A DNA stretch of 64,000 nucleotides from Candidatus Heimdallarchaeota archaeon. GTDB lineage: Archaea; Asgardarchaeota; Heimdallarchaeia; JABLTI01. Shown one piece after another: positions 1 through 64,000 of the stretch. A model generated the notes under the pieces. The model saw only the letters and a list, made by a program, of their open reading frames with translations, was not told where the DNA came from and did not search any database. Location of the stretch: the NCBI GenBank assembly GCA_019056785.1, contig DXJV01000085.1, positions 16,476-80,475 of the forward strand, written 5' to 3'. Within the stretch, counting starts at the first letter, position 1. Every line of letters starts with the position of its first letter. The position numbers and the translations under genes are program-made.

Positions 1-4
1 TAAT

Positions 5-2155
5 TTGATTAAATTGTTTGAAGACAAAAAGTATGTTAATTTTGCGGATACGATTTTAACAAAATTTGTAGAAGATGATGAATGGCTCTTTCTAACAGAA
101 CTTGGGAGAAAAGGGACTAAAGAACAAAGGGATTTTGTAAATATTGCTTTAACGACTTCTGATTTTGCAATATTAGAAGGTCCTCCTGGGTCAGGGAAAA
201 CTACAACAATTTGTGAGATAATCTACCAAGGGATAAAACGTGGTAAAAGAATCTTACTTGTTGCTTCTACTCATGTTGCAGTAGATAATGTTCTAGAGAA
301 ATTATTTGATGAAGAAAAGGACTATTACAACAAAGTTAAAGAAACAATTTTACCGATAAGAATTGGTAAACAAGACAATTGGAAAATTTCAGAGCTGGCT
401 TCGCAGTTTCAGTTTGAAAATTTCTGGGAAGAAGAAAAAAACAGATTAATCACTTCGTTAACAAAATTAAAGGTCAAAACTCCTGCTCAAGAAGCTTTTC
501 TAAGTTTGTTAAAACAAAAAGAAAAAAGTAAATTTGTTTCTAAATCTTTTTTAAATGCTGCAAATTTGGTCTGTGGTACCACTATAGGTATTCTAATGCA
601 CCCTGAATTAAGAAAAGTTAGATCTAAAGAAGCCATTACGCGCCCCTTTGACATGTTAATTTTGGATGAAGCTAGCAAAACAACCTTTCAAGAATTCCTT
701 GTTCCGGCTTTAGCTGCAAAAACTTTTATTATCGTCGGAGACGTAATGCAATTACCCCCTTATGTTGAAGAAGAAGGTGTTTCATCAAACCTTGAATTTC
801 TCTCTGAAAATAAAAATCACGATTTAGTTAATTTACATTTTAATTTAGACTCAATATATAAAAGGCATCTAAAAATTCCAAAAAGATGCTTAATCATCAC
901 TAAAAACACAAATGATTATCAACGATACAAGTTACTTGAACAATATTATGATCGTAGTATTGCTTTTCTATACGAAGAAGATGAAACAATCGATCTTGCG
1001 ACATTATGGGGTGCAGAATTTATAATTGGAACAGAAGGAGCAATTAAAAAACATCAAGCGATTCTTCCTATAAGTTTGAGTTTTGTTAAAGAAAATTCAA
1101 ATGATCTTTTGAAACCCATTGATTTTAAAGAATTAAGGCTTGAGCATTTTCAATTTACAAATAATTATTTTAAAGATAAATTCTTGAAAGAACAATCTAT
1201 AAATTTTCGCCGTCAAGATGAATCATGGGCTCATGGAATTAGCTGGCGATTAAATCGCTCATTTGAACATAGATTTCTTCAAGAAAATTTCTACGATTTG
1301 GAAATCGAGAAAAGACTTCCAAAATGGTTAGAAGAAGATGAATTAAATGAAATCAAATTTTTCCTTGAAGATATAAAGAAAATTTCTTATCCTTCAGTTA
1401 TTGAATTATTGCAAAAAGGTTTCAAAAGAAAATACCGAAAAGAAAATACTGTGCTTACTGAAGGGTTTAATGAAAGGGATCTCAAATTACGGCATCGAAA
1501 ATTAATTTACCAACACAGAATGCATCCTGACATTTCTGCTTTTTCCAGAGAAAATTTCTATGACAAAAAGGCACTTTTAGACTTTCCGGGGATTGAGGGA
1601 GAGAGAGCTCATACAATTAGAGATTATCAGTATCATCTTTATTGGGTAGACGTTAAAGTGCCTTCAAGATACAAGTCGCGAAATGTAAATTTGAATAAAT
1701 ATGAAATTAAAGCTATTTTGCAAGAACTGGGTTATCTTGAAAAATGGTTAATAAATAATCCAAAACCAAAGAATCGATTTTGGACAATTGCAATTCTTCC
1801 ATTCTATAAAGCACAAGAAAACCTCTTGAGAGAACAATTACGGAAAAAATTTAAATCAAAGAGATTTCGAACATTTGTAGATAGGAAAAACAGAATTCGA
1901 ATTGAACTATGCGTTATAGACAGATTTCAAGGGCATGAAGCAGATTTCGTTTTTCTTTCTATGGTTCAAAATAGACGTGTCGGTTTTCTTGATTGCCCTA
2001 ATAGATTAAATGTCGCTCTAACTAGAGGAAAATATCAAGTACTAATAGTTGGAGACAATAAATTTTTTGCCAGCGAAAATCATCGTTCTGATATTTTAAG
2101 AAAATTGGCTCGAACAACAAAATGCCTAAAAAGGATTTACAAATATGGGAGTTGA
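5..2155 (+). CDS. Superfamily 1 UPF1/DNA2-like helicase (COG1112-like), probably 5'-truncated by the window edge
   Basis: Walker A ILEGPPGSGKTTT; Walker B MLILDEASKTT; IIVGDVMQLPP; YQHRMHP; C-terminal DRFQGHEADFVFLSMV...RLNVALTRGKYQVLIVGD. Track start is a TTG at the window edge and the frame is open upstream. Confidence 0.9.
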   Translation: MIKLFEDKKYVNFADTILTKFVEDDEWLFLTELGRKGTKEQRDFVNIALTTSDFAILEGPPGSGKTTTICEIIYQGIKRGKRILLVASTHVAVDNVLEKLFDEEKDYYNKVKETILPIRIGKQDNWKISELASQFQFENFWEEEKNRLITSLTKLKVKTPAQEAFLSLLKQKEKSKFVSKSFLNAANLVCGTTIGILMHPELRKVRSKEAITRPFDMLILDEASKTTFQEFLVPALAAKTFIIVGDVMQLPPYVEEEGVSSNLEFLSENKNHDLVNLHFNLDSIYKRHLKIPKRCLIITKNTNDYQRYKLLEQYYDRSIAFLYEEDETIDLATLWGAEFIIGTEGAIKKHQAILPISLSFVKENSNDLLKPIDFKELRLEHFQFTNNYFKDKFLKEQSINFRRQDESWAHGISWRLNRSFEHRFLQENFYDLEIEKRLPKWLEEDELNEIKFFLEDIKKISYPSVIELLQKGFKRKYRKENTVLTEGFNERDLKLRHRKLIYQHRMHPDISAFSRENFYDKKALLDFPGIEGERAHTIRDYQYHLYWVDVKVPSRYKSRNVNLNKYEIKAILQELGYLEKWLINNPKPKNRFWTIAILPFYKAQENLLREQLRKKFKSKRFRTFVDRKNRIRIELCVIDRFQGHEADFVFLSMVQNRRVGFLDCPNRLNVALTRGKYQVLIVGDNKFFASENHRSDILRKLARTTKCLKRIYKYGS

Positions 2156-2161
2156 GATTAA

Positions 2162-3280
2162 ATGAAGATTGTGCTAGAAAAAGAAGTTATGATTGAGAAA
2201 TACCAAGTACTAATGGATATAGAAGTAGAAAAGGATCGCCCTGAAGTGTTAGCTTGGTTAAAAGTTATTAAAGAAGGAAATGAGTTAAATAACGATGTTA
2301 TTCTCTACTTTCAAGAAAAGATATTCTTTGAATCACAAAAACCAAAGCAATTTATCAAGAACATTTTGCAAGAATTGGTGGTACTTGGTTTCTTGGATGA
2401 AAAGTTTAATTTAACTCAAAAAGGTTTAACAGCATTAGAGGAAGGAACTGTTTTCATACCTCAAAGCGGTATCTATGAACTTTTAGTTATTAACGATCCT
2501 TTATTTCCACAAGTAATACTAGATTATAAAGAATTTAAACCAGACCTCCATGAAGAAAAAAAGCAATGGAAGAATAACCCTGGAAGTGTTAATTATGAAA
2601 ACACAACCATCCCATCTTTTATTAGCAAATGTAAGGAGTTTGGTCCTATTAGACCCTTGAAAAATTCCGGCGAAACATTAATCAGAATTTTTAACATTAA
2701 AAAGGTAGGTAAGAAAGAAAAATTTCAAAAAAAGACCAAAGTGCGTATGGATATAGGTGAAATGACACAAATTTCTTTAAAAATTGAATACAATAAAAAG
2801 TTTCATTTTCTAGAACCTCCGAGAGATATTGATAAAATAAAATTAGTAGAATCGATACTTCGAAAGCTCCCCTATCCTGTGGATGAAGAAGTCTATAGTG
2901 TTCTAATAAATTTTGATGAAACTACACCAAAAGAACGAAAAACGTTCTCTAAAAACTTCAGCTTAATAAAGGAAACCCTCTTAAATTTAGGGAAATTTGA
3001 ATCTATTAAATTGATTGATGTACCTATTCTTCCTAGTAGCTTTGATTCTGCAAAAAAATGGGCTAAGGAGTTAATTAAAAACGAGATAAATACTTTTCTT
3101 ACAACCAACGAATTCGATTTAATATCAAAAGAGATTACCCATAAAGAGGAATTTGCTATGTTTAATTTACCTAATATTTCTATTGATGAAATGCTCCTTG
3201 AGGCTTCCTTTGGTAGTCAAGTATTTTGGTTTCTTAAAGCTCCTCGAGATTTAAAGTTAGAAAAGGTGATTAGTAAATGA
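2162..3280 (+). CDS. Hypothetical protein in helicase-PLD operon
   Basis: 6 bp downstream of the helicase and overlapping the PLD gene by 4 bp (ATGA); 372 aa; no family recognised. Confidence 0.7.
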   Translation: MKIVLEKEVMIEKYQVLMDIEVEKDRPEVLAWLKVIKEGNELNNDVILYFQEKIFFESQKPKQFIKNILQELVVLGFLDEKFNLTQKGLTALEEGTVFIPQSGIYELLVINDPLFPQVILDYKEFKPDLHEEKKQWKNNPGSVNYENTTIPSFISKCKEFGPIRPLKNSGETLIRIFNIKKVGKKEKFQKKTKVRMDIGEMTQISLKIEYNKKFHFLEPPRDIDKIKLVESILRKLPYPVDEEVYSVLINFDETTPKERKTFSKNFSLIKETLLNLGKFESIKLIDVPILPSSFDSAKKWAKELIKNEINTFLTTNEFDLISKEITHKEEFAMFNLPNISIDEMLLEASFGSQVFWFLKAPRDLKLEKVISK

Positions 3281-4752
3281 TCAAACCAATAATAATTGAG
3301 AAGGTTTTTAACAATAATGAAATTATCCCAAATTATTGGGCAATTCTTGACCATAAAAATCCTGAAATTATTCGAACAAAGAAGATTATCCCAATAAGTA
3401 ATGATAATTACAAATTTAAAAGTCTCATGACTTCTGCAATTAATAATGCCTCAGAAACGATAATGCTCTGTTCATTTATTCTAAGTGATAATGAAATCAT
3501 TGAGTCACTAATTGCTGCTGCTGAAAGAAATGTTCGAGTTTATCTTCTTTTTAGTACTGAAACCCAATTAGATAAAGAATTCAAAGAAGACAAGTCAGAA
3601 TTTGATGTTGAAATGGTTGAAAGTCACAAAGCATTTCTTAAGAAAATCTCAGGGAAGGCGCTTGCTCGTTCAGCTATTTTTCATGCTAAATTTCTTTTAG
3701 TCGATTATGGCTTGCCAAGTCAAGTTGGCTTTATTTCAACTGCTAATTTTACTAGTGAAGCCCTCTCTCGAAATCAAGAACTAGGCGTGAGACTTCAATC
3801 AAAATCAGACCTTGATATCTTGTTCTCTTTCTTCCAGCACGGATTTTGGGAGGAAGCTGAAATGGAATTTCACAATGATAGCTGGATTGGTGCGAAAACC
3901 TTTTCATTAATTCCAATAGAAACAAGCGATCGTATTGTTTCCACTTCTAAAAATAATAAATCTCTAAAGAAAAAAATATTGAACTTGATAAAATCAACAT
4001 CTGGACCACTTATTGTCTCGAGTTACAGTTTTAAAATGGATAATGAGTTAACTAAGGCACTTATTGCTTTAGCAAAAGAACGGGAAATAACCATTCTAAC
4101 ACGACCAAGATTTCAAAACTTGGAAGTATTAAATAGCTTTCTCGCAAATGGTGCAGAAATCTATTGCTATGATTATATTCATGCGAAATTCATTCTCGCC
4201 CCAAGAGAAAACAAAGGGATCATAATGACTGCTAATTTTGACGATCGTGGAATAGAAACTGGCTATGAGGTTGGTATTGTTTTGAATCCATCGGAGATTG
4301 AAGAGTTAAAAACTATTAGTAATTCATGGATTGCTAATGCCCAGTATCAATTTAAAGAAGGTAAAAAAATTGTTGAAATTGAAGCAAAAGAAATACAATA
4401 TTTTGAGGGTAATGAATTAAAGAAGTTTTCAGTTATCACTGAAGAAAATATTTACGAAGAGAAAAACCCCGAGGACTTAAGAGAAATGAGTCCTTTAAGC
4501 AACATAAACAGTTTTAATTTTCAATTTAACGATGAAGACAAGCTCATAAAAAAAGTCAATCTTAAGAGAAAAATAATCCCCCCAAAATTACCTGCAGGCG
4601 CCAGAAAGTTAAAGGACAATCCATACCCTTATGATTTATTTGAATTTAAAGGGCAAAATTATTTACTACTGAAAAATGAAAGAGCGCTAACCAGTATTCT
4701 TAAAGAAGCCGGGCATAAAAAGTATCACAAGATTCGTTTCGTAACTAATTAA
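3277..4752 (+). CDS. Phospholipase D-like (two-HKD) domain protein
   Basis: Two HxK-type motifs: FHAKFLLVDYGLPSQVGFISTANFTSEAL and IHAKFILAPRENKGIIMTANFDDRG. Confidence 0.85.
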   Translation: MIKPIIIEKVFNNNEIIPNYWAILDHKNPEIIRTKKIIPISNDNYKFKSLMTSAINNASETIMLCSFILSDNEIIESLIAAAERNVRVYLLFSTETQLDKEFKEDKSEFDVEMVESHKAFLKKISGKALARSAIFHAKFLLVDYGLPSQVGFISTANFTSEALSRNQELGVRLQSKSDLDILFSFFQHGFWEEAEMEFHNDSWIGAKTFSLIPIETSDRIVSTSKNNKSLKKKILNLIKSTSGPLIVSSYSFKMDNELTKALIALAKEREITILTRPRFQNLEVLNSFLANGAEIYCYDYIHAKFILAPRENKGIIMTANFDDRGIETGYEVGIVLNPSEIEELKTISNSWIANAQYQFKEGKKIVEIEAKEIQYFEGNELKKFSVITEENIYEEKNPEDLREMSPLSNINSFNFQFNDEDKLIKKVNLKRKIIPPKLPAGARKLKDNPYPYDLFEFKGQNYLLLKNERALTSILKEAGHKKYHKIRFVTN

Positions 4753-4857
4753 TTTCTTTTTTTTCTTTAGAATTCTTTCTACTTTAAAATCTAAATGTTT
4801 AAATTTCAACATAAACTAATTATTAGCAGTTAAAATAACACGAAAGGAGCTTTTTAA

Positions 4858-6930
4858 TTGTCGAAAAAATTTTTAGCAATGTTTAGTGTAAGTTTCTTAG
4901 TTGCTCTTCTAACGATTTCATGGTCTTCCTTTTCATTTACCGGTAACTCTTCTCTTACGCCATCTCCTGTTTTGCCTTCTTTTCAGACCCAACCTTCTCC
5001 GGCCGATGGCCCTTTGGCTTTTGACTATGATTGGTTGGTTTTGAATTACATTGATGGCGACAATAATCTTGAGGCGGAAGCGATTGGGGATATGAATGAG
5101 TTGGAGGTTGCTAAGGTTTCTTCCAGCCGGGTAATGATCCTTGCATTGGTTGATCGTGCAAGTGGTTATGATGACACCAATGGCGATTGGACCGGCACGC
5201 GTTTGTATGAGATTACTCATGATTCTGATGCTGATATCATTGCTTCTACCTTGCTGGTTGATTATGGCGAGCTGAATATGGGTCAGGCTTCGACGCTCGA
5301 GTTATTATTGAATTATGGTTTTGCCAATTATTCTGCCGAGAAAATTTGGTTGAATCTTTGGGACCATGGTGGTGGTATAGATGGCATTTGTTGGGACGAT
5401 GAGTCAGGCAACGATTATCTTTCTATTAACGAGATGCAATCAGCTATTGCTACTAGTACTACTACTTATGGTCGCACCCTTGATCTTATCTCTCATGACG
5501 CTTGTTTCATGAACATGATTGAGGTTGCTTATGAGTTGCGAGATTATGCTGACTTTTTTGTTGCCTCTGAGGACTCTATTCCTGGTATGGGCTATAATTA
5601 CACTGCAATTATTGATGACTTAGAAGCAGATACAACGATGAATGCCGAAACTCTTGCAGGGGTACTTGTTGACACTTACGAGGATATGTATGATAGTATT
5701 ACGACTGATGTCACCCTTTCCGCTTTGAATTTGAGTTATATTGTGGATTTTGCAGTTCTTACCGATTACTTAGCGCATAACTTAACTGCGGTGTTAAACG
5801 ATGGTCAGATTTCTGCTGTTAAAACAGCTTTTCTTGATTCCTATGATTTTTATGATAATTACATTGTTGACTACAAGGATTTTGTGGACCAATTGCTGGC
5901 GAATACTACCCTGATGTCGAGTTATCCTGCCTTACAAGCTATTGCAACCAGTGTTCAGTCAGCATTTAGCAACTTAGTGGTAGCGAATTATCAACACAGC
6001 AGTTATTCAGGAAAAGCTCAAGGTGTGACGATTTTCATGCCAGTGCCTTCGAGTACCTATCAGAGTTATATTGATAATTATGTTGGCCATCTTGATAGGT
6101 TTGCAGGCATCGATTGGTTGTCTAATGTTTATTGGGACGAGTTTTTGGATCTTTTCTATAGTCTCTACGATACGACCAGCATCTATCCAGTCATATCATT
6201 GGATGAGCTACTTACTTCGCAATCGATCAACTATGATGAGTCCCAATTTTTCGAGTTCAACGCCCCTGAAGACGCTATTTACTTATTCTCGCTGAGCATT
6301 CTAGATGGCGATATCGACCTTTACCTTCGAGATTATTATTCCAACGATATTATTGCCTATAGCCAATTTTACAATCCAGATGACGGTTCCACAGAAAAAA
6401 TCCAACACTACTTTAAGGGCGGCAAATATCTAATTGAAATCTACGGCTTTGAACTTTCACATTACAACTTCATCATTACACAAGAGGAACCAACTATCTT
6501 ACAATTAAACTCCCTGGTCTCCGGTAGCAGCGGCAGCCAAGAAGGCACAGATTCTAACCATTATATGCAAATTTTCAATCATTTCTACCAGATAACTCTG
6601 TTAGAGGGTGATTATCAGATAACTATCACCTATGATAGCGATGTGGTGGACTTTGACCTCTTCCTTTTGAGTACAAATTTCGTTGAGCTAAATAAATCCG
6701 CAAGCATTTATGACAAGGATGAAATTGTTGTTAACGTTAACTCTGAGACAACGTACATTATTGCTGTCTATAGTTATTCAGGTCATGGCTCATTTAATCT
6801 CATTGTAACTGTTTATACTCCTCCAAGCCCATCGCCTTCAGGGTTCATTCCGGGCTTTACAGCAGCAATTGCTCTGGTAGCCCTTTTGGGTCTTAACACA
6901 ATTGTTTTCCTTAGAAAGAAAAGGAGCTAA
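4858..6930 (+). CDS. Clostripain-like (peptidase C11) secreted cysteine protease with C-terminal membrane anchor
   Basis: N-terminal signal peptide; YIDGDNNLEAEAIGDMNELE; WDHGGG; SHDACFMNMIEVAYELRDYADFFVASEDSIPGMGYNY; C-terminal IPGF + hydrophobic helix + RKKRS. TTG start. Confidence 0.88.
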   Translation: MSKKFLAMFSVSFLVALLTISWSSFSFTGNSSLTPSPVLPSFQTQPSPADGPLAFDYDWLVLNYIDGDNNLEAEAIGDMNELEVAKVSSSRVMILALVDRASGYDDTNGDWTGTRLYEITHDSDADIIASTLLVDYGELNMGQASTLELLLNYGFANYSAEKIWLNLWDHGGGIDGICWDDESGNDYLSINEMQSAIATSTTTYGRTLDLISHDACFMNMIEVAYELRDYADFFVASEDSIPGMGYNYTAIIDDLEADTTMNAETLAGVLVDTYEDMYDSITTDVTLSALNLSYIVDFAVLTDYLAHNLTAVLNDGQISAVKTAFLDSYDFYDNYIVDYKDFVDQLLANTTLMSSYPALQAIATSVQSAFSNLVVANYQHSSYSGKAQGVTIFMPVPSSTYQSYIDNYVGHLDRFAGIDWLSNVYWDEFLDLFYSLYDTTSIYPVISLDELLTSQSINYDESQFFEFNAPEDAIYLFSLSILDGDIDLYLRDYYSNDIIAYSQFYNPDDGSTEKIQHYFKGGKYLIEIYGFELSHYNFIITQEEPTILQLNSLVSGSSGSQEGTDSNHYMQIFNHFYQITLLEGDYQITITYDSDVVDFDLFLLSTNFVELNKSASIYDKDEIVVNVNSETTYIIAVYSYSGHGSFNLIVTVYTPPSPSPSGFIPGFTAAIALVALLGLNTIVFLRKKRS

Positions 6931-6963
6931 TTATAATTCCTTTTCTCCCTCTTTTCTCTTTTT

Positions 6964-7416
6964 CTAATCTTCCCAATCAAAATCATTGTTGTATTGAAAA
7001 ACGAAGTCTATTTCTTCTGGGATTTCAAACCCAATCACTTTTTTAAACTGCTGGATGTTTCTTTTGCCGACAATAAAAAGCTCGGGCCGTTCATCTTCTC
7101 TTTGCGGGAAGTAAAGAAAAGAATGGATCCCAAACATTTGCAGTCCTTTTTGATAGCGTTCCAGTTTCAAGAAGTTGTGTTGTTGAATCGAGAGAATAAT
7201 GTTTGTATTGTTGTTAAAGTAAATGACCCCACAACTATCGAACACGCCACGGAGAAAGGATTGTAAATTACTCTTATCCATTGAGACTATTTCGCCACTT
7301 TCATCTGCACTGCTTCTTTGAGTAGTGTGGTGCTCTAAATTATGAATCAACTTCTCTTTATCGAAACTCTTCAAAAGGCTTTCACCAAATGTATTGCTCA
7401 ATCTATCTCTCAGCAA
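6964..7416 (-). CDS. Small LAGLIDADG-like fold protein
   Basis: LQSFLRGVFDSCGVIYFNNNTNIILSIQQHNFLKLERYQKGLQMFGIHSFLYF...LFIVGKRNIQQFKKVIGF follows a LAGLIDADG half-repeat pattern. Confidence 0.6.
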   Translation of the reverse strand: MLRDRLSNTFGESLLKSFDKEKLIHNLEHHTTQRSSADESGEIVSMDKSNLQSFLRGVFDSCGVIYFNNNTNIILSIQQHNFLKLERYQKGLQMFGIHSFLYFPQREDERPELFIVGKRNIQQFKKVIGFEIPEEIDFVFQYNNDFDWED

Positions 7417-7518
7417 TTTTCTTTAAAAATCCCTAATAGAGACCTTCTGTTTAAAATTTCTTCAGTTTTCAGAGGTTTTTTTAGTGAAATGGTTACTAGT
7501 TCAGAGAAAAGGTAAACG

Positions 7519-8619
7519 TTGGAAATTAAAGCAATGCCCTCTTTGAACCCCTTCCAAATTCGTGCTCCAGGAAGAGTGTTCCTCTTTGGAGAGCATAGTG
7601 ATTATTTTCATCTTCAGGTTATTTCAGCGGCTCTTAATCTAGCAATTTTTCTCGAAGTCGTTCCACGAGAGGATGATAAACTGGTAGTTAACTTCCAGAA
7701 CCTGGGGACAACCGATCAGTTCTCGATTCGAGACAAGTTGCTCCCTTATCGTTTTTCCCGGGATTATTTACGAAGCGCTTTTAATGTTATGAAAAAGCAT
7801 GGCTTCACAATAAAAACAGGGGCAACTATTACTGTTCGTGGGACAATACCGATCGCTACAGGGTTATCAAGTTCATCAGCTCTTGTTGTGGCAGCAATAC
7901 AAGCCTTTGCTCAGTTAGCCGAAGTTTCTTTGACAAAAGTTGAAATTGCTCGATATGCTTTTCAAGCGGAAGTTGAGGAATTCAAAGAAGCTGGTGGAAT
8001 GATGGATCATTTGGCCTCCACGTTTGGGGGCGTTTTGCATGTTGATTTTTCCCAGCCTTTGCGAAGAACACCTCTCCACATCCAACTCGAGGGTTTTGTA
8101 ATTGGTGATTCTCTCGAGAAAAAAGTTGATACTGTGGGTGATATAAAAATGATTAAATCAACAGTACAAACTGGCTATCAAAAGCTTAGCAAGTTTCTAC
8201 CCGAATTTAATCATCGGCTTACAGCTCTCGAGGAAATTAGGCCCTTTCTCTTCCATTTGTCTGAACCAATGCGAACAATGACTGAAACAACATTAAAAAA
8301 TAGAGATTTAACAAAAAGAGCGTTTACTTTATTAAAACAAGGGAAGGTGAAACCCACTCTTCTTGGTGAGCTCTTGGATAGGCATCATCAACTGCTGCGA
8401 GATGGATTAAAGCGTTCGACTGTAAAAATAGAGCGAATGATTGTTGCGGCAAAAAAAGCCGGCGCACTCGGAGCAAAGATGAATGGTAGTGGTGGTGGGG
8501 GAACGATGCTTGCTTATGCCCCAGGCCTAGAGAAGGAAGTTGCCGCTGCAATAGAACGAGAAGGCGGAAAAGCTTATCGTGTTGCTATTAGTCTTGGCGT
8601 GACGATTACGCGTTTCTAA
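7519..8619 (+). CDS. GHMP kinase, galactokinase-like
   Basis: RAPGRVFLFGEHSDY; PIATGLSSSSALVVA; KMNGSGGGGTMLAY. Three GHMP motifs. Confidence 0.87.
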   Translation: MEIKAMPSLNPFQIRAPGRVFLFGEHSDYFHLQVISAALNLAIFLEVVPREDDKLVVNFQNLGTTDQFSIRDKLLPYRFSRDYLRSAFNVMKKHGFTIKTGATITVRGTIPIATGLSSSSALVVAAIQAFAQLAEVSLTKVEIARYAFQAEVEEFKEAGGMMDHLASTFGGVLHVDFSQPLRRTPLHIQLEGFVIGDSLEKKVDTVGDIKMIKSTVQTGYQKLSKFLPEFNHRLTALEEIRPFLFHLSEPMRTMTETTLKNRDLTKRAFTLLKQGKVKPTLLGELLDRHHQLLRDGLKRSTVKIERMIVAAKKAGALGAKMNGSGGGGTMLAYAPGLEKEVAAAIEREGGKAYRVAISLGVTITRF

Positions 8620-8655
8620 AGCAAATAGTTTTTTACTGAATAAAGAATTAGTCAA

Positions 8656-9252
8656 ATGCAACTCATTGGTGGAAAGTTTATGACTACCGAAAACACTCAA
8701 GAGAAAACCTGCGAACAAAAAGAAACGAATTTGTTGCTCGTACGGGTGGAATACCTTGAGGATGAAATTAGTCTAAAAAGTACCTATGAGTATCAAGCCA
8801 TTCATGCGTTTAAGGGTTATAATGAAATTCGCTTTGCAATTTTTAACCATTTGAAAGAAGAGTTCATTGATCCAGTAATTAATAAAGGATTGCAAAAAGA
8901 AGAGCAAAAGCAACTCTTTAAAGAAAATTATAATGAATTTATTCGTTTTCTCGAGCGAAAAATTAGATATTGGTTGGCAGAATTTCTTAACTCGAAGGAG
9001 TTGCGAAAGGTCGTTGTTAGTTACAATAATCATCTCGTCCAAGAACTCGAGTATAACTATCTAGCAACAAGAGAACAAATGGCAAAACCCGACATTACAA
9101 AACTGACGAAAATAAGTAATGATTATCTCCAGCACGCGTTGGTAACTTCTTTCCCTAAACGAATTAGTTCCTATATCTTGTCGAAAAACAAATACAAAGA
9201 ACATCTCTTAGGGTTTTTCAACGAATTCCTAAAATACCTAATCATCTTTTGA
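8656..9252 (+). CDS. Hypothetical protein
   Basis: 198 aa ORF in a gene-free interval; no family recognised. Start may be ATG near 8680. Confidence 0.55.
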   Translation: MQLIGGKFMTTENTQEKTCEQKETNLLLVRVEYLEDEISLKSTYEYQAIHAFKGYNEIRFAIFNHLKEEFIDPVINKGLQKEEQKQLFKENYNEFIRFLERKIRYWLAEFLNSKELRKVVVSYNNHLVQELEYNYLATREQMAKPDITKLTKISNDYLQHALVTSFPKRISSYILSKNKYKEHLLGFFNEFLKYLIIF

Positions 9253-9267
9253 AATAGAACCGCATAC

Positions 9268-9861
9268 TCATTCCTTAGTGAAGTGATGAACCTTTTCGTG
9301 GGCAAAAGAGTCCCAATGCAACATTTTCGCTGTAAAAACACCATTATAGCGGAAGAATGCCTTACTCATGTCAAGCAACTCCTCTAACGTTAGATTCAAT
9401 TCACGATAATGGCCAAAAAAGATGGCTAAACGACCTTTTGGTTTCAAAACACGGTGGAATTCTTTCAATAACTCAGTATATGCCTGCACCCCTTGTCGCC
9501 GGCAGAGAGAATATAAAACATCAAAGAACAAAATAAAGTCAACAGAATTGTCTCCTAATGGAATCGTTACCTCTCCTGTAGTGAGAATAGTTTCAATGTT
9601 TTTAAGCTCATAAAACCGAGCTCGTCTCACCAATTCGTCTAAGGCTCCCGCATCGACATCAAGAGCATAGACTTTACCATCAGGGCCAACAAACATCGCA
9701 GCTGGAATAGCATAATTTCCTACGCGAGAACCGAAATCTAAAATAGTGTCATTTTTCTCGAGTTTTAATTGTTGGAAGAATGCCCGCGCCTCGCTATCAA
9801 ACCATTTAGCAACATCTGAGGGTAAATTTAATTTTTGTTGATGCTTATGTGGTGAAGTCAT
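9268..9861 (-). CDS. SAM-dependent methyltransferase (class I)
   Basis: DTILDFGSRVGNYAIPAAMFVGPDGKVYALDVD...DNSVDFILFFDVLYSL. Confidence 0.85.
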   Translation of the reverse strand: MTSPHKHQQKLNLPSDVAKWFDSEARAFFQQLKLEKNDTILDFGSRVGNYAIPAAMFVGPDGKVYALDVDAGALDELVRRARFYELKNIETILTTGEVTIPLGDNSVDFILFFDVLYSLCRRQGVQAYTELLKEFHRVLKPKGRLAIFFGHYRELNLTLEELLDMSKAFFRYNGVFTAKMLHWDSFAHEKVHHFTKE

Positions 9862-10030
9862 GAAGAGTACATCTCGAAGAATAACTAATGGCCATTCTTC
9901 TTAGAAAACTTTTGGTTAATATTCTTAAAGGGTTGATTAATAGTATTTTGACTGATGAAGAGAAAAAGCATGTCATCTTTCTCTCGAAAAGATTTTTTAA
10001 TCAGTAGAGAGCTCTCTCGCAAGAGAAAAG

Positions 10031-10750
10031 ATGTATAGGGAATTTGCCAAATATTATGATAAAATCTACCATCGGAAGAATTACAAAAAAGAGGTTCGCG
10101 TCCTAAAAAAATTGATCCGTCGATATAAGCGGTCCCTTGGAAATGATCTTTTAGACTTAGCAACAGGCACGGGCAACCACATTGCCTACTTTTGTGATAG
10201 TTTTAATTGCACAGGCTTAGACCTTAACGAAGAGATATTGGCTGTTGCGCGTTCAAAAGGATTAAACGCAACCTTCGTTCAGGGAGACATGCAGGATTTC
10301 AATCTGCAGAAGCAATTCGATGTTATAACCTGTCTTTTCAGCTCGATTGGTTATCTTTTAACGGAAGCAGCTCTTGAAAAGACTTTCAAATGCATCTATC
10401 ACCATTTGAAACCCGGAGGAGTTGTGTTTATTGAACCGTGGTTAGAAAGAGAAGTTTATTGTGTAGGGTCCCCCCATATGGAAATCTATGACGATAACGA
10501 CCTTAAAATAGCTCGTTTGAATGTTTCTGAGTTAAAAAAAGAGTCTATCGCTTATTTTAAAATGCATTATCTGGTTGCTGAAAGAAACAAACCAGTCGAG
10601 TATTTCGTAGATGAACACGAATTGGCACTTTTCCCCCATAGTTTACTTATTACTAAGATGCAAGAAGTAGGACTGAAGACCAAAGTTTACGCGAAAGGGG
10701 TCTTTAAGAGAAGAACATTGCTCATCGGATTAAAACTGGAAAAAGTCTAA
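10031..10750 (+). CDS. SAM-dependent methyltransferase (class I)
   Basis: LLDLATGTGNHIAYFCDSFNCTGLDLNEEILAVAR...FDVITCLFSSIGYL. Confidence 0.87.
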   Translation: MYREFAKYYDKIYHRKNYKKEVRVLKKLIRRYKRSLGNDLLDLATGTGNHIAYFCDSFNCTGLDLNEEILAVARSKGLNATFVQGDMQDFNLQKQFDVITCLFSSIGYLLTEAALEKTFKCIYHHLKPGGVVFIEPWLEREVYCVGSPHMEIYDDNDLKIARLNVSELKKESIAYFKMHYLVAERNKPVEYFVDEHELALFPHSLLITKMQEVGLKTKVYAKGVFKRRTLLIGLKLEKV

Positions 10751-10897
10751 TTCCATTCTTTTTTAGTAGTGTTTTTATGTCCAAATAGAAAATCATTGTA
10801 AAAATAGAGTGATAATTTTGGCTGAAATAATTGCAAAAGAAAAAGAACGAGAAGAAATACCAACAATCCACCTTTTTGTGAAGAAACAGACCCAATT

Positions 10898-12088
10898 TTA
10901 TATTCGATCCAATGTTACCGTGACAACAACAAAAGTTCGATTACTAAAACGCGCAGAGTAACGGGGAAAGTTTGGACTAACAATTCCTTGGTACATTGCA
11001 AGCTCTTTTTCGTATGTAAAATTAGCAGTCATTTCAGAAAGACCATTTCGTGTAGTGCTTCAGTCTGCTCAATTATGGTTCCATTCTCAGTCGTACATTC
11101 AACATTACAAGTTGACAGGAAGCGAAAATAGCCGGGTTTAATCTTGAGAATTTTTTTCGTGAAAAATTGTACCAACCTGCTCTGTTCTGACAGAAGGTCT
11201 TGCGCATCAATGATCTTTTATATTTCCAGTTGTACTTTTACCTGTGAAGGAATCTCGAGTTGAAACCTTTTTGGATAATAAGAATGAATTCTCGTGTTTA
11301 GGGCAATTTCTTTAGTAGAGATGATGAATTCGCCGGTGCTATTTTTCAGTTTGTCCTTTTCAGCAAGCATAAAGACAGCTATTTTATAGTTCTTCATTTT
11401 TTTATTTAATTGAATAATCGCAAAAATCACTGTGAAAGTTTTTGTGTAGATTTTTCCCCATTGCCAGCAGTCAATAATTTTGGAAAGATTAACCCCAGAA
11501 CCCCAAGTGATCGTGATAGCCAATGCCTTCCTTTGTGAATTCTTCAGTCCCGAAACGGACCTGTGCTTTGACTTGTGCTCTAGGGAGGGGGACAATCCAG
11601 TGAAAATATCCCTTTTGCCCAAACGTGGTGAATCCTTTGCTTGGTTTCCAGCCAGAAACGATGCCGGTGAAATGAAGTTTGATGGAGATTTCGTCCTCTT
11701 CAACAAACAATTCATATACAGGTGCCTCTGCAAAAGAATAATCGACATGAAGATAATTGTTTCGAAGCTTGATGTCAGTTTTTTTCTGTGATGCTTTAAA
11801 TTCATGCGTTTGAAAAGGGAAACGATAAGATTCCTTTCCTCCCTCCGGCTTGTAAATTGTTACTTCAATTTTTGTTTTCCAGGATAAATGGTTACGGGCA
11901 TAGAAAAAGACAATCACTGTAAAGCCGTTATCTAAATGTGTGTCGAAATACCATCACTTGAAATTATCCCTCTTAGCGAGATCAATGTGTAACCCCCTTT
12001 CTTCCGGCGTAAGTGATTGTATTTTTCCATCCTTTTTTCCAGGACCAATCCATCCTTCATTGACTTCGGTTGCGAGTTTATGTGACAT
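10898..12088 (-). pseudogene. Decayed CrtC/AttH-like lipocalin-fold protein (hydroxyneurosporene synthase-like)
   Basis: Reading minus from ATG 12088: MSHKLATEVNEGWIGPGKKDGKIQSLTPEERGLHIDLAKRDNFK-TGA(11956-11954)-WYFDTHLDNGFTVIVFFYARNHLSW...EGIGYHDH; frameshift near 11500; GVNLSKIIDCWQWGKIYTKTF...; in-frame TAA at 11220-11218; KIIDAQDLL...ALHEMVFLK-TGA(11031-11029); then TANFTYEKELAMYQGIVSPNF... in another frame. Confidence 0.82.
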
Positions 12089-12204
12089 TGAATGATCTCT
12101 TTTTCTATTATTTTGGGCCAATAATTATTTGAATCTAACCTTTTTTATAAGACATCGCGGGTGTTTTTTGGAAAACAACACTAAAAAAGAAGGAAAGAGG
12201 GGGA

Positions 12205-13018
12205 TTATTCGTTTGCATAAGCTTCTAAGCCAAAAGCTTCGCCGAGAAGCTGATGTAACCTGCTTACAAAACGGACTGCTGGGGCGCCATCAACAATATC
12301 ATGATCAAATTCAACAACAATGTGGAGAATGTCGCGGGGCACGAGTTCGTTGTTTATATAGACAGGTTTTTTTACAATCGCTCCTAATGCACAAGTAGTT
12401 GCGTGAAAGGTCTTTGGAATGGCATAGCCGACAATACCTTTACCAAACATTCCCATAGCTGTTACTCCCACAGTTCCTAGGTTCTTCCGGATTTTAAAGG
12501 GGTCTTTAATAATACTGCGCCAGAGAAGAGCCCGAATTATCTTAGGTAACTTCATAAGCAATTTTTGCCGCTTTTTCTGTTTTGCTTCTTTCTCGCGCTG
12601 ATCTTTGGAATGCTTTTGAGCCATGCGAATTTCGTTTTGAATTTCTTGAAAAGACTTCTTATTTGCTTGTCGTATGATGTACGCAATAGGAACTTTTTGG
12701 CCGCGAACCTCTTTTTCAACAAGGCATTTTATATCGACATCTTTGAATTGGATCATCTTCCGCCGCCCCTTTCGGAAGGTCTGGACAATGGGGTTCTCTT
12801 CAACAACTTGGGCAACGCATTTCATAATCCAAGAGGTAATGGACAGCTTTTCACCTGTTTTCTCTTCATGCTTTTTCATTATTGCCATTGCTTTAGTGAC
12901 ATCCATTTCAACAATGCCAATATTATGATTGTAATAACGACTGAGATTTACTGCTTCAGCAATTATTTCTCGTTCTTTAGTAAATTTCAAAACACGATAA
13001 TTTTCTGTTTCTGTCATT
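12205..13018 (-). CDS. Stand-alone 2-oxoacid dehydrogenase E2-type acyltransferase catalytic domain protein
   Basis: LGTVGVTAMGMFGKG and VVEFDHDIVDGAPAVRFVSRL. Likely start is MTETENYRVL (about 13018); the ORF track extends to 13263. Confidence 0.75.
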
Positions 13019-13294
13019 TTTTCATCACTCGAGCCACAATTAACTAGTTTGAGATGAATTCTGCCCTTTTTTTTTAATGGATTATTTTTATTTACTTGAA
13101 TCTCGATTTTAATTAATTTTGTGTTTAAACGAGAAGAAAAACAAGGTTGAAAGGGTATTTTCCAATGGAAAAGTGGGAAAAAAGGTATGAAAATTAGGGT
13201 TTTGTTAAAGAACAAGCTAAAAAAACTAACTAGGGCCTTTTTTAAAGAGAAAAGGAGTCTCAATAATTAGTGAATAATAACTTGTGAAAAACTC

Positions 13295-13864
13295 ATGACC
13301 GGTTTATTTAATCGAATTGCTCATCGTTACGATGGTATTGTTGGTTCTTTCGATTTGGACGAAATTCTGAAGCATCTGCCCTTAAATGAGAAAACATTAT
13401 TTTTAGACCTGGGTGGAGGAACAGGTAGGGTAAGCTATCACCTTTTGTCCCTTGTTAATGAATGTATGATCGCTGACTTGTCTTTTGAAATGCTTGAACA
13501 AGCCAAGAAAAAAACAACCGAGTTCATGTTGCTTCAAGCGAATGCAGACAATCTCCCAATAAAGTCAAATTCAATTGAAACAATTTTTCTAAATGACTCA
13601 TTACATCACATTCGAAATCAAAAAGAAACGATCGCAGAATGTTATCGAATCTTGGAAAAAGGGGGAGCACTATATATACGAGAATTCAATCGCAAGTATT
13701 TCTGGAATATCTTCTTAATTCTAGGAGAAGCATTGCTCTGTTTCAAGAGTAAGTTCTATTCGCCCAAAGAACTACAAAAGGCTTGCGAGGATGTGGGGTT
13801 CGAAGTGAGTATAATCACTTGCCGAAAAGGAACTTTCCTTATGAAAGCAAGCAAAATTCATTAG
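13295..13864 (+). CDS. SAM-dependent methyltransferase (class I)
   Basis: TLFLDLGGGTGRVSYHLL...MLLQANADNLPIKSNSIETIFLNDSLHHI. Confidence 0.88.
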   Translation: MTGLFNRIAHRYDGIVGSFDLDEILKHLPLNEKTLFLDLGGGTGRVSYHLLSLVNECMIADLSFEMLEQAKKKTTEFMLLQANADNLPIKSNSIETIFLNDSLHHIRNQKETIAECYRILEKGGALYIREFNRKYFWNIFLILGEALLCFKSKFYSPKELQKACEDVGFEVSIITCRKGTFLMKASKIH

Positions 13865-13886
13865 CAAGAGAAACGATGTATTAAGA

Positions 13887-15719
13887 ATGGAACAAAATAG
13901 CCAGTTTATTATTAGCAACAGCCTTTTATGGGCTTATCACCAAGAAAAAATGGTTCATTTGTTTTCGCAAGGGAACTGGCTTCTCTCTTATACGCTACCA
14001 GAAGAGTATCAGTTAACCAAAGCAGAAAAGATAAAAGATGAAGGTAACCAAGCAGTTATCTATTATCCGAACGACGAAAAAAGGCTTCTTATCCTTGAAA
14101 AGAGTGCATTAATCGAACAGAAAGCCCAAAATGTTCACTATACTCTTCAGCCTATGTTTAGTAATAGCTTGATCTTTAGGGGCGATAGCCCAGCTCTTGA
14201 ACCTCTCGCGCCAATAAAACAACTCTCAAAAAATTGCTACACGCGAGAGGGGTTCCCTGTAGTAGAATTAAATCAAACACCAACGAAAATTGTTATCATA
14301 ACCAAACTTGCAAACAGCAAAAGAGGGTTTGTTCCACTGGCATATAAAGAGTGGCAAGAACAACAACCTAAAGTGAAAAGCAAGAATGCATTTTTTAATG
14401 CCCTCTATCAAAAAACATTGAAATCACTCTATAAGCTCCGACTAAAAACAATAGATGGAGAAATAAAAGTAGCAGGACTGCCAGATTTTCCATCGTTATT
14501 TGGTAGGGATTTCTCGTTAAGTGCTCTGGCAGAAATTTATCTTTGGCCAGAAAAAGTGAAAGAAGAGCTTTTAATTCATCTAAAACATGTTGGTGAAAAA
14601 ACTGATATTATCCGGAACGAGCAAAAGGGCAGAGCTATTCATGAATACAATTATGATGCCATAACAATGGCAGGGGCCTATCAACAGTTCCCAAGCTATT
14701 ATGCAAATGATAGCAACGCCCTTCTTCTAATTACTATCTTTCGCTTGGCAAAAATCCAAAGAGATTTCACTATAGTAGAAAAATACCCAGCTATTATTAC
14801 TGAACTCTTTCAACACATGCTAAGCCTTGATGTAGATGGCGACGGCTTTATCGAATATCAGCAGCAAGCAGGACAGCTACTTAAACACCAAACATGGCGG
14901 GATGGCGGAGACGAAATTCGCTCGCTGGAAGATAGAGCTGTACTTCAACCAATCGCCCCTCTTCATGATCAACTTTGTATGCTGGGAGCAATAAAAGAAA
15001 TTATCGCTTATCAAGAACAGTTCAAAAATGCGATTCTTGGTTGGAAAACAAAAGAACTACGCAGGCAATTTCAAAAGCTGAAAAAGGCTTTGAATGAGTC
15101 TTTTTGGATGTCAGAATATGAGGGCTATGCTTTGGCTTTAGATGGCAATAATGAGCAAGTTAAAGTGGTGAATTCAGATGTTTGTTTAGGGTATTATTTC
15201 CAGCTTTTCGATGAGAAAAAAGCTCACTTGCAATATCATGCTTTAGTGGATAAAGAACGATTGTTGGCAAAAGAAGGCATTCGCACGGTCTCAAAAGAGC
15301 ACCTGTTATATTCTCCGCGAAAGTATCAACGAGGTGGTGTCTGGCCCTGGCAATTAGCGGTCCTTATTCCCGGACTGCGAAATTATTCTCTCGATACTGA
15401 GCCATTTCTTCGTTGCTTAGATTATCTTGCAACAACAGGTAATTCTTTGGCTGAAGTGTATATCCCCGATAGAGATGTTTTAACTCCGTTATCAAATTGC
15501 ATAGAGCAACGATGGTCTGCAGCAATTCCATGGCTTGCTTTACTTGAAGGGTTTTGTGGCTTAAAAGTTGGCTATAATTCTATAGATCTCAAACCAAGGA
15601 AAAACGCGAGCAATTATTACCCACTAAGTATTAGGGGAATTTTCATTTATTCGAAAAAATATGATTTATTATTAGAGACAACAGAATCAGCAAAAATCAT
15701 ACAACGACAAACTCCTTGA
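13887..15719 (+). CDS. Amylo-alpha-1,6-glucosidase / glycogen debranching-like glycoside hydrolase
   Basis: (alpha/alpha)6-type motifs AGLPDFPSLFGRDFSLSALAEI; DVDGDGFIEYQQQAG; RDGGDEIRS; RGGVWPWQLAVLIPGL. Confidence 0.75.
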   Translation: MEQNSQFIISNSLLWAYHQEKMVHLFSQGNWLLSYTLPEEYQLTKAEKIKDEGNQAVIYYPNDEKRLLILEKSALIEQKAQNVHYTLQPMFSNSLIFRGDSPALEPLAPIKQLSKNCYTREGFPVVELNQTPTKIVIITKLANSKRGFVPLAYKEWQEQQPKVKSKNAFFNALYQKTLKSLYKLRLKTIDGEIKVAGLPDFPSLFGRDFSLSALAEIYLWPEKVKEELLIHLKHVGEKTDIIRNEQKGRAIHEYNYDAITMAGAYQQFPSYYANDSNALLLITIFRLAKIQRDFTIVEKYPAIITELFQHMLSLDVDGDGFIEYQQQAGQLLKHQTWRDGGDEIRSLEDRAVLQPIAPLHDQLCMLGAIKEIIAYQEQFKNAILGWKTKELRRQFQKLKKALNESFWMSEYEGYALALDGNNEQVKVVNSDVCLGYYFQLFDEKKAHLQYHALVDKERLLAKEGIRTVSKEHLLYSPRKYQRGGVWPWQLAVLIPGLRNYSLDTEPFLRCLDYLATTGNSLAEVYIPDRDVLTPLSNCIEQRWSAAIPWLALLEGFCGLKVGYNSIDLKPRKNASNYYPLSIRGIFIYSKKYDLLLETTESAKIIQRQTP

Positions 15720-15816
15720 AAGAATGAATGAGACCCCTTCCACGCTCAAAAGACTTTAAAATGAAAAATGGTATCTATTAAATATTTCAATTAAAAAGAT
15801 AAAAGAGAAAATCATT

Positions 15817-16587
15817 ATGGATTATTACTTGATAATTCTCTTAGCAGGATTAGTTGGATTATTTGCTGGCTTTCTGAGTGGAATGCTAGGTATTGGCGGG
15901 GGGTCAATACGTGTTCCATTGTTAAATCTTTTAGGGTTTGATTTGCTTGTCGCTTTTGGGATTAACCTTTTAACAATCCCTTTTTCAGCGCTTTTCGGCG
16001 CTAAATCTCATATTGATAACATAGATATGAAAACTACTCTTTTTTTGACTCTGGGTGGTTGTGGCGGAACATTGGTGGGTTTGGTTTTAGCATTTCATCT
16101 CTCTCTCTCGAAATTACTTTTACCTGCAATTTTTTTCCTTTCATCAATTTTGACGGTATTAGGGTTGAATCTATACAAAATCTCTCCTAAAATTTCGTCA
16201 AAACTGAAACCAACAGCATTTAACATTATTTTAGGCGCCATGACCCTCAATTTTATTACAGGCTTGAAAGGTGGAAGTGGTGGTTCACTTTTCCCGCCAT
16301 TCTTAAAGACATTAGGTTATGACATTCACAAAGCAATTGCCATCTCTCTTCTTACAACTTTTTTTACATCAATTACGGGTGTCTTTTACTATTATTTTAA
16401 GGGTATTCCCTTTGCGAGTGAAGGTATGGTTGTAATTTTGGGTTCAATTATTGGGGTTAAGTTAGGGAGTGTTGTATCAATTAAAACAAAGCCTCGCATG
16501 CTAGAAGTAACTCTATCAATAATTGTAGTTTTGTTAGCTCTAATACCACTGATAAAAGCAATTATCAAAATTTGGAGTATATCTTAG
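15817..16587 (+). CDS. TauE/SafE family sulfite exporter-like membrane protein
   Basis: GLFAGFLSGMLGIGGGSIRVPLL...GGSGGSLFPPFL; multiple TM segments. Confidence 0.85.
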   Translation: MDYYLIILLAGLVGLFAGFLSGMLGIGGGSIRVPLLNLLGFDLLVAFGINLLTIPFSALFGAKSHIDNIDMKTTLFLTLGGCGGTLVGLVLAFHLSLSKLLLPAIFFLSSILTVLGLNLYKISPKISSKLKPTAFNIILGAMTLNFITGLKGGSGGSLFPPFLKTLGYDIHKAIAISLLTTFFTSITGVFYYYFKGIPFASEGMVVILGSIIGVKLGSVVSIKTKPRMLEVTLSIIVVLLALIPLIKAIIKIWSIS

Positions 16588-16820
16588 TTTTTTCTCAAGG
16601 GAAAAAATGACATTTGAAAAGTAAATAATAAGACAAATGTAAGGGTGATTTGTAAAAAATCGCCACAAAGATTCTTATAAATTTTCTAATCTAAGAAGTG
16701 ATGGTTGGCTACCCTTCTCTTTTAAGCAATACTATTTATTTTTTGGCAATAACTTTCTTGAAAGACCAATTTACGATTTAGTCATATATTAGTCCTTTAA
16801 GTTAAGAGTAGAAAGGAAAA

Positions 16821-18110
16821 TTATGGTTTTACTCTTGCCATTGTTCGAGGGAAGGCAATAGCATCCTTTATTGTATCAAATCCACAGAGCCACATTACTA
16901 CTCGAGCAATACCCATTCCAAATCCCGAGTGGGGGACAGAACCATAGCGTCGAGTGTCCAGGTAGAAATCATACTCCTTTGGATCCAATCCTTCCTGTTC
17001 AAGGCTTTCGAGGATTTTATCCATATCAGACTCACGCTCTGAACCATCGATGATTTCACCAACTTCTGGAGCAAGCATATTGGCATTAAGGCATACTTTT
17101 GGATTTTTCGGGTCAACTTTCTTGTAAAAGGCCATGATCTCTCGAGGATAACGGGTAACAATAACCGGTTTATCAAAAAAGGTACCAATCAGTCGTTCTT
17201 CATGAGCCCCAAGATCCTTACCATATTGGAATTCAATGTCTTTTTGCTTTAACAAATCAATGGCTTCATCATAAGTGATGCGTGGAAAGGGTGGGGTAAT
17301 TTTCAACAATGCTTGAGGATCCCTGCCTAAAACCTTAAGCTCGTAATCATTCTTTTTAGCAACATTCTTGCAAATGGCTGCGATGACGTTTTCCATCAAT
17401 TTCAAGAGCCCCTCAAACTCCAGCCAGGTAGCCTCAACCTCATAATGCCAATACTCTGTAACATGCCTGGCAGTTTTCGACTTTTCAGCACGAAATGAGG
17501 GAGCAATAGTATAGGCCTTTTCTACAGCATAAATAAAGTTCTCAGCATAGAGCTGCCAGCTCTGGCTTAAGAACACTTCTTTATCGAAATATTTCACTTT
17601 GAAAAGTGTGGACCCTCCTTCAGAGCCAGCCGTGGTGAACATTGGTGGTTGAACTTCTGTATATCCTTCCTTACGCATGTAATTATGAATGGCTTCAAAA
17701 ACAGACGAACGAATCTTCAACATCGCTGTAAGTCTTTGGGAACGAAGTGCAAGATGACGAACGTCGAGTAAGAACTCCTGGCTTTGATCCTTGGTAATTG
17801 GAAAGTTTTCAGACTTGCCAACAACAACGATTTTTTCCGCGCGAATTTCATATCCGCCCGGTGCACGGGTGTCTGCCACAAGTTTGCCTGTGATAATAAG
17901 GGCAGCCTCATAACCAATGCTATCAGCAATATTATACATTTCCTCATTTGCCTCGCGATTTACAGAAACCTGGATCCTCCCAGTAGAGTCCCGGATAGTG
18001 AGAAAAGCAACCTTTTTGCTGCTTCTCTTCCTGGCTACCCAACCACGTAAACTGACAGTTTTATCAACTCGTTTGCCAGAAAGCAATTCGCGAATCTGAG
18101 GAAATTTCAT
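16821..18110 (-). CDS. asnS: Asparaginyl-tRNA synthetase (archaeal type)
   Basis: N-terminal OB fold SLRGWVARKRSSKKVAFLTIRDSTGRIQV; EYWHYEVEATW; PVIVTRYPREIMAFYKK; EIIDGSERESD; SGFGMGIARVVMWLCGFDTIKDAIAFPRT. Confidence 0.88.
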   Translation of the reverse strand: MKFPQIRELLSGKRVDKTVSLRGWVARKRSSKKVAFLTIRDSTGRIQVSVNREANEEMYNIADSIGYEAALIITGKLVADTRAPGGYEIRAEKIVVVGKSENFPITKDQSQEFLLDVRHLALRSQRLTAMLKIRSSVFEAIHNYMRKEGYTEVQPPMFTTAGSEGGSTLFKVKYFDKEVFLSQSWQLYAENFIYAVEKAYTIAPSFRAEKSKTARHVTEYWHYEVEATWLEFEGLLKLMENVIAAICKNVAKKNDYELKVLGRDPQALLKITPPFPRITYDEAIDLLKQKDIEFQYGKDLGAHEERLIGTFFDKPVIVTRYPREIMAFYKKVDPKNPKVCLNANMLAPEVGEIIDGSERESDMDKILESLEQEGLDPKEYDFYLDTRRYGSVPHSGFGMGIARVVMWLCGFDTIKDAIAFPRTMARVKP

Positions 18111-18248
18111 ATTAAATCACCAGATAGATAATGTCTTATCAGCAGAATAATTATTATTAAAACTTTATTCCTCCAATGAATTAGCCGTTTAAAGGTAGCG
18201 GCTACTTTGCTATAAAAATAATTTGTCATCAGCCTAGTACGCGTGTGC

Positions 18249-18560
18249 CTATTTTCTATTCTTTTCAAGTCGCTTCAAACAAAAATCGCGCAGGACAGCC
18301 ATCTCACCAAAAATGGCTAATTCTTCGATTGTCGGTGGTGTACCATTATTCTTCTTTTGTATTAATTCTTGAGCAATTCGTGAGAGTTCTTGATATCTTG
18401 CAACAAAAGTCTTCGTATAGCCTTTTTCATCTGTTTTCACAATGGCCTTAAAATCTTGTTCGATCTGTTCATACGCTTTAGAGAGCTCTTGAAATGAATT
18501 TGCATGCGTAATTTCGAGGGTGGACTTGCTAATTGCCGGAGGGTTTGTTTCAGCTGTCAT
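18249..18560 (-). CDS. Small hypothetical protein
   Basis: 103 aa, charged and helical, in an otherwise gene-free gap. Confidence 0.5.
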   Translation of the reverse strand: MTAETNPPAISKSTLEITHANSFQELSKAYEQIEQDFKAIVKTDEKGYTKTFVARYQELSRIAQELIQKKNNGTPPTIEELAIFGEMAVLRDFCLKRLEKNRK

Positions 18561-18705
18561 CTTTTCTCACGAGCTTTCTTGCTTACTTTTCTTTTTAAAG
18601 TTCTAACTGCTTTTTTATTAGTCTTTTTTTCTTTTTCCTTTTATATTGGAAACTGCTACATTATTTTACATACATTAACATATAAAAAAGTTCGCAATTC
18701 GAATA

Positions 18706-19260
18706 TTAAGGTCTGGAACAGAGGACACCGACATCTTCAACTTGAGCGGTCCATTCATCTTCAACGATGAGAGAGGTTTTGGCGAGCTCTTCACGCAACA
18801 ACTCGAGTGACCATTTCTTGCGAAGGATGGAAATTGCTAATTTTGCCTTACTTTTGGCTACACGCTCAATTTCGGTCAGCGTTTTAATTGGAAGGGGTAA
18901 ATTTTGCAAATGGGTTACAGAGACTATCTTATCAAATAATTCGGAACGAAAGGGAAGGTGGTCAGAATCAGCAACGATAAAATCGATGTCCGGAAATTTT
19001 TCGTGAGCAATTTTAATCATTTCGTACGATAGGTCGATACCAATAAGTGGGGCATTTCTAATATCTTCATGCTGTTCTTGTAAAATCCCTAAGAACATGC
19101 CTGTGCCGCAACCAACGTCTATAATGGCATCGTTGCTTGTAAGCACTAAACGTAAGAATATTTCCCAATATTTCTGCTCTTGAATGCTAGAATATCGTTT
19201 GTCATAGATTTTTGCTGAAGCGTTATACCGATCAGCAATCTCTTTTTTGTGTTTCGCCAC
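18706..19260 (-). CDS. SAM-dependent methyltransferase (class I)
   Basis: DAIIDVGCGTGMFLGIL...IGIDLSYEMIKIAHEKFPDIDFIVADSDHLPF. Confidence 0.88.
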   Translation of the reverse strand: MAKHKKEIADRYNASAKIYDKRYSSIQEQKYWEIFLRLVLTSNDAIIDVGCGTGMFLGILQEQHEDIRNAPLIGIDLSYEMIKIAHEKFPDIDFIVADSDHLPFRSELFDKIVSVTHLQNLPLPIKTLTEIERVAKSKAKLAISILRKKWSLELLREELAKTSLIVEDEWTAQVEDVGVLCSRP

Positions 19261-19381
19261 TAACTAGAACTGTCCTTTTTAATTACCACTTTAAATTTCA
19301 AAGGTTGTTGTCTTTTACCAACCGTGTTCTTTTTTTTCAACTGGGCTATGCTTTTTAAATTGCACTGTAGCTTTTCGAAAG

Positions 19382-20092
19382 TTATTCTTCTTTTTTCGTT
19401 AAGATAATTCGAGCATCTACGACCAAAAGGTCATTTTCATAGGCGAAAATGGGGTTTAAATCAACCTCTAAAATATCTTGAATATAATCTATGCTCAATT
19501 GCGAAACTTTCAATAAAACATCAACAATATTTTGCAAATTCACTTTTGGCCCGCCTCGCGCTCCGAGTAGGATAGGCAGTGCTTTTATTTCGTGAATCAT
19601 TTCCATAGCATCACGTTCGGTTATAGGTGCAATTCGGAATGCAACGTCTTTCAATACTTCAACAAAAATGCCACCAAAACCAAACATCACTGCCGGACCG
19701 AAAGTGGGGTCGCGAGTGACACCTATGATCAACTCGTCTGCAGGCTCTGCCATTTTTTCGAGAAGCACGCCTTGAACCTCTGCGTTGGGGTTGTGCTTTT
19801 TGATATTCGCAATAATTTTATTGTAAGCGTTAATTGCTTCCTTTTCCGTTTTGATGTTAAGTTGCACGCCCCCTGCGTCTGTTTTGTGAATAACTTGGGG
19901 GGAGACGATTTTCATTGCCAACGGGAAGCCCACTTTTTTAGCAACACTTTTAACTTCGTCAGCCGACTTGGCAACTGCAAAATCAGTTGTAGGAATACCC
20001 AGTTCTTTAATGATCCTTTTTGACTCCGGCTCTAAAAGGAAAGTTCTATTCTCTCCTCTGGCCTTATCAATAATCTTTTGAATGGTTGTCAC
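19382..20092 (-). CDS. ADP-forming acyl/acetyl-CoA synthetase beta subunit (ATP-grasp)
   Basis: VGFPLAMKIVSPQVIHKTDAGGVQLNI; ELIIGVTRDPTFGPAVMFGFGGIFVEVLKDVAFRIAP; LLGARGGPKVN; DLNPIFAYENDLLVVDARI. Confidence 0.9.
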   Translation of the reverse strand: MTTIQKIIDKARGENRTFLLEPESKRIIKELGIPTTDFAVAKSADEVKSVAKKVGFPLAMKIVSPQVIHKTDAGGVQLNIKTEKEAINAYNKIIANIKKHNPNAEVQGVLLEKMAEPADELIIGVTRDPTFGPAVMFGFGGIFVEVLKDVAFRIAPITERDAMEMIHEIKALPILLGARGGPKVNLQNIVDVLLKVSQLSIDYIQDILEVDLNPIFAYENDLLVVDARIILTKKEE

Positions 20093-20252
20093 GAATGATC
20101 AATCCAGTGTATTTGTTTATTACATATTCCGAGACTCCTTTTCTCTTTAAAAAATTTGGTTTGAATTCAAGAGAACCGCTATTAGGTGTTCTTTTTCTCC
20201 TTGAACAAAACAATCGGAAAGGTAAAAAATAGCTTAGAAGTATTACTGTGGT

Positions 20253-22376
20253 TTGATTAGAAAGTTATTGATTAGTTATTGGAGGACAAAACCAATAAAG
20301 AAGCAAATTAAAGAGCACCCCATTCTCCCACCTAAGGAAGGTCGTGTAGTAACATTCACTTTTGATGGAAAAGAGTTACAAGGCATAGAGGGGATGGCGG
20401 TCGCATCAGTTCTATTTATGAATGATATCAAAGTTTTCGGCGAACATTATGTTGATCATTCACCACAAGGTATCTTTTGTGCCAACGGGCAATGCGCGCA
20501 ATGCACCCTTATAATCGATGGGAAGCCATTAAAGTCTTGCATGACGGCCTTAAAAGAGGGGATGCGCATTGAAAGTTTGAAAGGCGTACCAGCACTTCCA
20601 TCAGAGGATGAACCCGTTCCAGTCTCTAACATACAAACAAAAGAAGTGGAAGTGTTGATTATTGGTGGCGGTCCTTCAGGTCTGTCAGCAGCAAAAGTCC
20701 TTGGAGAGAAGAATATCCCTGTGTTGTTAGTTGATGATAAGGATAGACTTGGCGGGAAATTGGTTCTACAAACGCACAAGTTTTTTGGTTCGGCTGAAGA
20801 TGTTTATGCTGGGAGACGGGGAATAGAAATTGCCAAGATTCTTGCAGAGGACTTGCGACAATTGCCCTCTGTTGAAGTTTGGCTTCAGAGCACCGTTGTA
20901 GGTGTTTTTAGTGATAAAATTGTTGGCGTTTTAAGAGAAAATGAGAATTATGTCCTTATTAAACCAAAATATCTCCTCGTCGCCACCGGTGCAAGAGAAA
21001 AAATGCTCACTTTCAAAGGAAATACTCTGCCGGGTGTCTATGGTGCGGGTGCTTTTCAGACATTAGTAAATCGGGATCTTGTCAAAGCAGCTGAAAAGAT
21101 TTTCATTGTCGGTGGTGGTAATGTTGGATTAATTGCCGGCTATCATGCCATACAGGCGGGAATACAAGTTGTCGGTTTAGTCGAAGCGTTACCTCGTTGT
21201 GGCGGTTATAAAGTACATGAGGACAAATTACGACGCTCAGGAGTGCCCATTTTCACCTCTCATACCATCTTATCAGCAAACGGCACAAATAAGGTGGAGT
21301 CAGTGACCATTGCAGCCCTGGATGAAAACTGGCATCCGATAGCTGGAACGGAAAAAACATTCGAATGTGATACAGTGTTAATTGCTGTGGGGTTGGCTTC
21401 TGTAGATGAATTTTACCAAAAAGCAAAGGATTTTGGAATGGAGGTTTGGGTAGCCGGAGATGCCGACGAAATCGCCGAAGCATCAGCAGCGATTTTCACG
21501 GGGAGAATTGCTGGCATTAAAATACTCGAGACAATGGGGATTGATACAGGAGAAAATATTGAACAACTCGAGCAGAAGGCTGAAATTATGAAAAGCCGAC
21601 CCCCGCCACCTAAAACGCCCACGGTTTTTGATCTTGAGGAAGGGGTCTTTCCTGTTTTCCATTGCACCCAAGAAATCCCTTGCGATCCTTGCACGTCTGT
21701 TTGCCCGCGTGACCTAATAAAAATGTCTGGTGATTCCATTCTCTCATTACCATATTTCACTAACGAAGAGCCATGTATTGGCTGTGGAAGATGTGTGGCT
21801 GTTTGTCCTGGTTTAGCCATTACTCTGGCGGACTATCGGAAAGATCCGGACTTTGTTTATGTCACATTACCTTCTGAATTGGGTGAGAAACGCATAAAGA
21901 AAGGTGATATTGTTCATATAATGAGTAATACAACAGAAATTGGTGACTACAAAGTAGAACGAGTGAGAATACTGAAGGAATTCCCGAAGACCGAGCTGGT
22001 AACAGTCAAACTTCCGAAAGAGCAAGCAAAAGAAGCAACAGGAATTTTGGTGCAAAGGGTGGAAAGCTATTCAGAACCAATGGAGATTTATCATAAAGAA
22101 GCTCTGGCAGATGAAGCTATTGTTTGCCGTTGCGAGCGTGTCACCGCAGGGGAAATTCGTAAGTGGATACGGAGAGGGATTGTTGATATGAATGAATTAA
22201 AAGCAATTACTCGTGCGGGGATGGGAGCATGTGGTGGAAAGACTTGTAACCTTCTTATTCAGCGAATCTTTCGTGAAGAAGGCATCAAAGATGTAGTGCC
22301 TGGAACACCTCGACCATTGTTTGTCGAAGTACCGCTGGGTATTTTCGCCGGGACCAAAAAGGAGGAAGAAAAATGA
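20253..22376 (+). CDS. Multi-domain FAD/NAD oxidoreductase: 2Fe-2S (HcnA-like), FAD-NAD (HcnB-like), 4Fe-4S ferredoxin, BFD-like
   Basis: GIFCANGQCAQCTLIIDGKPLKSC; VLIIGGGPSGLSAAKVL; IFIVGGGNVGLIAG; CTQEIPCDPCTSVCP...CIGCGRCVAVCPG; CRCERVTAGEIRKWIRRG...ITRAGMGACGGKTC. Confidence 0.87.
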   Translation: MIRKLLISYWRTKPIKKQIKEHPILPPKEGRVVTFTFDGKELQGIEGMAVASVLFMNDIKVFGEHYVDHSPQGIFCANGQCAQCTLIIDGKPLKSCMTALKEGMRIESLKGVPALPSEDEPVPVSNIQTKEVEVLIIGGGPSGLSAAKVLGEKNIPVLLVDDKDRLGGKLVLQTHKFFGSAEDVYAGRRGIEIAKILAEDLRQLPSVEVWLQSTVVGVFSDKIVGVLRENENYVLIKPKYLLVATGAREKMLTFKGNTLPGVYGAGAFQTLVNRDLVKAAEKIFIVGGGNVGLIAGYHAIQAGIQVVGLVEALPRCGGYKVHEDKLRRSGVPIFTSHTILSANGTNKVESVTIAALDENWHPIAGTEKTFECDTVLIAVGLASVDEFYQKAKDFGMEVWVAGDADEIAEASAAIFTGRIAGIKILETMGIDTGENIEQLEQKAEIMKSRPPPPKTPTVFDLEEGVFPVFHCTQEIPCDPCTSVCPRDLIKMSGDSILSLPYFTNEEPCIGCGRCVAVCPGLAITLADYRKDPDFVYVTLPSELGEKRIKKGDIVHIMSNTTEIGDYKVERVRILKEFPKTELVTVKLPKEQAKEATGILVQRVESYSEPMEIYHKEALADEAIVCRCERVTAGEIRKWIRRGIVDMNELKAITRAGMGACGGKTCNLLIQRIFREEGIKDVVPGTPRPLFVEVPLGIFAGTKKEEEK

Positions 22377-23539
22377 CGACTTACGATGTGATTGTCATTG
22401 GCGCGGGCAGCGTTGGCGTACCATTAACGAAAATCCTCGCTGAAACAGGCTTAAAGGTTCTATGCATTGACCAACATCCCTCTCCGGGTCAAGGGGATAA
22501 TAAACATGCCATAGGTGGCATCAGGGCTACCCATAGCCAAAAAGGGAAAATCTGGGTTGCTTTACGTTCACTCGAGATCCTACGAACTTGGGAAGAAAAA
22601 TATGGCGAAGACATCGACTGGATAGAAGGTGGCTACCTCTTTGTCGCTTATAGAGAGGAAGAGGAACGGCTACTCAAAGAAACTATCAAGTTTCAAAAAA
22701 AACAAGGACTGAATATCAATTGGATTGATGCCGAAGAGGTAAATGAACTTGTCCCGGGTATAACTTCTGAAGGGTTATTGGGTGGCACATATTCTCCGGA
22801 GGATGGGCATGCAAACTCCTTACTAATTAATCATGCCTTCTATAGTCAAGCATTGATTAATGGCGCGGAATTCAAATTTAAGGAAGCGGTCACAGATATC
22901 ATTGTTACACATGGCGAAGTCCAAAGTGTGAGAACAACAAAGAATAGCTATAACGCCATTTTTGTGATCAATGCTGCAGGAGCACATGCACAATACATCG
23001 CAAATATGGCTGGAATACAAGTGCCAGTAATGAGTGACATGCATGAGGCGGGGATAACAGAACCCGTGAAACGCTTCTTCGATCCATTGGTGGTTGACAT
23101 TAGACCCCAGCAAAATGAATTGTTTGGCAATTCGAAGAATTATTATTTCTACCAAAACAAGCTTGGACAGATTATCTTTTGCATTACACCAGACCCACCA
23201 CAATATGGTTTGAGTACACAAGAAACAAGTCAGTTCCTTCCGCAAGTCTCACAACGACTTGTTAACCTTGTTCCTCGATTAAGAAATATCAAAGTCAGAC
23301 GAACTTGGCGGGGGCGGTATCCAAATACACCTGATGGTATGCCCATTGTTGGCCCTGTAAAAGGAGTAGAAGGCTATATCAATGTCGTTGGCCTTGGTGG
23401 CCAGGGATTAATGCTTGGCCCAGGTCTAAGTGAAGTCGTTGCGAGATTCATCAATGATAAAATGACAGAACGTGACCAATTAATTTTCGAAGAATTCTCC
23501 CTTTACCGGAACTTTAGCAGTCAAGAGTTACTTAAGTGA
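22373..23539 (+). CDS. FAD-dependent amino-acid oxidoreductase (DAO family; HcnC / sarcosine oxidase beta-like)
   Basis: YDVIVIGAGSVGVPLTKILAETGLKVLCID; RTWRGRYPNTPDGMPIVGPV; YINVVGLGGQGLMLGPGLSEVVA; 4 bp overlap with upstream gene. Confidence 0.88.
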   Translation: MTTYDVIVIGAGSVGVPLTKILAETGLKVLCIDQHPSPGQGDNKHAIGGIRATHSQKGKIWVALRSLEILRTWEEKYGEDIDWIEGGYLFVAYREEEERLLKETIKFQKKQGLNINWIDAEEVNELVPGITSEGLLGGTYSPEDGHANSLLINHAFYSQALINGAEFKFKEAVTDIIVTHGEVQSVRTTKNSYNAIFVINAAGAHAQYIANMAGIQVPVMSDMHEAGITEPVKRFFDPLVVDIRPQQNELFGNSKNYYFYQNKLGQIIFCITPDPPQYGLSTQETSQFLPQVSQRLVNLVPRLRNIKVRRTWRGRYPNTPDGMPIVGPVKGVEGYINVVGLGGQGLMLGPGLSEVVARFINDKMTERDQLIFEEFSLYRNFSSQELLK

Positions 23540-23557
23540 GCCATGAAAGATCGGCAG

Positions 23558-24070
23558 CTAAGCATTACTACTGTTCAAAAATTCATGAACAAACGACCGT
23601 ACTTTCTGGAATTCCACCCAAGAAAGAGGTTGAGAAGTGAAGCGCGCTTTTTCATAGAGAGCAAACATTTTTTTAGCGTTGGGAAGAGAAAGGGAAGGTG
23701 CCCCGGCTAAAAGTCGGAGAAGCTCGTCGGATGGGACAGTTAATGCTTTCGTAATCGAAAGTTCTTCTCTACAAAATAGTTTGAAGGCATAAAAGAGAAC
23801 AATTACAGCTTCAGCATATTTTTCTTCTCGAGCAAATTTTTCAGCTCTGGATAGAACCGTTTCTATTGGCATTTGGTTGTTTAAATTCTCTTCGACTTCT
23901 GCCCGAAGATAACGAAGTTTTTTCTTTCGGAGAGTTTTTACTAACACATATAAAAGGATACTACCACAAGCTACCCCGAAAATGATTCCGAAGATGGTAA
24001 AGAGATCCAATGAAAATTTTCTCCTACTCGAGTTTTTTATAACAGTTAATATTACTTCCAACTCTTGCAA
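23558..24070 (-). CDS. Membrane-anchored DUF4129-like protein
   Basis: N-terminal TM helix then AVIVLFYAFKLFCREELSITKALTVPSDELLRLL...YEKARFTSQPLSWVEFQKVRSFV. Confidence 0.55.
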   Translation of the reverse strand: MQELEVILTVIKNSSRRKFSLDLFTIFGIIFGVACGSILLYVLVKTLRKKKLRYLRAEVEENLNNQMPIETVLSRAEKFAREEKYAEAVIVLFYAFKLFCREELSITKALTVPSDELLRLLAGAPSLSLPNAKKMFALYEKARFTSQPLSWVEFQKVRSFVHEFLNSSNA

Positions 24071-24402
24071 TAACTAACTACTACTACTAGGGTTAGAAAA
24101 AGTCTATTAAAATGTAGTGAAAAATTTCTTCTTTTTAAAATTAATGTTCGATAACCAGTCAAAATTCTCATTTTAGAGCTGGAGTATCTATACTGCAAGT
24201 TCCAAATATCCATCCTTTAATGAACTTCTTTTTCCAGCTGGAATCATAGCGGTGTCATTTGAGTGAGTCCATTGATATGTGTCGACTTTGAAACTATTTC
24301 TTTAAGAATTCATAATAAAAAATAATTTTAATGTAACTTTTTTCTTTATATGCATCCTTATACAAATCGACTAAAAGTATTTATTAATACAATTGACTTA
24401 TT

Positions 24403-25980
24403 TTGAAAGAGAGCAGTGCTTGCCAGAGTATAAAAGGCAATTATTACTATTCATCAATAAAAATAACTCCTCCAACAAATATCTATGTCAATATAACTAA
24501 AGTGGGTGACCTACCGGTGGTAAAGCGAGCAAAAGTTAGGAATAAAAATTTTGCCAAAACAAAAATTGTTTGCACAATTGGCCCCAAGTCGGAAGACGAA
24601 GCAACCATCGAAGAGATGATTATCACCGGTATGGATGTCGCTCGTTTGAATTTTTCTCACGGAACTCATGAATGGCATCGAAAGGTTTTCGAAAGAATTC
24701 GCACATTATCCGACGAAATCGCCATTCTTTTTGACTTGCAAGGACCAAAAATTCGTTTAGGAGAAATTGAAGGACAAATTACCCTCACTCGAGGGCAAGA
24801 CATTATCTTAACCACCGAAGACATTCTCGGAAAAGAGAATCGCTTTAGTGTTTCCTTGAAGACGCTACCCGAAACACTCAAGAAAAATGACCTTATTTAC
24901 ATAAATGATGGCATTATTAGCTTGCGAGTTCTTAAGGTGGAAGAGACAGAAATTTTTTGCCGTGTTCTTTCTTCAGGCATTATCTCGAGTAAAAAAGGAA
25001 TCAATATCCCAAATGTTGAACTAAATGTCCCGTGTTTAACAACCAAAGATAAAAACGACCTTGCTTTCGCTCTTTCTCTCGAGCCTGATTATCTTGCACT
25101 CTCTTTTGTGCGAATCGCTGAAGATGTTAAAGCACTTCGAGCATTGATTAATGAAGAAGGCTTAACTATTCCTATTATCAGTAAGATAGAGCATGCATTT
25201 GCAGTGCGAAATTTTGATGCCATCTTGAAAGAAACAGATGCAATTATGGTTGCTCGCGGGGATCTTGGAATAGAAACGCCGGTGGAAAAATTACCACTCT
25301 TGCAGAAAGAATTGATACGTAAATGCAATTTCGCAGGGAAACCGGTTATTACAGCAACACAAATGCTCGAGTCAATGACAAACAACCCAAGACCAACACG
25401 GGCAGAGGTGAATGATGTAGCTAACGCTATTTTTGATGGCACCGACGCAGTAATGCTTAGTGCAGAAACAGCAATAGGAAAATATCCAATTCATGCTATT
25501 CGCTTAATGAATAAAATTGCATTGAATGTGGAAAAAGAATTGCACTGGAGGGACTATCCAAAACAAAAAATCCCAAAAGAAGAGCTTGTGGCGGAAAATC
25601 TTGCAACAGCTGCCGGCATGCTCGTCGAAAAGATGCCTGTGAAAGGAATCATTGCATTTACAGAAGGAGGTTTTAGTGCGAGACTAATAGCCAAACACCG
25701 GCCAAGTGCCCGAATCTTCGTAGCAACCCCAAGTAAAAAAGTTGTTCGTGAATTAGGGCTTATTTGGGGGTGTTTGCCACTCTTGGTGAAAGAATATCAA
25801 AATATTGACCAAATGGTCGTGGAAACTGTAAACTACGCAAAGAACATCGGCTATTTTAAGGATGATGATATAATTATCATAGTCTCAGGCTCACGCCTAT
25901 CTCCCGGGAAGACGAATTTACTACGAGCATATACTGTTGGTGATATTCCTTCTCCGGAAGAATTTAATGCCATCCTCTAA
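24403..25980 (+). CDS. pyk: Pyruvate kinase
   Basis: TKIVCTIGPKSEDEATIEEMI; DVARLNFSHGTHEWH; ILFDLQGPKIRLGEI; MVARGDLGIETP; PVITATQMLESM; DAVMLSAETAIGKYP. True start probably downstream of 24403. Confidence 0.95.
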   Translation: MKESSACQSIKGNYYYSSIKITPPTNIYVNITKVGDLPVVKRAKVRNKNFAKTKIVCTIGPKSEDEATIEEMIITGMDVARLNFSHGTHEWHRKVFERIRTLSDEIAILFDLQGPKIRLGEIEGQITLTRGQDIILTTEDILGKENRFSVSLKTLPETLKKNDLIYINDGIISLRVLKVEETEIFCRVLSSGIISSKKGINIPNVELNVPCLTTKDKNDLAFALSLEPDYLALSFVRIAEDVKALRALINEEGLTIPIISKIEHAFAVRNFDAILKETDAIMVARGDLGIETPVEKLPLLQKELIRKCNFAGKPVITATQMLESMTNNPRPTRAEVNDVANAIFDGTDAVMLSAETAIGKYPIHAIRLMNKIALNVEKELHWRDYPKQKIPKEELVAENLATAAGMLVEKMPVKGIIAFTEGGFSARLIAKHRPSARIFVATPSKKVVRELGLIWGCLPLLVKEYQNIDQMVVETVNYAKNIGYFKDDDIIIIVSGSRLSPGKTNLLRAYTVGDIPSPEEFNAIL

Positions 25981-25997
25981 AGACAGGGTTGCGTTCC

Positions 25998-27125
25998 TTA
26001 ACTCATTTGTTGTATAAGTGACATTATTCGTTCGATTACTTTTTGATCCCCCAAGATTTGGAAATACTCAATCAAATCTCTGAGAAAGAGTCGAGCTTCC
26101 AGTGTATGTCCTAATTCTGCCATCAGTTGTGCATGGTCAATGAGTTTTAAGCAAAGATTGTACTCATATTTTGATGGGTTGTCTTTTGAAAGATAGCCGT
26201 TTAATTCAAAGCCAAAAAATTTCAAGGGAATCTTCTGAGGAGTAATTAACCGCTTAATTTTCCGGTCATATTTTGCCCGTTGCAATTTAATCATAATATC
26301 TTGTTTCATTGCTGCATTTAGTTCTTTAGAGATTTCAGTGAGAGCTCTGCTCTTCAAGGATTCAGTGACAAGAAAGTTTATGTGCAGATCCAAAGCTAAA
26401 AAGACATTCCCTTCCTTTGTTTTGGAATCCAGTTTTTTAACTTCACAGGGAACTTGAATTTCAATAACTCTATCCAGAATTCTTTTCTCTCGTTCCAGGT
26501 CCGCAAGACGGGAGTGGGCATCTTTATTGAAAGTAATTTCATCCCAATAAAGATCGATGCCATCATACAAAGCTTTTTTCAAACTCTCTTGTGACTCGAG
26601 AACCGAAGCAGCAGTCTCGAATTCTAACGTGTAGATGAATCGCAGCAAGTTACTTGGAGAGAAGGCGCGTGTCTGCGCAGCAATAGTCCGTGGTGTTGTA
26701 GGTGTTATTTGATAATAATTGATAGCAACCAAACCAACAGTTACCAGGAATTGAGCAAACTTAGACTCAGCAATTTGCCGGTTTATTTCTGGAAGAAGAG
26801 TTGGAGATTGTTCTTCAAGTTGATACACAGCAAGACCAACAACCTCGAGGTTAAAAGGGAGCATATATTTGAATGCCTGAATCTCCGAAAGCTCTTCCTT
26901 AGTGGGTATAATGCTTTGTTCTTTTACAGTTGTGCCTTCTGTAGTTCTAAAATGAACAGCAGTAAGAACAGTGACCTCCTTTCTTTCTGGTTCTATCGTT
27001 CCAAGTAGAATTGAGAAGCGCAAATCTTTTGAGTGTTCTAAACAGATTGTTCGCAAATCGTTAAGCAAGGGCTCATTAATAACAAGTGACAAACAACTCA
27101 CCACTAAAGGATAACCATCTGCCAA
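25998..27125 (-). CDS. MPN-like (JAB/PAD-1 fold, no JAMM motif) protein with helical C-terminus
   Basis: N-terminus VINEPLLNDLRTICLEHSKDLRFSILLGTIEPERKEVTVLTAVHF...LPFNLEVVGLAVYQLEEQSP has an MPN-type beta pattern but no ExnHxHxxD metal site. Confidence 0.5.
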   Translation of the reverse strand: MADGYPLVVSCLSLVINEPLLNDLRTICLEHSKDLRFSILLGTIEPERKEVTVLTAVHFRTTEGTTVKEQSIIPTKEELSEIQAFKYMLPFNLEVVGLAVYQLEEQSPTLLPEINRQIAESKFAQFLVTVGLVAINYYQITPTTPRTIAAQTRAFSPSNLLRFIYTLEFETAASVLESQESLKKALYDGIDLYWDEITFNKDAHSRLADLEREKRILDRVIEIQVPCEVKKLDSKTKEGNVFLALDLHINFLVTESLKSRALTEISKELNAAMKQDIMIKLQRAKYDRKIKRLITPQKIPLKFFGFELNGYLSKDNPSKYEYNLCLKLIDHAQLMAELGHTLEARLFLRDLIEYFQILGDQKVIERIMSLIQQMS

Positions 27126-27271
27126 TTATTAAAGATGTCTAAAAAATAGGTTAAAAGTTAAACAGAGGACATACTTAGTAAGGCAGCTGTTAAAAGATAA
27201 AAAGGAATAAAAACCTAAACAAAATACTTTTGAATCACGAAAAAATTATCGCGATAAAGCTTTGTGGATTG

Positions 27272-28225
27272 ATGAAAATGAAAAGAGTACTGGTTATTGG
27301 TGCCGGTGGACAAATCGGAAGCGAGCTTGTCCCCTTTCTCAGGAAAAAATATGGGAATGAAAATGTCATCGCAACAGGTAGACGAACCAAGCTACCAGAA
27401 ACGATTACTGAGCATGGCCCTTGGATGTACCTCGATGCCCTAAATCAAGATTCACTGAAAAAAGTGATCTATGAAAAGTCCATTGATATTGTTTATCATA
27501 TGGCTTCCATTCTCTCAGCAACTGGAGAAAAAATGCCGCAGACCGCTTGGGACATTAACATTAATGGTTTGATAAATGTCTTAGAAGTCTCGAGAAGATA
27601 TGATGTCGAACGAGTGATCTGGCCAAGTTCTATCGCTGCTTTTGGGCCAACTACTCCTAGAGAAAACACGCCAAACGAAACCATCTTACAACCAACAACA
27701 ATGTATGGAATCACAAAAGTTGCAGGAGAATTACTGGCAGAATATTACTTCAAAAAGTACGGTTTACTAACATTATCCATGCGTTTACCCGGTATTATCA
27801 GTAGCGAAACTCCTCCCGGAGGAGGGACAACTGATTACGCAGTAGAAATATTTTATGAAGCAATAAAGCATAAAAAATATACTTGCTTCTTACGAGAAGA
27901 CACAATGCTCCCAATGCTGTACCAACCAGATTGCCTTCAATGCCATCTGGATTTTGCTGAAAAAGATCCATCACTATTTAAACGCCATGTTTACAACGTT
28001 ACAGGAATGTCATTTACTGCTGGAGAACTTGTGGCAGAAATAAAGAAACATATTCCGGAACTTAAAGTAGAATACAAACCAGATTTCCGTCAAGAAATAG
28101 CTGATTCTTGGCCAAAATCAATCGATGACTCTCTTGCGCGTAAAGAATGGGGATGGAATCCAAAGTATGACCTCGCCGCAATGACAAAAGACATGATAGA
28201 AAAACTTAGCAAACGGTTGAAGTAA
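27272..28225 (+). CDS. tdh: SDR-type L-threonine 3-dehydrogenase-like NAD-dependent epimerase family protein
   Basis: RVLVIGAGGQIGSELVPFLRKKYGNENVIATGR; YGITKVAGELLAEYY; LRLPGIISSETPPGGGTTDYAVEIFYEA; AGELVAEIKKHIPELKVEYKPDFRQEIADSWPKSIDDSLARKEWGW. ORF track start is 27230. Confidence 0.85.
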   Translation: MKMKRVLVIGAGGQIGSELVPFLRKKYGNENVIATGRRTKLPETITEHGPWMYLDALNQDSLKKVIYEKSIDIVYHMASILSATGEKMPQTAWDININGLINVLEVSRRYDVERVIWPSSIAAFGPTTPRENTPNETILQPTTMYGITKVAGELLAEYYFKKYGLLTLSMRLPGIISSETPPGGGTTDYAVEIFYEAIKHKKYTCFLREDTMLPMLYQPDCLQCHLDFAEKDPSLFKRHVYNVTGMSFTAGELVAEIKKHIPELKVEYKPDFRQEIADSWPKSIDDSLARKEWGWNPKYDLAAMTKDMIEKLSKRLK

Positions 28226-28602
28226 AGAATAACCTATCTTCTTCCTTGAGAGATGTTTTTTCTCTCCCTTTTTTCTCTGCTTCTTAATCTTTTTCTTGAT
28301 ATCAGCTCTCCTTATACTGTCTTTTTCTTCAATTATGTCTATTGTGAAATATTGTGGATTTGTTATTTTTTTAATCCTTTTTAGAAAAAATCTGATAAAA
28401 AGTTAAGGCACCTAATAACTTCCAAATGTTTACAATCGCTTCGATTTAACTTGTGTATTAAGTATTACAAAAAGTTTTTTAATGGATAAAAAAACAAGCC
28501 ACCCCCTTTTCGTCATATTGACGCATCAGTTAATCAGAAAAAAGGAACGGTTTATATTAAAATAGCAAACTATATATTATGTATTAATTTGGGTGAAGCA
28601 AA

Positions 28603-30426
28603 TTGAGTGGGTTTGAAGTATCGTTTTATTTAATAATACTTCTTGTGATAGCTCAATTTGGTGTCTTTGGCTTGTTTGCTTATCTCTACATGAAGAAAAA
28701 ACAGGCCTCCTTTCTTTCAATTATCATCTCAGTAATATTCTTCATTATAAGCAACATTTTGAGCTTATATTTCATTAATCGCCCCCAGGATTGGAAGTTT
28801 GATTTCTTTCAAGGGCTTTTAGCGGCTGCAGGTCTTGCACCGATTGTGGTATTTCTCGAGATTTTCGAGAATGGTTATTCCTTTACACAAAGGAGTTCGC
28901 TATCTATTGTCTTTCTAATTGTAATCGGGGCAATTAATGGTGCAGCAAAGGCTATCTTTCCATTGCGTGTTGGGAAATTCATCAACCTCATAGCGCCAAT
29001 AATGTATATTGCAGTTGGTTCTTTTTACTTGAATACAATTAAAAAAATACGAGAACGAATTCGTTTTGAGAACCAAAAAAAGAAGATACAGGTGATCCGT
29101 CTGGGAATTTATTTGACATTCATTATCCCAAAATTCGTCATAGGAGCAATCTTAGGGTTAACAGTTTTACCCATATTACTTGCCCTGGTGATACCGTCAA
29201 GTACATTTCTACAAAATTATGATGTAAGCTTCCTTGAAACACCTGAAATGAACCATATCATCGAATTTACCTTGAATGTTTTTCAAACAATCGGCTTAGT
29301 GGTGATAAGCTTACCAATTATCTATAGCAAATCAGTATTTTTCATGCAATCACGAAAGGTCTCGAAATTAATTGTGATAAATGCTGATGGAACGCCAATC
29401 TATTCATTTGATTTCGAATCGAAAAAAGGCAATAAAATAAAAGATGAAACATTCCTCTTAGAAGCTTATGCCGCAGTAAGTACTCTGGTACAGCGAGGAG
29501 GAATAACCAAGCAGCGATTAAGATCCATACTTTTCGAAGATCTCGAGATTATGACGGAACTGCGAGAGAATTTTGCGGCATTGCTCGTGTGCGATAAGCC
29601 AACAAAATTCTTGAGTGAAGCTTTGGAAGACTTTGCAGATAACTTTGAAACTATTTACCCAAAAACAACATCGTTAAGTGAAATAAAAATACAGAAAATA
29701 AAATACAACGCTGAAAAAATGGTCCAGAAAAGCTTTGGGTTAGCAACAGAAGAATTCGATCAGATAAAAACAATCATACAAGAAGGGTATGATAAAGTTG
29801 CAAAAGAATACCTCGCATCGCGGTCGGAAAATGACCCGGAAGTTAAGCTCCTGCCGGATTTCATGAAACGATTGCCAGTAGGTGCGCGAGTGCTAGATGC
29901 AGGGTGTGGTGCGGGAGAACCGGTGACAAGAATACTGAGTGAGAAGTTCAAAGTAACAGGTGTAGATATATCGAAAAAACAAATCGAAATTGCGAGAGAG
30001 AATTTGCCATTCTGCGACTTCATCTGGCAGGATATGACCTCACTAACATTCCCAGATGAATACTTTGATGGTATAATCTCTTACTATGCGATACCAAATG
30101 TCCCGCGAGAAGAACACAAAGGCTTACTGGAAAACTTTTACAGGATGCTGAAACCAAATGGCTTGGCACTGTTATCATTCGGAACATCGGATGAACCAGG
30201 AATAGTGGTGGATGATTTCTTCGGAGTAAAAATGTATTGGTCAAGCTTCGACGCCGGAACAAATATCGATATGTTGAAAGAAGTGGGATTCCACGTTGTT
30301 TGGTTAAAATTTATTTTTGATGATATTACTGATGAACAACATATTTTTGTCTTAGCACAAAAACTAGAACCAGATTTTATGAATGAGTTGGAAACCATAG
30401 AACCCAACGTAGCAGAAGAAATGTAA
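28603..30426 (+). CDS. Multi-TM membrane protein with longin/roadblock-like central segment and C-terminal SAM methyltransferase domain
   Basis: About 6-7 hydrophobic segments; KLIVINADGTPIYSFDFES...ETFLLEAYAAVSTLVQRGG; VLDAGCGAGEPVTRILSEKFKVTGVDISKKQIEIARENL. TTG start. Confidence 0.75.
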   Translation: MSGFEVSFYLIILLVIAQFGVFGLFAYLYMKKKQASFLSIIISVIFFIISNILSLYFINRPQDWKFDFFQGLLAAAGLAPIVVFLEIFENGYSFTQRSSLSIVFLIVIGAINGAAKAIFPLRVGKFINLIAPIMYIAVGSFYLNTIKKIRERIRFENQKKKIQVIRLGIYLTFIIPKFVIGAILGLTVLPILLALVIPSSTFLQNYDVSFLETPEMNHIIEFTLNVFQTIGLVVISLPIIYSKSVFFMQSRKVSKLIVINADGTPIYSFDFESKKGNKIKDETFLLEAYAAVSTLVQRGGITKQRLRSILFEDLEIMTELRENFAALLVCDKPTKFLSEALEDFADNFETIYPKTTSLSEIKIQKIKYNAEKMVQKSFGLATEEFDQIKTIIQEGYDKVAKEYLASRSENDPEVKLLPDFMKRLPVGARVLDAGCGAGEPVTRILSEKFKVTGVDISKKQIEIARENLPFCDFIWQDMTSLTFPDEYFDGIISYYAIPNVPREEHKGLLENFYRMLKPNGLALLSFGTSDEPGIVVDDFFGVKMYWSSFDAGTNIDMLKEVGFHVVWLKFIFDDITDEQHIFVLAQKLEPDFMNELETIEPNVAEEM

Positions 30427-30499
30427 AAAGAGAATCAGCTTGCCAACAATTCAGTGGCATTTTTAAAAGAGAAAAAAAGGGAAAAAAAGACAAAAAGTT

Positions 30500-31738
30500 T
30501 TAAAGAATACCTAACTTTTTGCCGTTGCGCTCAAAAGAAGCTAAAGCAGTATCAAGGTGCTCCTTGGTTAACTTGGCAGTCATCATCACCCGAATACGAG
30601 CAGTGCCTTTTGGGACCATTGGAAATACAATGGGAAGCGCAAAAATACCGTCTTCGTAGAGTAAATTACTCATGGCTTTTGCTTTGTCGTTTTCACCACA
30701 AATAATGGGAGTTATACCAGTAGGTGTCTTTGCCGCTGCGGCAGTGATTTCATGCGTAAAGCCAATTTCAATTATTCGTTTCTTAAAGTAATCACAGTTG
30801 TCAAGCAGCATTTTAACGCGGGGTTCAAACTTTCCATCTTTATTCATAAGCACCTCAATAGCACCAATAGATGCTCCAGCAACAGCTGGGGGATGAGAGC
30901 CACTTAAAAGATAGGTTCTGGTTTTGTTGCGACAGAAGTTCACTAAGTCTTGGGAACCAGTAATTGCACCGCCAATAGTGCCCATAGCTTTACTGAAGGT
31001 GTTCATTTCGACATGGACTTTCCCTTGGAGCGCATAATGATCAACAATGCCTTTGCCTGATTTGTTACGACCAAGAACACCATCACCATGAGCATCATCA
31101 ACATAAATTATAGCACCATATTGTTCGGCCAATTTTTGAATCTCATCAAGCTTGGCCATGTCACCATCCATGCTGAAAACTCCGTCGGTTATTACAAGTA
31201 TTCTTCTGGCATTAACTTTTTCAGCATTCTGCAAGCATTTTTCTAATCCCCCCATGTCTGAATGCGGATAAATGAAGTCTCTTCCTCTTTGAGCTTTTGT
31301 CAATCTCACTCCATCAATAATGGATCCATGGTTCAGTTCGTCTGAGATTATTACGTCTTCGCTACTTGATGCTAATTGTGGTATTACGCCTGCATTTGCT
31401 GCGAAGCCTGTTTGCGTTATCATCACTGCTTCTTGTTCTTTAAATTCCGCCAGTTTTCTTTCCAGTTCCTCATGTAGTGCCATGTTGCCTGCTATTGCTC
31501 TTACTGACCCTGAGCCTGCTCCGAATTTTTCCATTGCTTCTAGTCCACGTTTCACAACATGAGGGTGTGTGCTCAGGTTCAAGTAGTTGTTTGAGCACAT
31601 CATTATTACTTCTTTCCCATCGACGATGCACACCGGGTCAGACGCCGATTCCAGTCTTCGATGTTTCCAATCCAGGTTATTCCTGACTAGTTCTTCGTAC
31701 TCGGCTTTCAAAAAGCCTACGGGGTCTCTTTTTGTCAT
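30500..31738 (-). CDS. kbl: Glycine C-acetyltransferase (2-amino-3-ketobutyrate CoA ligase)
   Basis: MCSNNYLNLSTHPHVV; GAGSGSVRAIAGNMALHEELE; YVDDAHGDGVLG; NTFSKAMGTIGGAITGS. Confidence 0.93.
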   Translation of the reverse strand: MTKRDPVGFLKAEYEELVRNNLDWKHRRLESASDPVCIVDGKEVIMMCSNNYLNLSTHPHVVKRGLEAMEKFGAGSGSVRAIAGNMALHEELERKLAEFKEQEAVMITQTGFAANAGVIPQLASSSEDVIISDELNHGSIIDGVRLTKAQRGRDFIYPHSDMGGLEKCLQNAEKVNARRILVITDGVFSMDGDMAKLDEIQKLAEQYGAIIYVDDAHGDGVLGRNKSGKGIVDHYALQGKVHVEMNTFSKAMGTIGGAITGSQDLVNFCRNKTRTYLLSGSHPPAVAGASIGAIEVLMNKDGKFEPRVKMLLDNCDYFKKRIIEIGFTHEITAAAAKTPTGITPIICGENDKAKAMSNLLYEDGIFALPIVFPMVPKGTARIRVMMTAKLTKEHLDTALASFERNGKKLGIL

Positions 31739-31950
31739 GACTATTTTTCTCCGGAAAGCCTTTCAAGGTTTTCTTTCAGCTCAAACGTTTTTCCTCTTGT
31801 CTATTAAACTTTTTTTCTTGCTTTTGTTTTTCTTTTCTTCTTTCTTTTTCATCTTTTTTTCTGATTTTATCCTTATTTTTATTAGTTCCTGCTGTTGCAA
31901 TCTCATCGAAGATTTTTTAACTACCACCTCAGTTTAACAACTAGGGAAGT

Positions 31951-32823
31951 GTGAAGCAAAAAATGTCTAAAAAGTCAGGACCCACTAAAAGCCGCCTGGA
32001 AGACGACCTTTTCGACCCAGCTGCTGTTGAGCGCGAAAAACTTTACGAGGGATTCCCCTCTCGCAATGAGCTTGTTATTGCTACTGTTATGGAAGTTGCC
32101 AAACACGGCTGTTATGTCCGGCTGGACGAGTATGATAATCTCCGAGCATATATCCATATTTCGGAGTTGTCTCGTACTTGGGTGAAGAATATCCGTGTTC
32201 ATGTTCGTGAAGGGCAGCGTATTGTTGCTAAGGTTCTTCGCGTTGATCCCAGGAAAAGTCAGATTGATTTGAGCATCAAACGTGTCCCTGAGCAAATGCG
32301 GAAGCTTAAGCTCCTTGAAGCAAAACGTAACCAAACTGCTTATACACTTTTCAAGATGATTGTTGAACAAGTCCCCCCTGAGGAGCGAGGAAAAGCAGAT
32401 GAGGTTCGTGATATTTTGATCGATAATTTTGAGATGCTGTATTATGGTCTTGAATTTGCTTCCACTGCTACTCAAAAGAAGTTGGTAGAACTTGGTATCC
32501 CTCCTGCATGGGCAAAGGTTATTCAAAAAGTTGCTGCAGCTAACATTATTCCTGCCACAGTAGAAATTAAAGGCACAGTAGAGATTAGCATTCCCGGTGG
32601 TGAGGGGGTAATCCATTTGAAAAATGCTCTTATCGCAGGCAAGAAAGCTGCTGAGAAAAATACCTCGATAACCATTTTTACTGAAGGAAGCCCACGTTAT
32701 ACCATCGAGGTGACTGCAGAAGATTACAAGGTTGCTGAAAAAGCACTTGAAAACGCTCTCGAACGGATACAAGAAATTGTTGAAAAACATGGTGGGACCT
32801 TTAAGTTCACACGCAAGAAGTAA
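31951..32823 (+). CDS. eif2a: Translation initiation factor aIF2 alpha
   Basis: N-terminal S1 domain PSRNELVIATVMEVAKHGCYVRLDEYDNLRAYIHISELSRTWVKNIRVHVREGQRIVAKVLRVDPRKSQIDLSIKRV. Confidence 0.95.
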   Translation: MKQKMSKKSGPTKSRLEDDLFDPAAVEREKLYEGFPSRNELVIATVMEVAKHGCYVRLDEYDNLRAYIHISELSRTWVKNIRVHVREGQRIVAKVLRVDPRKSQIDLSIKRVPEQMRKLKLLEAKRNQTAYTLFKMIVEQVPPEERGKADEVRDILIDNFEMLYYGLEFASTATQKKLVELGIPPAWAKVIQKVAAANIIPATVEIKGTVEISIPGGEGVIHLKNALIAGKKAAEKNTSITIFTEGSPRYTIEVTAEDYKVAEKALENALERIQEIVEKHGGTFKFTRKK

Positions 32824-32870
32824 TGGTGAAGTTGAATTTGCTTATATGAAATTACTAGGAGCCAAAGGAA

Positions 32871-33044
32871 ATGTCATTGCATAAATGTTCGAAATGTGGT
32901 CGTTATACAATGAAAGAAAATTGCCCTTATTGCAAGGCTCCAGCAGTTTCACCGGTCCCTCCAAGGTTCTCTCTAGAACATGCTCAAAAATATAGCAAAT
33001 ATCGTCGGATGTTGGTGAAACGCTTAGAGCAGCAGTCAAAATAA
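32871..33044 (+). CDS. nop10: H/ACA RNP protein Nop10 (57 aa; below ORF-track cutoff)
   Basis: Translated by hand: MSLHKCSKCGRYTMKENCPYCKAPAVSPVPPRFSLEHAQKYSKYRRMLVKRLEQQSK*; Cys4 zinc ribbon plus PPRFS, just downstream of aIF2 alpha. Confidence 0.93.
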   Translation: MSLHKCSKCGRYTMKENCPYCKAPAVSPVPPRFSLEHAQKYSKYRRMLVKRLEQQSK

Positions 33045-33243
33045 CTCTCCTCGATAGAGATTTATTCTTTCTTGGATATTTTACTTGCCACCGCTTTCTC
33101 ATCCTTTTTTATTTCCAAAAAGTTTTAAAGCACTTTAGATTCTTTTCTCTTGGAGGTTTATTTTTGCCATCTTATAGCTTTGAGAATGAGAGTAAGCGAC
33201 TATTAAAACCAATTAAATAATACTTACAACATCTGTTATTGTT

Positions 33244-34101
33244 TTGCTAGCAATAATCATTCCCTTACTAGTAGTGCTAACATTAAACTACAAGAGAGGC
33301 CCCCTGGGAATAATTATTAGCCTCACTTATTTCGTCTTAATGCTTATATTTGACGTTTTGTTATTTCTAAGGCTTTTAATTTACAAAAAGCGAATCATTT
33401 CCTATCTTAGAGATTTAAGGGATCAGCAAAACATTCTCGGGCTTTTGGCAATTCTAAAGGGAGAGGATCAAAAATGGGCAAAACAATACCCACACCGGCG
33501 ATTGGCTTGCTTGCTTTTAGTTGAGTTTGACCCTGCAAAAGCCCTCAGTTACCTCTCGCGGATTATTGAAAGAGATTTTGAAAATAAAGTTTATACTACT
33601 GACTATCTTTCGATGTTAAAGTTCTTTCCAGCAGAGGAATATAAAAAGATGCTCTTTGAAAGCTTATTCGAAGCAATTACCTTGGCCCAACTTGATTATA
33701 CTTCTTCACAAAAAGACTACGTTCTCAGGCCATCAGAATATAATACTTATACAACAACCCTTTCGCCTTTGAATAGACAATCAAAAAGTGCTTTAACAAC
33801 CATTGCAACAGCATTAGGCTACCAAAGTGTTGCCACTTTAATTAAAACTGTAATTTACACCCAGCTTGCAAACCATGCTCATGAATTTAAAGCGGAGAAA
33901 ACTTTGACGATTGAACAACTTTTGAAGTTATGCCGGATTGGCGACGAGGACTTTCTCAGGAAAGCCATAAACGACTTGCTGATAATGTATCCTTCCCTTG
34001 GTTACTACAATGAAATTGAACAAACATTCACCCCCTCAGCTGAATTTAAGAATTTTAAAACAATAGTTGATATAGATATGGTGACCACAAAAGGAATATG
34101 A
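33244..34101 (+). CDS. Hypothetical membrane-anchored protein
   Basis: Two N-terminal hydrophobic segments then a helical soluble domain. Confidence 0.6.
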   Translation: MLAIIIPLLVVLTLNYKRGPLGIIISLTYFVLMLIFDVLLFLRLLIYKKRIISYLRDLRDQQNILGLLAILKGEDQKWAKQYPHRRLACLLLVEFDPAKALSYLSRIIERDFENKVYTTDYLSMLKFFPAEEYKKMLFESLFEAITLAQLDYTSSQKDYVLRPSEYNTYTTTLSPLNRQSKSALTTIATALGYQSVATLIKTVIYTQLANHAHEFKAEKTLTIEQLLKLCRIGDEDFLRKAINDLLIMYPSLGYYNEIEQTFTPSAEFKNFKTIVDIDMVTTKGI

Positions 34102-34277
34102 CTTGCTTTCTCTCTCCTTCAAATAAAAGAGCATTTCAAAAACTAATTCATAAAGTGTTGATGTTCTTTTACTTTTTTTTAAAAAAAGAAAAAGTGTGTA
34201 AAAATCTGGTAACCAAAGAATACTAAATAAAAAAATGTTGAAGAAGGAGAAAGAGTGTAAGGGTTTCACCCAGAAAG

Positions 34278-34353
34278 TGGTGCACCTCCCGGGATTTGAA
34301 CCCGGGTTCCGACCTTGGGAGGGTCGAGTCTTACCAGGCTGGACCAGAGGTGC
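34278..34353 (-). tRNA. tRNA-Gly (anticodon CCC), CCA encoded
   Basis: Minus strand: GCACCTC TG GTC..GAC T CGACC-CTCCCAA-GGTCG G ..CCGGGTTCAAATCCCGG GAGGTGC A CCA; 7-bp acceptor stem, 5-bp anticodon stem, no intron. Confidence 0.95.
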
Positions 34354-34514
34354 AGAGTAATTATGCTCGGTACAAACCTTCTTACTCAAATTTTTTTTGT
34401 TTGAGCAATATTTGTGTTGCTAAAGTTTCTCTTCTTCCTAAAAAAATTTTCGTGTGGTTTGATGCGCAAGTTATTTTCGAGTAAAAAAAAGGAGTAAAGA
34501 GTATGGTTTAATTT

Positions 34515-35705
34515 TTATCGTTGATCATACTCTATTTGAAATTTTGGTGCCGCTTCAGGTAGTTCCTCTTTATATTTTGATGGGTATTTTCTTTCAGTTA
34601 GAGGATTTTCGACTAGTGGGAATTCTTTCTCTTCTTCAAAATTTACAATAGTGTTATTCGGTGTTGGTTGTGTAGTCAGGATCGTCAAGATTTCTTTCTT
34701 AAGTTCTTCTTTTAGCACTTTCATTTTCTCTGGTTCGTAGAGCTGGTATTTTAGTGAGAACATATATTTAATTTCAATTCTTTCTACATCTGCTAATACA
34801 ATTGGTGTCGAAACAATAGTCTTTTCCTTTGCAGCTTGTGTTTGTGTAGTGTTAATTGTTAACTCTCCAAGATTTGTACTCTTTTGTTCGATGCTTGTGT
34901 TTTTTAATGCATAAATCTCATTTTTAATGTAAGCAATGCCTTGATAAACAAAATATAGACTGTTCATGTGTAAACCTGTAACAACATTTTTTGTTCCTTT
35001 TTTTTTGCAAAAAGAAAGTGAAAAAATTTCCATCAGATTTATTACGATAAAAGCAATACCGGGCCCAATAAACCATTCATCAATGTAATGTATGAAGGCA
35101 ATAATGCTAATCGCAATGGCTCCCATGATTGCTAAACCAGTTAACCCCATAGTTAGAGGAATGAAAATTTTCTTTGTTTGTGTTAGAGGTTGTTCTTTTT
35201 TCTCTTCCAAGTCTTCTTGTCTCATTGGCATTCTGTCTTTTTTCAGTTTTTTTATTAATGGCCCGTAGGGTATCGCTGAAATTACGATGAAAATGTAACA
35301 ATAAATAGCTATGTCGATATATCCACCTGCCATCCAAGAAATGAAAATTTCTACAATAGTATAAATTATACATAAGGTCAAAAAGAAAGTTAAAATAGCT
35401 ATGCCGGTATTGCTCAATTGTACAGGTAAAATTTCTTTTCTCTCGTAAGCCTTGAAATACCCTCTGAAGGGGAGGTATTTTTTGTTGTTGGTGGGTTCAA
35501 ACACCGGTAAAAACCTATCTTCGATTATAAATCCATAATCTTCGATAGTCGATTCGAATAACGTACCATATATTTCAATAGGTCTTGGATTATCTATTTT
35601 TATATATGGCGACTCATAAAAATAATTGTGCCTAACCAATTCACTTTTTGGATAAGCTCTCTTTTGATTAATCTGTCCCATATTCATTGGACTCACCAAT
35701 TCCAA
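34515..35705 (-). CDS. Hypothetical multi-TM membrane protein
   Basis: 396 aa with about four hydrophobic segments. Confidence 0.65.
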   Translation of the reverse strand: MELVSPMNMGQINQKRAYPKSELVRHNYFYESPYIKIDNPRPIEIYGTLFESTIEDYGFIIEDRFLPVFEPTNNKKYLPFRGYFKAYERKEILPVQLSNTGIAILTFFLTLCIIYTIVEIFISWMAGGYIDIAIYCYIFIVISAIPYGPLIKKLKKDRMPMRQEDLEEKKEQPLTQTKKIFIPLTMGLTGLAIMGAIAISIIAFIHYIDEWFIGPGIAFIVINLMEIFSLSFCKKKGTKNVVTGLHMNSLYFVYQGIAYIKNEIYALKNTSIEQKSTNLGELTINTTQTQAAKEKTIVSTPIVLADVERIEIKYMFSLKYQLYEPEKMKVLKEELKKEILTILTTQPTPNNTIVNFEEEKEFPLVENPLTERKYPSKYKEELPEAAPKFQIEYDQR

Positions 35706-36042
35706 AAAACTTCTCGAAATGCACTATATTAAGTTTGTTATAACGACATGGCATTTTTATTAATCTATTATTAATTAATGAACTTGATAAAATGGATATA
35801 AGTACCTTATTGAGTTGTATATTCTTTTTTTCAATAGTATCAAAGTAAGCCATTTGGTATTTAATTAACCCTAGATAGAAAAAAAGAAACTTGAAGAAAG
35901 GCAAAGGAGGAATTTTTTAACGCGAACTTTCCACTCAAAATCGTCATCATCTTTGCATCAGAAGGGCCAGAGCGGTCATCGTTCGCGTTGCTAATAGCTT
36001 CTTCTTTCAATAAAAAAACTTTCGTGTAGTATGCTTTTTTCA

Positions 36043-36753
36043 TTAGCTATCTTTTTTATATTCTCTTGCGTGTAATTTCTTAAGGATTGCTTCTCTTGTG
36101 ATGTCTTTTAAAACATCTGTAGCAACCCATTGCGCTGTTTTTGTTTTAATGGCTTTATAGCCTTCCACTTCTTTTTGGATGGCAGTGTTTAAGGTAAGGT
36201 TTCGTTTTCCAATTTGCCGCAAAGCCCAGCTTATGGCTAATCTAACTGTTCGTCGATCATCTCCAAGTCCCTCTTTAATCACAGGCAGAAAGGCTAGGAG
36301 TTCTTCATTCGTAGTTTTCATTCTTTTAAGAGCAAGCAAAGCCATTAATACGTAACCGGCTCGCCGAACATATTCTTGCTCCCGTCTAGCCCATTCTACA
36401 GCTTTCGTTTTTGCAAAAGGTGTTTTCACAATTAATGACATTAAACACTGGTCACAAATCTCCCAAAAATCAAATTCAGCCACCCAGTTCTCTAATTGTT
36501 CTTCGGTAACTGTTTTGTAATCTTCTATCATGCAGGCGAGGATTCTCGTTTCCCTTGAGTTTATTGCCCAAAGCTCTTCAGCCAAGTCGTGGTTTTGACC
36601 GATTCGTTTTGCCATGGCTTTTAATACGGGTATTTTCACTCCGAAAACCTGTTTGGTTTTAATACCCACTCTCGCCATTCCTTCAATTGCATCTGGATCC
36701 CCTTGCGCTTTTAGTTCTTCGAGAATCTTATTGACTCCCAAGATTTCAGTCAA
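36043..36753 (-). CDS. AlkD-like DNA alkylation repair protein (HEAT-like)
   Basis: KIPVLKAMAKRIGQNHDLAEELWAINSRETRILACMIED...ENWVAEFDFWEICDQCLMSLI. Confidence 0.85.
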   Translation of the reverse strand: MTEILGVNKILEELKAQGDPDAIEGMARVGIKTKQVFGVKIPVLKAMAKRIGQNHDLAEELWAINSRETRILACMIEDYKTVTEEQLENWVAEFDFWEICDQCLMSLIVKTPFAKTKAVEWARREQEYVRRAGYVLMALLALKRMKTTNEELLAFLPVIKEGLGDDRRTVRLAISWALRQIGKRNLTLNTAIQKEVEGYKAIKTKTAQWVATDVLKDITREAILKKLHAREYKKDS

Positions 36754-36804
36754 TTTTAGACCCCTTCCAATTTCTAATCTATTATTTATGCGTTGCTTGT
36801 TAGC

Positions 36805-37176
36805 CTACTCATCTTCTTCTTCGCTGCTTTCTTCGATGAATTTGTTGAGAATCGTTTTCGCGTCAGGAAAGTTTGGGTCGTCAATTTTTCGCATTACACC
36901 ATTTCGTCCGAGGGACAACTGTGGTTTCCCTTGCCAGACATTACAATAACCATCTTTGATTTCTAATAAATCGCCAAAACGTGCTTCATTTATCTTGCTT
37001 CCCCAAAGGCTGAGTGTTACTGTTCCTGTTTCATCCCCTACTTTGAGGTCGCAAACTCGAGACATGCCATATTTTGTTTTAACAGAACGTGGCTCATTTT
37101 TTGCGATCACTCGAACAATGATGTCGATACCTGGCTGCTTTTTCGGTTTAAGATCCTTGACTTTAATAAAAGGCAT
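36805..37176 (-). CDS. Single OB-fold ssDNA-binding protein (SOSS-B/RPA-like)
   Basis: VRVIAKNEPRSVKTKYGMSRVCDLKVGDETGTVTLSLWGSKINEARFGDLLEIKDGYCNVWQGKPQLSLG. Confidence 0.88.
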   Translation of the reverse strand: MPFIKVKDLKPKKQPGIDIIVRVIAKNEPRSVKTKYGMSRVCDLKVGDETGTVTLSLWGSKINEARFGDLLEIKDGYCNVWQGKPQLSLGRNGVMRKIDDPNFPDAKTILNKFIEESSEEEDE

Positions 37177-37361
37177 AACTTTTTTTCTCCATATGAGATA
37201 TTTGTCTTCTTATATCTGAGATAGTAATACTAAACTTTTATTAGTAATTTTCCCTTTTTTTTCGTAATTGTGTAGTAATTTTATTTGTCATTTAAAATTT
37301 CCATCGAATTTTTTATTAATGGCAGTCAATAATTCACTTCCGTATATGTGTGGTTTGAACC

Positions 37362-37874
37362 ATGAGTGAAGAGAAAAAGCCTTCAAGCGATTTTTCGGCT
37401 GTCTGGATGGATGATTTCAAGACTATTATTCGAGACGCGGTAGATTTTGATAAGCAAGTGCAAGTCAATGGATTTGATTTAACGGTGAAGGAAGTCTTTC
37501 TCCTAAAAGGGGAAGGAGTGATAGATTTCGACAACAGCAAGCGTATTCTTCCTGAATATGAACCCGTTCCACTAATTGATAATGATTATTGGTCGCTTCC
37601 AGCGGGTTCATATGTTATTCGATATAATGAAATTGTCTCTGTTCCGTTAGATGCTTTGGGTATCATCCAACCACGAAGCACGCTTCTCCGTATGGGGGGG
37701 ACCATTGTCGGTGCTTGGTGGGATGCTGGATACTCCGGCAGAGGACAAGGATTAATGATTCTCACTCGTCCTGTGAAAATTTATAAGAACGCTCGAGTTG
37801 CACAAATCGTTTTCTTGCGAACGAAAAAAGTCACTAAAGGTTATCAAGGTACTTATCAAAATGAAGCAAAATAG
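37362..37874 (+). CDS. dUTPase / dCTP deaminase family protein
   Basis: GSYVIRYNEIVSVPLDALGIIQPRSTLLRMGGTIVGAWWDAGYSGRGQGLM. Confidence 0.87.
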   Translation: MSEEKKPSSDFSAVWMDDFKTIIRDAVDFDKQVQVNGFDLTVKEVFLLKGEGVIDFDNSKRILPEYEPVPLIDNDYWSLPAGSYVIRYNEIVSVPLDALGIIQPRSTLLRMGGTIVGAWWDAGYSGRGQGLMILTRPVKIYKNARVAQIVFLRTKKVTKGYQGTYQNEAK

Positions 37875-37960
37875 TTCTTTTTCATCGAGGATATTTTCTT
37901 AGCTTCAAAAGTAAAAAAAATTGAAAAGTCATTCATCGAGGGCAAGATTTTTCTTCTTTC

Positions 37961-38362
37961 TCAAAAAAAAATGCGAAAAAGCTCCTCAATCTCGTCCAAA
38001 TATCTTTTAGCTGATTGTGTTGCTAATCCTGCTCTCCGGGCTTTTTGTCCCTTAAACTTTAAGGCCATCGTGAAATGATCGGACCGGCAGATCAATAAAC
38101 TTCCTTGCTCCGTGCGAATATTCATATGTCGAAAATTATCTTGTGAGTCAATACTTTGGAGGGCTAAAAGAGAGCTAATGCTTCTGATGGTATCAATTAA
38201 CATTGCAGCTGTTCCTTCAACATTTATGGATCCTTTATGTTCATGGACACTACAACATGGCAAGCCTTCTTCTGTAGTAAGAACAATATCAGATGCGCCT
38301 GCTTTTTCCATCAGCTCTTGGAGCAGTTTTTCTGCTGTAACATTTATTGACTCATTGTTCAT
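37961..38362 (-). CDS. Roadblock/LC7 domain protein
   Basis: LLQELMEKAGASDIVLTTEEGLPCCSV...AAMLIDTIRSISSLLALQS...NIRTEQGSLLICRSDHFTMALKF. Confidence 0.68.
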   Translation of the reverse strand: MNNESINVTAEKLLQELMEKAGASDIVLTTEEGLPCCSVHEHKGSINVEGTAAMLIDTIRSISSLLALQSIDSQDNFRHMNIRTEQGSLLICRSDHFTMALKFKGQKARRAGLATQSAKRYLDEIEELFRIFF

Positions 38363-38513
38363 TACTATACCTTCTCATCAATAACCTCAAATTTCTGCAT
38401 AGTCCACTGGTTAAAATTTTTTAAGTTTGTTTATCAATAATGAAGAAAGTCACTCTCCTATAAAGATTTAGTGTTATGAGCAGTTGTCTATTCTCAAGAA
38501 TTCATACAATGGC

Positions 38514-39269
38514 TCAGAATAATACTGGATAGGCAAGTTCGTGGAGTACCTCATATTTTTTCGGATCAAAGTCACTCTCGTCAAGCAACTCATTCAAAAA
38601 GCTAAACTCATATTCGTTAAGTCCCACAGGGAAGATTTTATGGTCAATGTCTTCTTTTGGCACTTCGAAAAAGCGTATTAATAATGGCCCAAGATAACCA
38701 GTTTCAACATAAATTTGTACAATCCAATGGAAATACTTCATAAGCTCTTTAATGGTTGTATGCTCAATTGCATCTGCAATGATATGGTACGAGCTCATCA
38801 AAGCTGCCCGGCGGGTGAGGTAATCTTTTGTGTTTCCAGCTTCGATAAGGTCTGGCAGCAGGTCAAGGTTTGCGTAAGAACTTAAAGCCATGATGACAGC
38901 ATATTGTAAATCTTCTTTGCTTTCGCGCAGAATTTTGAGAAGGATCGGAAGTGAATCTTGATGGCCAATACGCCCAAGCGTTTCTATCAGCGCTAATTTT
39001 TTCGCAAGAGAGGCTATTAATACCTCTGTGTGAATTCTTTGGATAAGTTCTTCTTGCGGTTTTCGCTCGTAGATTTTTGCTAGTGCCATCGAGCAGGCGT
39101 TTCTAACATTCCAAGAGCGGTCTTCAAGTCCCGCAAATAACACCTCGAGGGATTCTTTCCCACCGACTTCGAGAAGTTTTAACGCGCCACGAACACGGTC
39201 TATTTCTTTTTCAGACCCAAGACGCTTTTTCGCTTTGGAGCGTTGGAATGCTTTTTTAATAAATGCCAT
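38514..39269 (-). CDS. HEAT-repeat protein
   Basis: LKLLEVGGKESLEVLFAGLEDRSWNVRNACSMALAKI...LIETLGRIGHQDSLPILLKILRESKEDLQYAVIMALSSYA. Confidence 0.82.
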   Translation of the reverse strand: MAFIKKAFQRSKAKKRLGSEKEIDRVRGALKLLEVGGKESLEVLFAGLEDRSWNVRNACSMALAKIYERKPQEELIQRIHTEVLIASLAKKLALIETLGRIGHQDSLPILLKILRESKEDLQYAVIMALSSYANLDLLPDLIEAGNTKDYLTRRAALMSSYHIIADAIEHTTIKELMKYFHWIVQIYVETGYLGPLLIRFFEVPKEDIDHKIFPVGLNEYEFSFLNELLDESDFDPKKYEVLHELAYPVLF

Positions 39270-39271
39270 CT

Positions 39272-40876
39272 TTATTTGCCTCCATCCTCTTTTTGGCTGA
39301 CAATCTCCTCGATGAGAAGGCGTACCGCTGTTAATTTTGAATGGCTCATCTTCTTCAGATGAGAGTAATCAATATTTTTCTTCGAGCTTGAAACGCCATA
39401 AATTGCCTCTGATTTTCGCCCTGTATCTTCTTCGTCTCCTTTTTGTTCAGCTTTTTGTGCTGTAATGAAGTCGAAGAGCTCTTTTGATATATCAATTGCT
39501 CTGGTATAAATTGGTATGTCCCATGGAGAAATGGGATTATCCTCTAGATATCCCACAGAAAGTAATGTCCCGACAATCATTCTATCCATTTTTTTGAACA
39601 TAATCACATCAGGAAAGCCGGGTGTAGGCATTACAAAGTCCTGTCGGTAAAGCAGGCTATGATTATGGAGGATAAGTAATTGTTCAAGGCTGATAGATTC
39701 ATCGTCTATTTCGAAAACATAGACTGGTTTAGAGTTGACTTTTACATACCCATAAAATTGGAATGCCTTGCTATTTTCCAGCCATTGACCAACACTTCGG
39801 CATTGGTTTTTATTCAAGAATTTAATATAATCATCGAGTTGATCCCATTCATGTTCATAGATGTTCCAAGTTTTCCGCCAATAGCCACTTGTATCTGCAT
39901 GCCAATAGACATTTGTTGCTTGACTTGCTTCCCGAAGCTCTTTCAGGAGTCGTCGTACTTGGGCGCCGCCACCTGCTTTATTAATCAAGTCTAAATCGTT
40001 TGTTAATTGTAAGGTTTGCTTGATGATTTCTTGAGGTTGGTCTTTAATTTCTTCAAAGGCTTCTTCTAACATCCGGTAGGAAAGTTTGTTGATTGGAGGG
40101 CCATAAATTGGCTTGAGAAAGCGAGGAACTGTACTGAAAGGATATTCGCCTTTCTCGAGTATTTTTTCACCGATTTTCATATGGATGTAATTTGCAAATG
40201 CTTCTCTCAGGAAACCAGTGAGATGTTTCTTCTTTACAAGTTCAGCCCGTTTATTGAGAATGGAAATCACTTCTAGTAGGAAGTTTTGAAAGAGCGAGAC
40301 CTTTCGGGAGCTTTCAGGAGGGACGTAGAATTCTTGCACACCAAAAGAGGAGAGCAAACGAATAACCGCCACCATGTCTTGGAAATAGGGCAAGCCCCAG
40401 GTGGCATTTTTGGTTTCTTTTAAACCATATACGTTATTTACAATTAACTCTTTGATGATCATATCTATTCTATAGATTTCAGAAAGAATCTCACTGTCGT
40501 TAGAGGCACTTTTCTCTGCAAAATAGGCGTGAGCAAAAGCATGGATGAACATCATTCGTAATGTGAAATCTCTGTCTGGACTCTCTTTGAACTCAAAAGG
40601 CAAGCTAAGATAAATCATTGTTGGCTTACTTGGAAAGACAGATATGCATTCATCGGGGAGGAAGTTTCTATTGCGGGATTTCCGTAAATTGTCAATCATT
40701 TCTTGGGAGAGTACGGCAAACGGACTGCCACCTAATTCGATTACTTGGTAAAGGCTCGCATGAAGGTCGGGGTCAATGAAGAGAAGGACCTTATAGTCCT
40801 CCGGTGTTTCGCCGACAAATTCTTGGAAGTCTTTTCGTGCTTGTTTATAAATTTCAACCACTCGCGGATTGTCCAA
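39272..40876 (-). CDS. SpoVR-like protein (divergent)
   Basis: FIHAFAHAYFAEKSASND near the SpoVR IAHAxxGHNxFF position; LREAFANYIHMKIGEKILEKGEYPF resembles SpoVR NEGWAxFWHxxIMNxLxxEG; encoded beside PrkA-like and VWA genes. Confidence 0.5.
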   Translation of the reverse strand: MDNPRVVEIYKQARKDFQEFVGETPEDYKVLLFIDPDLHASLYQVIELGGSPFAVLSQEMIDNLRKSRNRNFLPDECISVFPSKPTMIYLSLPFEFKESPDRDFTLRMMFIHAFAHAYFAEKSASNDSEILSEIYRIDMIIKELIVNNVYGLKETKNATWGLPYFQDMVAVIRLLSSFGVQEFYVPPESSRKVSLFQNFLLEVISILNKRAELVKKKHLTGFLREAFANYIHMKIGEKILEKGEYPFSTVPRFLKPIYGPPINKLSYRMLEEAFEEIKDQPQEIIKQTLQLTNDLDLINKAGGGAQVRRLLKELREASQATNVYWHADTSGYWRKTWNIYEHEWDQLDDYIKFLNKNQCRSVGQWLENSKAFQFYGYVKVNSKPVYVFEIDDESISLEQLLILHNHSLLYRQDFVMPTPGFPDVIMFKKMDRMIVGTLLSVGYLEDNPISPWDIPIYTRAIDISKELFDFITAQKAEQKGDEEDTGRKSEAIYGVSSSKKNIDYSHLKKMSHSKLTAVRLLIEEIVSQKEDGGK

Positions 40877-42254
40877 GTCTCATACTCTCCGTTACAATTG
40901 TTTTTGCCAAAACATCCATCCTTGATGGATCAATAACAATAGGATAGGTTATTCCTCGCAAGGCTCTTCTTGTATCGCGATACAGGTCAGTAAGTTTTAG
41001 CCGTTCAGAGCCAATGATGAAATAAGAGACCTTCCATGTTCGGCTCTGGTCGCGTATGGCGTCCCGGAGTAAGCTATTAATTTCAAAGTAGCAATTTCGT
41101 GTTACCGGGTCAATCCCCCCTGAGCGTTCTTCTTCGAAGTAATTTATAAGACTCTGGGAGGGGGTAGGTTCATAGCCTGGGATAAGCTCATTCGGTCTGC
41201 CATCAGTAACAATAATTAAATGAACGTCTCGATTTTGGGTGTTTTTCTTGACTTTCGCGTGTTCTATTGCTGTTTTAATAGATGCACTCATTGGAGTTCG
41301 TCCTTTTGCTGTTGCTGTTAGCAGGAAACGTTCTAGCTGGTCCTCAGAAGTGATAATTTGCCTTGTTTTCGATATTGGTACAACAGCCGTTCGAAAGGCT
41401 CGCTGATTTGTCCTGCGAGTCCGTCCTTGTCGTTTGAAATAATAAAAGATCGCCAGTGAAGTTAGAAGCGCACCTTCCAGACGTGAAAAATGAGTCCCTT
41501 GAACAACATTCCTCATAGATTGCGAAGTGTCAACGATAAGATAGATTTGCGCATTTCGGTCCTTTTTCATGACAACAATATCATCAATATCGATAGACTT
41601 TGGGGGAATCGTCTGTGAGGTGAAAATAGAGTGTTCAAAGGTTTTTTTCTTGTGAATTTTTCCTCGAGGGCGTACAATTGTGTCATTGACCGGTCGTGCT
41701 GGAAGTTGTCGCGCTAACCAATTGCCAAGCTGGTTGCCGAGAAAGTCCATCACTTCTTCCCGTTTAATGCGCATTTTATGTCCAAATCTATCGGTGATTT
41801 CAATATCAGTCAATTCCTCAAGTGTGCGAAGTGACTCTGTGAGTTGTTTTTTGTATTCTGCTGTTCCTTCGAAGCCTTTCAAATGTCGCTGGATGAATTG
41901 TTCGATTTCCTCTCGTGTCTGCAATTCGCCCATGTTCACTTTTAATAAAGCATCCGGTAGTGCATTGTTGCCAATATACTCAAGTATTTCCAACTCGCGA
42001 ATCAAGTCTTCTTCCTCGAGTGGCTCCATTGGAGTGACCAGAAGCCTGTGTTGTATGTTTTTTACAGCAACGGCATTTTCAAGAGCCATACCTAAAACCA
42101 AAGCCTCACGTGAGCTCTGTCCTTTCCGGGGATCACGCCATTTCTGAAGGACACTTGCAGCATCGGCAAAGTCGAACACAAAATCAGGGTCACGCCACAC
42201 CATCAAAGGGTCTGTGAATCGCTCTCGACTGATTACGTGTATTCTGTGAGGCAT
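40854..42254 (-). CDS. VWA-domain protein with complete MIDAS
   Basis: IYLIVDTSQSMRN (DxSxS), ATAKGRTPMSASIKTAI (T), LIIVTDGRPNE (D); overlaps downstream gene by 23 bp. Confidence 0.85.
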   Translation of the reverse strand: MPHRIHVISRERFTDPLMVWRDPDFVFDFADAASVLQKWRDPRKGQSSREALVLGMALENAVAVKNIQHRLLVTPMEPLEEEDLIRELEILEYIGNNALPDALLKVNMGELQTREEIEQFIQRHLKGFEGTAEYKKQLTESLRTLEELTDIEITDRFGHKMRIKREEVMDFLGNQLGNWLARQLPARPVNDTIVRPRGKIHKKKTFEHSIFTSQTIPPKSIDIDDIVVMKKDRNAQIYLIVDTSQSMRNVVQGTHFSRLEGALLTSLAIFYYFKRQGRTRRTNQRAFRTAVVPISKTRQIITSEDQLERFLLTATAKGRTPMSASIKTAIEHAKVKKNTQNRDVHLIIVTDGRPNELIPGYEPTPSQSLINYFEEERSGGIDPVTRNCYFEINSLLRDAIRDQSRTWKVSYFIIGSERLKLTDLYRDTRRALRGITYPIVIDPSRMDVLAKTIVTESMRLGQSASG

Positions 42255-42305
42255 TTTATTTGCTCTCCAATTTTCTTAAAGTGTTCTTTAATCATTCTTT
42301 CGTTT

Positions 42306-43868
42306 TTAGATATGGTCTACAAGTAGCAATTGTTCATAGCTTGGTTTTAATTGTGAAATGACCGCTTCTTGTATTTTCTTTGGCTGCTTTTCTAAGCCTT
42401 CATAAGCAATTATGATTTTACTTAGTTCCTCATCTGTCAATGCTTTCATTTTATCAATATCTTCAGAAATTGATTGCACCGTTGTCAGTTCCTCGTCAGT
42501 TTTAATAGTTCGTCGAAGCATGGTCTTTACTTCTTGCATAGCATCATTGATGAGGTTTCTTGGAATATCGAAGAGCTCGACAATGCGTTTTGCGTCATCT
42601 AATGTGAGCATTGCAACACTGTTTTGTTTATAAAACTCATCCTTTCGGAGAACGGTCTCACCAATGAGCGAATAAAGAGTACGTAAGTCAACATGAGGAG
42701 TCTTTTCGGGGTCATGAATTTCAATTAAAGATTTAAAGAACATATCTCGAGTAACTTTCTTACGAGCATAAGCTTCAGTTTCGCCGGATTTTAGTGCATT
42801 AGGAATTGAGAGGTCAGCCATCAAACCGATGAATTGAATTGCTAGTTTGCTGACACCTTTCTTACCAAATTGTTTTGTCTTCTCGAGAAGTGATACTAGG
42901 GCAGGATTTGCTGTCATATCATTTAAGCAGAGTGTTAAATGCTCTTTAAACATGTCTTCAACGATCTTGATACGTTCGAGTTTTGTTCTTGCTGGCCACA
43001 GAACTTCAGGAATACGATTGATAATTGGTTGTGCTTCTTCACCAAAAACACTAAGTGGAGCATTTGAAGTAAAGATCATTGCACCGTCTACGAAAACGGG
43101 TCGACCTTGAATACTATATTTGATACCGCTTGGGTCCTCGAGGAAACCCATTAAGGCTTCCAAGAAATTCAATGGTAAACGCTGGATTTCGTTCACAACA
43201 ACAAACCCTTGGGAGAGAACACCAACTTTATGTGCCATCGGAGAAAATGTTGTTGAAGTTTTGCCACCGAACAATTGCTCAAGGTTTTCCACCCCTGCGA
43301 GGAGCATGTATAGCCCTTCTGGGTCATTTCGAGGGTCAATTTGAGCAACATTTACAACAGTCTTGTCAGCTTTTACAGCGTTTAAAGCTTTTATGACTTG
43401 CTCTGTCTCGAGAGCTAAGATATCATTACTTCTGTCGAGATTAATATCTTGATTTGTCACTTTCTTAATCGACTCAGCGATATTTTGCTTACAGAAAGGA
43501 CAAAGATTCTTCAAGACTTCTGCAGAAGCAGCAGGATCCTTAGCATAATTTTCTGCAATATGAATAAGATACCCGGCATCTTCATTAAAGGGGCAACCAG
43601 CTATATGGTATTTCCGCTCATTAATAGCGTTTGTGAGATGCTTAAGGATTGTTCGAGCAAAAAGAGTCTTGGCTTCTCCAGTAGGACCAATTAATAAGAC
43701 CTTTCCAGAGACAGCAATCTTGTCCATCACAATTCCTTTCGAATGGACGTTTCCGCGAACAGCAGGATCTTCATTGATTTGTTTTCGCAATTCAGGCTCA
43801 TTTAATAATCTTCGAACAGAACATCCTTTATATCCTTTCTTCGCAAGGGACGCTATTGTCATCGTCAT
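42306..43868 (-). CDS. PrkA/MoxR-like AAA+ ATPase
   Basis: GKVLLIGPTGEAKTLFARTILKHL; IAGCPFNEDAGYLIHI...LKNLCPFCKQNI (PrkA-type GCPMHEEPLHL...DLCPxCR); QGFVVVNEIQRLPLNFLEALMGFLED; MIFTSNAPLSVFGEE. Confidence 0.85.
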   Translation of the reverse strand: MTMTIASLAKKGYKGCSVRRLLNEPELRKQINEDPAVRGNVHSKGIVMDKIAVSGKVLLIGPTGEAKTLFARTILKHLTNAINERKYHIAGCPFNEDAGYLIHIAENYAKDPAASAEVLKNLCPFCKQNIAESIKKVTNQDINLDRSNDILALETEQVIKALNAVKADKTVVNVAQIDPRNDPEGLYMLLAGVENLEQLFGGKTSTTFSPMAHKVGVLSQGFVVVNEIQRLPLNFLEALMGFLEDPSGIKYSIQGRPVFVDGAMIFTSNAPLSVFGEEAQPIINRIPEVLWPARTKLERIKIVEDMFKEHLTLCLNDMTANPALVSLLEKTKQFGKKGVSKLAIQFIGLMADLSIPNALKSGETEAYARKKVTRDMFFKSLIEIHDPEKTPHVDLRTLYSLIGETVLRKDEFYKQNSVAMLTLDDAKRIVELFDIPRNLINDAMQEVKTMLRRTIKTDEELTTVQSISEDIDKMKALTDEELSKIIIAYEGLEKQPKKIQEAVISQLKPSYEQLLLVDHI

Positions 43869-43906
43869 TTTTTTTTCACACTCACTTTTTAAACTTCAAT
43901 TTTTTT

Positions 43907-44455
43907 TCAATGCTTTTTTTCACTCTTTCTGGAAGAGGACTTCTTTTTAAGTACTTTGGGTTTAATCCCAAGAGTTTCAATGTACATATCCAGCCATTCC
44001 AAACAGGCCAGTATGTCTTCTTTTTTATTTTCATGAATTTCTAAAACATTCCAGAGTCGATCTGTCAGACGAATGAGAGAAAAGGCTTCGATAATCTCTG
44101 ATTTTGTTAGAGCAATGGCTTTTTCAGCATTGTAACTCGCAATGAGGATGGGTATGTTTGCGGTTCGAGTGTCCCAAACGAATGTCTCCCAGAGGAATTC
44201 CTTAATCTTTGAAAGTTCGTCCATCTTTGTCGCGTTTACGATAAATATTGCACCATCGGTTTTTTTCAACACCGAGTCTGGTATCGTTCTATCAAAATCC
44301 GGTTCCTCAATAGAAAAGGTGTAATGCGGAATGTTCTCTTTTGGATTCTTCACTTCTTCTTTGATGATGTTGATAATGTAGTCTCGAGTGTCATTCTTTT
44401 CACCAAGTAAGAGAATATGTTTGGGTGGTTTTTGTCGTTTGAACATTGTTTTCAC
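43907..44455 (-). CDS. Arf-like small GTPase fold with degenerate nucleotide-binding motifs (pseudo-GTPase)
   Basis: KHILLLGEKNDTRDYIINII (P-loop lacks GK[S/T]); KKTDGAIFIVNATKMDELSKIKEFLWETF; ANIPILIASYNAEKAIALTKSEIIEAFSLIRLTDRLWNVLEI (NKxD lost). Confidence 0.65.
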   Translation of the reverse strand: MKTMFKRQKPPKHILLLGEKNDTRDYIINIIKEEVKNPKENIPHYTFSIEEPDFDRTIPDSVLKKTDGAIFIVNATKMDELSKIKEFLWETFVWDTRTANIPILIASYNAEKAIALTKSEIIEAFSLIRLTDRLWNVLEIHENKKEDILACLEWLDMYIETLGIKPKVLKKKSSSRKSEKKH

Positions 44456-44706
44456 CGCAAGAGGAATGTTGTATTCAAGGCATCCTGAGTTTAATGAATC
44501 CTTCTTCCATTAAAGCTTTAGAGCGTTTTTTTTGGTGGCAGTTTTTGTTATTAAATTATTTTGTTATTCTTTTTATTCTTACAATGCCACCAATTTTACT
44601 GATTGTAGGAATTCATGTTTAAAAAGCTGTTGTTAGAAAAATTAAAAAAAGGTTCAAAAAGTTATTCAATAATAACCTCCACTATTTTTGCTGAAGGTGT
44701 AATTCA

Positions 44707-45399
44707 TTGGGTGAAAAAGAACTAACGAAACAACCAGCAGAAGAACAAGAAATTCTTACGCCCGAAACAGAAGAAGAAAGAGAAGAGGAAAAGGGAGTAT
44801 CAACAAGTGAAGAAGAGCAATCTTTCCGGACAGATTTTAGCCTGCCAATCAAAATCAAGCGGATAAAAATTCTCATTGCAATTGTTATTAACCTCATTCT
44901 GGGAGGAGTCACAACAAGTATGGGCATTTATTTCTTTGTAAAACCTCAAGTAAACAATTCAACATATAATGTCATCTTTGCGATTTTTATGGTACTTTTT
45001 GGTGGCATTATCTTTCTCCAATTTCCCTTTGTTATGGCCCGTACTATCAACTCGCAACTGATCCTTTCTGGTGAAGAAATCAAATTGCGGAATGCCTTTA
45101 GCTGGAAAAAGGTCCTATGGAGAGAGGTAGAAGAGATTCTTGCCCGTGAAAAACTTTCAAAAGATCTGGCTGAAAGCGAGTTACTTGCCGTGGACTTGAT
45201 ACGCTTCCGTACAGTAACAACAAGCATTCATTTCCTCGTAGAAAATTACCCTGCTGCAGATGCAGATGAAATGCTTCTTGCAATCGCCAGAACCTTCGAG
45301 CGTGTTTTAGAAGGTACGGATTTTGAAGTAGAAGAGCGTACAGAACGACCTTCTTTACAAACACGATTGCGCTATTTTGTTAAGGTAGCTAAAAAGTAA
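44707..45399 (+). CDS. Hypothetical 2-TM protein with PH-like C-terminal domain
   Basis: Acidic N-terminus, two TM helices, then INSQLILSGEEIKLRNAFSWKKVLWREVEEI; TTG start. Confidence 0.6.
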   Translation: MGEKELTKQPAEEQEILTPETEEEREEEKGVSTSEEEQSFRTDFSLPIKIKRIKILIAIVINLILGGVTTSMGIYFFVKPQVNNSTYNVIFAIFMVLFGGIIFLQFPFVMARTINSQLILSGEEIKLRNAFSWKKVLWREVEEILAREKLSKDLAESELLAVDLIRFRTVTTSIHFLVENYPAADADEMLLAIARTFERVLEGTDFEVEERTERPSLQTRLRYFVKVAKK

Positions 45400-45463
45400 A
45401 AAAAGAGCGAAGCAAGTCTCACTCGAGTTGCTTCTGCTTTTCAACCCCTCTTTCTTTTCCGAT

Positions 45464-46525
45464 TTATTTCTTAGTTTCAGCTTTCATTCGTGATTGTGCT
45501 ATGAGTTCAAAACCCATGGCGTTGCACATTACGGGATTATCTGGAATAACAACTTCATCCGGTGACTTAACAATATTGGATTCCCACATCTTTTGTTTCA
45601 GCACTTCACCGAAAACATGAGCACCACCACCGGTAAGTATCACGCGTTCAATCCAAGCATCAGGTGGTAGGGTTCCCAATAATCTCGAGGTTTCATCGAT
45701 GATTATTTCTGAAATGTTTTCGATGTAATAATTCTTCACTTCAGAGACATCGAATTGTTGGCCACTTACCATGACCGCTGAAAGATTCTTCTCGATGGTC
45801 TTCATTAAATCAAAGGGCCGGATGATCTTTCCTGTTTGTTCTTGCAAAGTTCGAGCCATCCGTGTTGTGAGGGTGTCAACAGCTTCTTCTAAGCTCCCAC
45901 TTGCGGTTCGCATCAATCTTCCTTGATATACTGTAAGAATGTCTGTGGAGCCATGACCAATGTCTACAATAATCGCATCAACAGCACGATTTTCACCAGA
46001 TGTTTTCAAAATTTGATAATAAGAGCCATAGGGTTCTGGTAAGACAAGGCATTTCTCAACCACAACATTATAATTGAGCGTTTCTCCAGTGGCATCGTTG
46101 CGTACTTTAATGTTCATCTCTTCGGAGAGTCCTTTGGAGAGCGTGGACATTTCTTCTTGTGAAGTTGCCACAGGCACACCTGTCGCAATAAGAATATGTT
46201 CGCCATCATTTTTAATGAAAAGAGAAAGCGCTGCTTTAATGGCTATCACAGCATCTTTAATGCTTTTCATTTTTCCTTCCGAAGCTAAGGGACGTTTAAT
46301 TTCACTTTGTAAGCGTGCTAATTCACCCACGAAGAAGTTTTGACCTCCTTCCTCCAGTACCAGGTTGTTTTCCAATGACTTGTCAAGAGTCATGCCAGTC
46401 CAACCAGGATTCGGATCACCAATGATTGAGGGAATTCGTATCAATTTCTTTCCGGTGTCCGAAGACATTTTAATAGTACTAGTTCCCAAGTCAATTCCGA
46501 CAGTTCGTAATACTTTTTTTGACAC
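45464..46525 (-). CDS. Actin-like ATPase (Ta0583/ParM-like archaeal family)
   Basis: VGIDLGTSTIKMSSD (phosphate 1); AIIVDIGHGSTDILTVYQGRL (phosphate 2); ERVILTGGGAHVFGEVL (adenosine). Confidence 0.85.
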   Translation of the reverse strand: MSKKVLRTVGIDLGTSTIKMSSDTGKKLIRIPSIIGDPNPGWTGMTLDKSLENNLVLEEGGQNFFVGELARLQSEIKRPLASEGKMKSIKDAVIAIKAALSLFIKNDGEHILIATGVPVATSQEEMSTLSKGLSEEMNIKVRNDATGETLNYNVVVEKCLVLPEPYGSYYQILKTSGENRAVDAIIVDIGHGSTDILTVYQGRLMRTASGSLEEAVDTLTTRMARTLQEQTGKIIRPFDLMKTIEKNLSAVMVSGQQFDVSEVKNYYIENISEIIIDETSRLLGTLPPDAWIERVILTGGGAHVFGEVLKQKMWESNIVKSPDEVVIPDNPVMCNAMGFELIAQSRMKAETKK

Positions 46526-46838
46526 TTTCTGAACCTTCTATTGTTCTAAAATTGTTTAACATCTAGCAAATAAAAACTTCTCGCTTTTAGCATATCAATT
46601 TTATCAGCTAGAAGCAAGTTCTTTGTATTATTATGCTTTTTGCCTTGAATTTTATTAGAAAATCTTTCCTATTTAAAATAATTGTTCTGTGTTTAAATGT
46701 TCTGCCAAGAGTTTCAGCAAAAATTCATTCTTTTTCTTCTTTTTTTTCAATTTGCCTTCAAAGAAATTTTATTTAAAGAAGGAGTGAATTATAACGTATG
46801 GAAAAAATCACGGAAAAATACTTGAATAGTGAGTTATT

Positions 46839-47804
46839 GTGACCTCTGAAATCTATGAGCATAGTTCAATTGTTGCTGCGCATTTAGCTGTGGACATTTG
46901 TAATGTTGAGAATTTAAATACCTTGTACGAAAAACCAGTTGATTTGGCAATCATCGCCCATAAAAAACGCTATGTAAAGCAAAAGCTCTTCGGAAAGATG
47001 CTCGATCATTTGGTAGCAAATAATTACCTCGAAAAGCAAGGCGAAATCTATTCGCTCATGGAGAAATGGCGCCGGTCCCTCCCTCCCTTGAGTGTCTCGC
47101 AAGGTATTTTGCATGAGCAAGGAATTTACCAGATTTATCCATTTATGCAAACACTCGCAAAAAATTTTGTTGATATTATTAAAAATGATGTTTCAAAGCT
47201 TGAATTGCAGAAATTAATTTATTACATTGATAGTATTGATAGTTCCAAAGGACTCCATAAAATTCGTTCTGAAATCATTTCCGCAACAAATATCAACAGT
47301 TCTGTCCAGAGCATTTTGGACATTAGTTTTGGAATGGGACATAGCGCTATTCAATTAGCCAACACTTTCCCAAAAAGGAATATTTATTCTTTACAGCTTA
47401 ATCCATTATTTAGTGAAGCTTTTGAATATACCATTCAGAAAACGCAAAAGACGAACTTGTCTTATTCCACAAAATATCCTTCTGAACTTCTACAAAAATT
47501 AAGAGCAGAAAAAGTCGATGCAATTTTTCTGTTTAATCCCCTCGGCTTCGAAAGTCCTGAGCTTGAAAAAATTCTTACTATTGCAAATCAGGTGTCTCAT
47601 GATGGAACAAAATTACTTTTGCATGTGCCGCTTACAAAGAAGCCGAAAGAAACGTTAATTGCCGAATGGCTGGCTGAGTGCATTGAAGTGATTGATACCT
47701 ACCATAATTTTGATTATTACAATGTTGCTTTAAGCAACAATAAATTTTCAGTTACAAAATCAACTTCACATTACTTCTTGGCGGACTTTGATTCGAGCCT
47801 TTAA
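46839..47804 (+). CDS. Class I methyltransferase-like protein with N-terminal wHTH-like region
   Basis: SVQSILDISFGMGHSAIQLANTFPKRNIYSLQLNPLFSEAFEYTIQ; helical N-terminus LDHLVANNYLEKQGEIYSL. Confidence 0.6.
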   Translation: MTSEIYEHSSIVAAHLAVDICNVENLNTLYEKPVDLAIIAHKKRYVKQKLFGKMLDHLVANNYLEKQGEIYSLMEKWRRSLPPLSVSQGILHEQGIYQIYPFMQTLAKNFVDIIKNDVSKLELQKLIYYIDSIDSSKGLHKIRSEIISATNINSSVQSILDISFGMGHSAIQLANTFPKRNIYSLQLNPLFSEAFEYTIQKTQKTNLSYSTKYPSELLQKLRAEKVDAIFLFNPLGFESPELEKILTIANQVSHDGTKLLLHVPLTKKPKETLIAEWLAECIEVIDTYHNFDYYNVALSNNKFSVTKSTSHYFLADFDSSL

Positions 47805-47867
47805 TTTCTTTTTTTTGCACACATTTAAGAAGGTTTGAAAAATGACCTGAGTTATTAACAGAAAGCA

Positions 47868-50513
47868 TTGGATAGGTTACAGATGTCGAGTAGAGCGTTT
47901 CAATATTACGTGTTTCTTATGGATTACAAACCAGAAACATTACAGATGAAAATGCTGCTACTCCCTGCGAAAGCAAAAGTTTTGCGTATCAAGCCACTAG
48001 AACGGGCAACATTACAATTTATCCTAGAAAAAGGCCGGCTCCGTCCCTATAAATACATTGTCTCTGGAAAATATGGGACAGAATATAAAAAACCTGAACT
48101 TATTACCTATGTCTTTCAAAAAGCCAAAGGTATCATTATTCCTGCAGACGAAAAAATCGATAAATATGATTTATTTGAGGAATATTTCAAAACCTTTCAT
48201 ATCAGTTTGCCTACTTTTCGCCGTATCTGTCGTTTTTGTATGATAGATCATCAAAGAGTGACCTTTCTTACTGAGAAAAATGAATTGACAGTTTTCGGGA
48301 GAAAAGCTTGCCAACAATGCGCTCAAGAAGAGTTGGATAAGGAACTTTCATCAAGAGAAATCCATTTGACTGCCAGTGGGAAACGGCATTTCTATCGGAT
48401 TTTAAAACAAGTTAAAAATGTTGACCGCGTATTGGATGCATTTGACACTAACTTTCGACCGACAAAACACCCCGAGCTAACTCTCTTTGATGTCATTGGA
48501 AATGTCGATGATTTAAGTGAATCTGTAGCCATCGACAATCTCTCATTGCCTGAAAACCTTAAACGTATCTTAAAACGAAATCGTTATACCAAGCTACTAC
48601 CTATTCAAGTTAAGGCTATTAAAGCTGGCTTGTTGAAGAAACAATATTTCTTGGTTGTTGCGGGCACAAGTAGTGGAAAAACATTAATCGGTGAGATTGC
48701 AGGCCTTCATAGTGTTCTCCAAAAAAAGCGCATGGTCTATTTGAGCCCTCTAGTTGCTCTTACAAACCAGAAATACGAGGACTTTAAAAGAAGATATCAA
48801 CGAGAAGGCTTTCGTGTGGCAATTAGAGTGGGAATGAGTCATATTGATGTAGGCGACGAAGCTGAATATATTATTGATACTGATTACAGAGCTGCAAATA
48901 TAATCACTGCGACTTACGAAGCTTTTGATTTATTGCTTCGAAATGGTAAGAAAGATGTTCTTAGAGATGTAGGTACCGTTATTATTGATGAAATTCAATT
49001 ACTAAATGACCCGGAAAGGGGGCCAGAGCTTGATGGTTTGATTGCTCGACTGAAAATCCTCTTCCCCCAAGCCCAATTAATCGGTCTTTCAGCAACAATT
49101 GGAAATCCTGAAAAGTTAGCAGAGGATCTCGGGTTTGAATTATTATTGCATCAAGAACGGCCCATTCCTCTAGAGCGTCATGTAATTATTGCTCGCGACC
49201 AAGATGAAAAAGAGCTTTTCTTACGTGATTTGGTTCGTGCAGAATATAATTACAAATCTTCCTATGGGTATTTTGGGCAATCAATCATTTTCACTAATTC
49301 ACGTCGCCATTGCTATGAATTAGCATTGAAATTAAATAAAAGCGGGTTAAAAAGTGCTGTTTATCATTCTGGTCTAACTTATCGAGAACGAAAACGAGCA
49401 GAAGAGGGCTTTGCAAACGGAAAATATGCTGCAATTATCACAACTGCTGCTTTAGGTGCTGGAGTTGATTTTCCGGCTAGTCAGGTTATTTTCGAGTCAC
49501 TTGCAATGGGTATAAATTGGTTGTCAGTGGCAGAATTCCATCAAATGTTTGGTCGGGCAGGGCGACTTGGTTATCATGATCGTGGAAAAATTGTGCTGGT
49601 TGTGGAGCCAAATAGACGATATCACAGTTCCATGGACAAAACAGAAGATTCAATTGCTTTTGAGCTTCTCACAGAAGAAATCGCCCCGGTCGAACCTGAA
49701 ATGGAAGGCGAACGGCAATTAGAACAATTATTAGCAGGCATAGTTACCATGAAAAACGCTGACTTGCGAGAACTGGTGCGCTACTATTCTAACTTACTTG
49801 GGCCTTCAGAGACGTTAAAAACAACATTACAAATGCTCAAAGAACTCGAGATGATAAAAATTTATCAAGTGGGTCCTCGGGCAACAAAATTGGGTTTTGC
49901 TACTTCACGAACCTTTCTTTCACCAACAGAAGCTTGTTCTATTCAAAAGAAATTACAGCTTTTAAGTCCATTGGAGATTGCTGTTGCTTTTGAACCTTTT
50001 ACAGCTGTGTTCTTGAATAGTAAAATTCAAGCAGAAATCGAAAAGACGTTGAAAAGTGGTTATATTGGTTCCAACCTTTTTTCTGGTTCGGTTCTCGAAT
50101 ATATGCAGTCTGCATTAGAAAAACGGGCAAACTTACCAAATTTAGTTGTTCAAACTTTTGCTAAATGGTCAAAAGACATTTTTAATTGTAAATGTTTAGA
50201 AAATCCTTGGTGTGGTTGTGGAGAAAAAGAGCTCTCTCGCAAAATAGTCGAATTACGGTTGCAAAATAAAAACTTGCGCAAAATCGCCACAGAATTGTCA
50301 ACAAATTATAACCTTTATGCCTATCCTGGGGATATTTACCGTTGGTTTGATACGCTTATCCATCATCTTCGCGCTGTGGCAAAACTCGCTCTGGTGTTTG
50401 ATGAGCGAAAAACAATGAAATTAGCGTTGAATACTATCAAGATGATCGAAAAACCATGGATAATTGCAAAATACCGGAAAAAACTGACAAAAAAACAATC
50501 AAAAAACAATTAG
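47868..50513 (+). CDS. Ski2-like DEAD/DEAH-box helicase
   Basis: FLVVAGTSSGKTLIGEIAGLH; GTVIIDEIQLLNDPERGPELDGLI; LIGLSATIGNPEKLAE; QSIIFTNSRRHCYELA; EFHQMFGRAGRLGYHDRGKIVLV; Cys motif NCKCLENPWCGCGE. Confidence 0.92.
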   Translation: MDRLQMSSRAFQYYVFLMDYKPETLQMKMLLLPAKAKVLRIKPLERATLQFILEKGRLRPYKYIVSGKYGTEYKKPELITYVFQKAKGIIIPADEKIDKYDLFEEYFKTFHISLPTFRRICRFCMIDHQRVTFLTEKNELTVFGRKACQQCAQEELDKELSSREIHLTASGKRHFYRILKQVKNVDRVLDAFDTNFRPTKHPELTLFDVIGNVDDLSESVAIDNLSLPENLKRILKRNRYTKLLPIQVKAIKAGLLKKQYFLVVAGTSSGKTLIGEIAGLHSVLQKKRMVYLSPLVALTNQKYEDFKRRYQREGFRVAIRVGMSHIDVGDEAEYIIDTDYRAANIITATYEAFDLLLRNGKKDVLRDVGTVIIDEIQLLNDPERGPELDGLIARLKILFPQAQLIGLSATIGNPEKLAEDLGFELLLHQERPIPLERHVIIARDQDEKELFLRDLVRAEYNYKSSYGYFGQSIIFTNSRRHCYELALKLNKSGLKSAVYHSGLTYRERKRAEEGFANGKYAAIITTAALGAGVDFPASQVIFESLAMGINWLSVAEFHQMFGRAGRLGYHDRGKIVLVVEPNRRYHSSMDKTEDSIAFELLTEEIAPVEPEMEGERQLEQLLAGIVTMKNADLRELVRYYSNLLGPSETLKTTLQMLKELEMIKIYQVGPRATKLGFATSRTFLSPTEACSIQKKLQLLSPLEIAVAFEPFTAVFLNSKIQAEIEKTLKSGYIGSNLFSGSVLEYMQSALEKRANLPNLVVQTFAKWSKDIFNCKCLENPWCGCGEKELSRKIVELRLQNKNLRKIATELSTNYNLYAYPGDIYRWFDTLIHHLRAVAKLALVFDERKTMKLALNTIKMIEKPWIIAKYRKKLTKKQSKNN

Positions 50514-50573
50514 AAAAGTATTTATTTTTTCAAGATAAAATAGATAAAATCAGTTTCCTGAGGAACATTTGAC

Positions 50574-51008
50574 GTGGCAATTATTGAAGCAGGAGTAGTG
50601 TTTAGTGGAATCCCTATTGTAAAGGTTCGATACGATAAAGAATTTTCAAAACATGACAAATTGCTCACGCCAGGACTGCTAGAGGCAATTCAAACGTTTG
50701 CTTTTGAGATTTTCGAGGATGAGACTGAGTCCTTTAAAATGACACGCTTCACTATTTATCTGCACAAAGCAATTTTGAAAAATAGTCAAGCGGTAACGAT
50801 TTATGCTATTTGTGATAGTAATAATCACTCCACAACCATTCGTGAGAAAATCAGGGACATTGCCAGGAAATTTGTAAAACAATTTCCAGATGTGAATGTG
50901 GGTTTTTTAGATGCATACCGCAATTTCGAACAGGTCATTACTAGCACTTTTGGTGATCTCATTTTCCACCCCGAGGACCGGTTACGAAGCATTTTCTCGA
51001 CTGAATGA
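50574..51008 (+). CDS. Longin-like domain protein
   Basis: IIEAGVVFSGIPIVKVRYDKEF...LLTPGLLEAIQTFAFEIFEDETESFKMTRFTIYLHKA...TIREKIRDIARKFVKQFP; longin/roadblock-type alpha/beta order. Confidence 0.55.
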   Translation: MAIIEAGVVFSGIPIVKVRYDKEFSKHDKLLTPGLLEAIQTFAFEIFEDETESFKMTRFTIYLHKAILKNSQAVTIYAICDSNNHSTTIREKIRDIARKFVKQFPDVNVGFLDAYRNFEQVITSTFGDLIFHPEDRLRSIFSTE

Positions 51009-51102
51009 ACTGAGCTGTAAAAGAGCAAAGTGATTGCTTTTTTCAATTGTTATTTAGAAAAAGAATCGAAAAACAATTAAAGTAGAAACAAAACCATCTC
51101 GA

Positions 51103-51477
51103 ATGGTGAGTAAAATGGATAAAGAAACAACACTCCCCCCAGCATTAAAAATGCGCCTTGCATCTATGAATGATCTTGTACGAATGGCATTCTTTAGTGC
51201 CGCAAGAAATGTGGGGTTAAATTTTCTATTGTATCAAGATGAGAAAAGTGAAAAATGGTTCATTGGATTTCTTACTGGGGTGGTAGGCTATTACTCTTTG
51301 AGAGGATTGCCAATGCACTTTTTTGTCGAGCTTGATGAAAAGCCCAAGAAGGTCCATTTTATAAAATATAATTCACTCGAGGTTGAGAAATGGGAATTCT
51401 GCGACTCGACACCCACAACAACAAAATGGAATTATTTGCCGGTAATAGAGCTGGCAGAAAAACCTTCTTTCTTATAG
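51103..51477 (+). CDS. Hypothetical protein
   Basis: 124 aa ORF between co-oriented genes; no family recognised. Confidence 0.6.
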   Translation: MVSKMDKETTLPPALKMRLASMNDLVRMAFFSAARNVGLNFLLYQDEKSEKWFIGFLTGVVGYYSLRGLPMHFFVELDEKPKKVHFIKYNSLEVEKWEFCDSTPTTTKWNYLPVIELAEKPSFL

Positions 51478-51555
51478 GAAGATTTTAAGAAGAAAAAGTT
51501 CAAGTGCCACAAGAAAAAAGATCTTAAAAGAGAAGCTTTAAGGAAAAGTGTAACA

Positions 51556-52884
51556 ATGACAGATTATCAACCTTTGACCAGCATTGCGGTAATTGGTCAT
51601 GTCGATCACGGTAAGTCAACGCTTATGGGTCGATTTTTATATGAAATTGGCGCTGTCGATCCTCGAGTGATGAAAAAAAATGAAGCTGATGCTGAAGGAC
51701 TTGGGATGTCTTCCTGGAAATGGGCTTATGTTTTAGATGCCTTTCCGGAGGAGAAAGAAAAAGGGAAAACGATGGACATCGCTTTTAGGCGTTTTGCGAT
51801 TAATGGTCGTTCATTCGTGCTTATCGATAATCCTGGTCACCGTGATTTCACTAAAAATACCATTGCAGGTCTAAGCACGGCTGATGCGTGTATCTTGGTA
51901 ATTAGTGCTGGTCGAGGAGAAATTGAGGCAGGATTAGAACCTGGAGATGAAATAACACCTTCAGGCCAAACACTTGAGCATACACTCATCGCCTCTGTTT
52001 TGGGAATCAAAGATGTTATTGTTGCTGTAAACAAAATGGACAGTGCCAATTATTCTGAAAAACGATTTAATACCTGTAAACAAATCCTCATTGACTTTTT
52101 GAAAAAGATTCAAAGCCCTTGGATTAAAAATCTGGATGCCATCCCCTTTATTCCAATTAGTGGCTTGATGGGAGATAATTTAGTTACTAAAAGCGAAAAA
52201 ATGCCTTGGTATTCCGGTCCCACCTTAAAAGAAGCAATTGCAAAAATATCCATTCCTGAAGATTTATCAGATAAGTCATTGCGGTTAGTAGTTTATGATG
52301 CTTATCAAGAACCCGGCATGGGTCTTGTTGGTTATGGACGAATTATTAGTGGAAAAATAAAAACTAATGATCGTGTTATTGTCTCACCAGGGTTAAATAA
52401 AGCAACAGTAAAAACTCTCTGGGATGATGAGAAGGAGATTACAGAGGCGAGATGTGGCATTGATGTAAACTTTCTTCTTAAAGGTTCTGCCGAGGAAGAC
52501 ATTCGTCGTGGTGCTGTTGTAGGGCATATATCAGATCCCCCACCATTTAAACCTCGTGTGCAAGTGCGATTACTTTATCTCGGTTTGCATCCTCTCGTTC
52601 TAGGGAATCTGACAATCCTGCATGCCGGCTCGGACCATGTGGAAGCTGAAGTAGAAGCAATCTTGAAAATTTACCGGCAAAATCCCAAATACAAAAATAC
52701 ACCTCGAGAAATTAATGGCAAAAAAATTATGATCTTCACAGACGAAGTTGCCAGTGTGATTTTACAAACGAAGTCTCCAATTGTGATTGAAAAACAAGCT
52801 GATGTTCCAAAACTGGGCCGAGTTATTCTCAGGAAAAAAGGGCGAGTTATTGCCGCTGCTATTGTAGAAGAAATTCTCGAGTAA
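51556..52884 (+). CDS. EF1A-family translational GTPase paralog (EF1A/Hbs1/eRF3-like)
   Basis: IAVIGHVDHGKSTLMGRFLYEIGAVD; KWAYVLDAFPEEKEKGKTMDIAF; LIDNPGHRDFTKNTIAGLSTADACILVI; IVAVNKMDS. Confidence 0.88.
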   Translation: MTDYQPLTSIAVIGHVDHGKSTLMGRFLYEIGAVDPRVMKKNEADAEGLGMSSWKWAYVLDAFPEEKEKGKTMDIAFRRFAINGRSFVLIDNPGHRDFTKNTIAGLSTADACILVISAGRGEIEAGLEPGDEITPSGQTLEHTLIASVLGIKDVIVAVNKMDSANYSEKRFNTCKQILIDFLKKIQSPWIKNLDAIPFIPISGLMGDNLVTKSEKMPWYSGPTLKEAIAKISIPEDLSDKSLRLVVYDAYQEPGMGLVGYGRIISGKIKTNDRVIVSPGLNKATVKTLWDDEKEITEARCGIDVNFLLKGSAEEDIRRGAVVGHISDPPPFKPRVQVRLLYLGLHPLVLGNLTILHAGSDHVEAEVEAILKIYRQNPKYKNTPREINGKKIMIFTDEVASVILQTKSPIVIEKQADVPKLGRVILRKKGRVIAAAIVEEILE

Positions 52885-52943
52885 AACCGCTTGTGTCTTC
52901 TCTGGATGATTCAGCCCTCAGCTGGCTTTTTCCATTTTTCTTT

Positions 52944-53792
52944 TTAGAGAAAGGCCTTTCTTGCGACAACTAAAAGCTCTGAGCCAGTGTCAAGAAGGCC
53001 GGGATTTGTACTTAGGCGTTCTTCCAATGTTAATAAGGTCTTTAAAATATCTTTATTTTCAAATAAATTGACTAGTTCTTCACTCATATAAGGGAAAAGA
53101 CAATTTAATGCTCGAATTTCCAAGAGTTCGCAACCACATTTCTCGAGTAATTTCATAATTTCATCAGAAGAAAAGGCATAATAGGATGGTTCTGCCGGAA
53201 AATCCTCAAAAGGTTTATAGCTGGTGTCGAGAAATTCCCAAAGGCCCGCTTTTAAGGGGTCCAGGAGCTTTTCAAGATCGGCTTTAAGGATAGTCGAACG
53301 GATATAATTTATTTTATTTTTTACTGAGAGTATTATTGGTGCACCAGGTTTACAGACACGGGCTAATTCGGCCAGCATGTTCTTTCTCTCGTCACAAGTA
53401 TAGGAAAGTGTGCCATAAAGACTAATTATCAAGTCAAACGTTTCATTATCAAACTGTCGCAAGTCTGTAAATGATTCTAAAACTGCAAACTGCTCGAAAA
53501 AGTTTGAGAGATTCTCCTTCTCTAATCGTTTACGTGTAATTTGTAGCTGTTCGACAGAAATATCGGCAATAATTATTCGGCGCTTTTTCTCTGCGATAAT
53601 TTTTGAAAAAATCCCCGGATCAATGCCGACATCTAATATAAGACTGTCTTCAGGAGGAAGATAATTTAAAATGACTTTTTTTAAGATTTCAAATTCAAAT
53701 CGCCCTCGCATCGTTTGCAAATGTTGTAAATACCAACTTTGATCAACACGTTTTTCCAAGAAATTTAGTAAGAATTTTTCCTTAAAAGTCAA
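52944..53792 (-). CDS. SAM-dependent methyltransferase
   Basis: SLILDVGIDPGIFSKIIAEKKRRIIIADISVEQLQITRKRL...DNETFDLIISLYGTLSYTCDERKNMLAELARVCKPGAPIIL. Confidence 0.82.
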   Translation of the reverse strand: MTFKEKFLLNFLEKRVDQSWYLQHLQTMRGRFEFEILKKVILNYLPPEDSLILDVGIDPGIFSKIIAEKKRRIIIADISVEQLQITRKRLEKENLSNFFEQFAVLESFTDLRQFDNETFDLIISLYGTLSYTCDERKNMLAELARVCKPGAPIILSVKNKINYIRSTILKADLEKLLDPLKAGLWEFLDTSYKPFEDFPAEPSYYAFSSDEIMKLLEKCGCELLEIRALNCLFPYMSEELVNLFENKDILKTLLTLEERLSTNPGLLDTGSELLVVARKAFL

Positions 53793-53850
53793 GTTTCATT
53801 CCTCCAACAACAAGCTTATTATACATTATATCTATACACTTAAAATTAAT

Positions 53851-54432
53851 TTGCCTTGTTTGTTGATAGAGGTTGAAAAATTGTCCCAAAAAGAGCCAAA
53901 AAAACGCATTACTTCGAAACCCCAGCATAGTATACGTCCAACTGTGGATGAATATTTCACCGCAATGGCTGAATTAGTCTCAACACGTTCAACATGTTTG
54001 CGAAGGCAATTTGGCACTGTAATCGTACAAGATAATCATGTTATTTCCACGGGATATAATGGCGCACCTCGAGGGATGCCTCATTGTATCGATATCGGTT
54101 GCTTACGGGACGAATTACATATCCCAAGTGGAACTAAACATGAGATTTGCCGGGGGGTTCACTCGGAACAAAATGCTATCATTCAATGTGCAATCCATGG
54201 TGAGTCAACTGCAGGAGCAACGCTCTATGTCACAGGCTATCCTTGTAAGATTTGTGCAAAGATGATCATTAATGCAATGATTAAACGAGTGGTAGTTTCC
54301 GGCTCGTATTCAGACACCGAGGGAATTGATTTACTACGGGAAGCAGGAGTAGAAGTCACCATACTAGAACAGAAGGCAAAAGATGTTCTTCTAAAAGTTA
54401 TAAAAATGAAGGAGTCACGGCAAAGAAAGTAG
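53851..54432 (+). CDS. dCMP deaminase-like zinc deaminase
   Basis: GVHSEQNAIIQCAIHG (HxE) and ATLYVTGYPCKICAKMIINAMIKRVV (PCxxC). Confidence 0.92.
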   Translation: MPCLLIEVEKLSQKEPKKRITSKPQHSIRPTVDEYFTAMAELVSTRSTCLRRQFGTVIVQDNHVISTGYNGAPRGMPHCIDIGCLRDELHIPSGTKHEICRGVHSEQNAIIQCAIHGESTAGATLYVTGYPCKICAKMIINAMIKRVVVSGSYSDTEGIDLLREAGVEVTILEQKAKDVLLKVIKMKESRQRK

Positions 54433-54537
54433 TCCACGAAATTATTCGAGTAAAAATCAACCCTTGTTCAGTAGGGTTTTTCAAAAAAAGGTAAGTTAGA
54501 TTGTTTGTTTTGAAATTGAAAATGTCTTTAATTGTAA

Positions 54538-56799
54538 TTATTTCTTTCTTCTATTTTCTCTGATTAATAAGATAGTAACAACGAAGAAGCTTGTGGTAAT
54601 GGGAATAAAGACAACAACATAAAGGCTTGGTTCTTTAGGTTCGTGGTTGTTCAGTCGATAGATTTCCAAACCATCCCAGCCGTCAGCAATAAAGATTAGC
54701 CCCTCATGATAGACAACATCATAACAAAGACCACGGTAGTGGTCGCGAACGGCGGCAACTTCTGTGAGCTCGCTGGGATTGGTGATGTCAACAACACGCA
54801 AACCGCCAGCATACTGGGCAATATAGGCATAGTTATCTTCCACTGTAAGTGCCTGAGCAAAGCCCCAGCCATTAGAGAGCCGGGCGATTTTAAGGGGGGC
54901 AGACTTGTTCTTGGCATCGATCATCCGGAGCTCAGACCAATCGTTGCAGAGAAAGATCACGTCACCACGAACATAAATCGCATTCACGCGGCTGGGAAAA
55001 TAAAGCCAAGAAAGCGCCACAGGATTGACCGGCGTGGCATAATTGATATCCACTATTGCGAGAATCCCACTGCCCATGGATGTGAGATATAGATACTCGC
55101 CATTAAGGAAGATATCTCCGAGAGCGAAGAGCGGTTCAGCAATTGCAATCCGCCAGTAGAGCTGCGGGTTTGTCTTATCCGAACAATCGATGATAAAGAG
55201 GTCATGCCAGTCGTGGGCGAGGTAGATGCGCTGATATTTTTTATCGAGAACAAGGCTGCGGAAATTGCCGACTTCAGGTTCAAAGCGGTATTGTCCCACG
55301 AGTTCGGGATTCGTGGGGTCGCGTACATCCAGAATATCAAGCCCCTCTTTTGCAATAGCCAAATACGCATACCCCTCTGAAACAACGATGTCCATTATTG
55401 CATCTTGAGGGTATTGATAGCTTCCCACCAGCTTCGGTGCGCTTGTATTGGCAATATTAATAATTTCAAGTTTGGAAGGATAATATGGCCAATCGCGTCT
55501 TGTGCAAAGATAGGCGTAATTGCCTTCTACTGCTAGCCGCCAGGCTAAACCATTGGTGTCAAAAGCGCCGATAAGGGAAAGCTGACTGAGATTGGAAATA
55601 TCAAGTGCGAAGAGCCCAAAATGATAATCCGCACAAAATAAGCTTTGATTGTTTTTTCCAGCTGCCACAGAAAAGATTTCGAACTTGAATTCAAGCGGCG
55701 ACTTGTATTCACTAATCAATGAGATATTTTCAACGTTTGTAATATTTAGTGCAATGACTTTTTTCTTCCCGGAATCAGCAAGAAAGGCAGTGGTCTGATT
55801 CACAACGCAAATATCATTTATTGTCGATGCTGTTGTCTCGTAAACGGCGACAAGCTCAGGTGCAAGAGGGTTACTGATATCGACCACTTTTAATAAGTCA
55901 TTACTATTATGAACAATGCGTCCCACCAGCAAATAATCACCTACCTTCGCAAGCTCATTTCCTCCATCGATATCAATACTTGCCACTTCGACGGGATTAT
56001 ATGGGTCAGAAACATCAATTGCTACAACTTCTGGCCCTGGCGTAGAAAAAGCATAGTTTCCGGAGATGAGTGGCTCATAATAAAACCCTCCTATTTGTGT
56101 TCTGTTGATCTCTCCCGTCATGAATGGCTTTCTCGGGTCGGAAAAATCGATGATGCGAAAAACATTACCTTTGGAATATCTTGCAGTACCATCATCGACA
56201 ACATAGGCAAAAGTTCCCCGGATAGAGAAATATAGTATTTCTCCTGGGAATTTACTCAGGAGAACTGGTCTTGTTGGCTCGGCAATATCAATAAATAACA
56301 GCCCATTATAGCCATCTGCAAGTACTGCGATTGTCCCGCTGACCTCTACCCATGGAGCATAGTTAGAGTCCCAGGGATTTCTAAATGAGACGGGGCGCTC
56401 TTCATTGAAACTGCTCAAGAGCGTTGGGGTTGCGGGATCAGAGACATTAAAGATCAACAGTTCACCTGGATTACATGCAACAAAAGCCAATTCATCTTGT
56501 ACCACAAGATCGACTGGTCCACCATAGCGATTGCGATATTGCCCCACTTCTTGGAGCGTTGCTGAGAAATTGCCATCGACAAGTGCATTTTCTGTTTCAG
56601 CACTTGTAATCGTTCTTGCCGCGAGATCATTTACTTGTAATGCTCTAAAAAAACTCACACTCAGGATTATAAAAGCAAAAATGGCGACCGCTAATACACT
56701 CTTCTTTCCTTTTCGTCTTCTACTTTTGTCAGCCATTCTTCTCACCAGTTCAGAATTACTTTTCCTTTCAACAAAAGTGTCTCTTGTTTTTCTTTTCAT
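54538..56799 (-). CDS. LVIVD-repeat beta-propeller extracellular protein with TM helices at both ends
   Basis: Many repeats of the type AFVACNPGELLIFNVSDPATPTLLSSF / LDILDVRDPTNPELVGQY; N- and C-terminal hydrophobic helices. Confidence 0.87.
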   Translation of the reverse strand: MKRKTRDTFVERKSNSELVRRMADKSRRRKGKKSVLAVAIFAFIILSVSFFRALQVNDLAARTITSAETENALVDGNFSATLQEVGQYRNRYGGPVDLVVQDELAFVACNPGELLIFNVSDPATPTLLSSFNEERPVSFRNPWDSNYAPWVEVSGTIAVLADGYNGLLFIDIAEPTRPVLLSKFPGEILYFSIRGTFAYVVDDGTARYSKGNVFRIIDFSDPRKPFMTGEINRTQIGGFYYEPLISGNYAFSTPGPEVVAIDVSDPYNPVEVASIDIDGGNELAKVGDYLLVGRIVHNSNDLLKVVDISNPLAPELVAVYETTASTINDICVVNQTTAFLADSGKKKVIALNITNVENISLISEYKSPLEFKFEIFSVAAGKNNQSLFCADYHFGLFALDISNLSQLSLIGAFDTNGLAWRLAVEGNYAYLCTRRDWPYYPSKLEIINIANTSAPKLVGSYQYPQDAIMDIVVSEGYAYLAIAKEGLDILDVRDPTNPELVGQYRFEPEVGNFRSLVLDKKYQRIYLAHDWHDLFIIDCSDKTNPQLYWRIAIAEPLFALGDIFLNGEYLYLTSMGSGILAIVDINYATPVNPVALSWLYFPSRVNAIYVRGDVIFLCNDWSELRMIDAKNKSAPLKIARLSNGWGFAQALTVEDNYAYIAQYAGGLRVVDITNPSELTEVAAVRDHYRGLCYDVVYHEGLIFIADGWDGLEIYRLNNHEPKEPSLYVVVFIPITTSFFVVTILLIRENRRKK

Positions 56800-56943
56800 T
56801 CTTTAAATAATTTTGGATGAAAGCGAGATTATCAATCATTTATTTCAAAAAAAAATACTTTTTTAAATGAATAGTCTGTTTGTTTTCGTACCCTTTTTAG
56901 GGTTTTTTCGTGAAAGGAAAAAAATTTCGGTTGAGATGGAAAA

Positions 56944-59169
56944 ATGATTTATCGCTTTTCTCATCGAAAAAGAAGGGAGCAAAAGAGACATTCGACTGTT
57001 TTTTTGCTTTGTTGTTTGTTTCTTTTCTCTATAACGAGTTTGTTAGTGAGCAATGGTCCTTGCGCTGCTTCTAGCGTTCAGGGCGTTGCTGAAGTCCTTT
57101 TTTGCTCTGAACATTTGTTTGTCCTACCTGAAAAAGAAGTGTGGCTTTTCTCTCAAGATAGCTTGGTCTGTGCTTCTTTCTCCCCCTTTAAAGCTGGTGT
57201 CGGCCAAGAAATCCCTGACTGGTCATCCGGCGGTCCTCTCGACTCTTACGAGGATACTTCCATGCTTTCCTATCTTGGTCTAGATTATATTCGTACCAAC
57301 ATTAATCCAAGTGTAACGCCCACTGTCGTTATTTTCGATCAGTTGGTTGATTATACCCACCCTGCGTTAAAGCCTGTTGTTGATATGGTTGTGACAATTG
57401 ATAATAATGGTGACTACAAAGACTATCATAAAGCTCAGCTTAATTACATGGATCCTTATAATATTTCAGACCCATTATATGCTTATTTACATCATCAGAA
57501 TTTTTATGGTCATGGCACGCATGTTGCGGGGATAGTGCATCAAATAGCACCTAATGCGAGTATAATTTCTGTTGCACATAAATCGTTACCTCCATGGGGG
57601 TATAATACCGTTGTCCATGCTTTCTTGGACTGGTTGGATGGTGCCAAAGATTCGTATGGTTCTCTAATTGTGAGCATTAGTGAAGGGTGGAACTCTGATC
57701 AGCTAGACATTCCTGGGATTTCGAGTAAATTCCGCGCTCTTGCTGCTTCAGGAAAAGTTCTTTTTGTTTTAGCTGCTGGTAATGAAGCTGCGAATGAACC
57801 TACCAATGGTGATCTTATTTATCCTGCAGAGCTTGCGAATGATTGGCATCGACAAGAACCGTTTCGAGATGAGCGCTATTGCGTTGCTGATAAAGTTGAT
57901 ATTGATGGTGGACCGATCTATGCGAACGGTATTCTCAGTGTTAGTTCGGTGTATGATGAAGGCGTTAATACTGGTAAGCGTAAGGACAGTTATGTTTATG
58001 ATAAAGATGCCGATGGCGACTTGCAGCTCATGGCACCGGGCTTTGATATTCTCTCTACCTTTCCTGTGAATAACAGCATTAACCCTGATAGAACCTATAG
58101 TGCTGTGATGTCTGGTACGAGCATGGCTACTCCTATTGTTGCTGGTATTGCTGCGCTATATAGCTCTCTTTATCTTCAGATTAGTACCTTTGCAGTTGAG
58201 CGTGACTTGCTTCAAACAGCACATTATGATGCGAATGTTCCCTATGATCCAACAATAGAGGTAGAACGCATTGAGCTTCAGAAACGCTATGGTCTCGGAA
58301 TGATAAATCCTTTTGAGCTTTTTGGCTTTGAGTCGCTTGACCGTGATAACGATGGCTTATTTGATACCCTTGAATTATATAAATATCATACCAATCCTCG
58401 AACTGCAGATAGCGATAACGATGGTTTGACAGATAAAGAAGAGGTTCTTCTTTGGCAAGATGGCTTTCAAACTGATCCTAACAACCCTGATTCTGATAGT
58501 GATGGTTTACTAGATGGTGAAGAATTTTCTTATGGTTGTAATCCTCTCACCCCTGATACTGATGGTGACGGACTGACAGATTATTATGAAATTACTTCCT
58601 CTAATACTGATCCTACTAAGGTTGACACTGATGCTGACAGCTTGACTGACTACGATGAGTGTGAAGTCTATTCTACCAATCCCCTCTTAAAAGATACCGA
58701 TGGCGACAACTGGGAAGATGCATATGAGCTCTTTACAACAGGAACGAGCCCTATAAAGAGCGATACTGATGCTGATGGCTTACTTGATAGTTCGGAGTTC
58801 TCTATCTGGCGGTCTCTAGGCTATTCATATAGCACCAGTTATAGTTATTGTCTGAAAAAGGATGTGGATAATGATGGACTCTCTGATGGCTACGAGTACA
58901 ACCACGGTCTTAAACCTGACGACAGCGATACAGACAATGATGGCATGCCAGATGGTTATGAAGTTGCTCATGGTCTCAATCCTAAAGTGAATGATGCCAA
59001 CTTTGATAAAGATGGTGATGGGCTAACAAATCATTACGAATATCAACTCGGCACAGAACCAGACAATAGCGATACTGATGGTGATGGCTACTCTGACAGC
59101 TGGGAGCTTGCCAATGGTTATAATCCCCTTGATGCTACGAGTAAACCCGGTGGCATCGGCTTCTGGTAA
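56944..59169 (+). CDS. Secreted subtilisin-like serine protease (S8) with C-terminal Ca-binding repeats
   Basis: Signal peptide; [15 protein letters not shown] (Asp), [13 protein letters not shown] (His), [19 protein letters not shown] (Ser); C-terminal DxDxDGxxD repeats. Confidence 0.93.
58340..59130 (+). repeat. Array of thrombospondin type 3-like DxDxDGLxD Ca-binding coding repeats
   Basis: [120 protein letters not shown]. Confidence 0.9.
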
Positions 59170-59220
59170 TCATTTTCCTCTTTTTTTTTCTCTTTTTCCA
59201 AAAGATCTCTTCTATTTTTT

Positions 59221-59616
59221 CTATCTTAGTAATTGGAGATGTGTTTTTTTCCGTACAAAAATAACTGGCACACCCTTTTTTCTTAGCTTCTTTTTCAAAT
59301 CTTTGTCATTTGTGACAACTACTTTTTCTGGTGGTTCTTTGGTGGCATAAGCAATTATTTTTTCATCTGTTGTTGGAATTGTTTCAGGGTTGTAATTGAT
59401 GACTGTTATTTTCTTTCTCAATTTTTCAAGAAACAAAAGGTGTTTTTTCATTTTCATTTCTCTTTTCGCTAGAATCTCGAGTTCAGCGATACAGGCTGAA
59501 AGTATTACAACGTTGAACTCTTGGGTAAGTAGCCGTTCTAATTCAAAATTCAGGTTAAACTTTCCCTCTGAAAGGTAAATAATAATATTAGTATCTAAAA
59601 TTACTTCCAAGGGCAA
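59221..59616 (-). CDS. PIN-domain protein (Fcf1/VapC9-like)
   Basis: EVILDTNIIIYLSEGKFNLNFELERLL; IPTTDEKIIAYATKEPPEKVVVTNDKDLKKKLRKKGVPVIFVR. Confidence 0.87.
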   Translation of the reverse strand: MPLEVILDTNIIIYLSEGKFNLNFELERLLTQEFNVVILSACIAELEILAKREMKMKKHLLFLEKLRKKITVINYNPETIPTTDEKIIAYATKEPPEKVVVTNDKDLKKKLRKKGVPVIFVRKKTHLQLLR

Positions 59617-59656
59617 CTTTCATCTTCCCCCTTTTTTGCTGAAGAAAAAAAGCCGT

Positions 59657-61096
59657 TTATTGGATGATGCCAAATCCAATAAGCCTAAAGCGTTCATGTA
59701 TTCGTCGTGATATCGCAACTCTAGTGCCGGCTTCTGCAGCAACGGGACGTGCTAATCGCACAGTAACAATATTGCCTTTCTTAATATTCGTAACCACTCC
59801 CAAAGTAATAGCGGTCCAAACATTTAGCATTAATTGTTCATTAATCGCCAGGTTTTTTACTTTGGTTTTTTCAGACATACCAACAACGTAATCCATCAAG
59901 TTTGCTTGAAAGGTTAATTCTTCAAGAACAGGAGGAAGTTTGCCGGGCTTTCCAATAATGTTCCCAACAAGGTTATCAGAACGAGTATAGGCAGGGTCAA
60001 TTTCCGTGCCGATAGACATTAATCCCCCTGGCTTTGCTTCGCGTACTTTCCCGAGAGTGCCTGCATGAATGCTGGTAATCCGAGTTCTAATGGGGACATA
60101 TTTCTTACCGAAACGAGTGCCGGGGATAATTTCAATCTCATCACCTTCTCGTAAGACACCCTGAAGAATGGACCCGCCTAAAACACCGCCTAAAAGGTTT
60201 TCTGGGGGTGTGCCGGGTTTGTTCACTTCAAATGAACGGGCAACAAACATCCGTGGATCTTTCTTCTCATCTCTTTTCGGAGTTTTAATAACCTCTTCTA
60301 TGGTTTTAATTAAAACATCTAAATTAGCGCCATGAACTGCACTCATTGGAATGATAGGAGCATTTTCAGCAACGGTACCCTTGACAAAGTTTTTGATTTC
60401 CTGATAATTCTTCAGTGCTTGTTCTTCAGAGACAAGTTCCACCTTATTTTGAACGATAATAATATTTTGAATACCAACAGCATCCATTGCAGCAAGATGC
60501 TCTCTTGTCTGTGCTTGAGGACATTTTTCATTGGCAGCAATAACGAGAATAGCGCCATCAAAAATTGCTGCTCCAGTAAGCAGCGTTGCCATTAAAACTT
60601 CGTGCCCTGGGGCATCAACAAAAGAAATACGCCTCGAGACTTTCGTTTCAGACCCACAATGGGGGCAAATTGTTTGTGTTGTCCACTTTTGAGGGTCTGG
60701 GCATTTTGTGCAGTAACGAATATCCGTATCGGCATACCCTAATCGAATAGTGATGCCTCGTTTTAATTCTTCAGAATGTGTGTCAGGAAAGGTGCCAGTA
60801 AGAGCTTTCACTAAGGTTGACTTGCCATGATCAACATGACCAATTGTTCCAATATTGATTTCTGCTTGTTTGCCAGTAGAATAAGCTTCTTCTTCTTCTT
60901 CTCCCTTGTTCTCCACTTCCGTTTTTTTCGTTGTAGCTGTCTTTGCCTTGGTCTTCTTTTCTTTCGTAGGTTCTTTCTTTTGTTTCTTCACTGCTGCGGT
61001 TGGAGCAGTAGTTGTTTTACTACTCGCAGTTTCAACAACAGCTTTCTCGACTTTTTGCTCTTCATCTAGTTTGGAAGTGGTTTTCTTGCTACTCAA
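59657..61096 (-). CDS. eif2g: Translation initiation factor aIF2 gamma
   Basis: INIGTIGHVDHGKSTLVKALTG; CTKCPDPQKWTTQTICPHCGS; FVDAPGHEVLMATLLTGAAIFDGAILVIAANEKCPQAQTREHL; VQNKVEL. Confidence 0.96.
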   Translation of the reverse strand: MSSKKTTSKLDEEQKVEKAVVETASSKTTTAPTAAVKKQKKEPTKEKKTKAKTATTKKTEVENKGEEEEEAYSTGKQAEINIGTIGHVDHGKSTLVKALTGTFPDTHSEELKRGITIRLGYADTDIRYCTKCPDPQKWTTQTICPHCGSETKVSRRISFVDAPGHEVLMATLLTGAAIFDGAILVIAANEKCPQAQTREHLAAMDAVGIQNIIIVQNKVELVSEEQALKNYQEIKNFVKGTVAENAPIIPMSAVHGANLDVLIKTIEEVIKTPKRDEKKDPRMFVARSFEVNKPGTPPENLLGGVLGGSILQGVLREGDEIEIIPGTRFGKKYVPIRTRITSIHAGTLGKVREAKPGGLMSIGTEIDPAYTRSDNLVGNIIGKPGKLPPVLEELTFQANLMDYVVGMSEKTKVKNLAINEQLMLNVWTAITLGVVTNIKKGNIVTVRLARPVAAEAGTRVAISRRIHERFRLIGFGIIQ

Positions 61097-61103
61097 AACG
61101 CAT

Positions 61104-61490
61104 CTATTCTCCGGTAGTTATTAATTCTTCGATTTTCTTTTTACCTGCTTGAACAATTTTCATGTTTATCTGGTAGATATCATCACTAATAGTGTTTCCT
61201 CTCACCAATTTCCTTTGCTTCTCGCCTTTCTTCTTAATTCTAAATCCTTGGCTTCGAGTGCTAAGAATGCGTTTTCGAATGGGCCCTTCAAGGTTAGAGC
61301 GCATAGGAAAGCCATCTTTGTCGCTTCCACCGGTGATCTTGAAGATGTAACCTGGAAAGCCAATTTGGCCACCATCGATTTCTTCGCTGATTCTTTTGCC
61401 GATGAGAATGTTTGCTTTAGCACCTTCGATAATTGTCTTATGTGTTTTTCCCGTCTCGGGGTTGCCAATATTCAGTTGGAATTTTGCCAC
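61104..61490 (-). CDS. rps6e: Ribosomal protein S6e
   Basis: FQLNIGNPETGKTHKTIIEG...FPGYIFKITGGSDKDGFPMRSNLEGPIRKRILSTRSQGFR...KLVRGNTISDDIYQINMKI. Confidence 0.96.
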   Translation of the reverse strand: MAKFQLNIGNPETGKTHKTIIEGAKANILIGKRISEEIDGGQIGFPGYIFKITGGSDKDGFPMRSNLEGPIRKRILSTRSQGFRIKKKGEKQRKLVRGNTISDDIYQINMKIVQAGKKKIEELITTGE

Positions 61491-61644
61491 CTTGATTTCT
61501 CCTAGTATAGTTATTAGAGACCATTAAATAATTTTATCTCAAATTTCTCTGTTCGATTTCGGTTTTTTGAAGTTTATAATTTTATTGATTGTTCTTTCAA
61601 GCCTAAATCGATTTAAAAATTTCACTATTAATAGTTTTTCAAGC

Positions 61645-62574
61645 TCAGGGTTGCTGCAGAAAATTCTCGAGAATTTTTAACAGCGAAGTCTTTGTGTGAA
61701 GAATCTCTTGAATTGCCGGCATGTATTTTTTCAGCACAAGTGGAATGACTTTCCCATCAAATAATGTTTTAATAGCCAGTAGCTGGTCGCGGCTTTTGGC
61801 TGCGGCTTCGAATTTTTCCTCAGCTATTTCTCTTTCCATTATTCTCTCGAGTTTCTTAATTGTTTCCACACCTTGGTGCTCCAATTGCTCGATAAAGAGT
61901 TGTACTTGATATAAATAGGCAGCTATTTGGTCAGGTCGTTTACAAGGGGCCATACATTGATTAAAAGCACCTTTAAAGCAATGAGGGCTTTTGCCTTTTT
62001 TAAGGGGTTTAGCATAGTCACAAAGGGGAATGATCCGTAAAAAACCTGTCAACGCTGTTTGAATATTTGTGCCAACATTGAAAGGACCAAAAATATACGA
62101 ATTGGTTTGAGAAACTTGCCGGGTAATTATAACTCGTGGGATTGCTTCCCCAAGGGTAACCTCAATCAATGGGTATTCCCAGGTCATTTGGTTTAACGGC
62201 GGTTTGATTGCTGCAATTAAACTCCCTTCGAGCGTAAATGCTTCCTCGCTACTCTCGGTGATAATGTATTTTATTGTCCGAGTAAGTTGTATTATTTGTC
62301 TTTTCTTTTTCAATTCTTTATTATAACGCAAAACCGGTGATTTTTCAAGATACTCGAGAGTATAGTCCCAAGTGGCTTTTGGTTTGGTCATTTTCTGCCG
62401 TTTACTAACATTGTAAACTTTCTGAAATTGTCGTTCCTTACGCTTGCTGAAATGATCGCAAACACGTTTTTTCAAATTCACGCTTTTCCCGATGTAAAGA
62501 ATTTCATCTTGGTCGTCAAAAAAGAAATAGACGCCGGGTTTTTCAGGAAGAGTTTCTAGTTCGGCTTTATCCAT
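61645..62574 (-). CDS. UvrC N-terminal-like protein (GIY-YIG + Cys cluster + UVR motif, no C-terminal nuclease)
   Basis: KPGVYFFFDDQDEILYIGKSVNLKKRVCDHF; LIPLCDYAKPLKKGKSPHCFKGAFNQCMAPC-type region; EREIAEEKFEAAAKSRDQLLAI; ends at 309 aa. Confidence 0.87.
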   Translation of the reverse strand: MDKAELETLPEKPGVYFFFDDQDEILYIGKSVNLKKRVCDHFSKRKERQFQKVYNVSKRQKMTKPKATWDYTLEYLEKSPVLRYNKELKKKRQIIQLTRTIKYIITESSEEAFTLEGSLIAAIKPPLNQMTWEYPLIEVTLGEAIPRVIITRQVSQTNSYIFGPFNVGTNIQTALTGFLRIIPLCDYAKPLKKGKSPHCFKGAFNQCMAPCKRPDQIAAYLYQVQLFIEQLEHQGVETIKKLERIMEREIAEEKFEAAAKSRDQLLAIKTLFDGKVIPLVLKKYMPAIQEILHTKTSLLKILENFLQQP

Positions 62575-62828
62575 ATTCTATCGCACCAAGCATATTGTCG
62601 ATTCCCTTGTCAACTTATTAAAAAGCTATTTCCCTTCTTTGGTTAAAGAAGCGTTGTGAGTGAGAGAGAGAACTGAAAATAAAAAAGAAAAGGCTCTTAA
62701 GGGCAAGTCGTGCTTTATTTACAATTAATTCAGTTGCTCCAACAATTTTATTAAGAAGCAACCTTGAGTTTTTTGCAGACAACTTTTTGGAGAAAAACGA
62801 CAAACTAATTAATGGAGAAGATTTGTTA

Positions 62829-64000
62829 TGCCAAGTTCAAAAGAATTAATCGAAATGGATACAACTTATGGCGCACATAATTATCACCCCATCCCTGTTG
62901 TTATTTCGAAAGCAGAAGGGGTGTGGGTCTACGACCCGGAAGGGCGAAAGTATCTCGATTGCCTTTCGGCTTACTCTAGTCATAACACAGGCCATCGACA
63001 TCCAGAAATTATTAAGGCTTTGAAAGAGCAAGCAGATAGGGTAACCCTTACTTCCAGAGCTTTTTGTAACGACAAAATGGGTCCTTTTTTGAAGAAATTG
63101 TGTGAAGTAATGACGCCTTATGTTAATGATCCCAAGAAATCCGGAATTATGGCTCTACCAATGAATACAGGCGCAGAGGCTGTAGAAACAGGTTTGAAAG
63201 TTGCCAGAGCGTGGGGTTATATTAAAAAGAAGGTGCCAAAAGGTGAAGCGAAAATCATTGTTTGCCGAAACAATTTCCATGGTCGTACCATTACAATTGT
63301 TGGCTTTAGTACCGACATCAGCCATGGTAGATACTTTGGCAATTTTGGTCCCTTTACACCCGGCTTTACAGCAGTAACATATGGTGATGCGGAAGAATTG
63401 GAGAATACCATTCTTGAATTAGGTCCTGAAAAGGTTGTTGCTTTTCTTGTGGAACCAATACAAGGTGAAGCAGGTGTTATTGTTCCAAAAGAGGGCTATT
63501 TGAAGAAAGTTCGCGAGATATGCTCTAAATATAATGTCTTGATGATTGCCGATGAAATACAGACCGGTCTAGGCAGGACAGGAAAGTTATTCGCTTGTGA
63601 GCATGAAAATGTTCAACCAGATATGTTCCTCCTCGGGAAAGCCCTTGGTGGTGGTGTGTACCCGGTCTCAGCAGTTGTAACTACAACTGATATTATTGGC
63701 CCTGAGGTCATCACGCCTGGTGTTCATGGGTCCACTTTTGGTGGCAACCCCTTGGGCTCTGCTGTGGCAATAAAATCACTCGAAGTTATTATCGGTGAAA
63801 AATTGGCAGAGCGGGCAGCAGAAATAGGCAACTACTTTATGGAAGGCTTAAGGAAAATCGCAGCAAAGAAGACAAAGATCCCCTTCGTAGACGTCCGCGG
63901 AAAAGGCTTGTTAATTGCCATCGAACTTGACGGTGAAGCACGACCATTCACGGAAGCATTGAAAGAAAAAGGCATCTTGGCAAAAGAAACTCATGCAACA
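62829..64000 (+). CDS. Class III aminotransferase, ornithine aminotransferase-like (3'-truncated by window)
   Basis: Hand translation MPSSKELIEMDTTYGAHNYHPIPVVISKAEGVWVYDPEGRKYLDCLSAYSSHNTGHRHPEIIKAL...MNTGAEAVETGLKVAR...NNFHGRTITIVG...IADEIQTGLGRTGKL...LLGKALGGGVYPVSAV; open at window end. Confidence 0.92.

Follow-up and report, generated by a model that had tools for sequence, protein, structure and literature searches.

Gene content of the locus

The window, a stretch of 64,000 nucleotides from a contig of a Candidatus Heimdallarchaeota archaeon, contains a group of five ORFs on the minus strand. The leading ORF (43907–44455, GTG start) encodes a protein of 182 amino acids with a match to the Arf family (PF00025, 2.7e-7) and is predicted to specify a pseudo-GTPase. 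It is followed by the ORFs for a putative PrkA-related AAA+ ATPase of 520 amino acids (42306–43868), with a Walker A sequence of GPTGEAKT, a Walker-B-like sequence of VVNE and an insert of the form GCP..LCPxC, a VWA-domain protein of 466 amino acids (40854–42254), a putative SpoVR-related protein of 534 amino acids with a TTG start (39272–40876) and a HEAT-repeat protein of 251 amino acids (38514–39269; PF13646, HEAT_2, 2.8e-17). From the Arf-like to the HEAT ORF these are separated by 38 bp, 51 bp, a 23-bp overlap and 2 bp. An ORF for a Roadblock/LC7 protein (37961–38362, minus strand; PF03259, Robl_LC7, 7.3e-6) lies 151 bp downstream of the HEAT ORF. Upstream of the operon is a divergent ORF for a membrane protein of 230 amino acids (44707–45399, plus strand) and, beyond it, an actin-like (ALP/MreB-like) gene (45464–46525, minus strand; PF17989, 1.4e-15 and PF21522, 5.6e-15, ALP_N/MreB-like_C). 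The original prediction had described this arrangement of five ORFs, gaps, overlap and flanking genes, and all of it was recovered in the ORF list of the window.

Distribution and conservation of gene order

Profile searches of 232 genomes of the Asgard phylum detected the 534-aa protein in 42 and the AAA+ protein in 44, with G006 and G021 having only a fragment or a weak match to the latter. The operon was found in five families (f1, f2, f4, f5 and f6) of a single class, Heimdallarchaeia, and no genome had more than one intact copy. No match to the AAA+ or 534-aa protein was detected outside this class among the 232 genomes, nor in the 12 listed genomes of family f3 or in either listed genome of family f7. 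The closest public relatives of the 534-aa protein were from MAGs of Candidatus Heimdallarchaeota or Asgard group archaeon. Searches for plasmid relatives of the AAA+ protein, and for phage or viral-contig relatives, found none.

The genes for the AAA+, VWA, 534-aa and HEAT proteins were contiguous and in the same order in all 20 loci fetched from the five families, with the HEAT gene directly 3′ of the SpoVR-like gene in every case. The coding overlap between the VWA and 534-aa genes was likewise retained across the 20 loci, and the junction of the 534-aa and HEAT genes varied from −8 to +12 bp. As the order, the overlap and this junction are all retained over five families, the gene layout is not due to chance, and the expectation that it would be kept in related genomes was borne out. 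The member that varies is the Arf-like gene. It is found ahead of the AAA+ gene in f1, f2 and most loci of f4, but in one f4 genome (L077) it sits apart, upstream and on the opposite strand, and in the f6 locus L082 it is approximately 5 kb downstream of the HEAT gene, again on the opposite strand; it was not found within the fetched stretches of L076 (f5) and L078 (f4). The conserved core is thus one of four to five genes, with the HEAT gene a core member.

The AAA+ ATPase

Reference sets of PrkA, DUF444 and SpoVR were drawn from E. coli, plasmids, phages and one Asgard genome, and a MoxR set was taken from related genomes. The AAA+ profile aligned to that of PrkA with an hhalign score of 69.4 (E 5.9e-8) over 227 columns, the maximum score with shuffled PrkA profiles being 29.6, whereas its alignment to MoxR (46.4, E 2.5e-5) covered 42 columns, all within the Walker A region. 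A cysteine insert following Walker A (GCP...LCPxC) is common to the AAA+ protein (YHIAGCPFNEDA...NLCPFC in the window) and to PrkA of the Thermomicrobium (YAIKGCPMHEEP...ELCPWC) and Thermus-phage type (IYRIVGCPINEDP...HLCPVC in phage MN1). A PHROG scan, which was library-wide and so not selected in favour of PrkA, gave phrog_22605 as the most frequent family among the AAA+ orthologues (13 of 21, best 2.1e-5), and known PrkA proteins match this family at 1e-151 to 1e-165, identifying it as that of PrkA. The Pfam families listed for the 21 orthologues included neither AAA_PrkA (PF08298) nor AAA_3 (PF07726), that of MoxR, and PF08298 had no match in the protein's own genome; a match to AAA_5 (5e-4) was below the Pfam cut-off. 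MoxR itself is present in every genome of the set. The shared cysteine insert and the library-wide scan argue that the AAA+ protein is, as had been proposed, a divergent relative of PrkA and not a generic MoxR.

In common with PrkA (YeaG; phrog_22605; solved structure 9xip), the protein has the Walker A region, the cysteine insert and the AAA+ core, and its gene sits before VWA and SpoVR-type genes. It differs from PrkA in scoring below the Pfam cut-off, in being approximately 125 residues shorter, in having VVNE at Walker B (N226 and E227 are invariant) and in its C-terminal half, which does not align with that of PrkA and in which the kinase-like domain was not found. The partnership of an AAA+ with a VWA protein, and likely the mode of remodelling, also recalls the MoxR pairs RavA-ViaA and NorQ-NorD, but similarity in sequence to these is confined to the Walker A region. 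It should also be noted that in the AAA+ protein of L077 (5867–7408) the three cysteines of the insert have all been lost together, as in proteobacterial PrkA, which suggests a dispensable metal knuckle.

The VWA-domain protein

The MIDAS motif of the VWA protein (DxSxS...T...D) is complete, with D242, S244, S246, T320 and D351 invariant across the orthologues. Matches to VWA_2 (8e-5) and VWA_CoxE in Pfam were sub-threshold, and that to the cobaltochelatase VWA model of NCBIfam (TIGR02442, 4.2e-8) was far below its cut-off. The original prediction had compared this protein with YeaH/YhbH (DUF444), with which it shares a VWA domain with MIDAS and a gene position between AAA+ and SpoVR genes. 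A DUF444 identity was not supported: no Pfam match to DUF444 (PF04285) was obtained, the profile score was 27.0 with all rows (null maximum 25.7) and 21.3 with a subset (null maximum 23.6), and the similarity was no closer than that to generic VWA domains.

The SpoVR-like protein

None of 21 orthologues of the 534-aa protein had a significant Pfam match, PF04293 (SpoVR) included. With all rows, comparison of its profile with that of SpoVR gave an hhalign score of 38.3–38.6 with an E value of about 7e-4 (7.7e-4), above the maximum of 27.7 from 120 shuffles and the 26.3 of a presumably unrelated profile pair, which was taken as the noise level. When restricted to rows retaining an H/H/E triad (H112-x3-H116 and E225), which leaves out seven rows, the score rose to 54.6 (null maximum 31.9), the aligned region lying around and after the EGxAxxxH motif; the corresponding E value of 3.8e-6 is optimistic because the subset was picked after the triad had been seen. 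When the N-terminal part was aligned by itself, the top alignment placed HAFAH on AHACYGH with a score within noise, and profile comparison found no similarity to the C-terminal part of SpoVR.

The protein thus resembles SpoVR (YcgB, PF04293) in following a VWA gene, in its collinear HxxxH and EGxAxxxH motifs and in significant profile-profile similarity. It is unlike SpoVR in having no Pfam match, in the loss of the triad in two families and in a C-terminal part that cannot be aligned. Taken together, the profile score and the collinear motifs place it as a remote SpoVR relative, in line with the original prediction. Of the 21 rows, 14, that of the window included, have H112, H116 and E225 together, and the second histidine and the glutamate are both missing from the other seven, the loss occurring in f4 and f5. 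This pattern would fit a metal site that disappeared as a whole in one or two lineages. The AlphaFold2 model of the protein, for which three closely related sequences were used as input, had a pLDDT of 34.6, too low for use.

The Arf-like protein

The Arf family PF00025 was matched by 14 of 18 orthologues of the leading protein, with most matches starting after the switch region, and among the PDB matches listed for the Arf-like profile all were Arf or Arl chains (best 3.1e-10). The second half of the protein matches Arf specifically. Unlike in Arf/Arl GTPases, the P-loop GxxxxGK[ST] and the NKxD motif are absent from all rows of the orthologue alignment: the position of the former is occupied by GEKNDTRDY in the window and, in other orthologues, by GNTSPLLDS or GCSNPATRN, and SYNA and similar sequences replace the latter. 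As both motifs are replaced, the protein is by sequence an Arf-family pseudo-GTPase, as the original prediction had it. AlphaFold2, again with three closely related sequences as input, gave a model with a pLDDT of 38.7, likewise too low for use. To our knowledge, no Arf protein has been known beside an AAA+/VWA/SpoVR unit.

Neighbouring genes

The roadblock, actin-like and membrane-protein genes adjoin the operon only in loci of family f1 at the level of the genus, where synteny extends just as much to genes for dUTPase, SSB, a methyltransferase-like protein and a helicase. Near the operon in f2, f4, f5 and f6 loci, neither roadblock nor actin homologues were found. As the adjacency is limited to the genus and extends there to unrelated genes, the link that had been drawn between the operon and the roadblock and actin-like genes is unsupported, and these were discarded as operon members. 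The associated idea of a eukaryote-like signalling or membrane layer is still a conjecture, and the loss of the GTP-binding motifs counts against a GTP switch. Of the original prediction, the operon, the PrkA and SpoVR relationships, the pseudo-Arf and the conserved order are supported, and the DUF444 identity, the roadblock and actin-like genes and the signalling layer are not.

The actin-like protein (45464–46525) is 88–89% identical across the genus and is the most conserved protein of the neighbourhood. A NUDIX hydrolase gene lies divergently upstream of the operon in f2. In f4 and f5 the operon is adjoined by a gene for a membrane prolyl isomerase of the FKBP type, which has a zinc-ribbon-like CxxC segment at its C terminus (L079:4223–4852, L080:4794–5474, L077:4356–4991 and L076:12447–13193).

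Proposed role of the operon

The conserved bacterial trio PrkA/YeaH/SpoVR is widespread, its mechanism being unsolved, and RavA/ViaA is one AAA+/VWA pair. In known pairs of this kind, such as NorQ/NorD, the VWA protein and the ring of AAA+ subunits cooperate to remodel a target or insert a metal (PMC13036017 and PMC9976466). Bacterial yeaG and yeaH act jointly in nitrogen starvation (PMC4664914). The activity of bacterial PrkA as a kinase or protease is disputed; PrkA of B. anthracis is needed for sporulation and stress survival, with negligible kinase or protease activity in vitro (PMC13001217).

The operon probably represents a highly diverged PrkA/VWA/SpoVR machine specific to Heimdallarchaeia, to which a HEAT protein and, in most lineages, an Arf-family pseudo-GTPase have been added. 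In such a machine the AAA+ protein would form an ATP-driven ring on which the VWA protein docks through its MIDAS, presenting the ring to the SpoVR-like protein or to a client bound there. The ring would then remodel or activate the SpoVR-like protein, as a third subunit or client carrier, or its client, as in NorQ/NorD and RavA/ViaA. The HEAT protein could serve as a scaffold, and the pseudo-Arf could act as a docking subunit that never switches. The physiological output would most likely be stress or starvation adaptation, as the bacterial proteins YeaG/YeaH and PrkA suggest by analogy.

A generic MoxR-type AAA+/VWA chaperone pair for cofactor insertion or complex assembly, with an unrelated third protein as its dedicated client, would account for several features, since AAA+/VWA pairs are common, the best-scoring models for the VWA domain are those of cobaltochelatase and CoxE-type or generic VWA proteins, MoxR aligns with the Walker A region (2.5e-5) and the AAA+ protein is shorter than PrkA and without its C-terminus. 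It is nevertheless rather unlikely, given that 42 columns are shared with MoxR against 227, cysteine insert included, with PrkA, that the PHROG library scan favours the PrkA family, that AAA_3 is absent from the families listed for the 21 orthologues despite the presence of MoxR in every genome, and that the third gene resembles SpoVR. Small GTPases are known to partner with roadblock proteins, as in MglA/MglB, and the pseudo-Arf, roadblock, HEAT and actin-like filament genes could be read as an integrated Asgard module, a membrane or cytoskeleton regulator acting with the AAA+ machine, since all of these genes fit into 8.6 kb of the window and are arranged in a similar way at other loci of the genus. 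This reading is improbable: the roadblock and actin homologues are not near the operon in the other four families, a NUDIX or membrane FKBP gene takes their place beside the operon in other lineages, the synteny within the genus runs on into the dUTPase, SSB, methyltransferase-like and helicase genes, and the Arf-like protein, judging by its motifs, cannot switch.

A role in defence or conflict, as a system of the vWA-MoxR type, is highly improbable. AAA+/VWA combinations are known in conflict systems (PMC7159879) and the HEAT protein had one weak PADLOC match (1.6e-6), but the SpoVR-like and VWA proteins had no PADLOC match and the other proteins marginal ones only, on which grounds a filing as a defence system was rejected. 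The stable spread over families in fixed order also speaks against it, as do the limit of one intact copy in any genome and the lack of viral-contig relatives.

Within the favoured reading of a diverged PrkA/VWA/SpoVR machine, it is possible, though doubtful, that all five proteins form one archaeal AAA+ complex, a remodelling machine of the bacterial PrkA/SpoVR type in which an Arf-family protein has given up GTP switching and become a fixed structural part. If true, Arf would have a function unconnected with membrane traffic in relatives of the host of eukaryogenesis, and Asgard archaea would have put the Arf fold to a new use by building a pseudo-Arf into such a unit. In the remote archaeal version the AAA+ core, the MIDAS of the VWA protein and the triad of SpoVR are retained and the kinase-like domain is dropped, which hints at the minimal essential parts, and the coordinated loss of the triad suggests a metal site in the SpoVR family. 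The combination was undescribed in the open-access literature searched (Asgard, PrkA, SpoVR, MoxR and Arf), a search of limited coverage that is not proof of novelty.

Related genes in bacteria, phages and other Asgard genomes

Neighbourhoods of AAA+, VWA and SpoVR genes are likewise present in bacteria and phages. In the Thermus phages Lalka27a and MN1, VWA, SpoVR and PrkA genes lie side by side (L123:4494–8712 and L125:4480–8741), and two jumbo phage records (L121 and L122) also contain relatives of all three families. One Asgard MAG (G034) has bacterial-type PrkA and DUF444 genes, which may be acquired or derive from contaminant contigs. True SpoVR genes were detected in this MAG and in a second one (G101), and these carry apparent intein-like inserts with HNC-type junctions (L084:823–3111 and, in L085, the SpoVR frame at its 5′ end).

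Follow-up and report, generated by a model that had tools for sequence, protein, structure and literature searches.

A degenerate member of the Arf family, here termed GTPL, heads a conserved five-gene block in the archaeal class Heimdallarchaeia. With somewhat better than even confidence, we favor a model where GTPL is a class I pseudoGTPase that lost GTP binding a single time and acts, independently of nucleotide, as a constitutive adaptor or anchor for a machine composed of the other block products, namely an AAA+ ATPase, a vWA protein, a 534-residue protein (P534) and a HEAT-repeat protein. More tentatively, we put forward the broader proposal that a five-protein AAA+/vWA remodelling complex specific to the class Heimdallarchaeia includes this ancient archaeal pseudo-Arf as a fixed subunit. 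The adaptor role is suggested by gene linkage and motif loss, with known systems serving as analogy.

The window, which is the entire 64,000-nucleotide stretch that was analysed, comes from a Heimdallarchaeia genome and contains a confirmed open reading frame at positions 43907-44455 on the reverse strand. Both peptides quoted in the original prediction are found in this frame. It can be read from a GTG codon at 44455, but translation probably begins at the ATG at 44446, because same-genus orthologs begin with MFK and two of these carry an in-frame stop just upstream. The resulting GTPL gene (43907..44446, reverse strand) codes for 179 amino acids.

Several profile comparisons tie the protein to the Arf family. 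The Pfam Arf model (PF00025) matches residues 62-158 with a score of 30.7 bits (cut-off 22.3, E=2.7e-7), and 24 of 30 GTPL orthologs have a Pfam Arf match of their own. When a GTPL family profile was compared with all PDB sequences, ARL3 was the top match (E=2.3e-11) and Arf or ARL proteins made up almost all of the 60 matches listed, with some alignments starting in the P-loop region and reaching the last helix. With 29 intact Asgard Arf proteins and related small GTPases as input, a HMMER profile picks up every one of the 30 orthologs at E<=0.4 (22 at E<=2.4e-7). The same profile detects none of 180 reversed or shuffled sequences at E<=10, which rules out a chance resemblance. On the basis of these homologies, we conclude that GTPL descends from the Arf family.

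An AlphaFold model of GTPL made from a six-sequence alignment is poor (pLDDT 50, pTM 0.43) due to the small number of sequences, and the fold assignment thus rests on sequence homology. The proposal of an Arf-like fold therefore stands with regard to ancestry, as judged by Pfam, the PDB profile search and the decoys, whereas its structural part is left with a low-confidence prediction. Comparison of this model with known structures, which had been suggested as a check, gave Arl2 as the first PDB match (E=0.006) and HodArfR1 as the fourth, but the confidence of the model limits the weight of this outcome.

Loss of the nucleotide-binding motifs is uniform. The P-loop motif GxxxxGK[ST] is present in none of the 30 orthologs, all of which are from Heimdallarchaeia. 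The corresponding position reads GEKNDTRD in the window and GDNNPATR in family f4, and is a shortened GNTSP loop in family f3. Gly15, which is invariant across the 30 sequences, is the sole P-loop residue kept. The NKxD motif expected at the end of beta-5 fails as well, the aligned residues being SYNAE, AYNSN or IPDSS, and matches to the NKxD pattern elsewhere in the orthologs are out of register. Neither a switch II WDxGGQ nor a DxxG motif occurs ahead of the FDG strand in the alignment. The original prediction named GEKNDTRD and SYNAE as the replacements for the P-loop and NKxD motifs, and both indeed sit at the aligned motif positions. It also asked whether homologs in the same operon are uniformly degenerate, and the count above bears this out; a search of the 30 orthologs for an intact P-loop, which would speak against the prediction, yielded none.

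The amino termini of GTPL proteins vary by family (MFKxxKPP, MTNFIQN and MKDLLKY), and there is no general Gly2, a residue that often accompanies the N-terminal amphipathic helix of Arf proteins. The invariant residues (G15, W86, L113, E120, L124, R126, D129 and R130) fall mostly in the Arf-like C-terminal half, where an FWE or LWE helix and a SLIRLTDRxW segment are retained. With the P-loop, DxxG and NKxD motifs all absent, GTPL is predicted not to operate as an Arf switch, and by sequence it matches the definition of a class I pseudoGTPase, which is a small-GTPase relative that lacks the binding motifs. Conservation of G15 in 30 of 30 sequences might indicate that GTPL still binds a nucleotide or other small ligand via an altered pocket. 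We regard this as improbable, given that the P-loop Lys and Ser/Thr, DxxG and NKxD are all gone, and that the residues at the motif sites vary among families, including the shorter loop of f3.

When 20 GTPL and 29 intact sequences were placed in a tree, a branch with support values of 100/99 set all GTPL proteins apart from the intact ones, although long branches keep us from naming any intact paralog as the sister of GTPL. The existence of a single clade indicates that the motif loss is old. Read most simply, the tree points to a single loss of the GTP-binding motifs that preceded the split of the Heimdallarchaeia carrier families. From the only pair of sequences with unsaturated dS, the dN/dS ratio (omega) of GTPL is about 0.12, compared with 0.03-0.08 for its operon partners in the same pair. 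These values indicate purifying selection that is somewhat relaxed, and GTPL and the HEAT protein are the fastest-evolving members of the block. Motif loss is the one observation that would fit a decaying pseudogene, and this explanation is contradicted by the open frames and single clade found class-wide, the omega value and the invariant residues, such that we give it almost no credence.

The original prediction that GTPL heads an AAA+/vWA operon turned out to be stronger than claimed, owing to a gene order that holds class-wide. In the window, the genes are arranged as GTPL-AAA+-vWA-P534-HEAT on one strand, beginning with a 38 bp gap between the end of GTPL and the AAA+ gene, followed by a 51 bp gap, an overlap and a 2 bp gap. 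The loci inspected in families f1, f3 and f4 have the identical five-gene order. The outer neighbours in f4 differ, with Nudix-like and unrelated genes upstream and an excinuclease-like gene downstream (named by eye from sequence). Of the 37 genomes with both genes, coordinates place GTPL immediately upstream of AAA+ in 32, and the two are unlinked in the other five (G011, G015, G022, G040 and G044).

Among 59 genomes of the class, counted with kinship ignored, both genes are present in 37, only the AAA+ gene in 3, only GTPL in 3 and neither in 16. In some of the exceptions (G002, G006, G036 and G052), the gene is located at a contig end or on a short contig. Neither gene occurs in families f2 and f7. 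Their profile matches, considered as possible GTPL orthologs, were rejected because they belong to the ordinary Arf GTPases, have an intact P-loop and are not members of the block. Two f6 genomes have the AAA+ gene and no detectable GTPL, and one of three f6 genomes has an even more reduced GTPL relative 10 kb from AAA+. The unlinked genomes and the f6 genomes with AAA+ but no GTPL suggest that GTPL may not be obligatory. An f6 locus (L130 2262-2738) codes for a 158-amino-acid GTPL relative that is degenerate past Pfam recognition.

The second gene of the block (42306..43868, reverse strand) codes for a MoxR/AAA_5-like AAA+ ATPase of 520 amino acids. Its Pfam matches to AAA_5 and Sigma54_activat are weak, with AAA_5 scoring 20.6 bits for the window protein (cut-off 22), yet they are seen in nearly all orthologs. 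The Walker A motif (GPTGEAKT in the window) is kept in all aligned sequences, with one variant reading GVTSEGKS. Walker B is VVNE, wherein Asn replaces Asp to give NE for DE in 16 of 16 aligned orthologs, and ATP hydrolysis may be altered as a consequence. The adjoining gene (40854..42254, reverse strand) codes for a 466-amino-acid vWA protein that matches Pfam VWA_2 and VWA_CoxE and resembles CoxE and chelatase subunits. Its MIDAS residues (D242xS244xS246, T320 and D351) are invariant in the ortholog alignment. Thus, a Walker A-containing AAA+ protein is encoded next to a vWA protein with the MIDAS pattern DxSxS...T...D, as is characteristic of MoxR-type pairs. However, the AAA+ protein departs from the MoxR Walker B pattern (hhhhDE) and falls short of the family score, and so we do not file it as MoxR. 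By composition, the operon appears to resemble a MoxR/vWA machine.

P534 (39272..40876, reverse strand) is linked to the block by its co-distribution with AAA+, since the two share exactly the same 40 of 228 genomes of the phylum. It represents a class-wide family of 500-aa proteins with no significant relatives in Pfam, NCBIfam or the PDB, and its AlphaFold model is unusable (pLDDT 37). Two of its sequences, HAFAH at about residue 112 and EGFA at about residue 225, have the look of a metal-site remnant in f1 and f4 and are changed in f3. The last block gene (38514..39269, reverse strand), assigned by synteny, codes for a 251-amino-acid HEAT-repeat protein (Pfam HEAT_2, E=2.8e-17). A Roadblock/LC7 protein (37961..38362, reverse strand; Pfam Robl_LC7 above cut-off) is encoded 151 bp downstream of the block. 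Roadblock proteins are common regulators of small GTPases. This linkage is confined to the window's own genus (L038, L041, L042 and L058), and membership of the gene in the block is uncertain.

Other genes are found nearby. An actin-like protein (ALP_N and MreB-like_C domains; window positions 45464-46525) shows high conservation (88% within the genus), and in the inspected loci of the genus its gene lies two genes away from GTPL. In genome G022 (L043 622-2758), the GTPL gene is followed by genes for a ParB_N-like protein and then a protein with an E2/UEV domain (UQ_con, E=2.1e-9) that resembles Vps23 of ESCRT-I, and an FKBP-like gene adjoins AAA+. In f3 (L047 3515-4852, L048 6733-7392 and L049 10855-12288), genes for a membrane FKBP and for a ParB_N-like protein are recurrent neighbours of GTPL or AAA+.

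Loss of the binding motifs, together with the place of GTPL as first gene of a conserved AAA+ unit, suggests that the protein probably works not as a switch but as a fixed part for docking. The five proteins would form a physical complex in which the AAA+ protein makes a MoxR-like ring, the vWA protein is a co-chaperone, the HEAT protein is a scaffold and P534 is a further, large component. The most conserved Arf face of GTPL, comprising the FWE helix and SLIRLTDRxW, might be its docking surface for an operon partner, and the AAA+/vWA pair would exert force on a client presented by GTPL or P534.

Alternatively, GTPL might itself be a client that the machine folds, activates or disassembles, either by itself or in a GTPL-containing complex. 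MoxR/vWA pairs are known to work on dedicated targets, as exemplified by NorQD, which remodels its target NOR through ATP-driven force (PMC13036017). The comparatively fast evolution of GTPL and the HEAT protein, and the carriers in which GTPL is unlinked or missing, are also compatible with a client. However, no catalytic or cofactor site in need of activation is recognisable in GTPL, and the constant first place of GTPL in the block suggests a fixed tie to the machine. We therefore judge this main alternative to be unlikely.

A further explanation is that GTPL pairs with an intact Arf or holds its effector, and that the machine acts on the intact GTPase. Arf-like GTPases are numerous in each Heimdall genome (the window's genome has 28 PF00025 matches), and septin hetero-oligomers include degenerate pseudoGTPases (PMC10731463). 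Since the conserved block has no gene for an intact GTPase, and genomes that lack GTPL have intact Arfs yet no block, such a partner or decoy seems less likely still than a client. Our preferred reading continues to be that GTPL is an adaptor or anchor of the machine.

Heimdallarchaeia are Asgard archaea close to eukaryotes, and research on Asgard archaea addresses how the small-GTPase networks of eukaryotes arose. The numerous Arf-like genes of Asgard archaea are usually tallied as switches. A class-wide group of non-switch orthologs tied to an ATPase operon would mean that these tallies include structural parts. If GTPL is truly a fixed-subunit pseudo-Arf, then nucleotide-free structural reuse of a small GTPase was not a eukaryotic invention, and the five-protein complex would represent a new type of MoxR/vWA machine. 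The block is a defined five-gene unit that is open to expression and structure solution. No report of an archaeal pseudo-Arf was found in the literature searched, which took in a minority of subscription papers.

Compared to Asgard Arf-family GTPases such as HodArfR1 (PDB 8ouk/8oul; PF00025), GTPL exhibits profile homology over most of its length, best in the C-terminal half, but no ortholog retains the P-loop, the switch DxxG or NKxD, and GTPL forms a separate clade. PseudoGTPase classes have been laid out previously (PMC12722892), and degenerate small GTPases with structural roles are known in eukaryotes, including p190RhoGAP (PMC5593906) and CENP-M, a pseudo GTPase that acts as a structural subunit of the kinetochore (PMC4080450). 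CENP-M and GTPL are both small-GTPase relatives, of which the former is unable to bind GTP and the latter is predicted to be so from motif loss. However, CENP-M is eukaryotic and has no AAA+/vWA pair encoded alongside, whereas GTPL is archaeal and Arf-derived, and its complex is a proposed one.

The block is similar in order to the prkA-yeaH-spoVR operon, which encodes an AAA+ type ATPase, YeaH/DUF444 (which we take to be vWA-like) and a third protein of about 500 amino acids. Because of this order of genes and a short stretch of P534 that resembles SpoVR (DLIxEGFAxYI), homology was assessed by hhalign, with seven sequences of SpoVR and six each of PrkA and YeaH. The resulting P-values of 0.01-0.4 do not support homology for the three block proteins.

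As in NorQ/NorD, CbbQ/CbbO and RavA/ViaA, adjacent genes code for AAA+ and vWA proteins with intact Walker A and MIDAS motifs. The Heimdallarchaeia block differs in its sub-cut-off AAA_5 score, its Walker B Asp to Asn change and its three extra partners. Ternary vWA-MoxR systems combine AAA+ and vWA proteins with a third conserved protein, which in the iSTAND case is a catalytically inactive NTPase (PMC7159879). The VMAP/iSTAND signature is not apparent here, as P534 belongs to no Pfam family and the vWA protein is near 460 amino acids in all cases with no extra domain. The predicted inactive NTPase of this block is instead of the small-GTPase type, with P534 as a partner of no detected family. 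Moreover, known ternary systems vary in their effectors, whereas the Heimdallarchaeia gene set is constant and class-wide.
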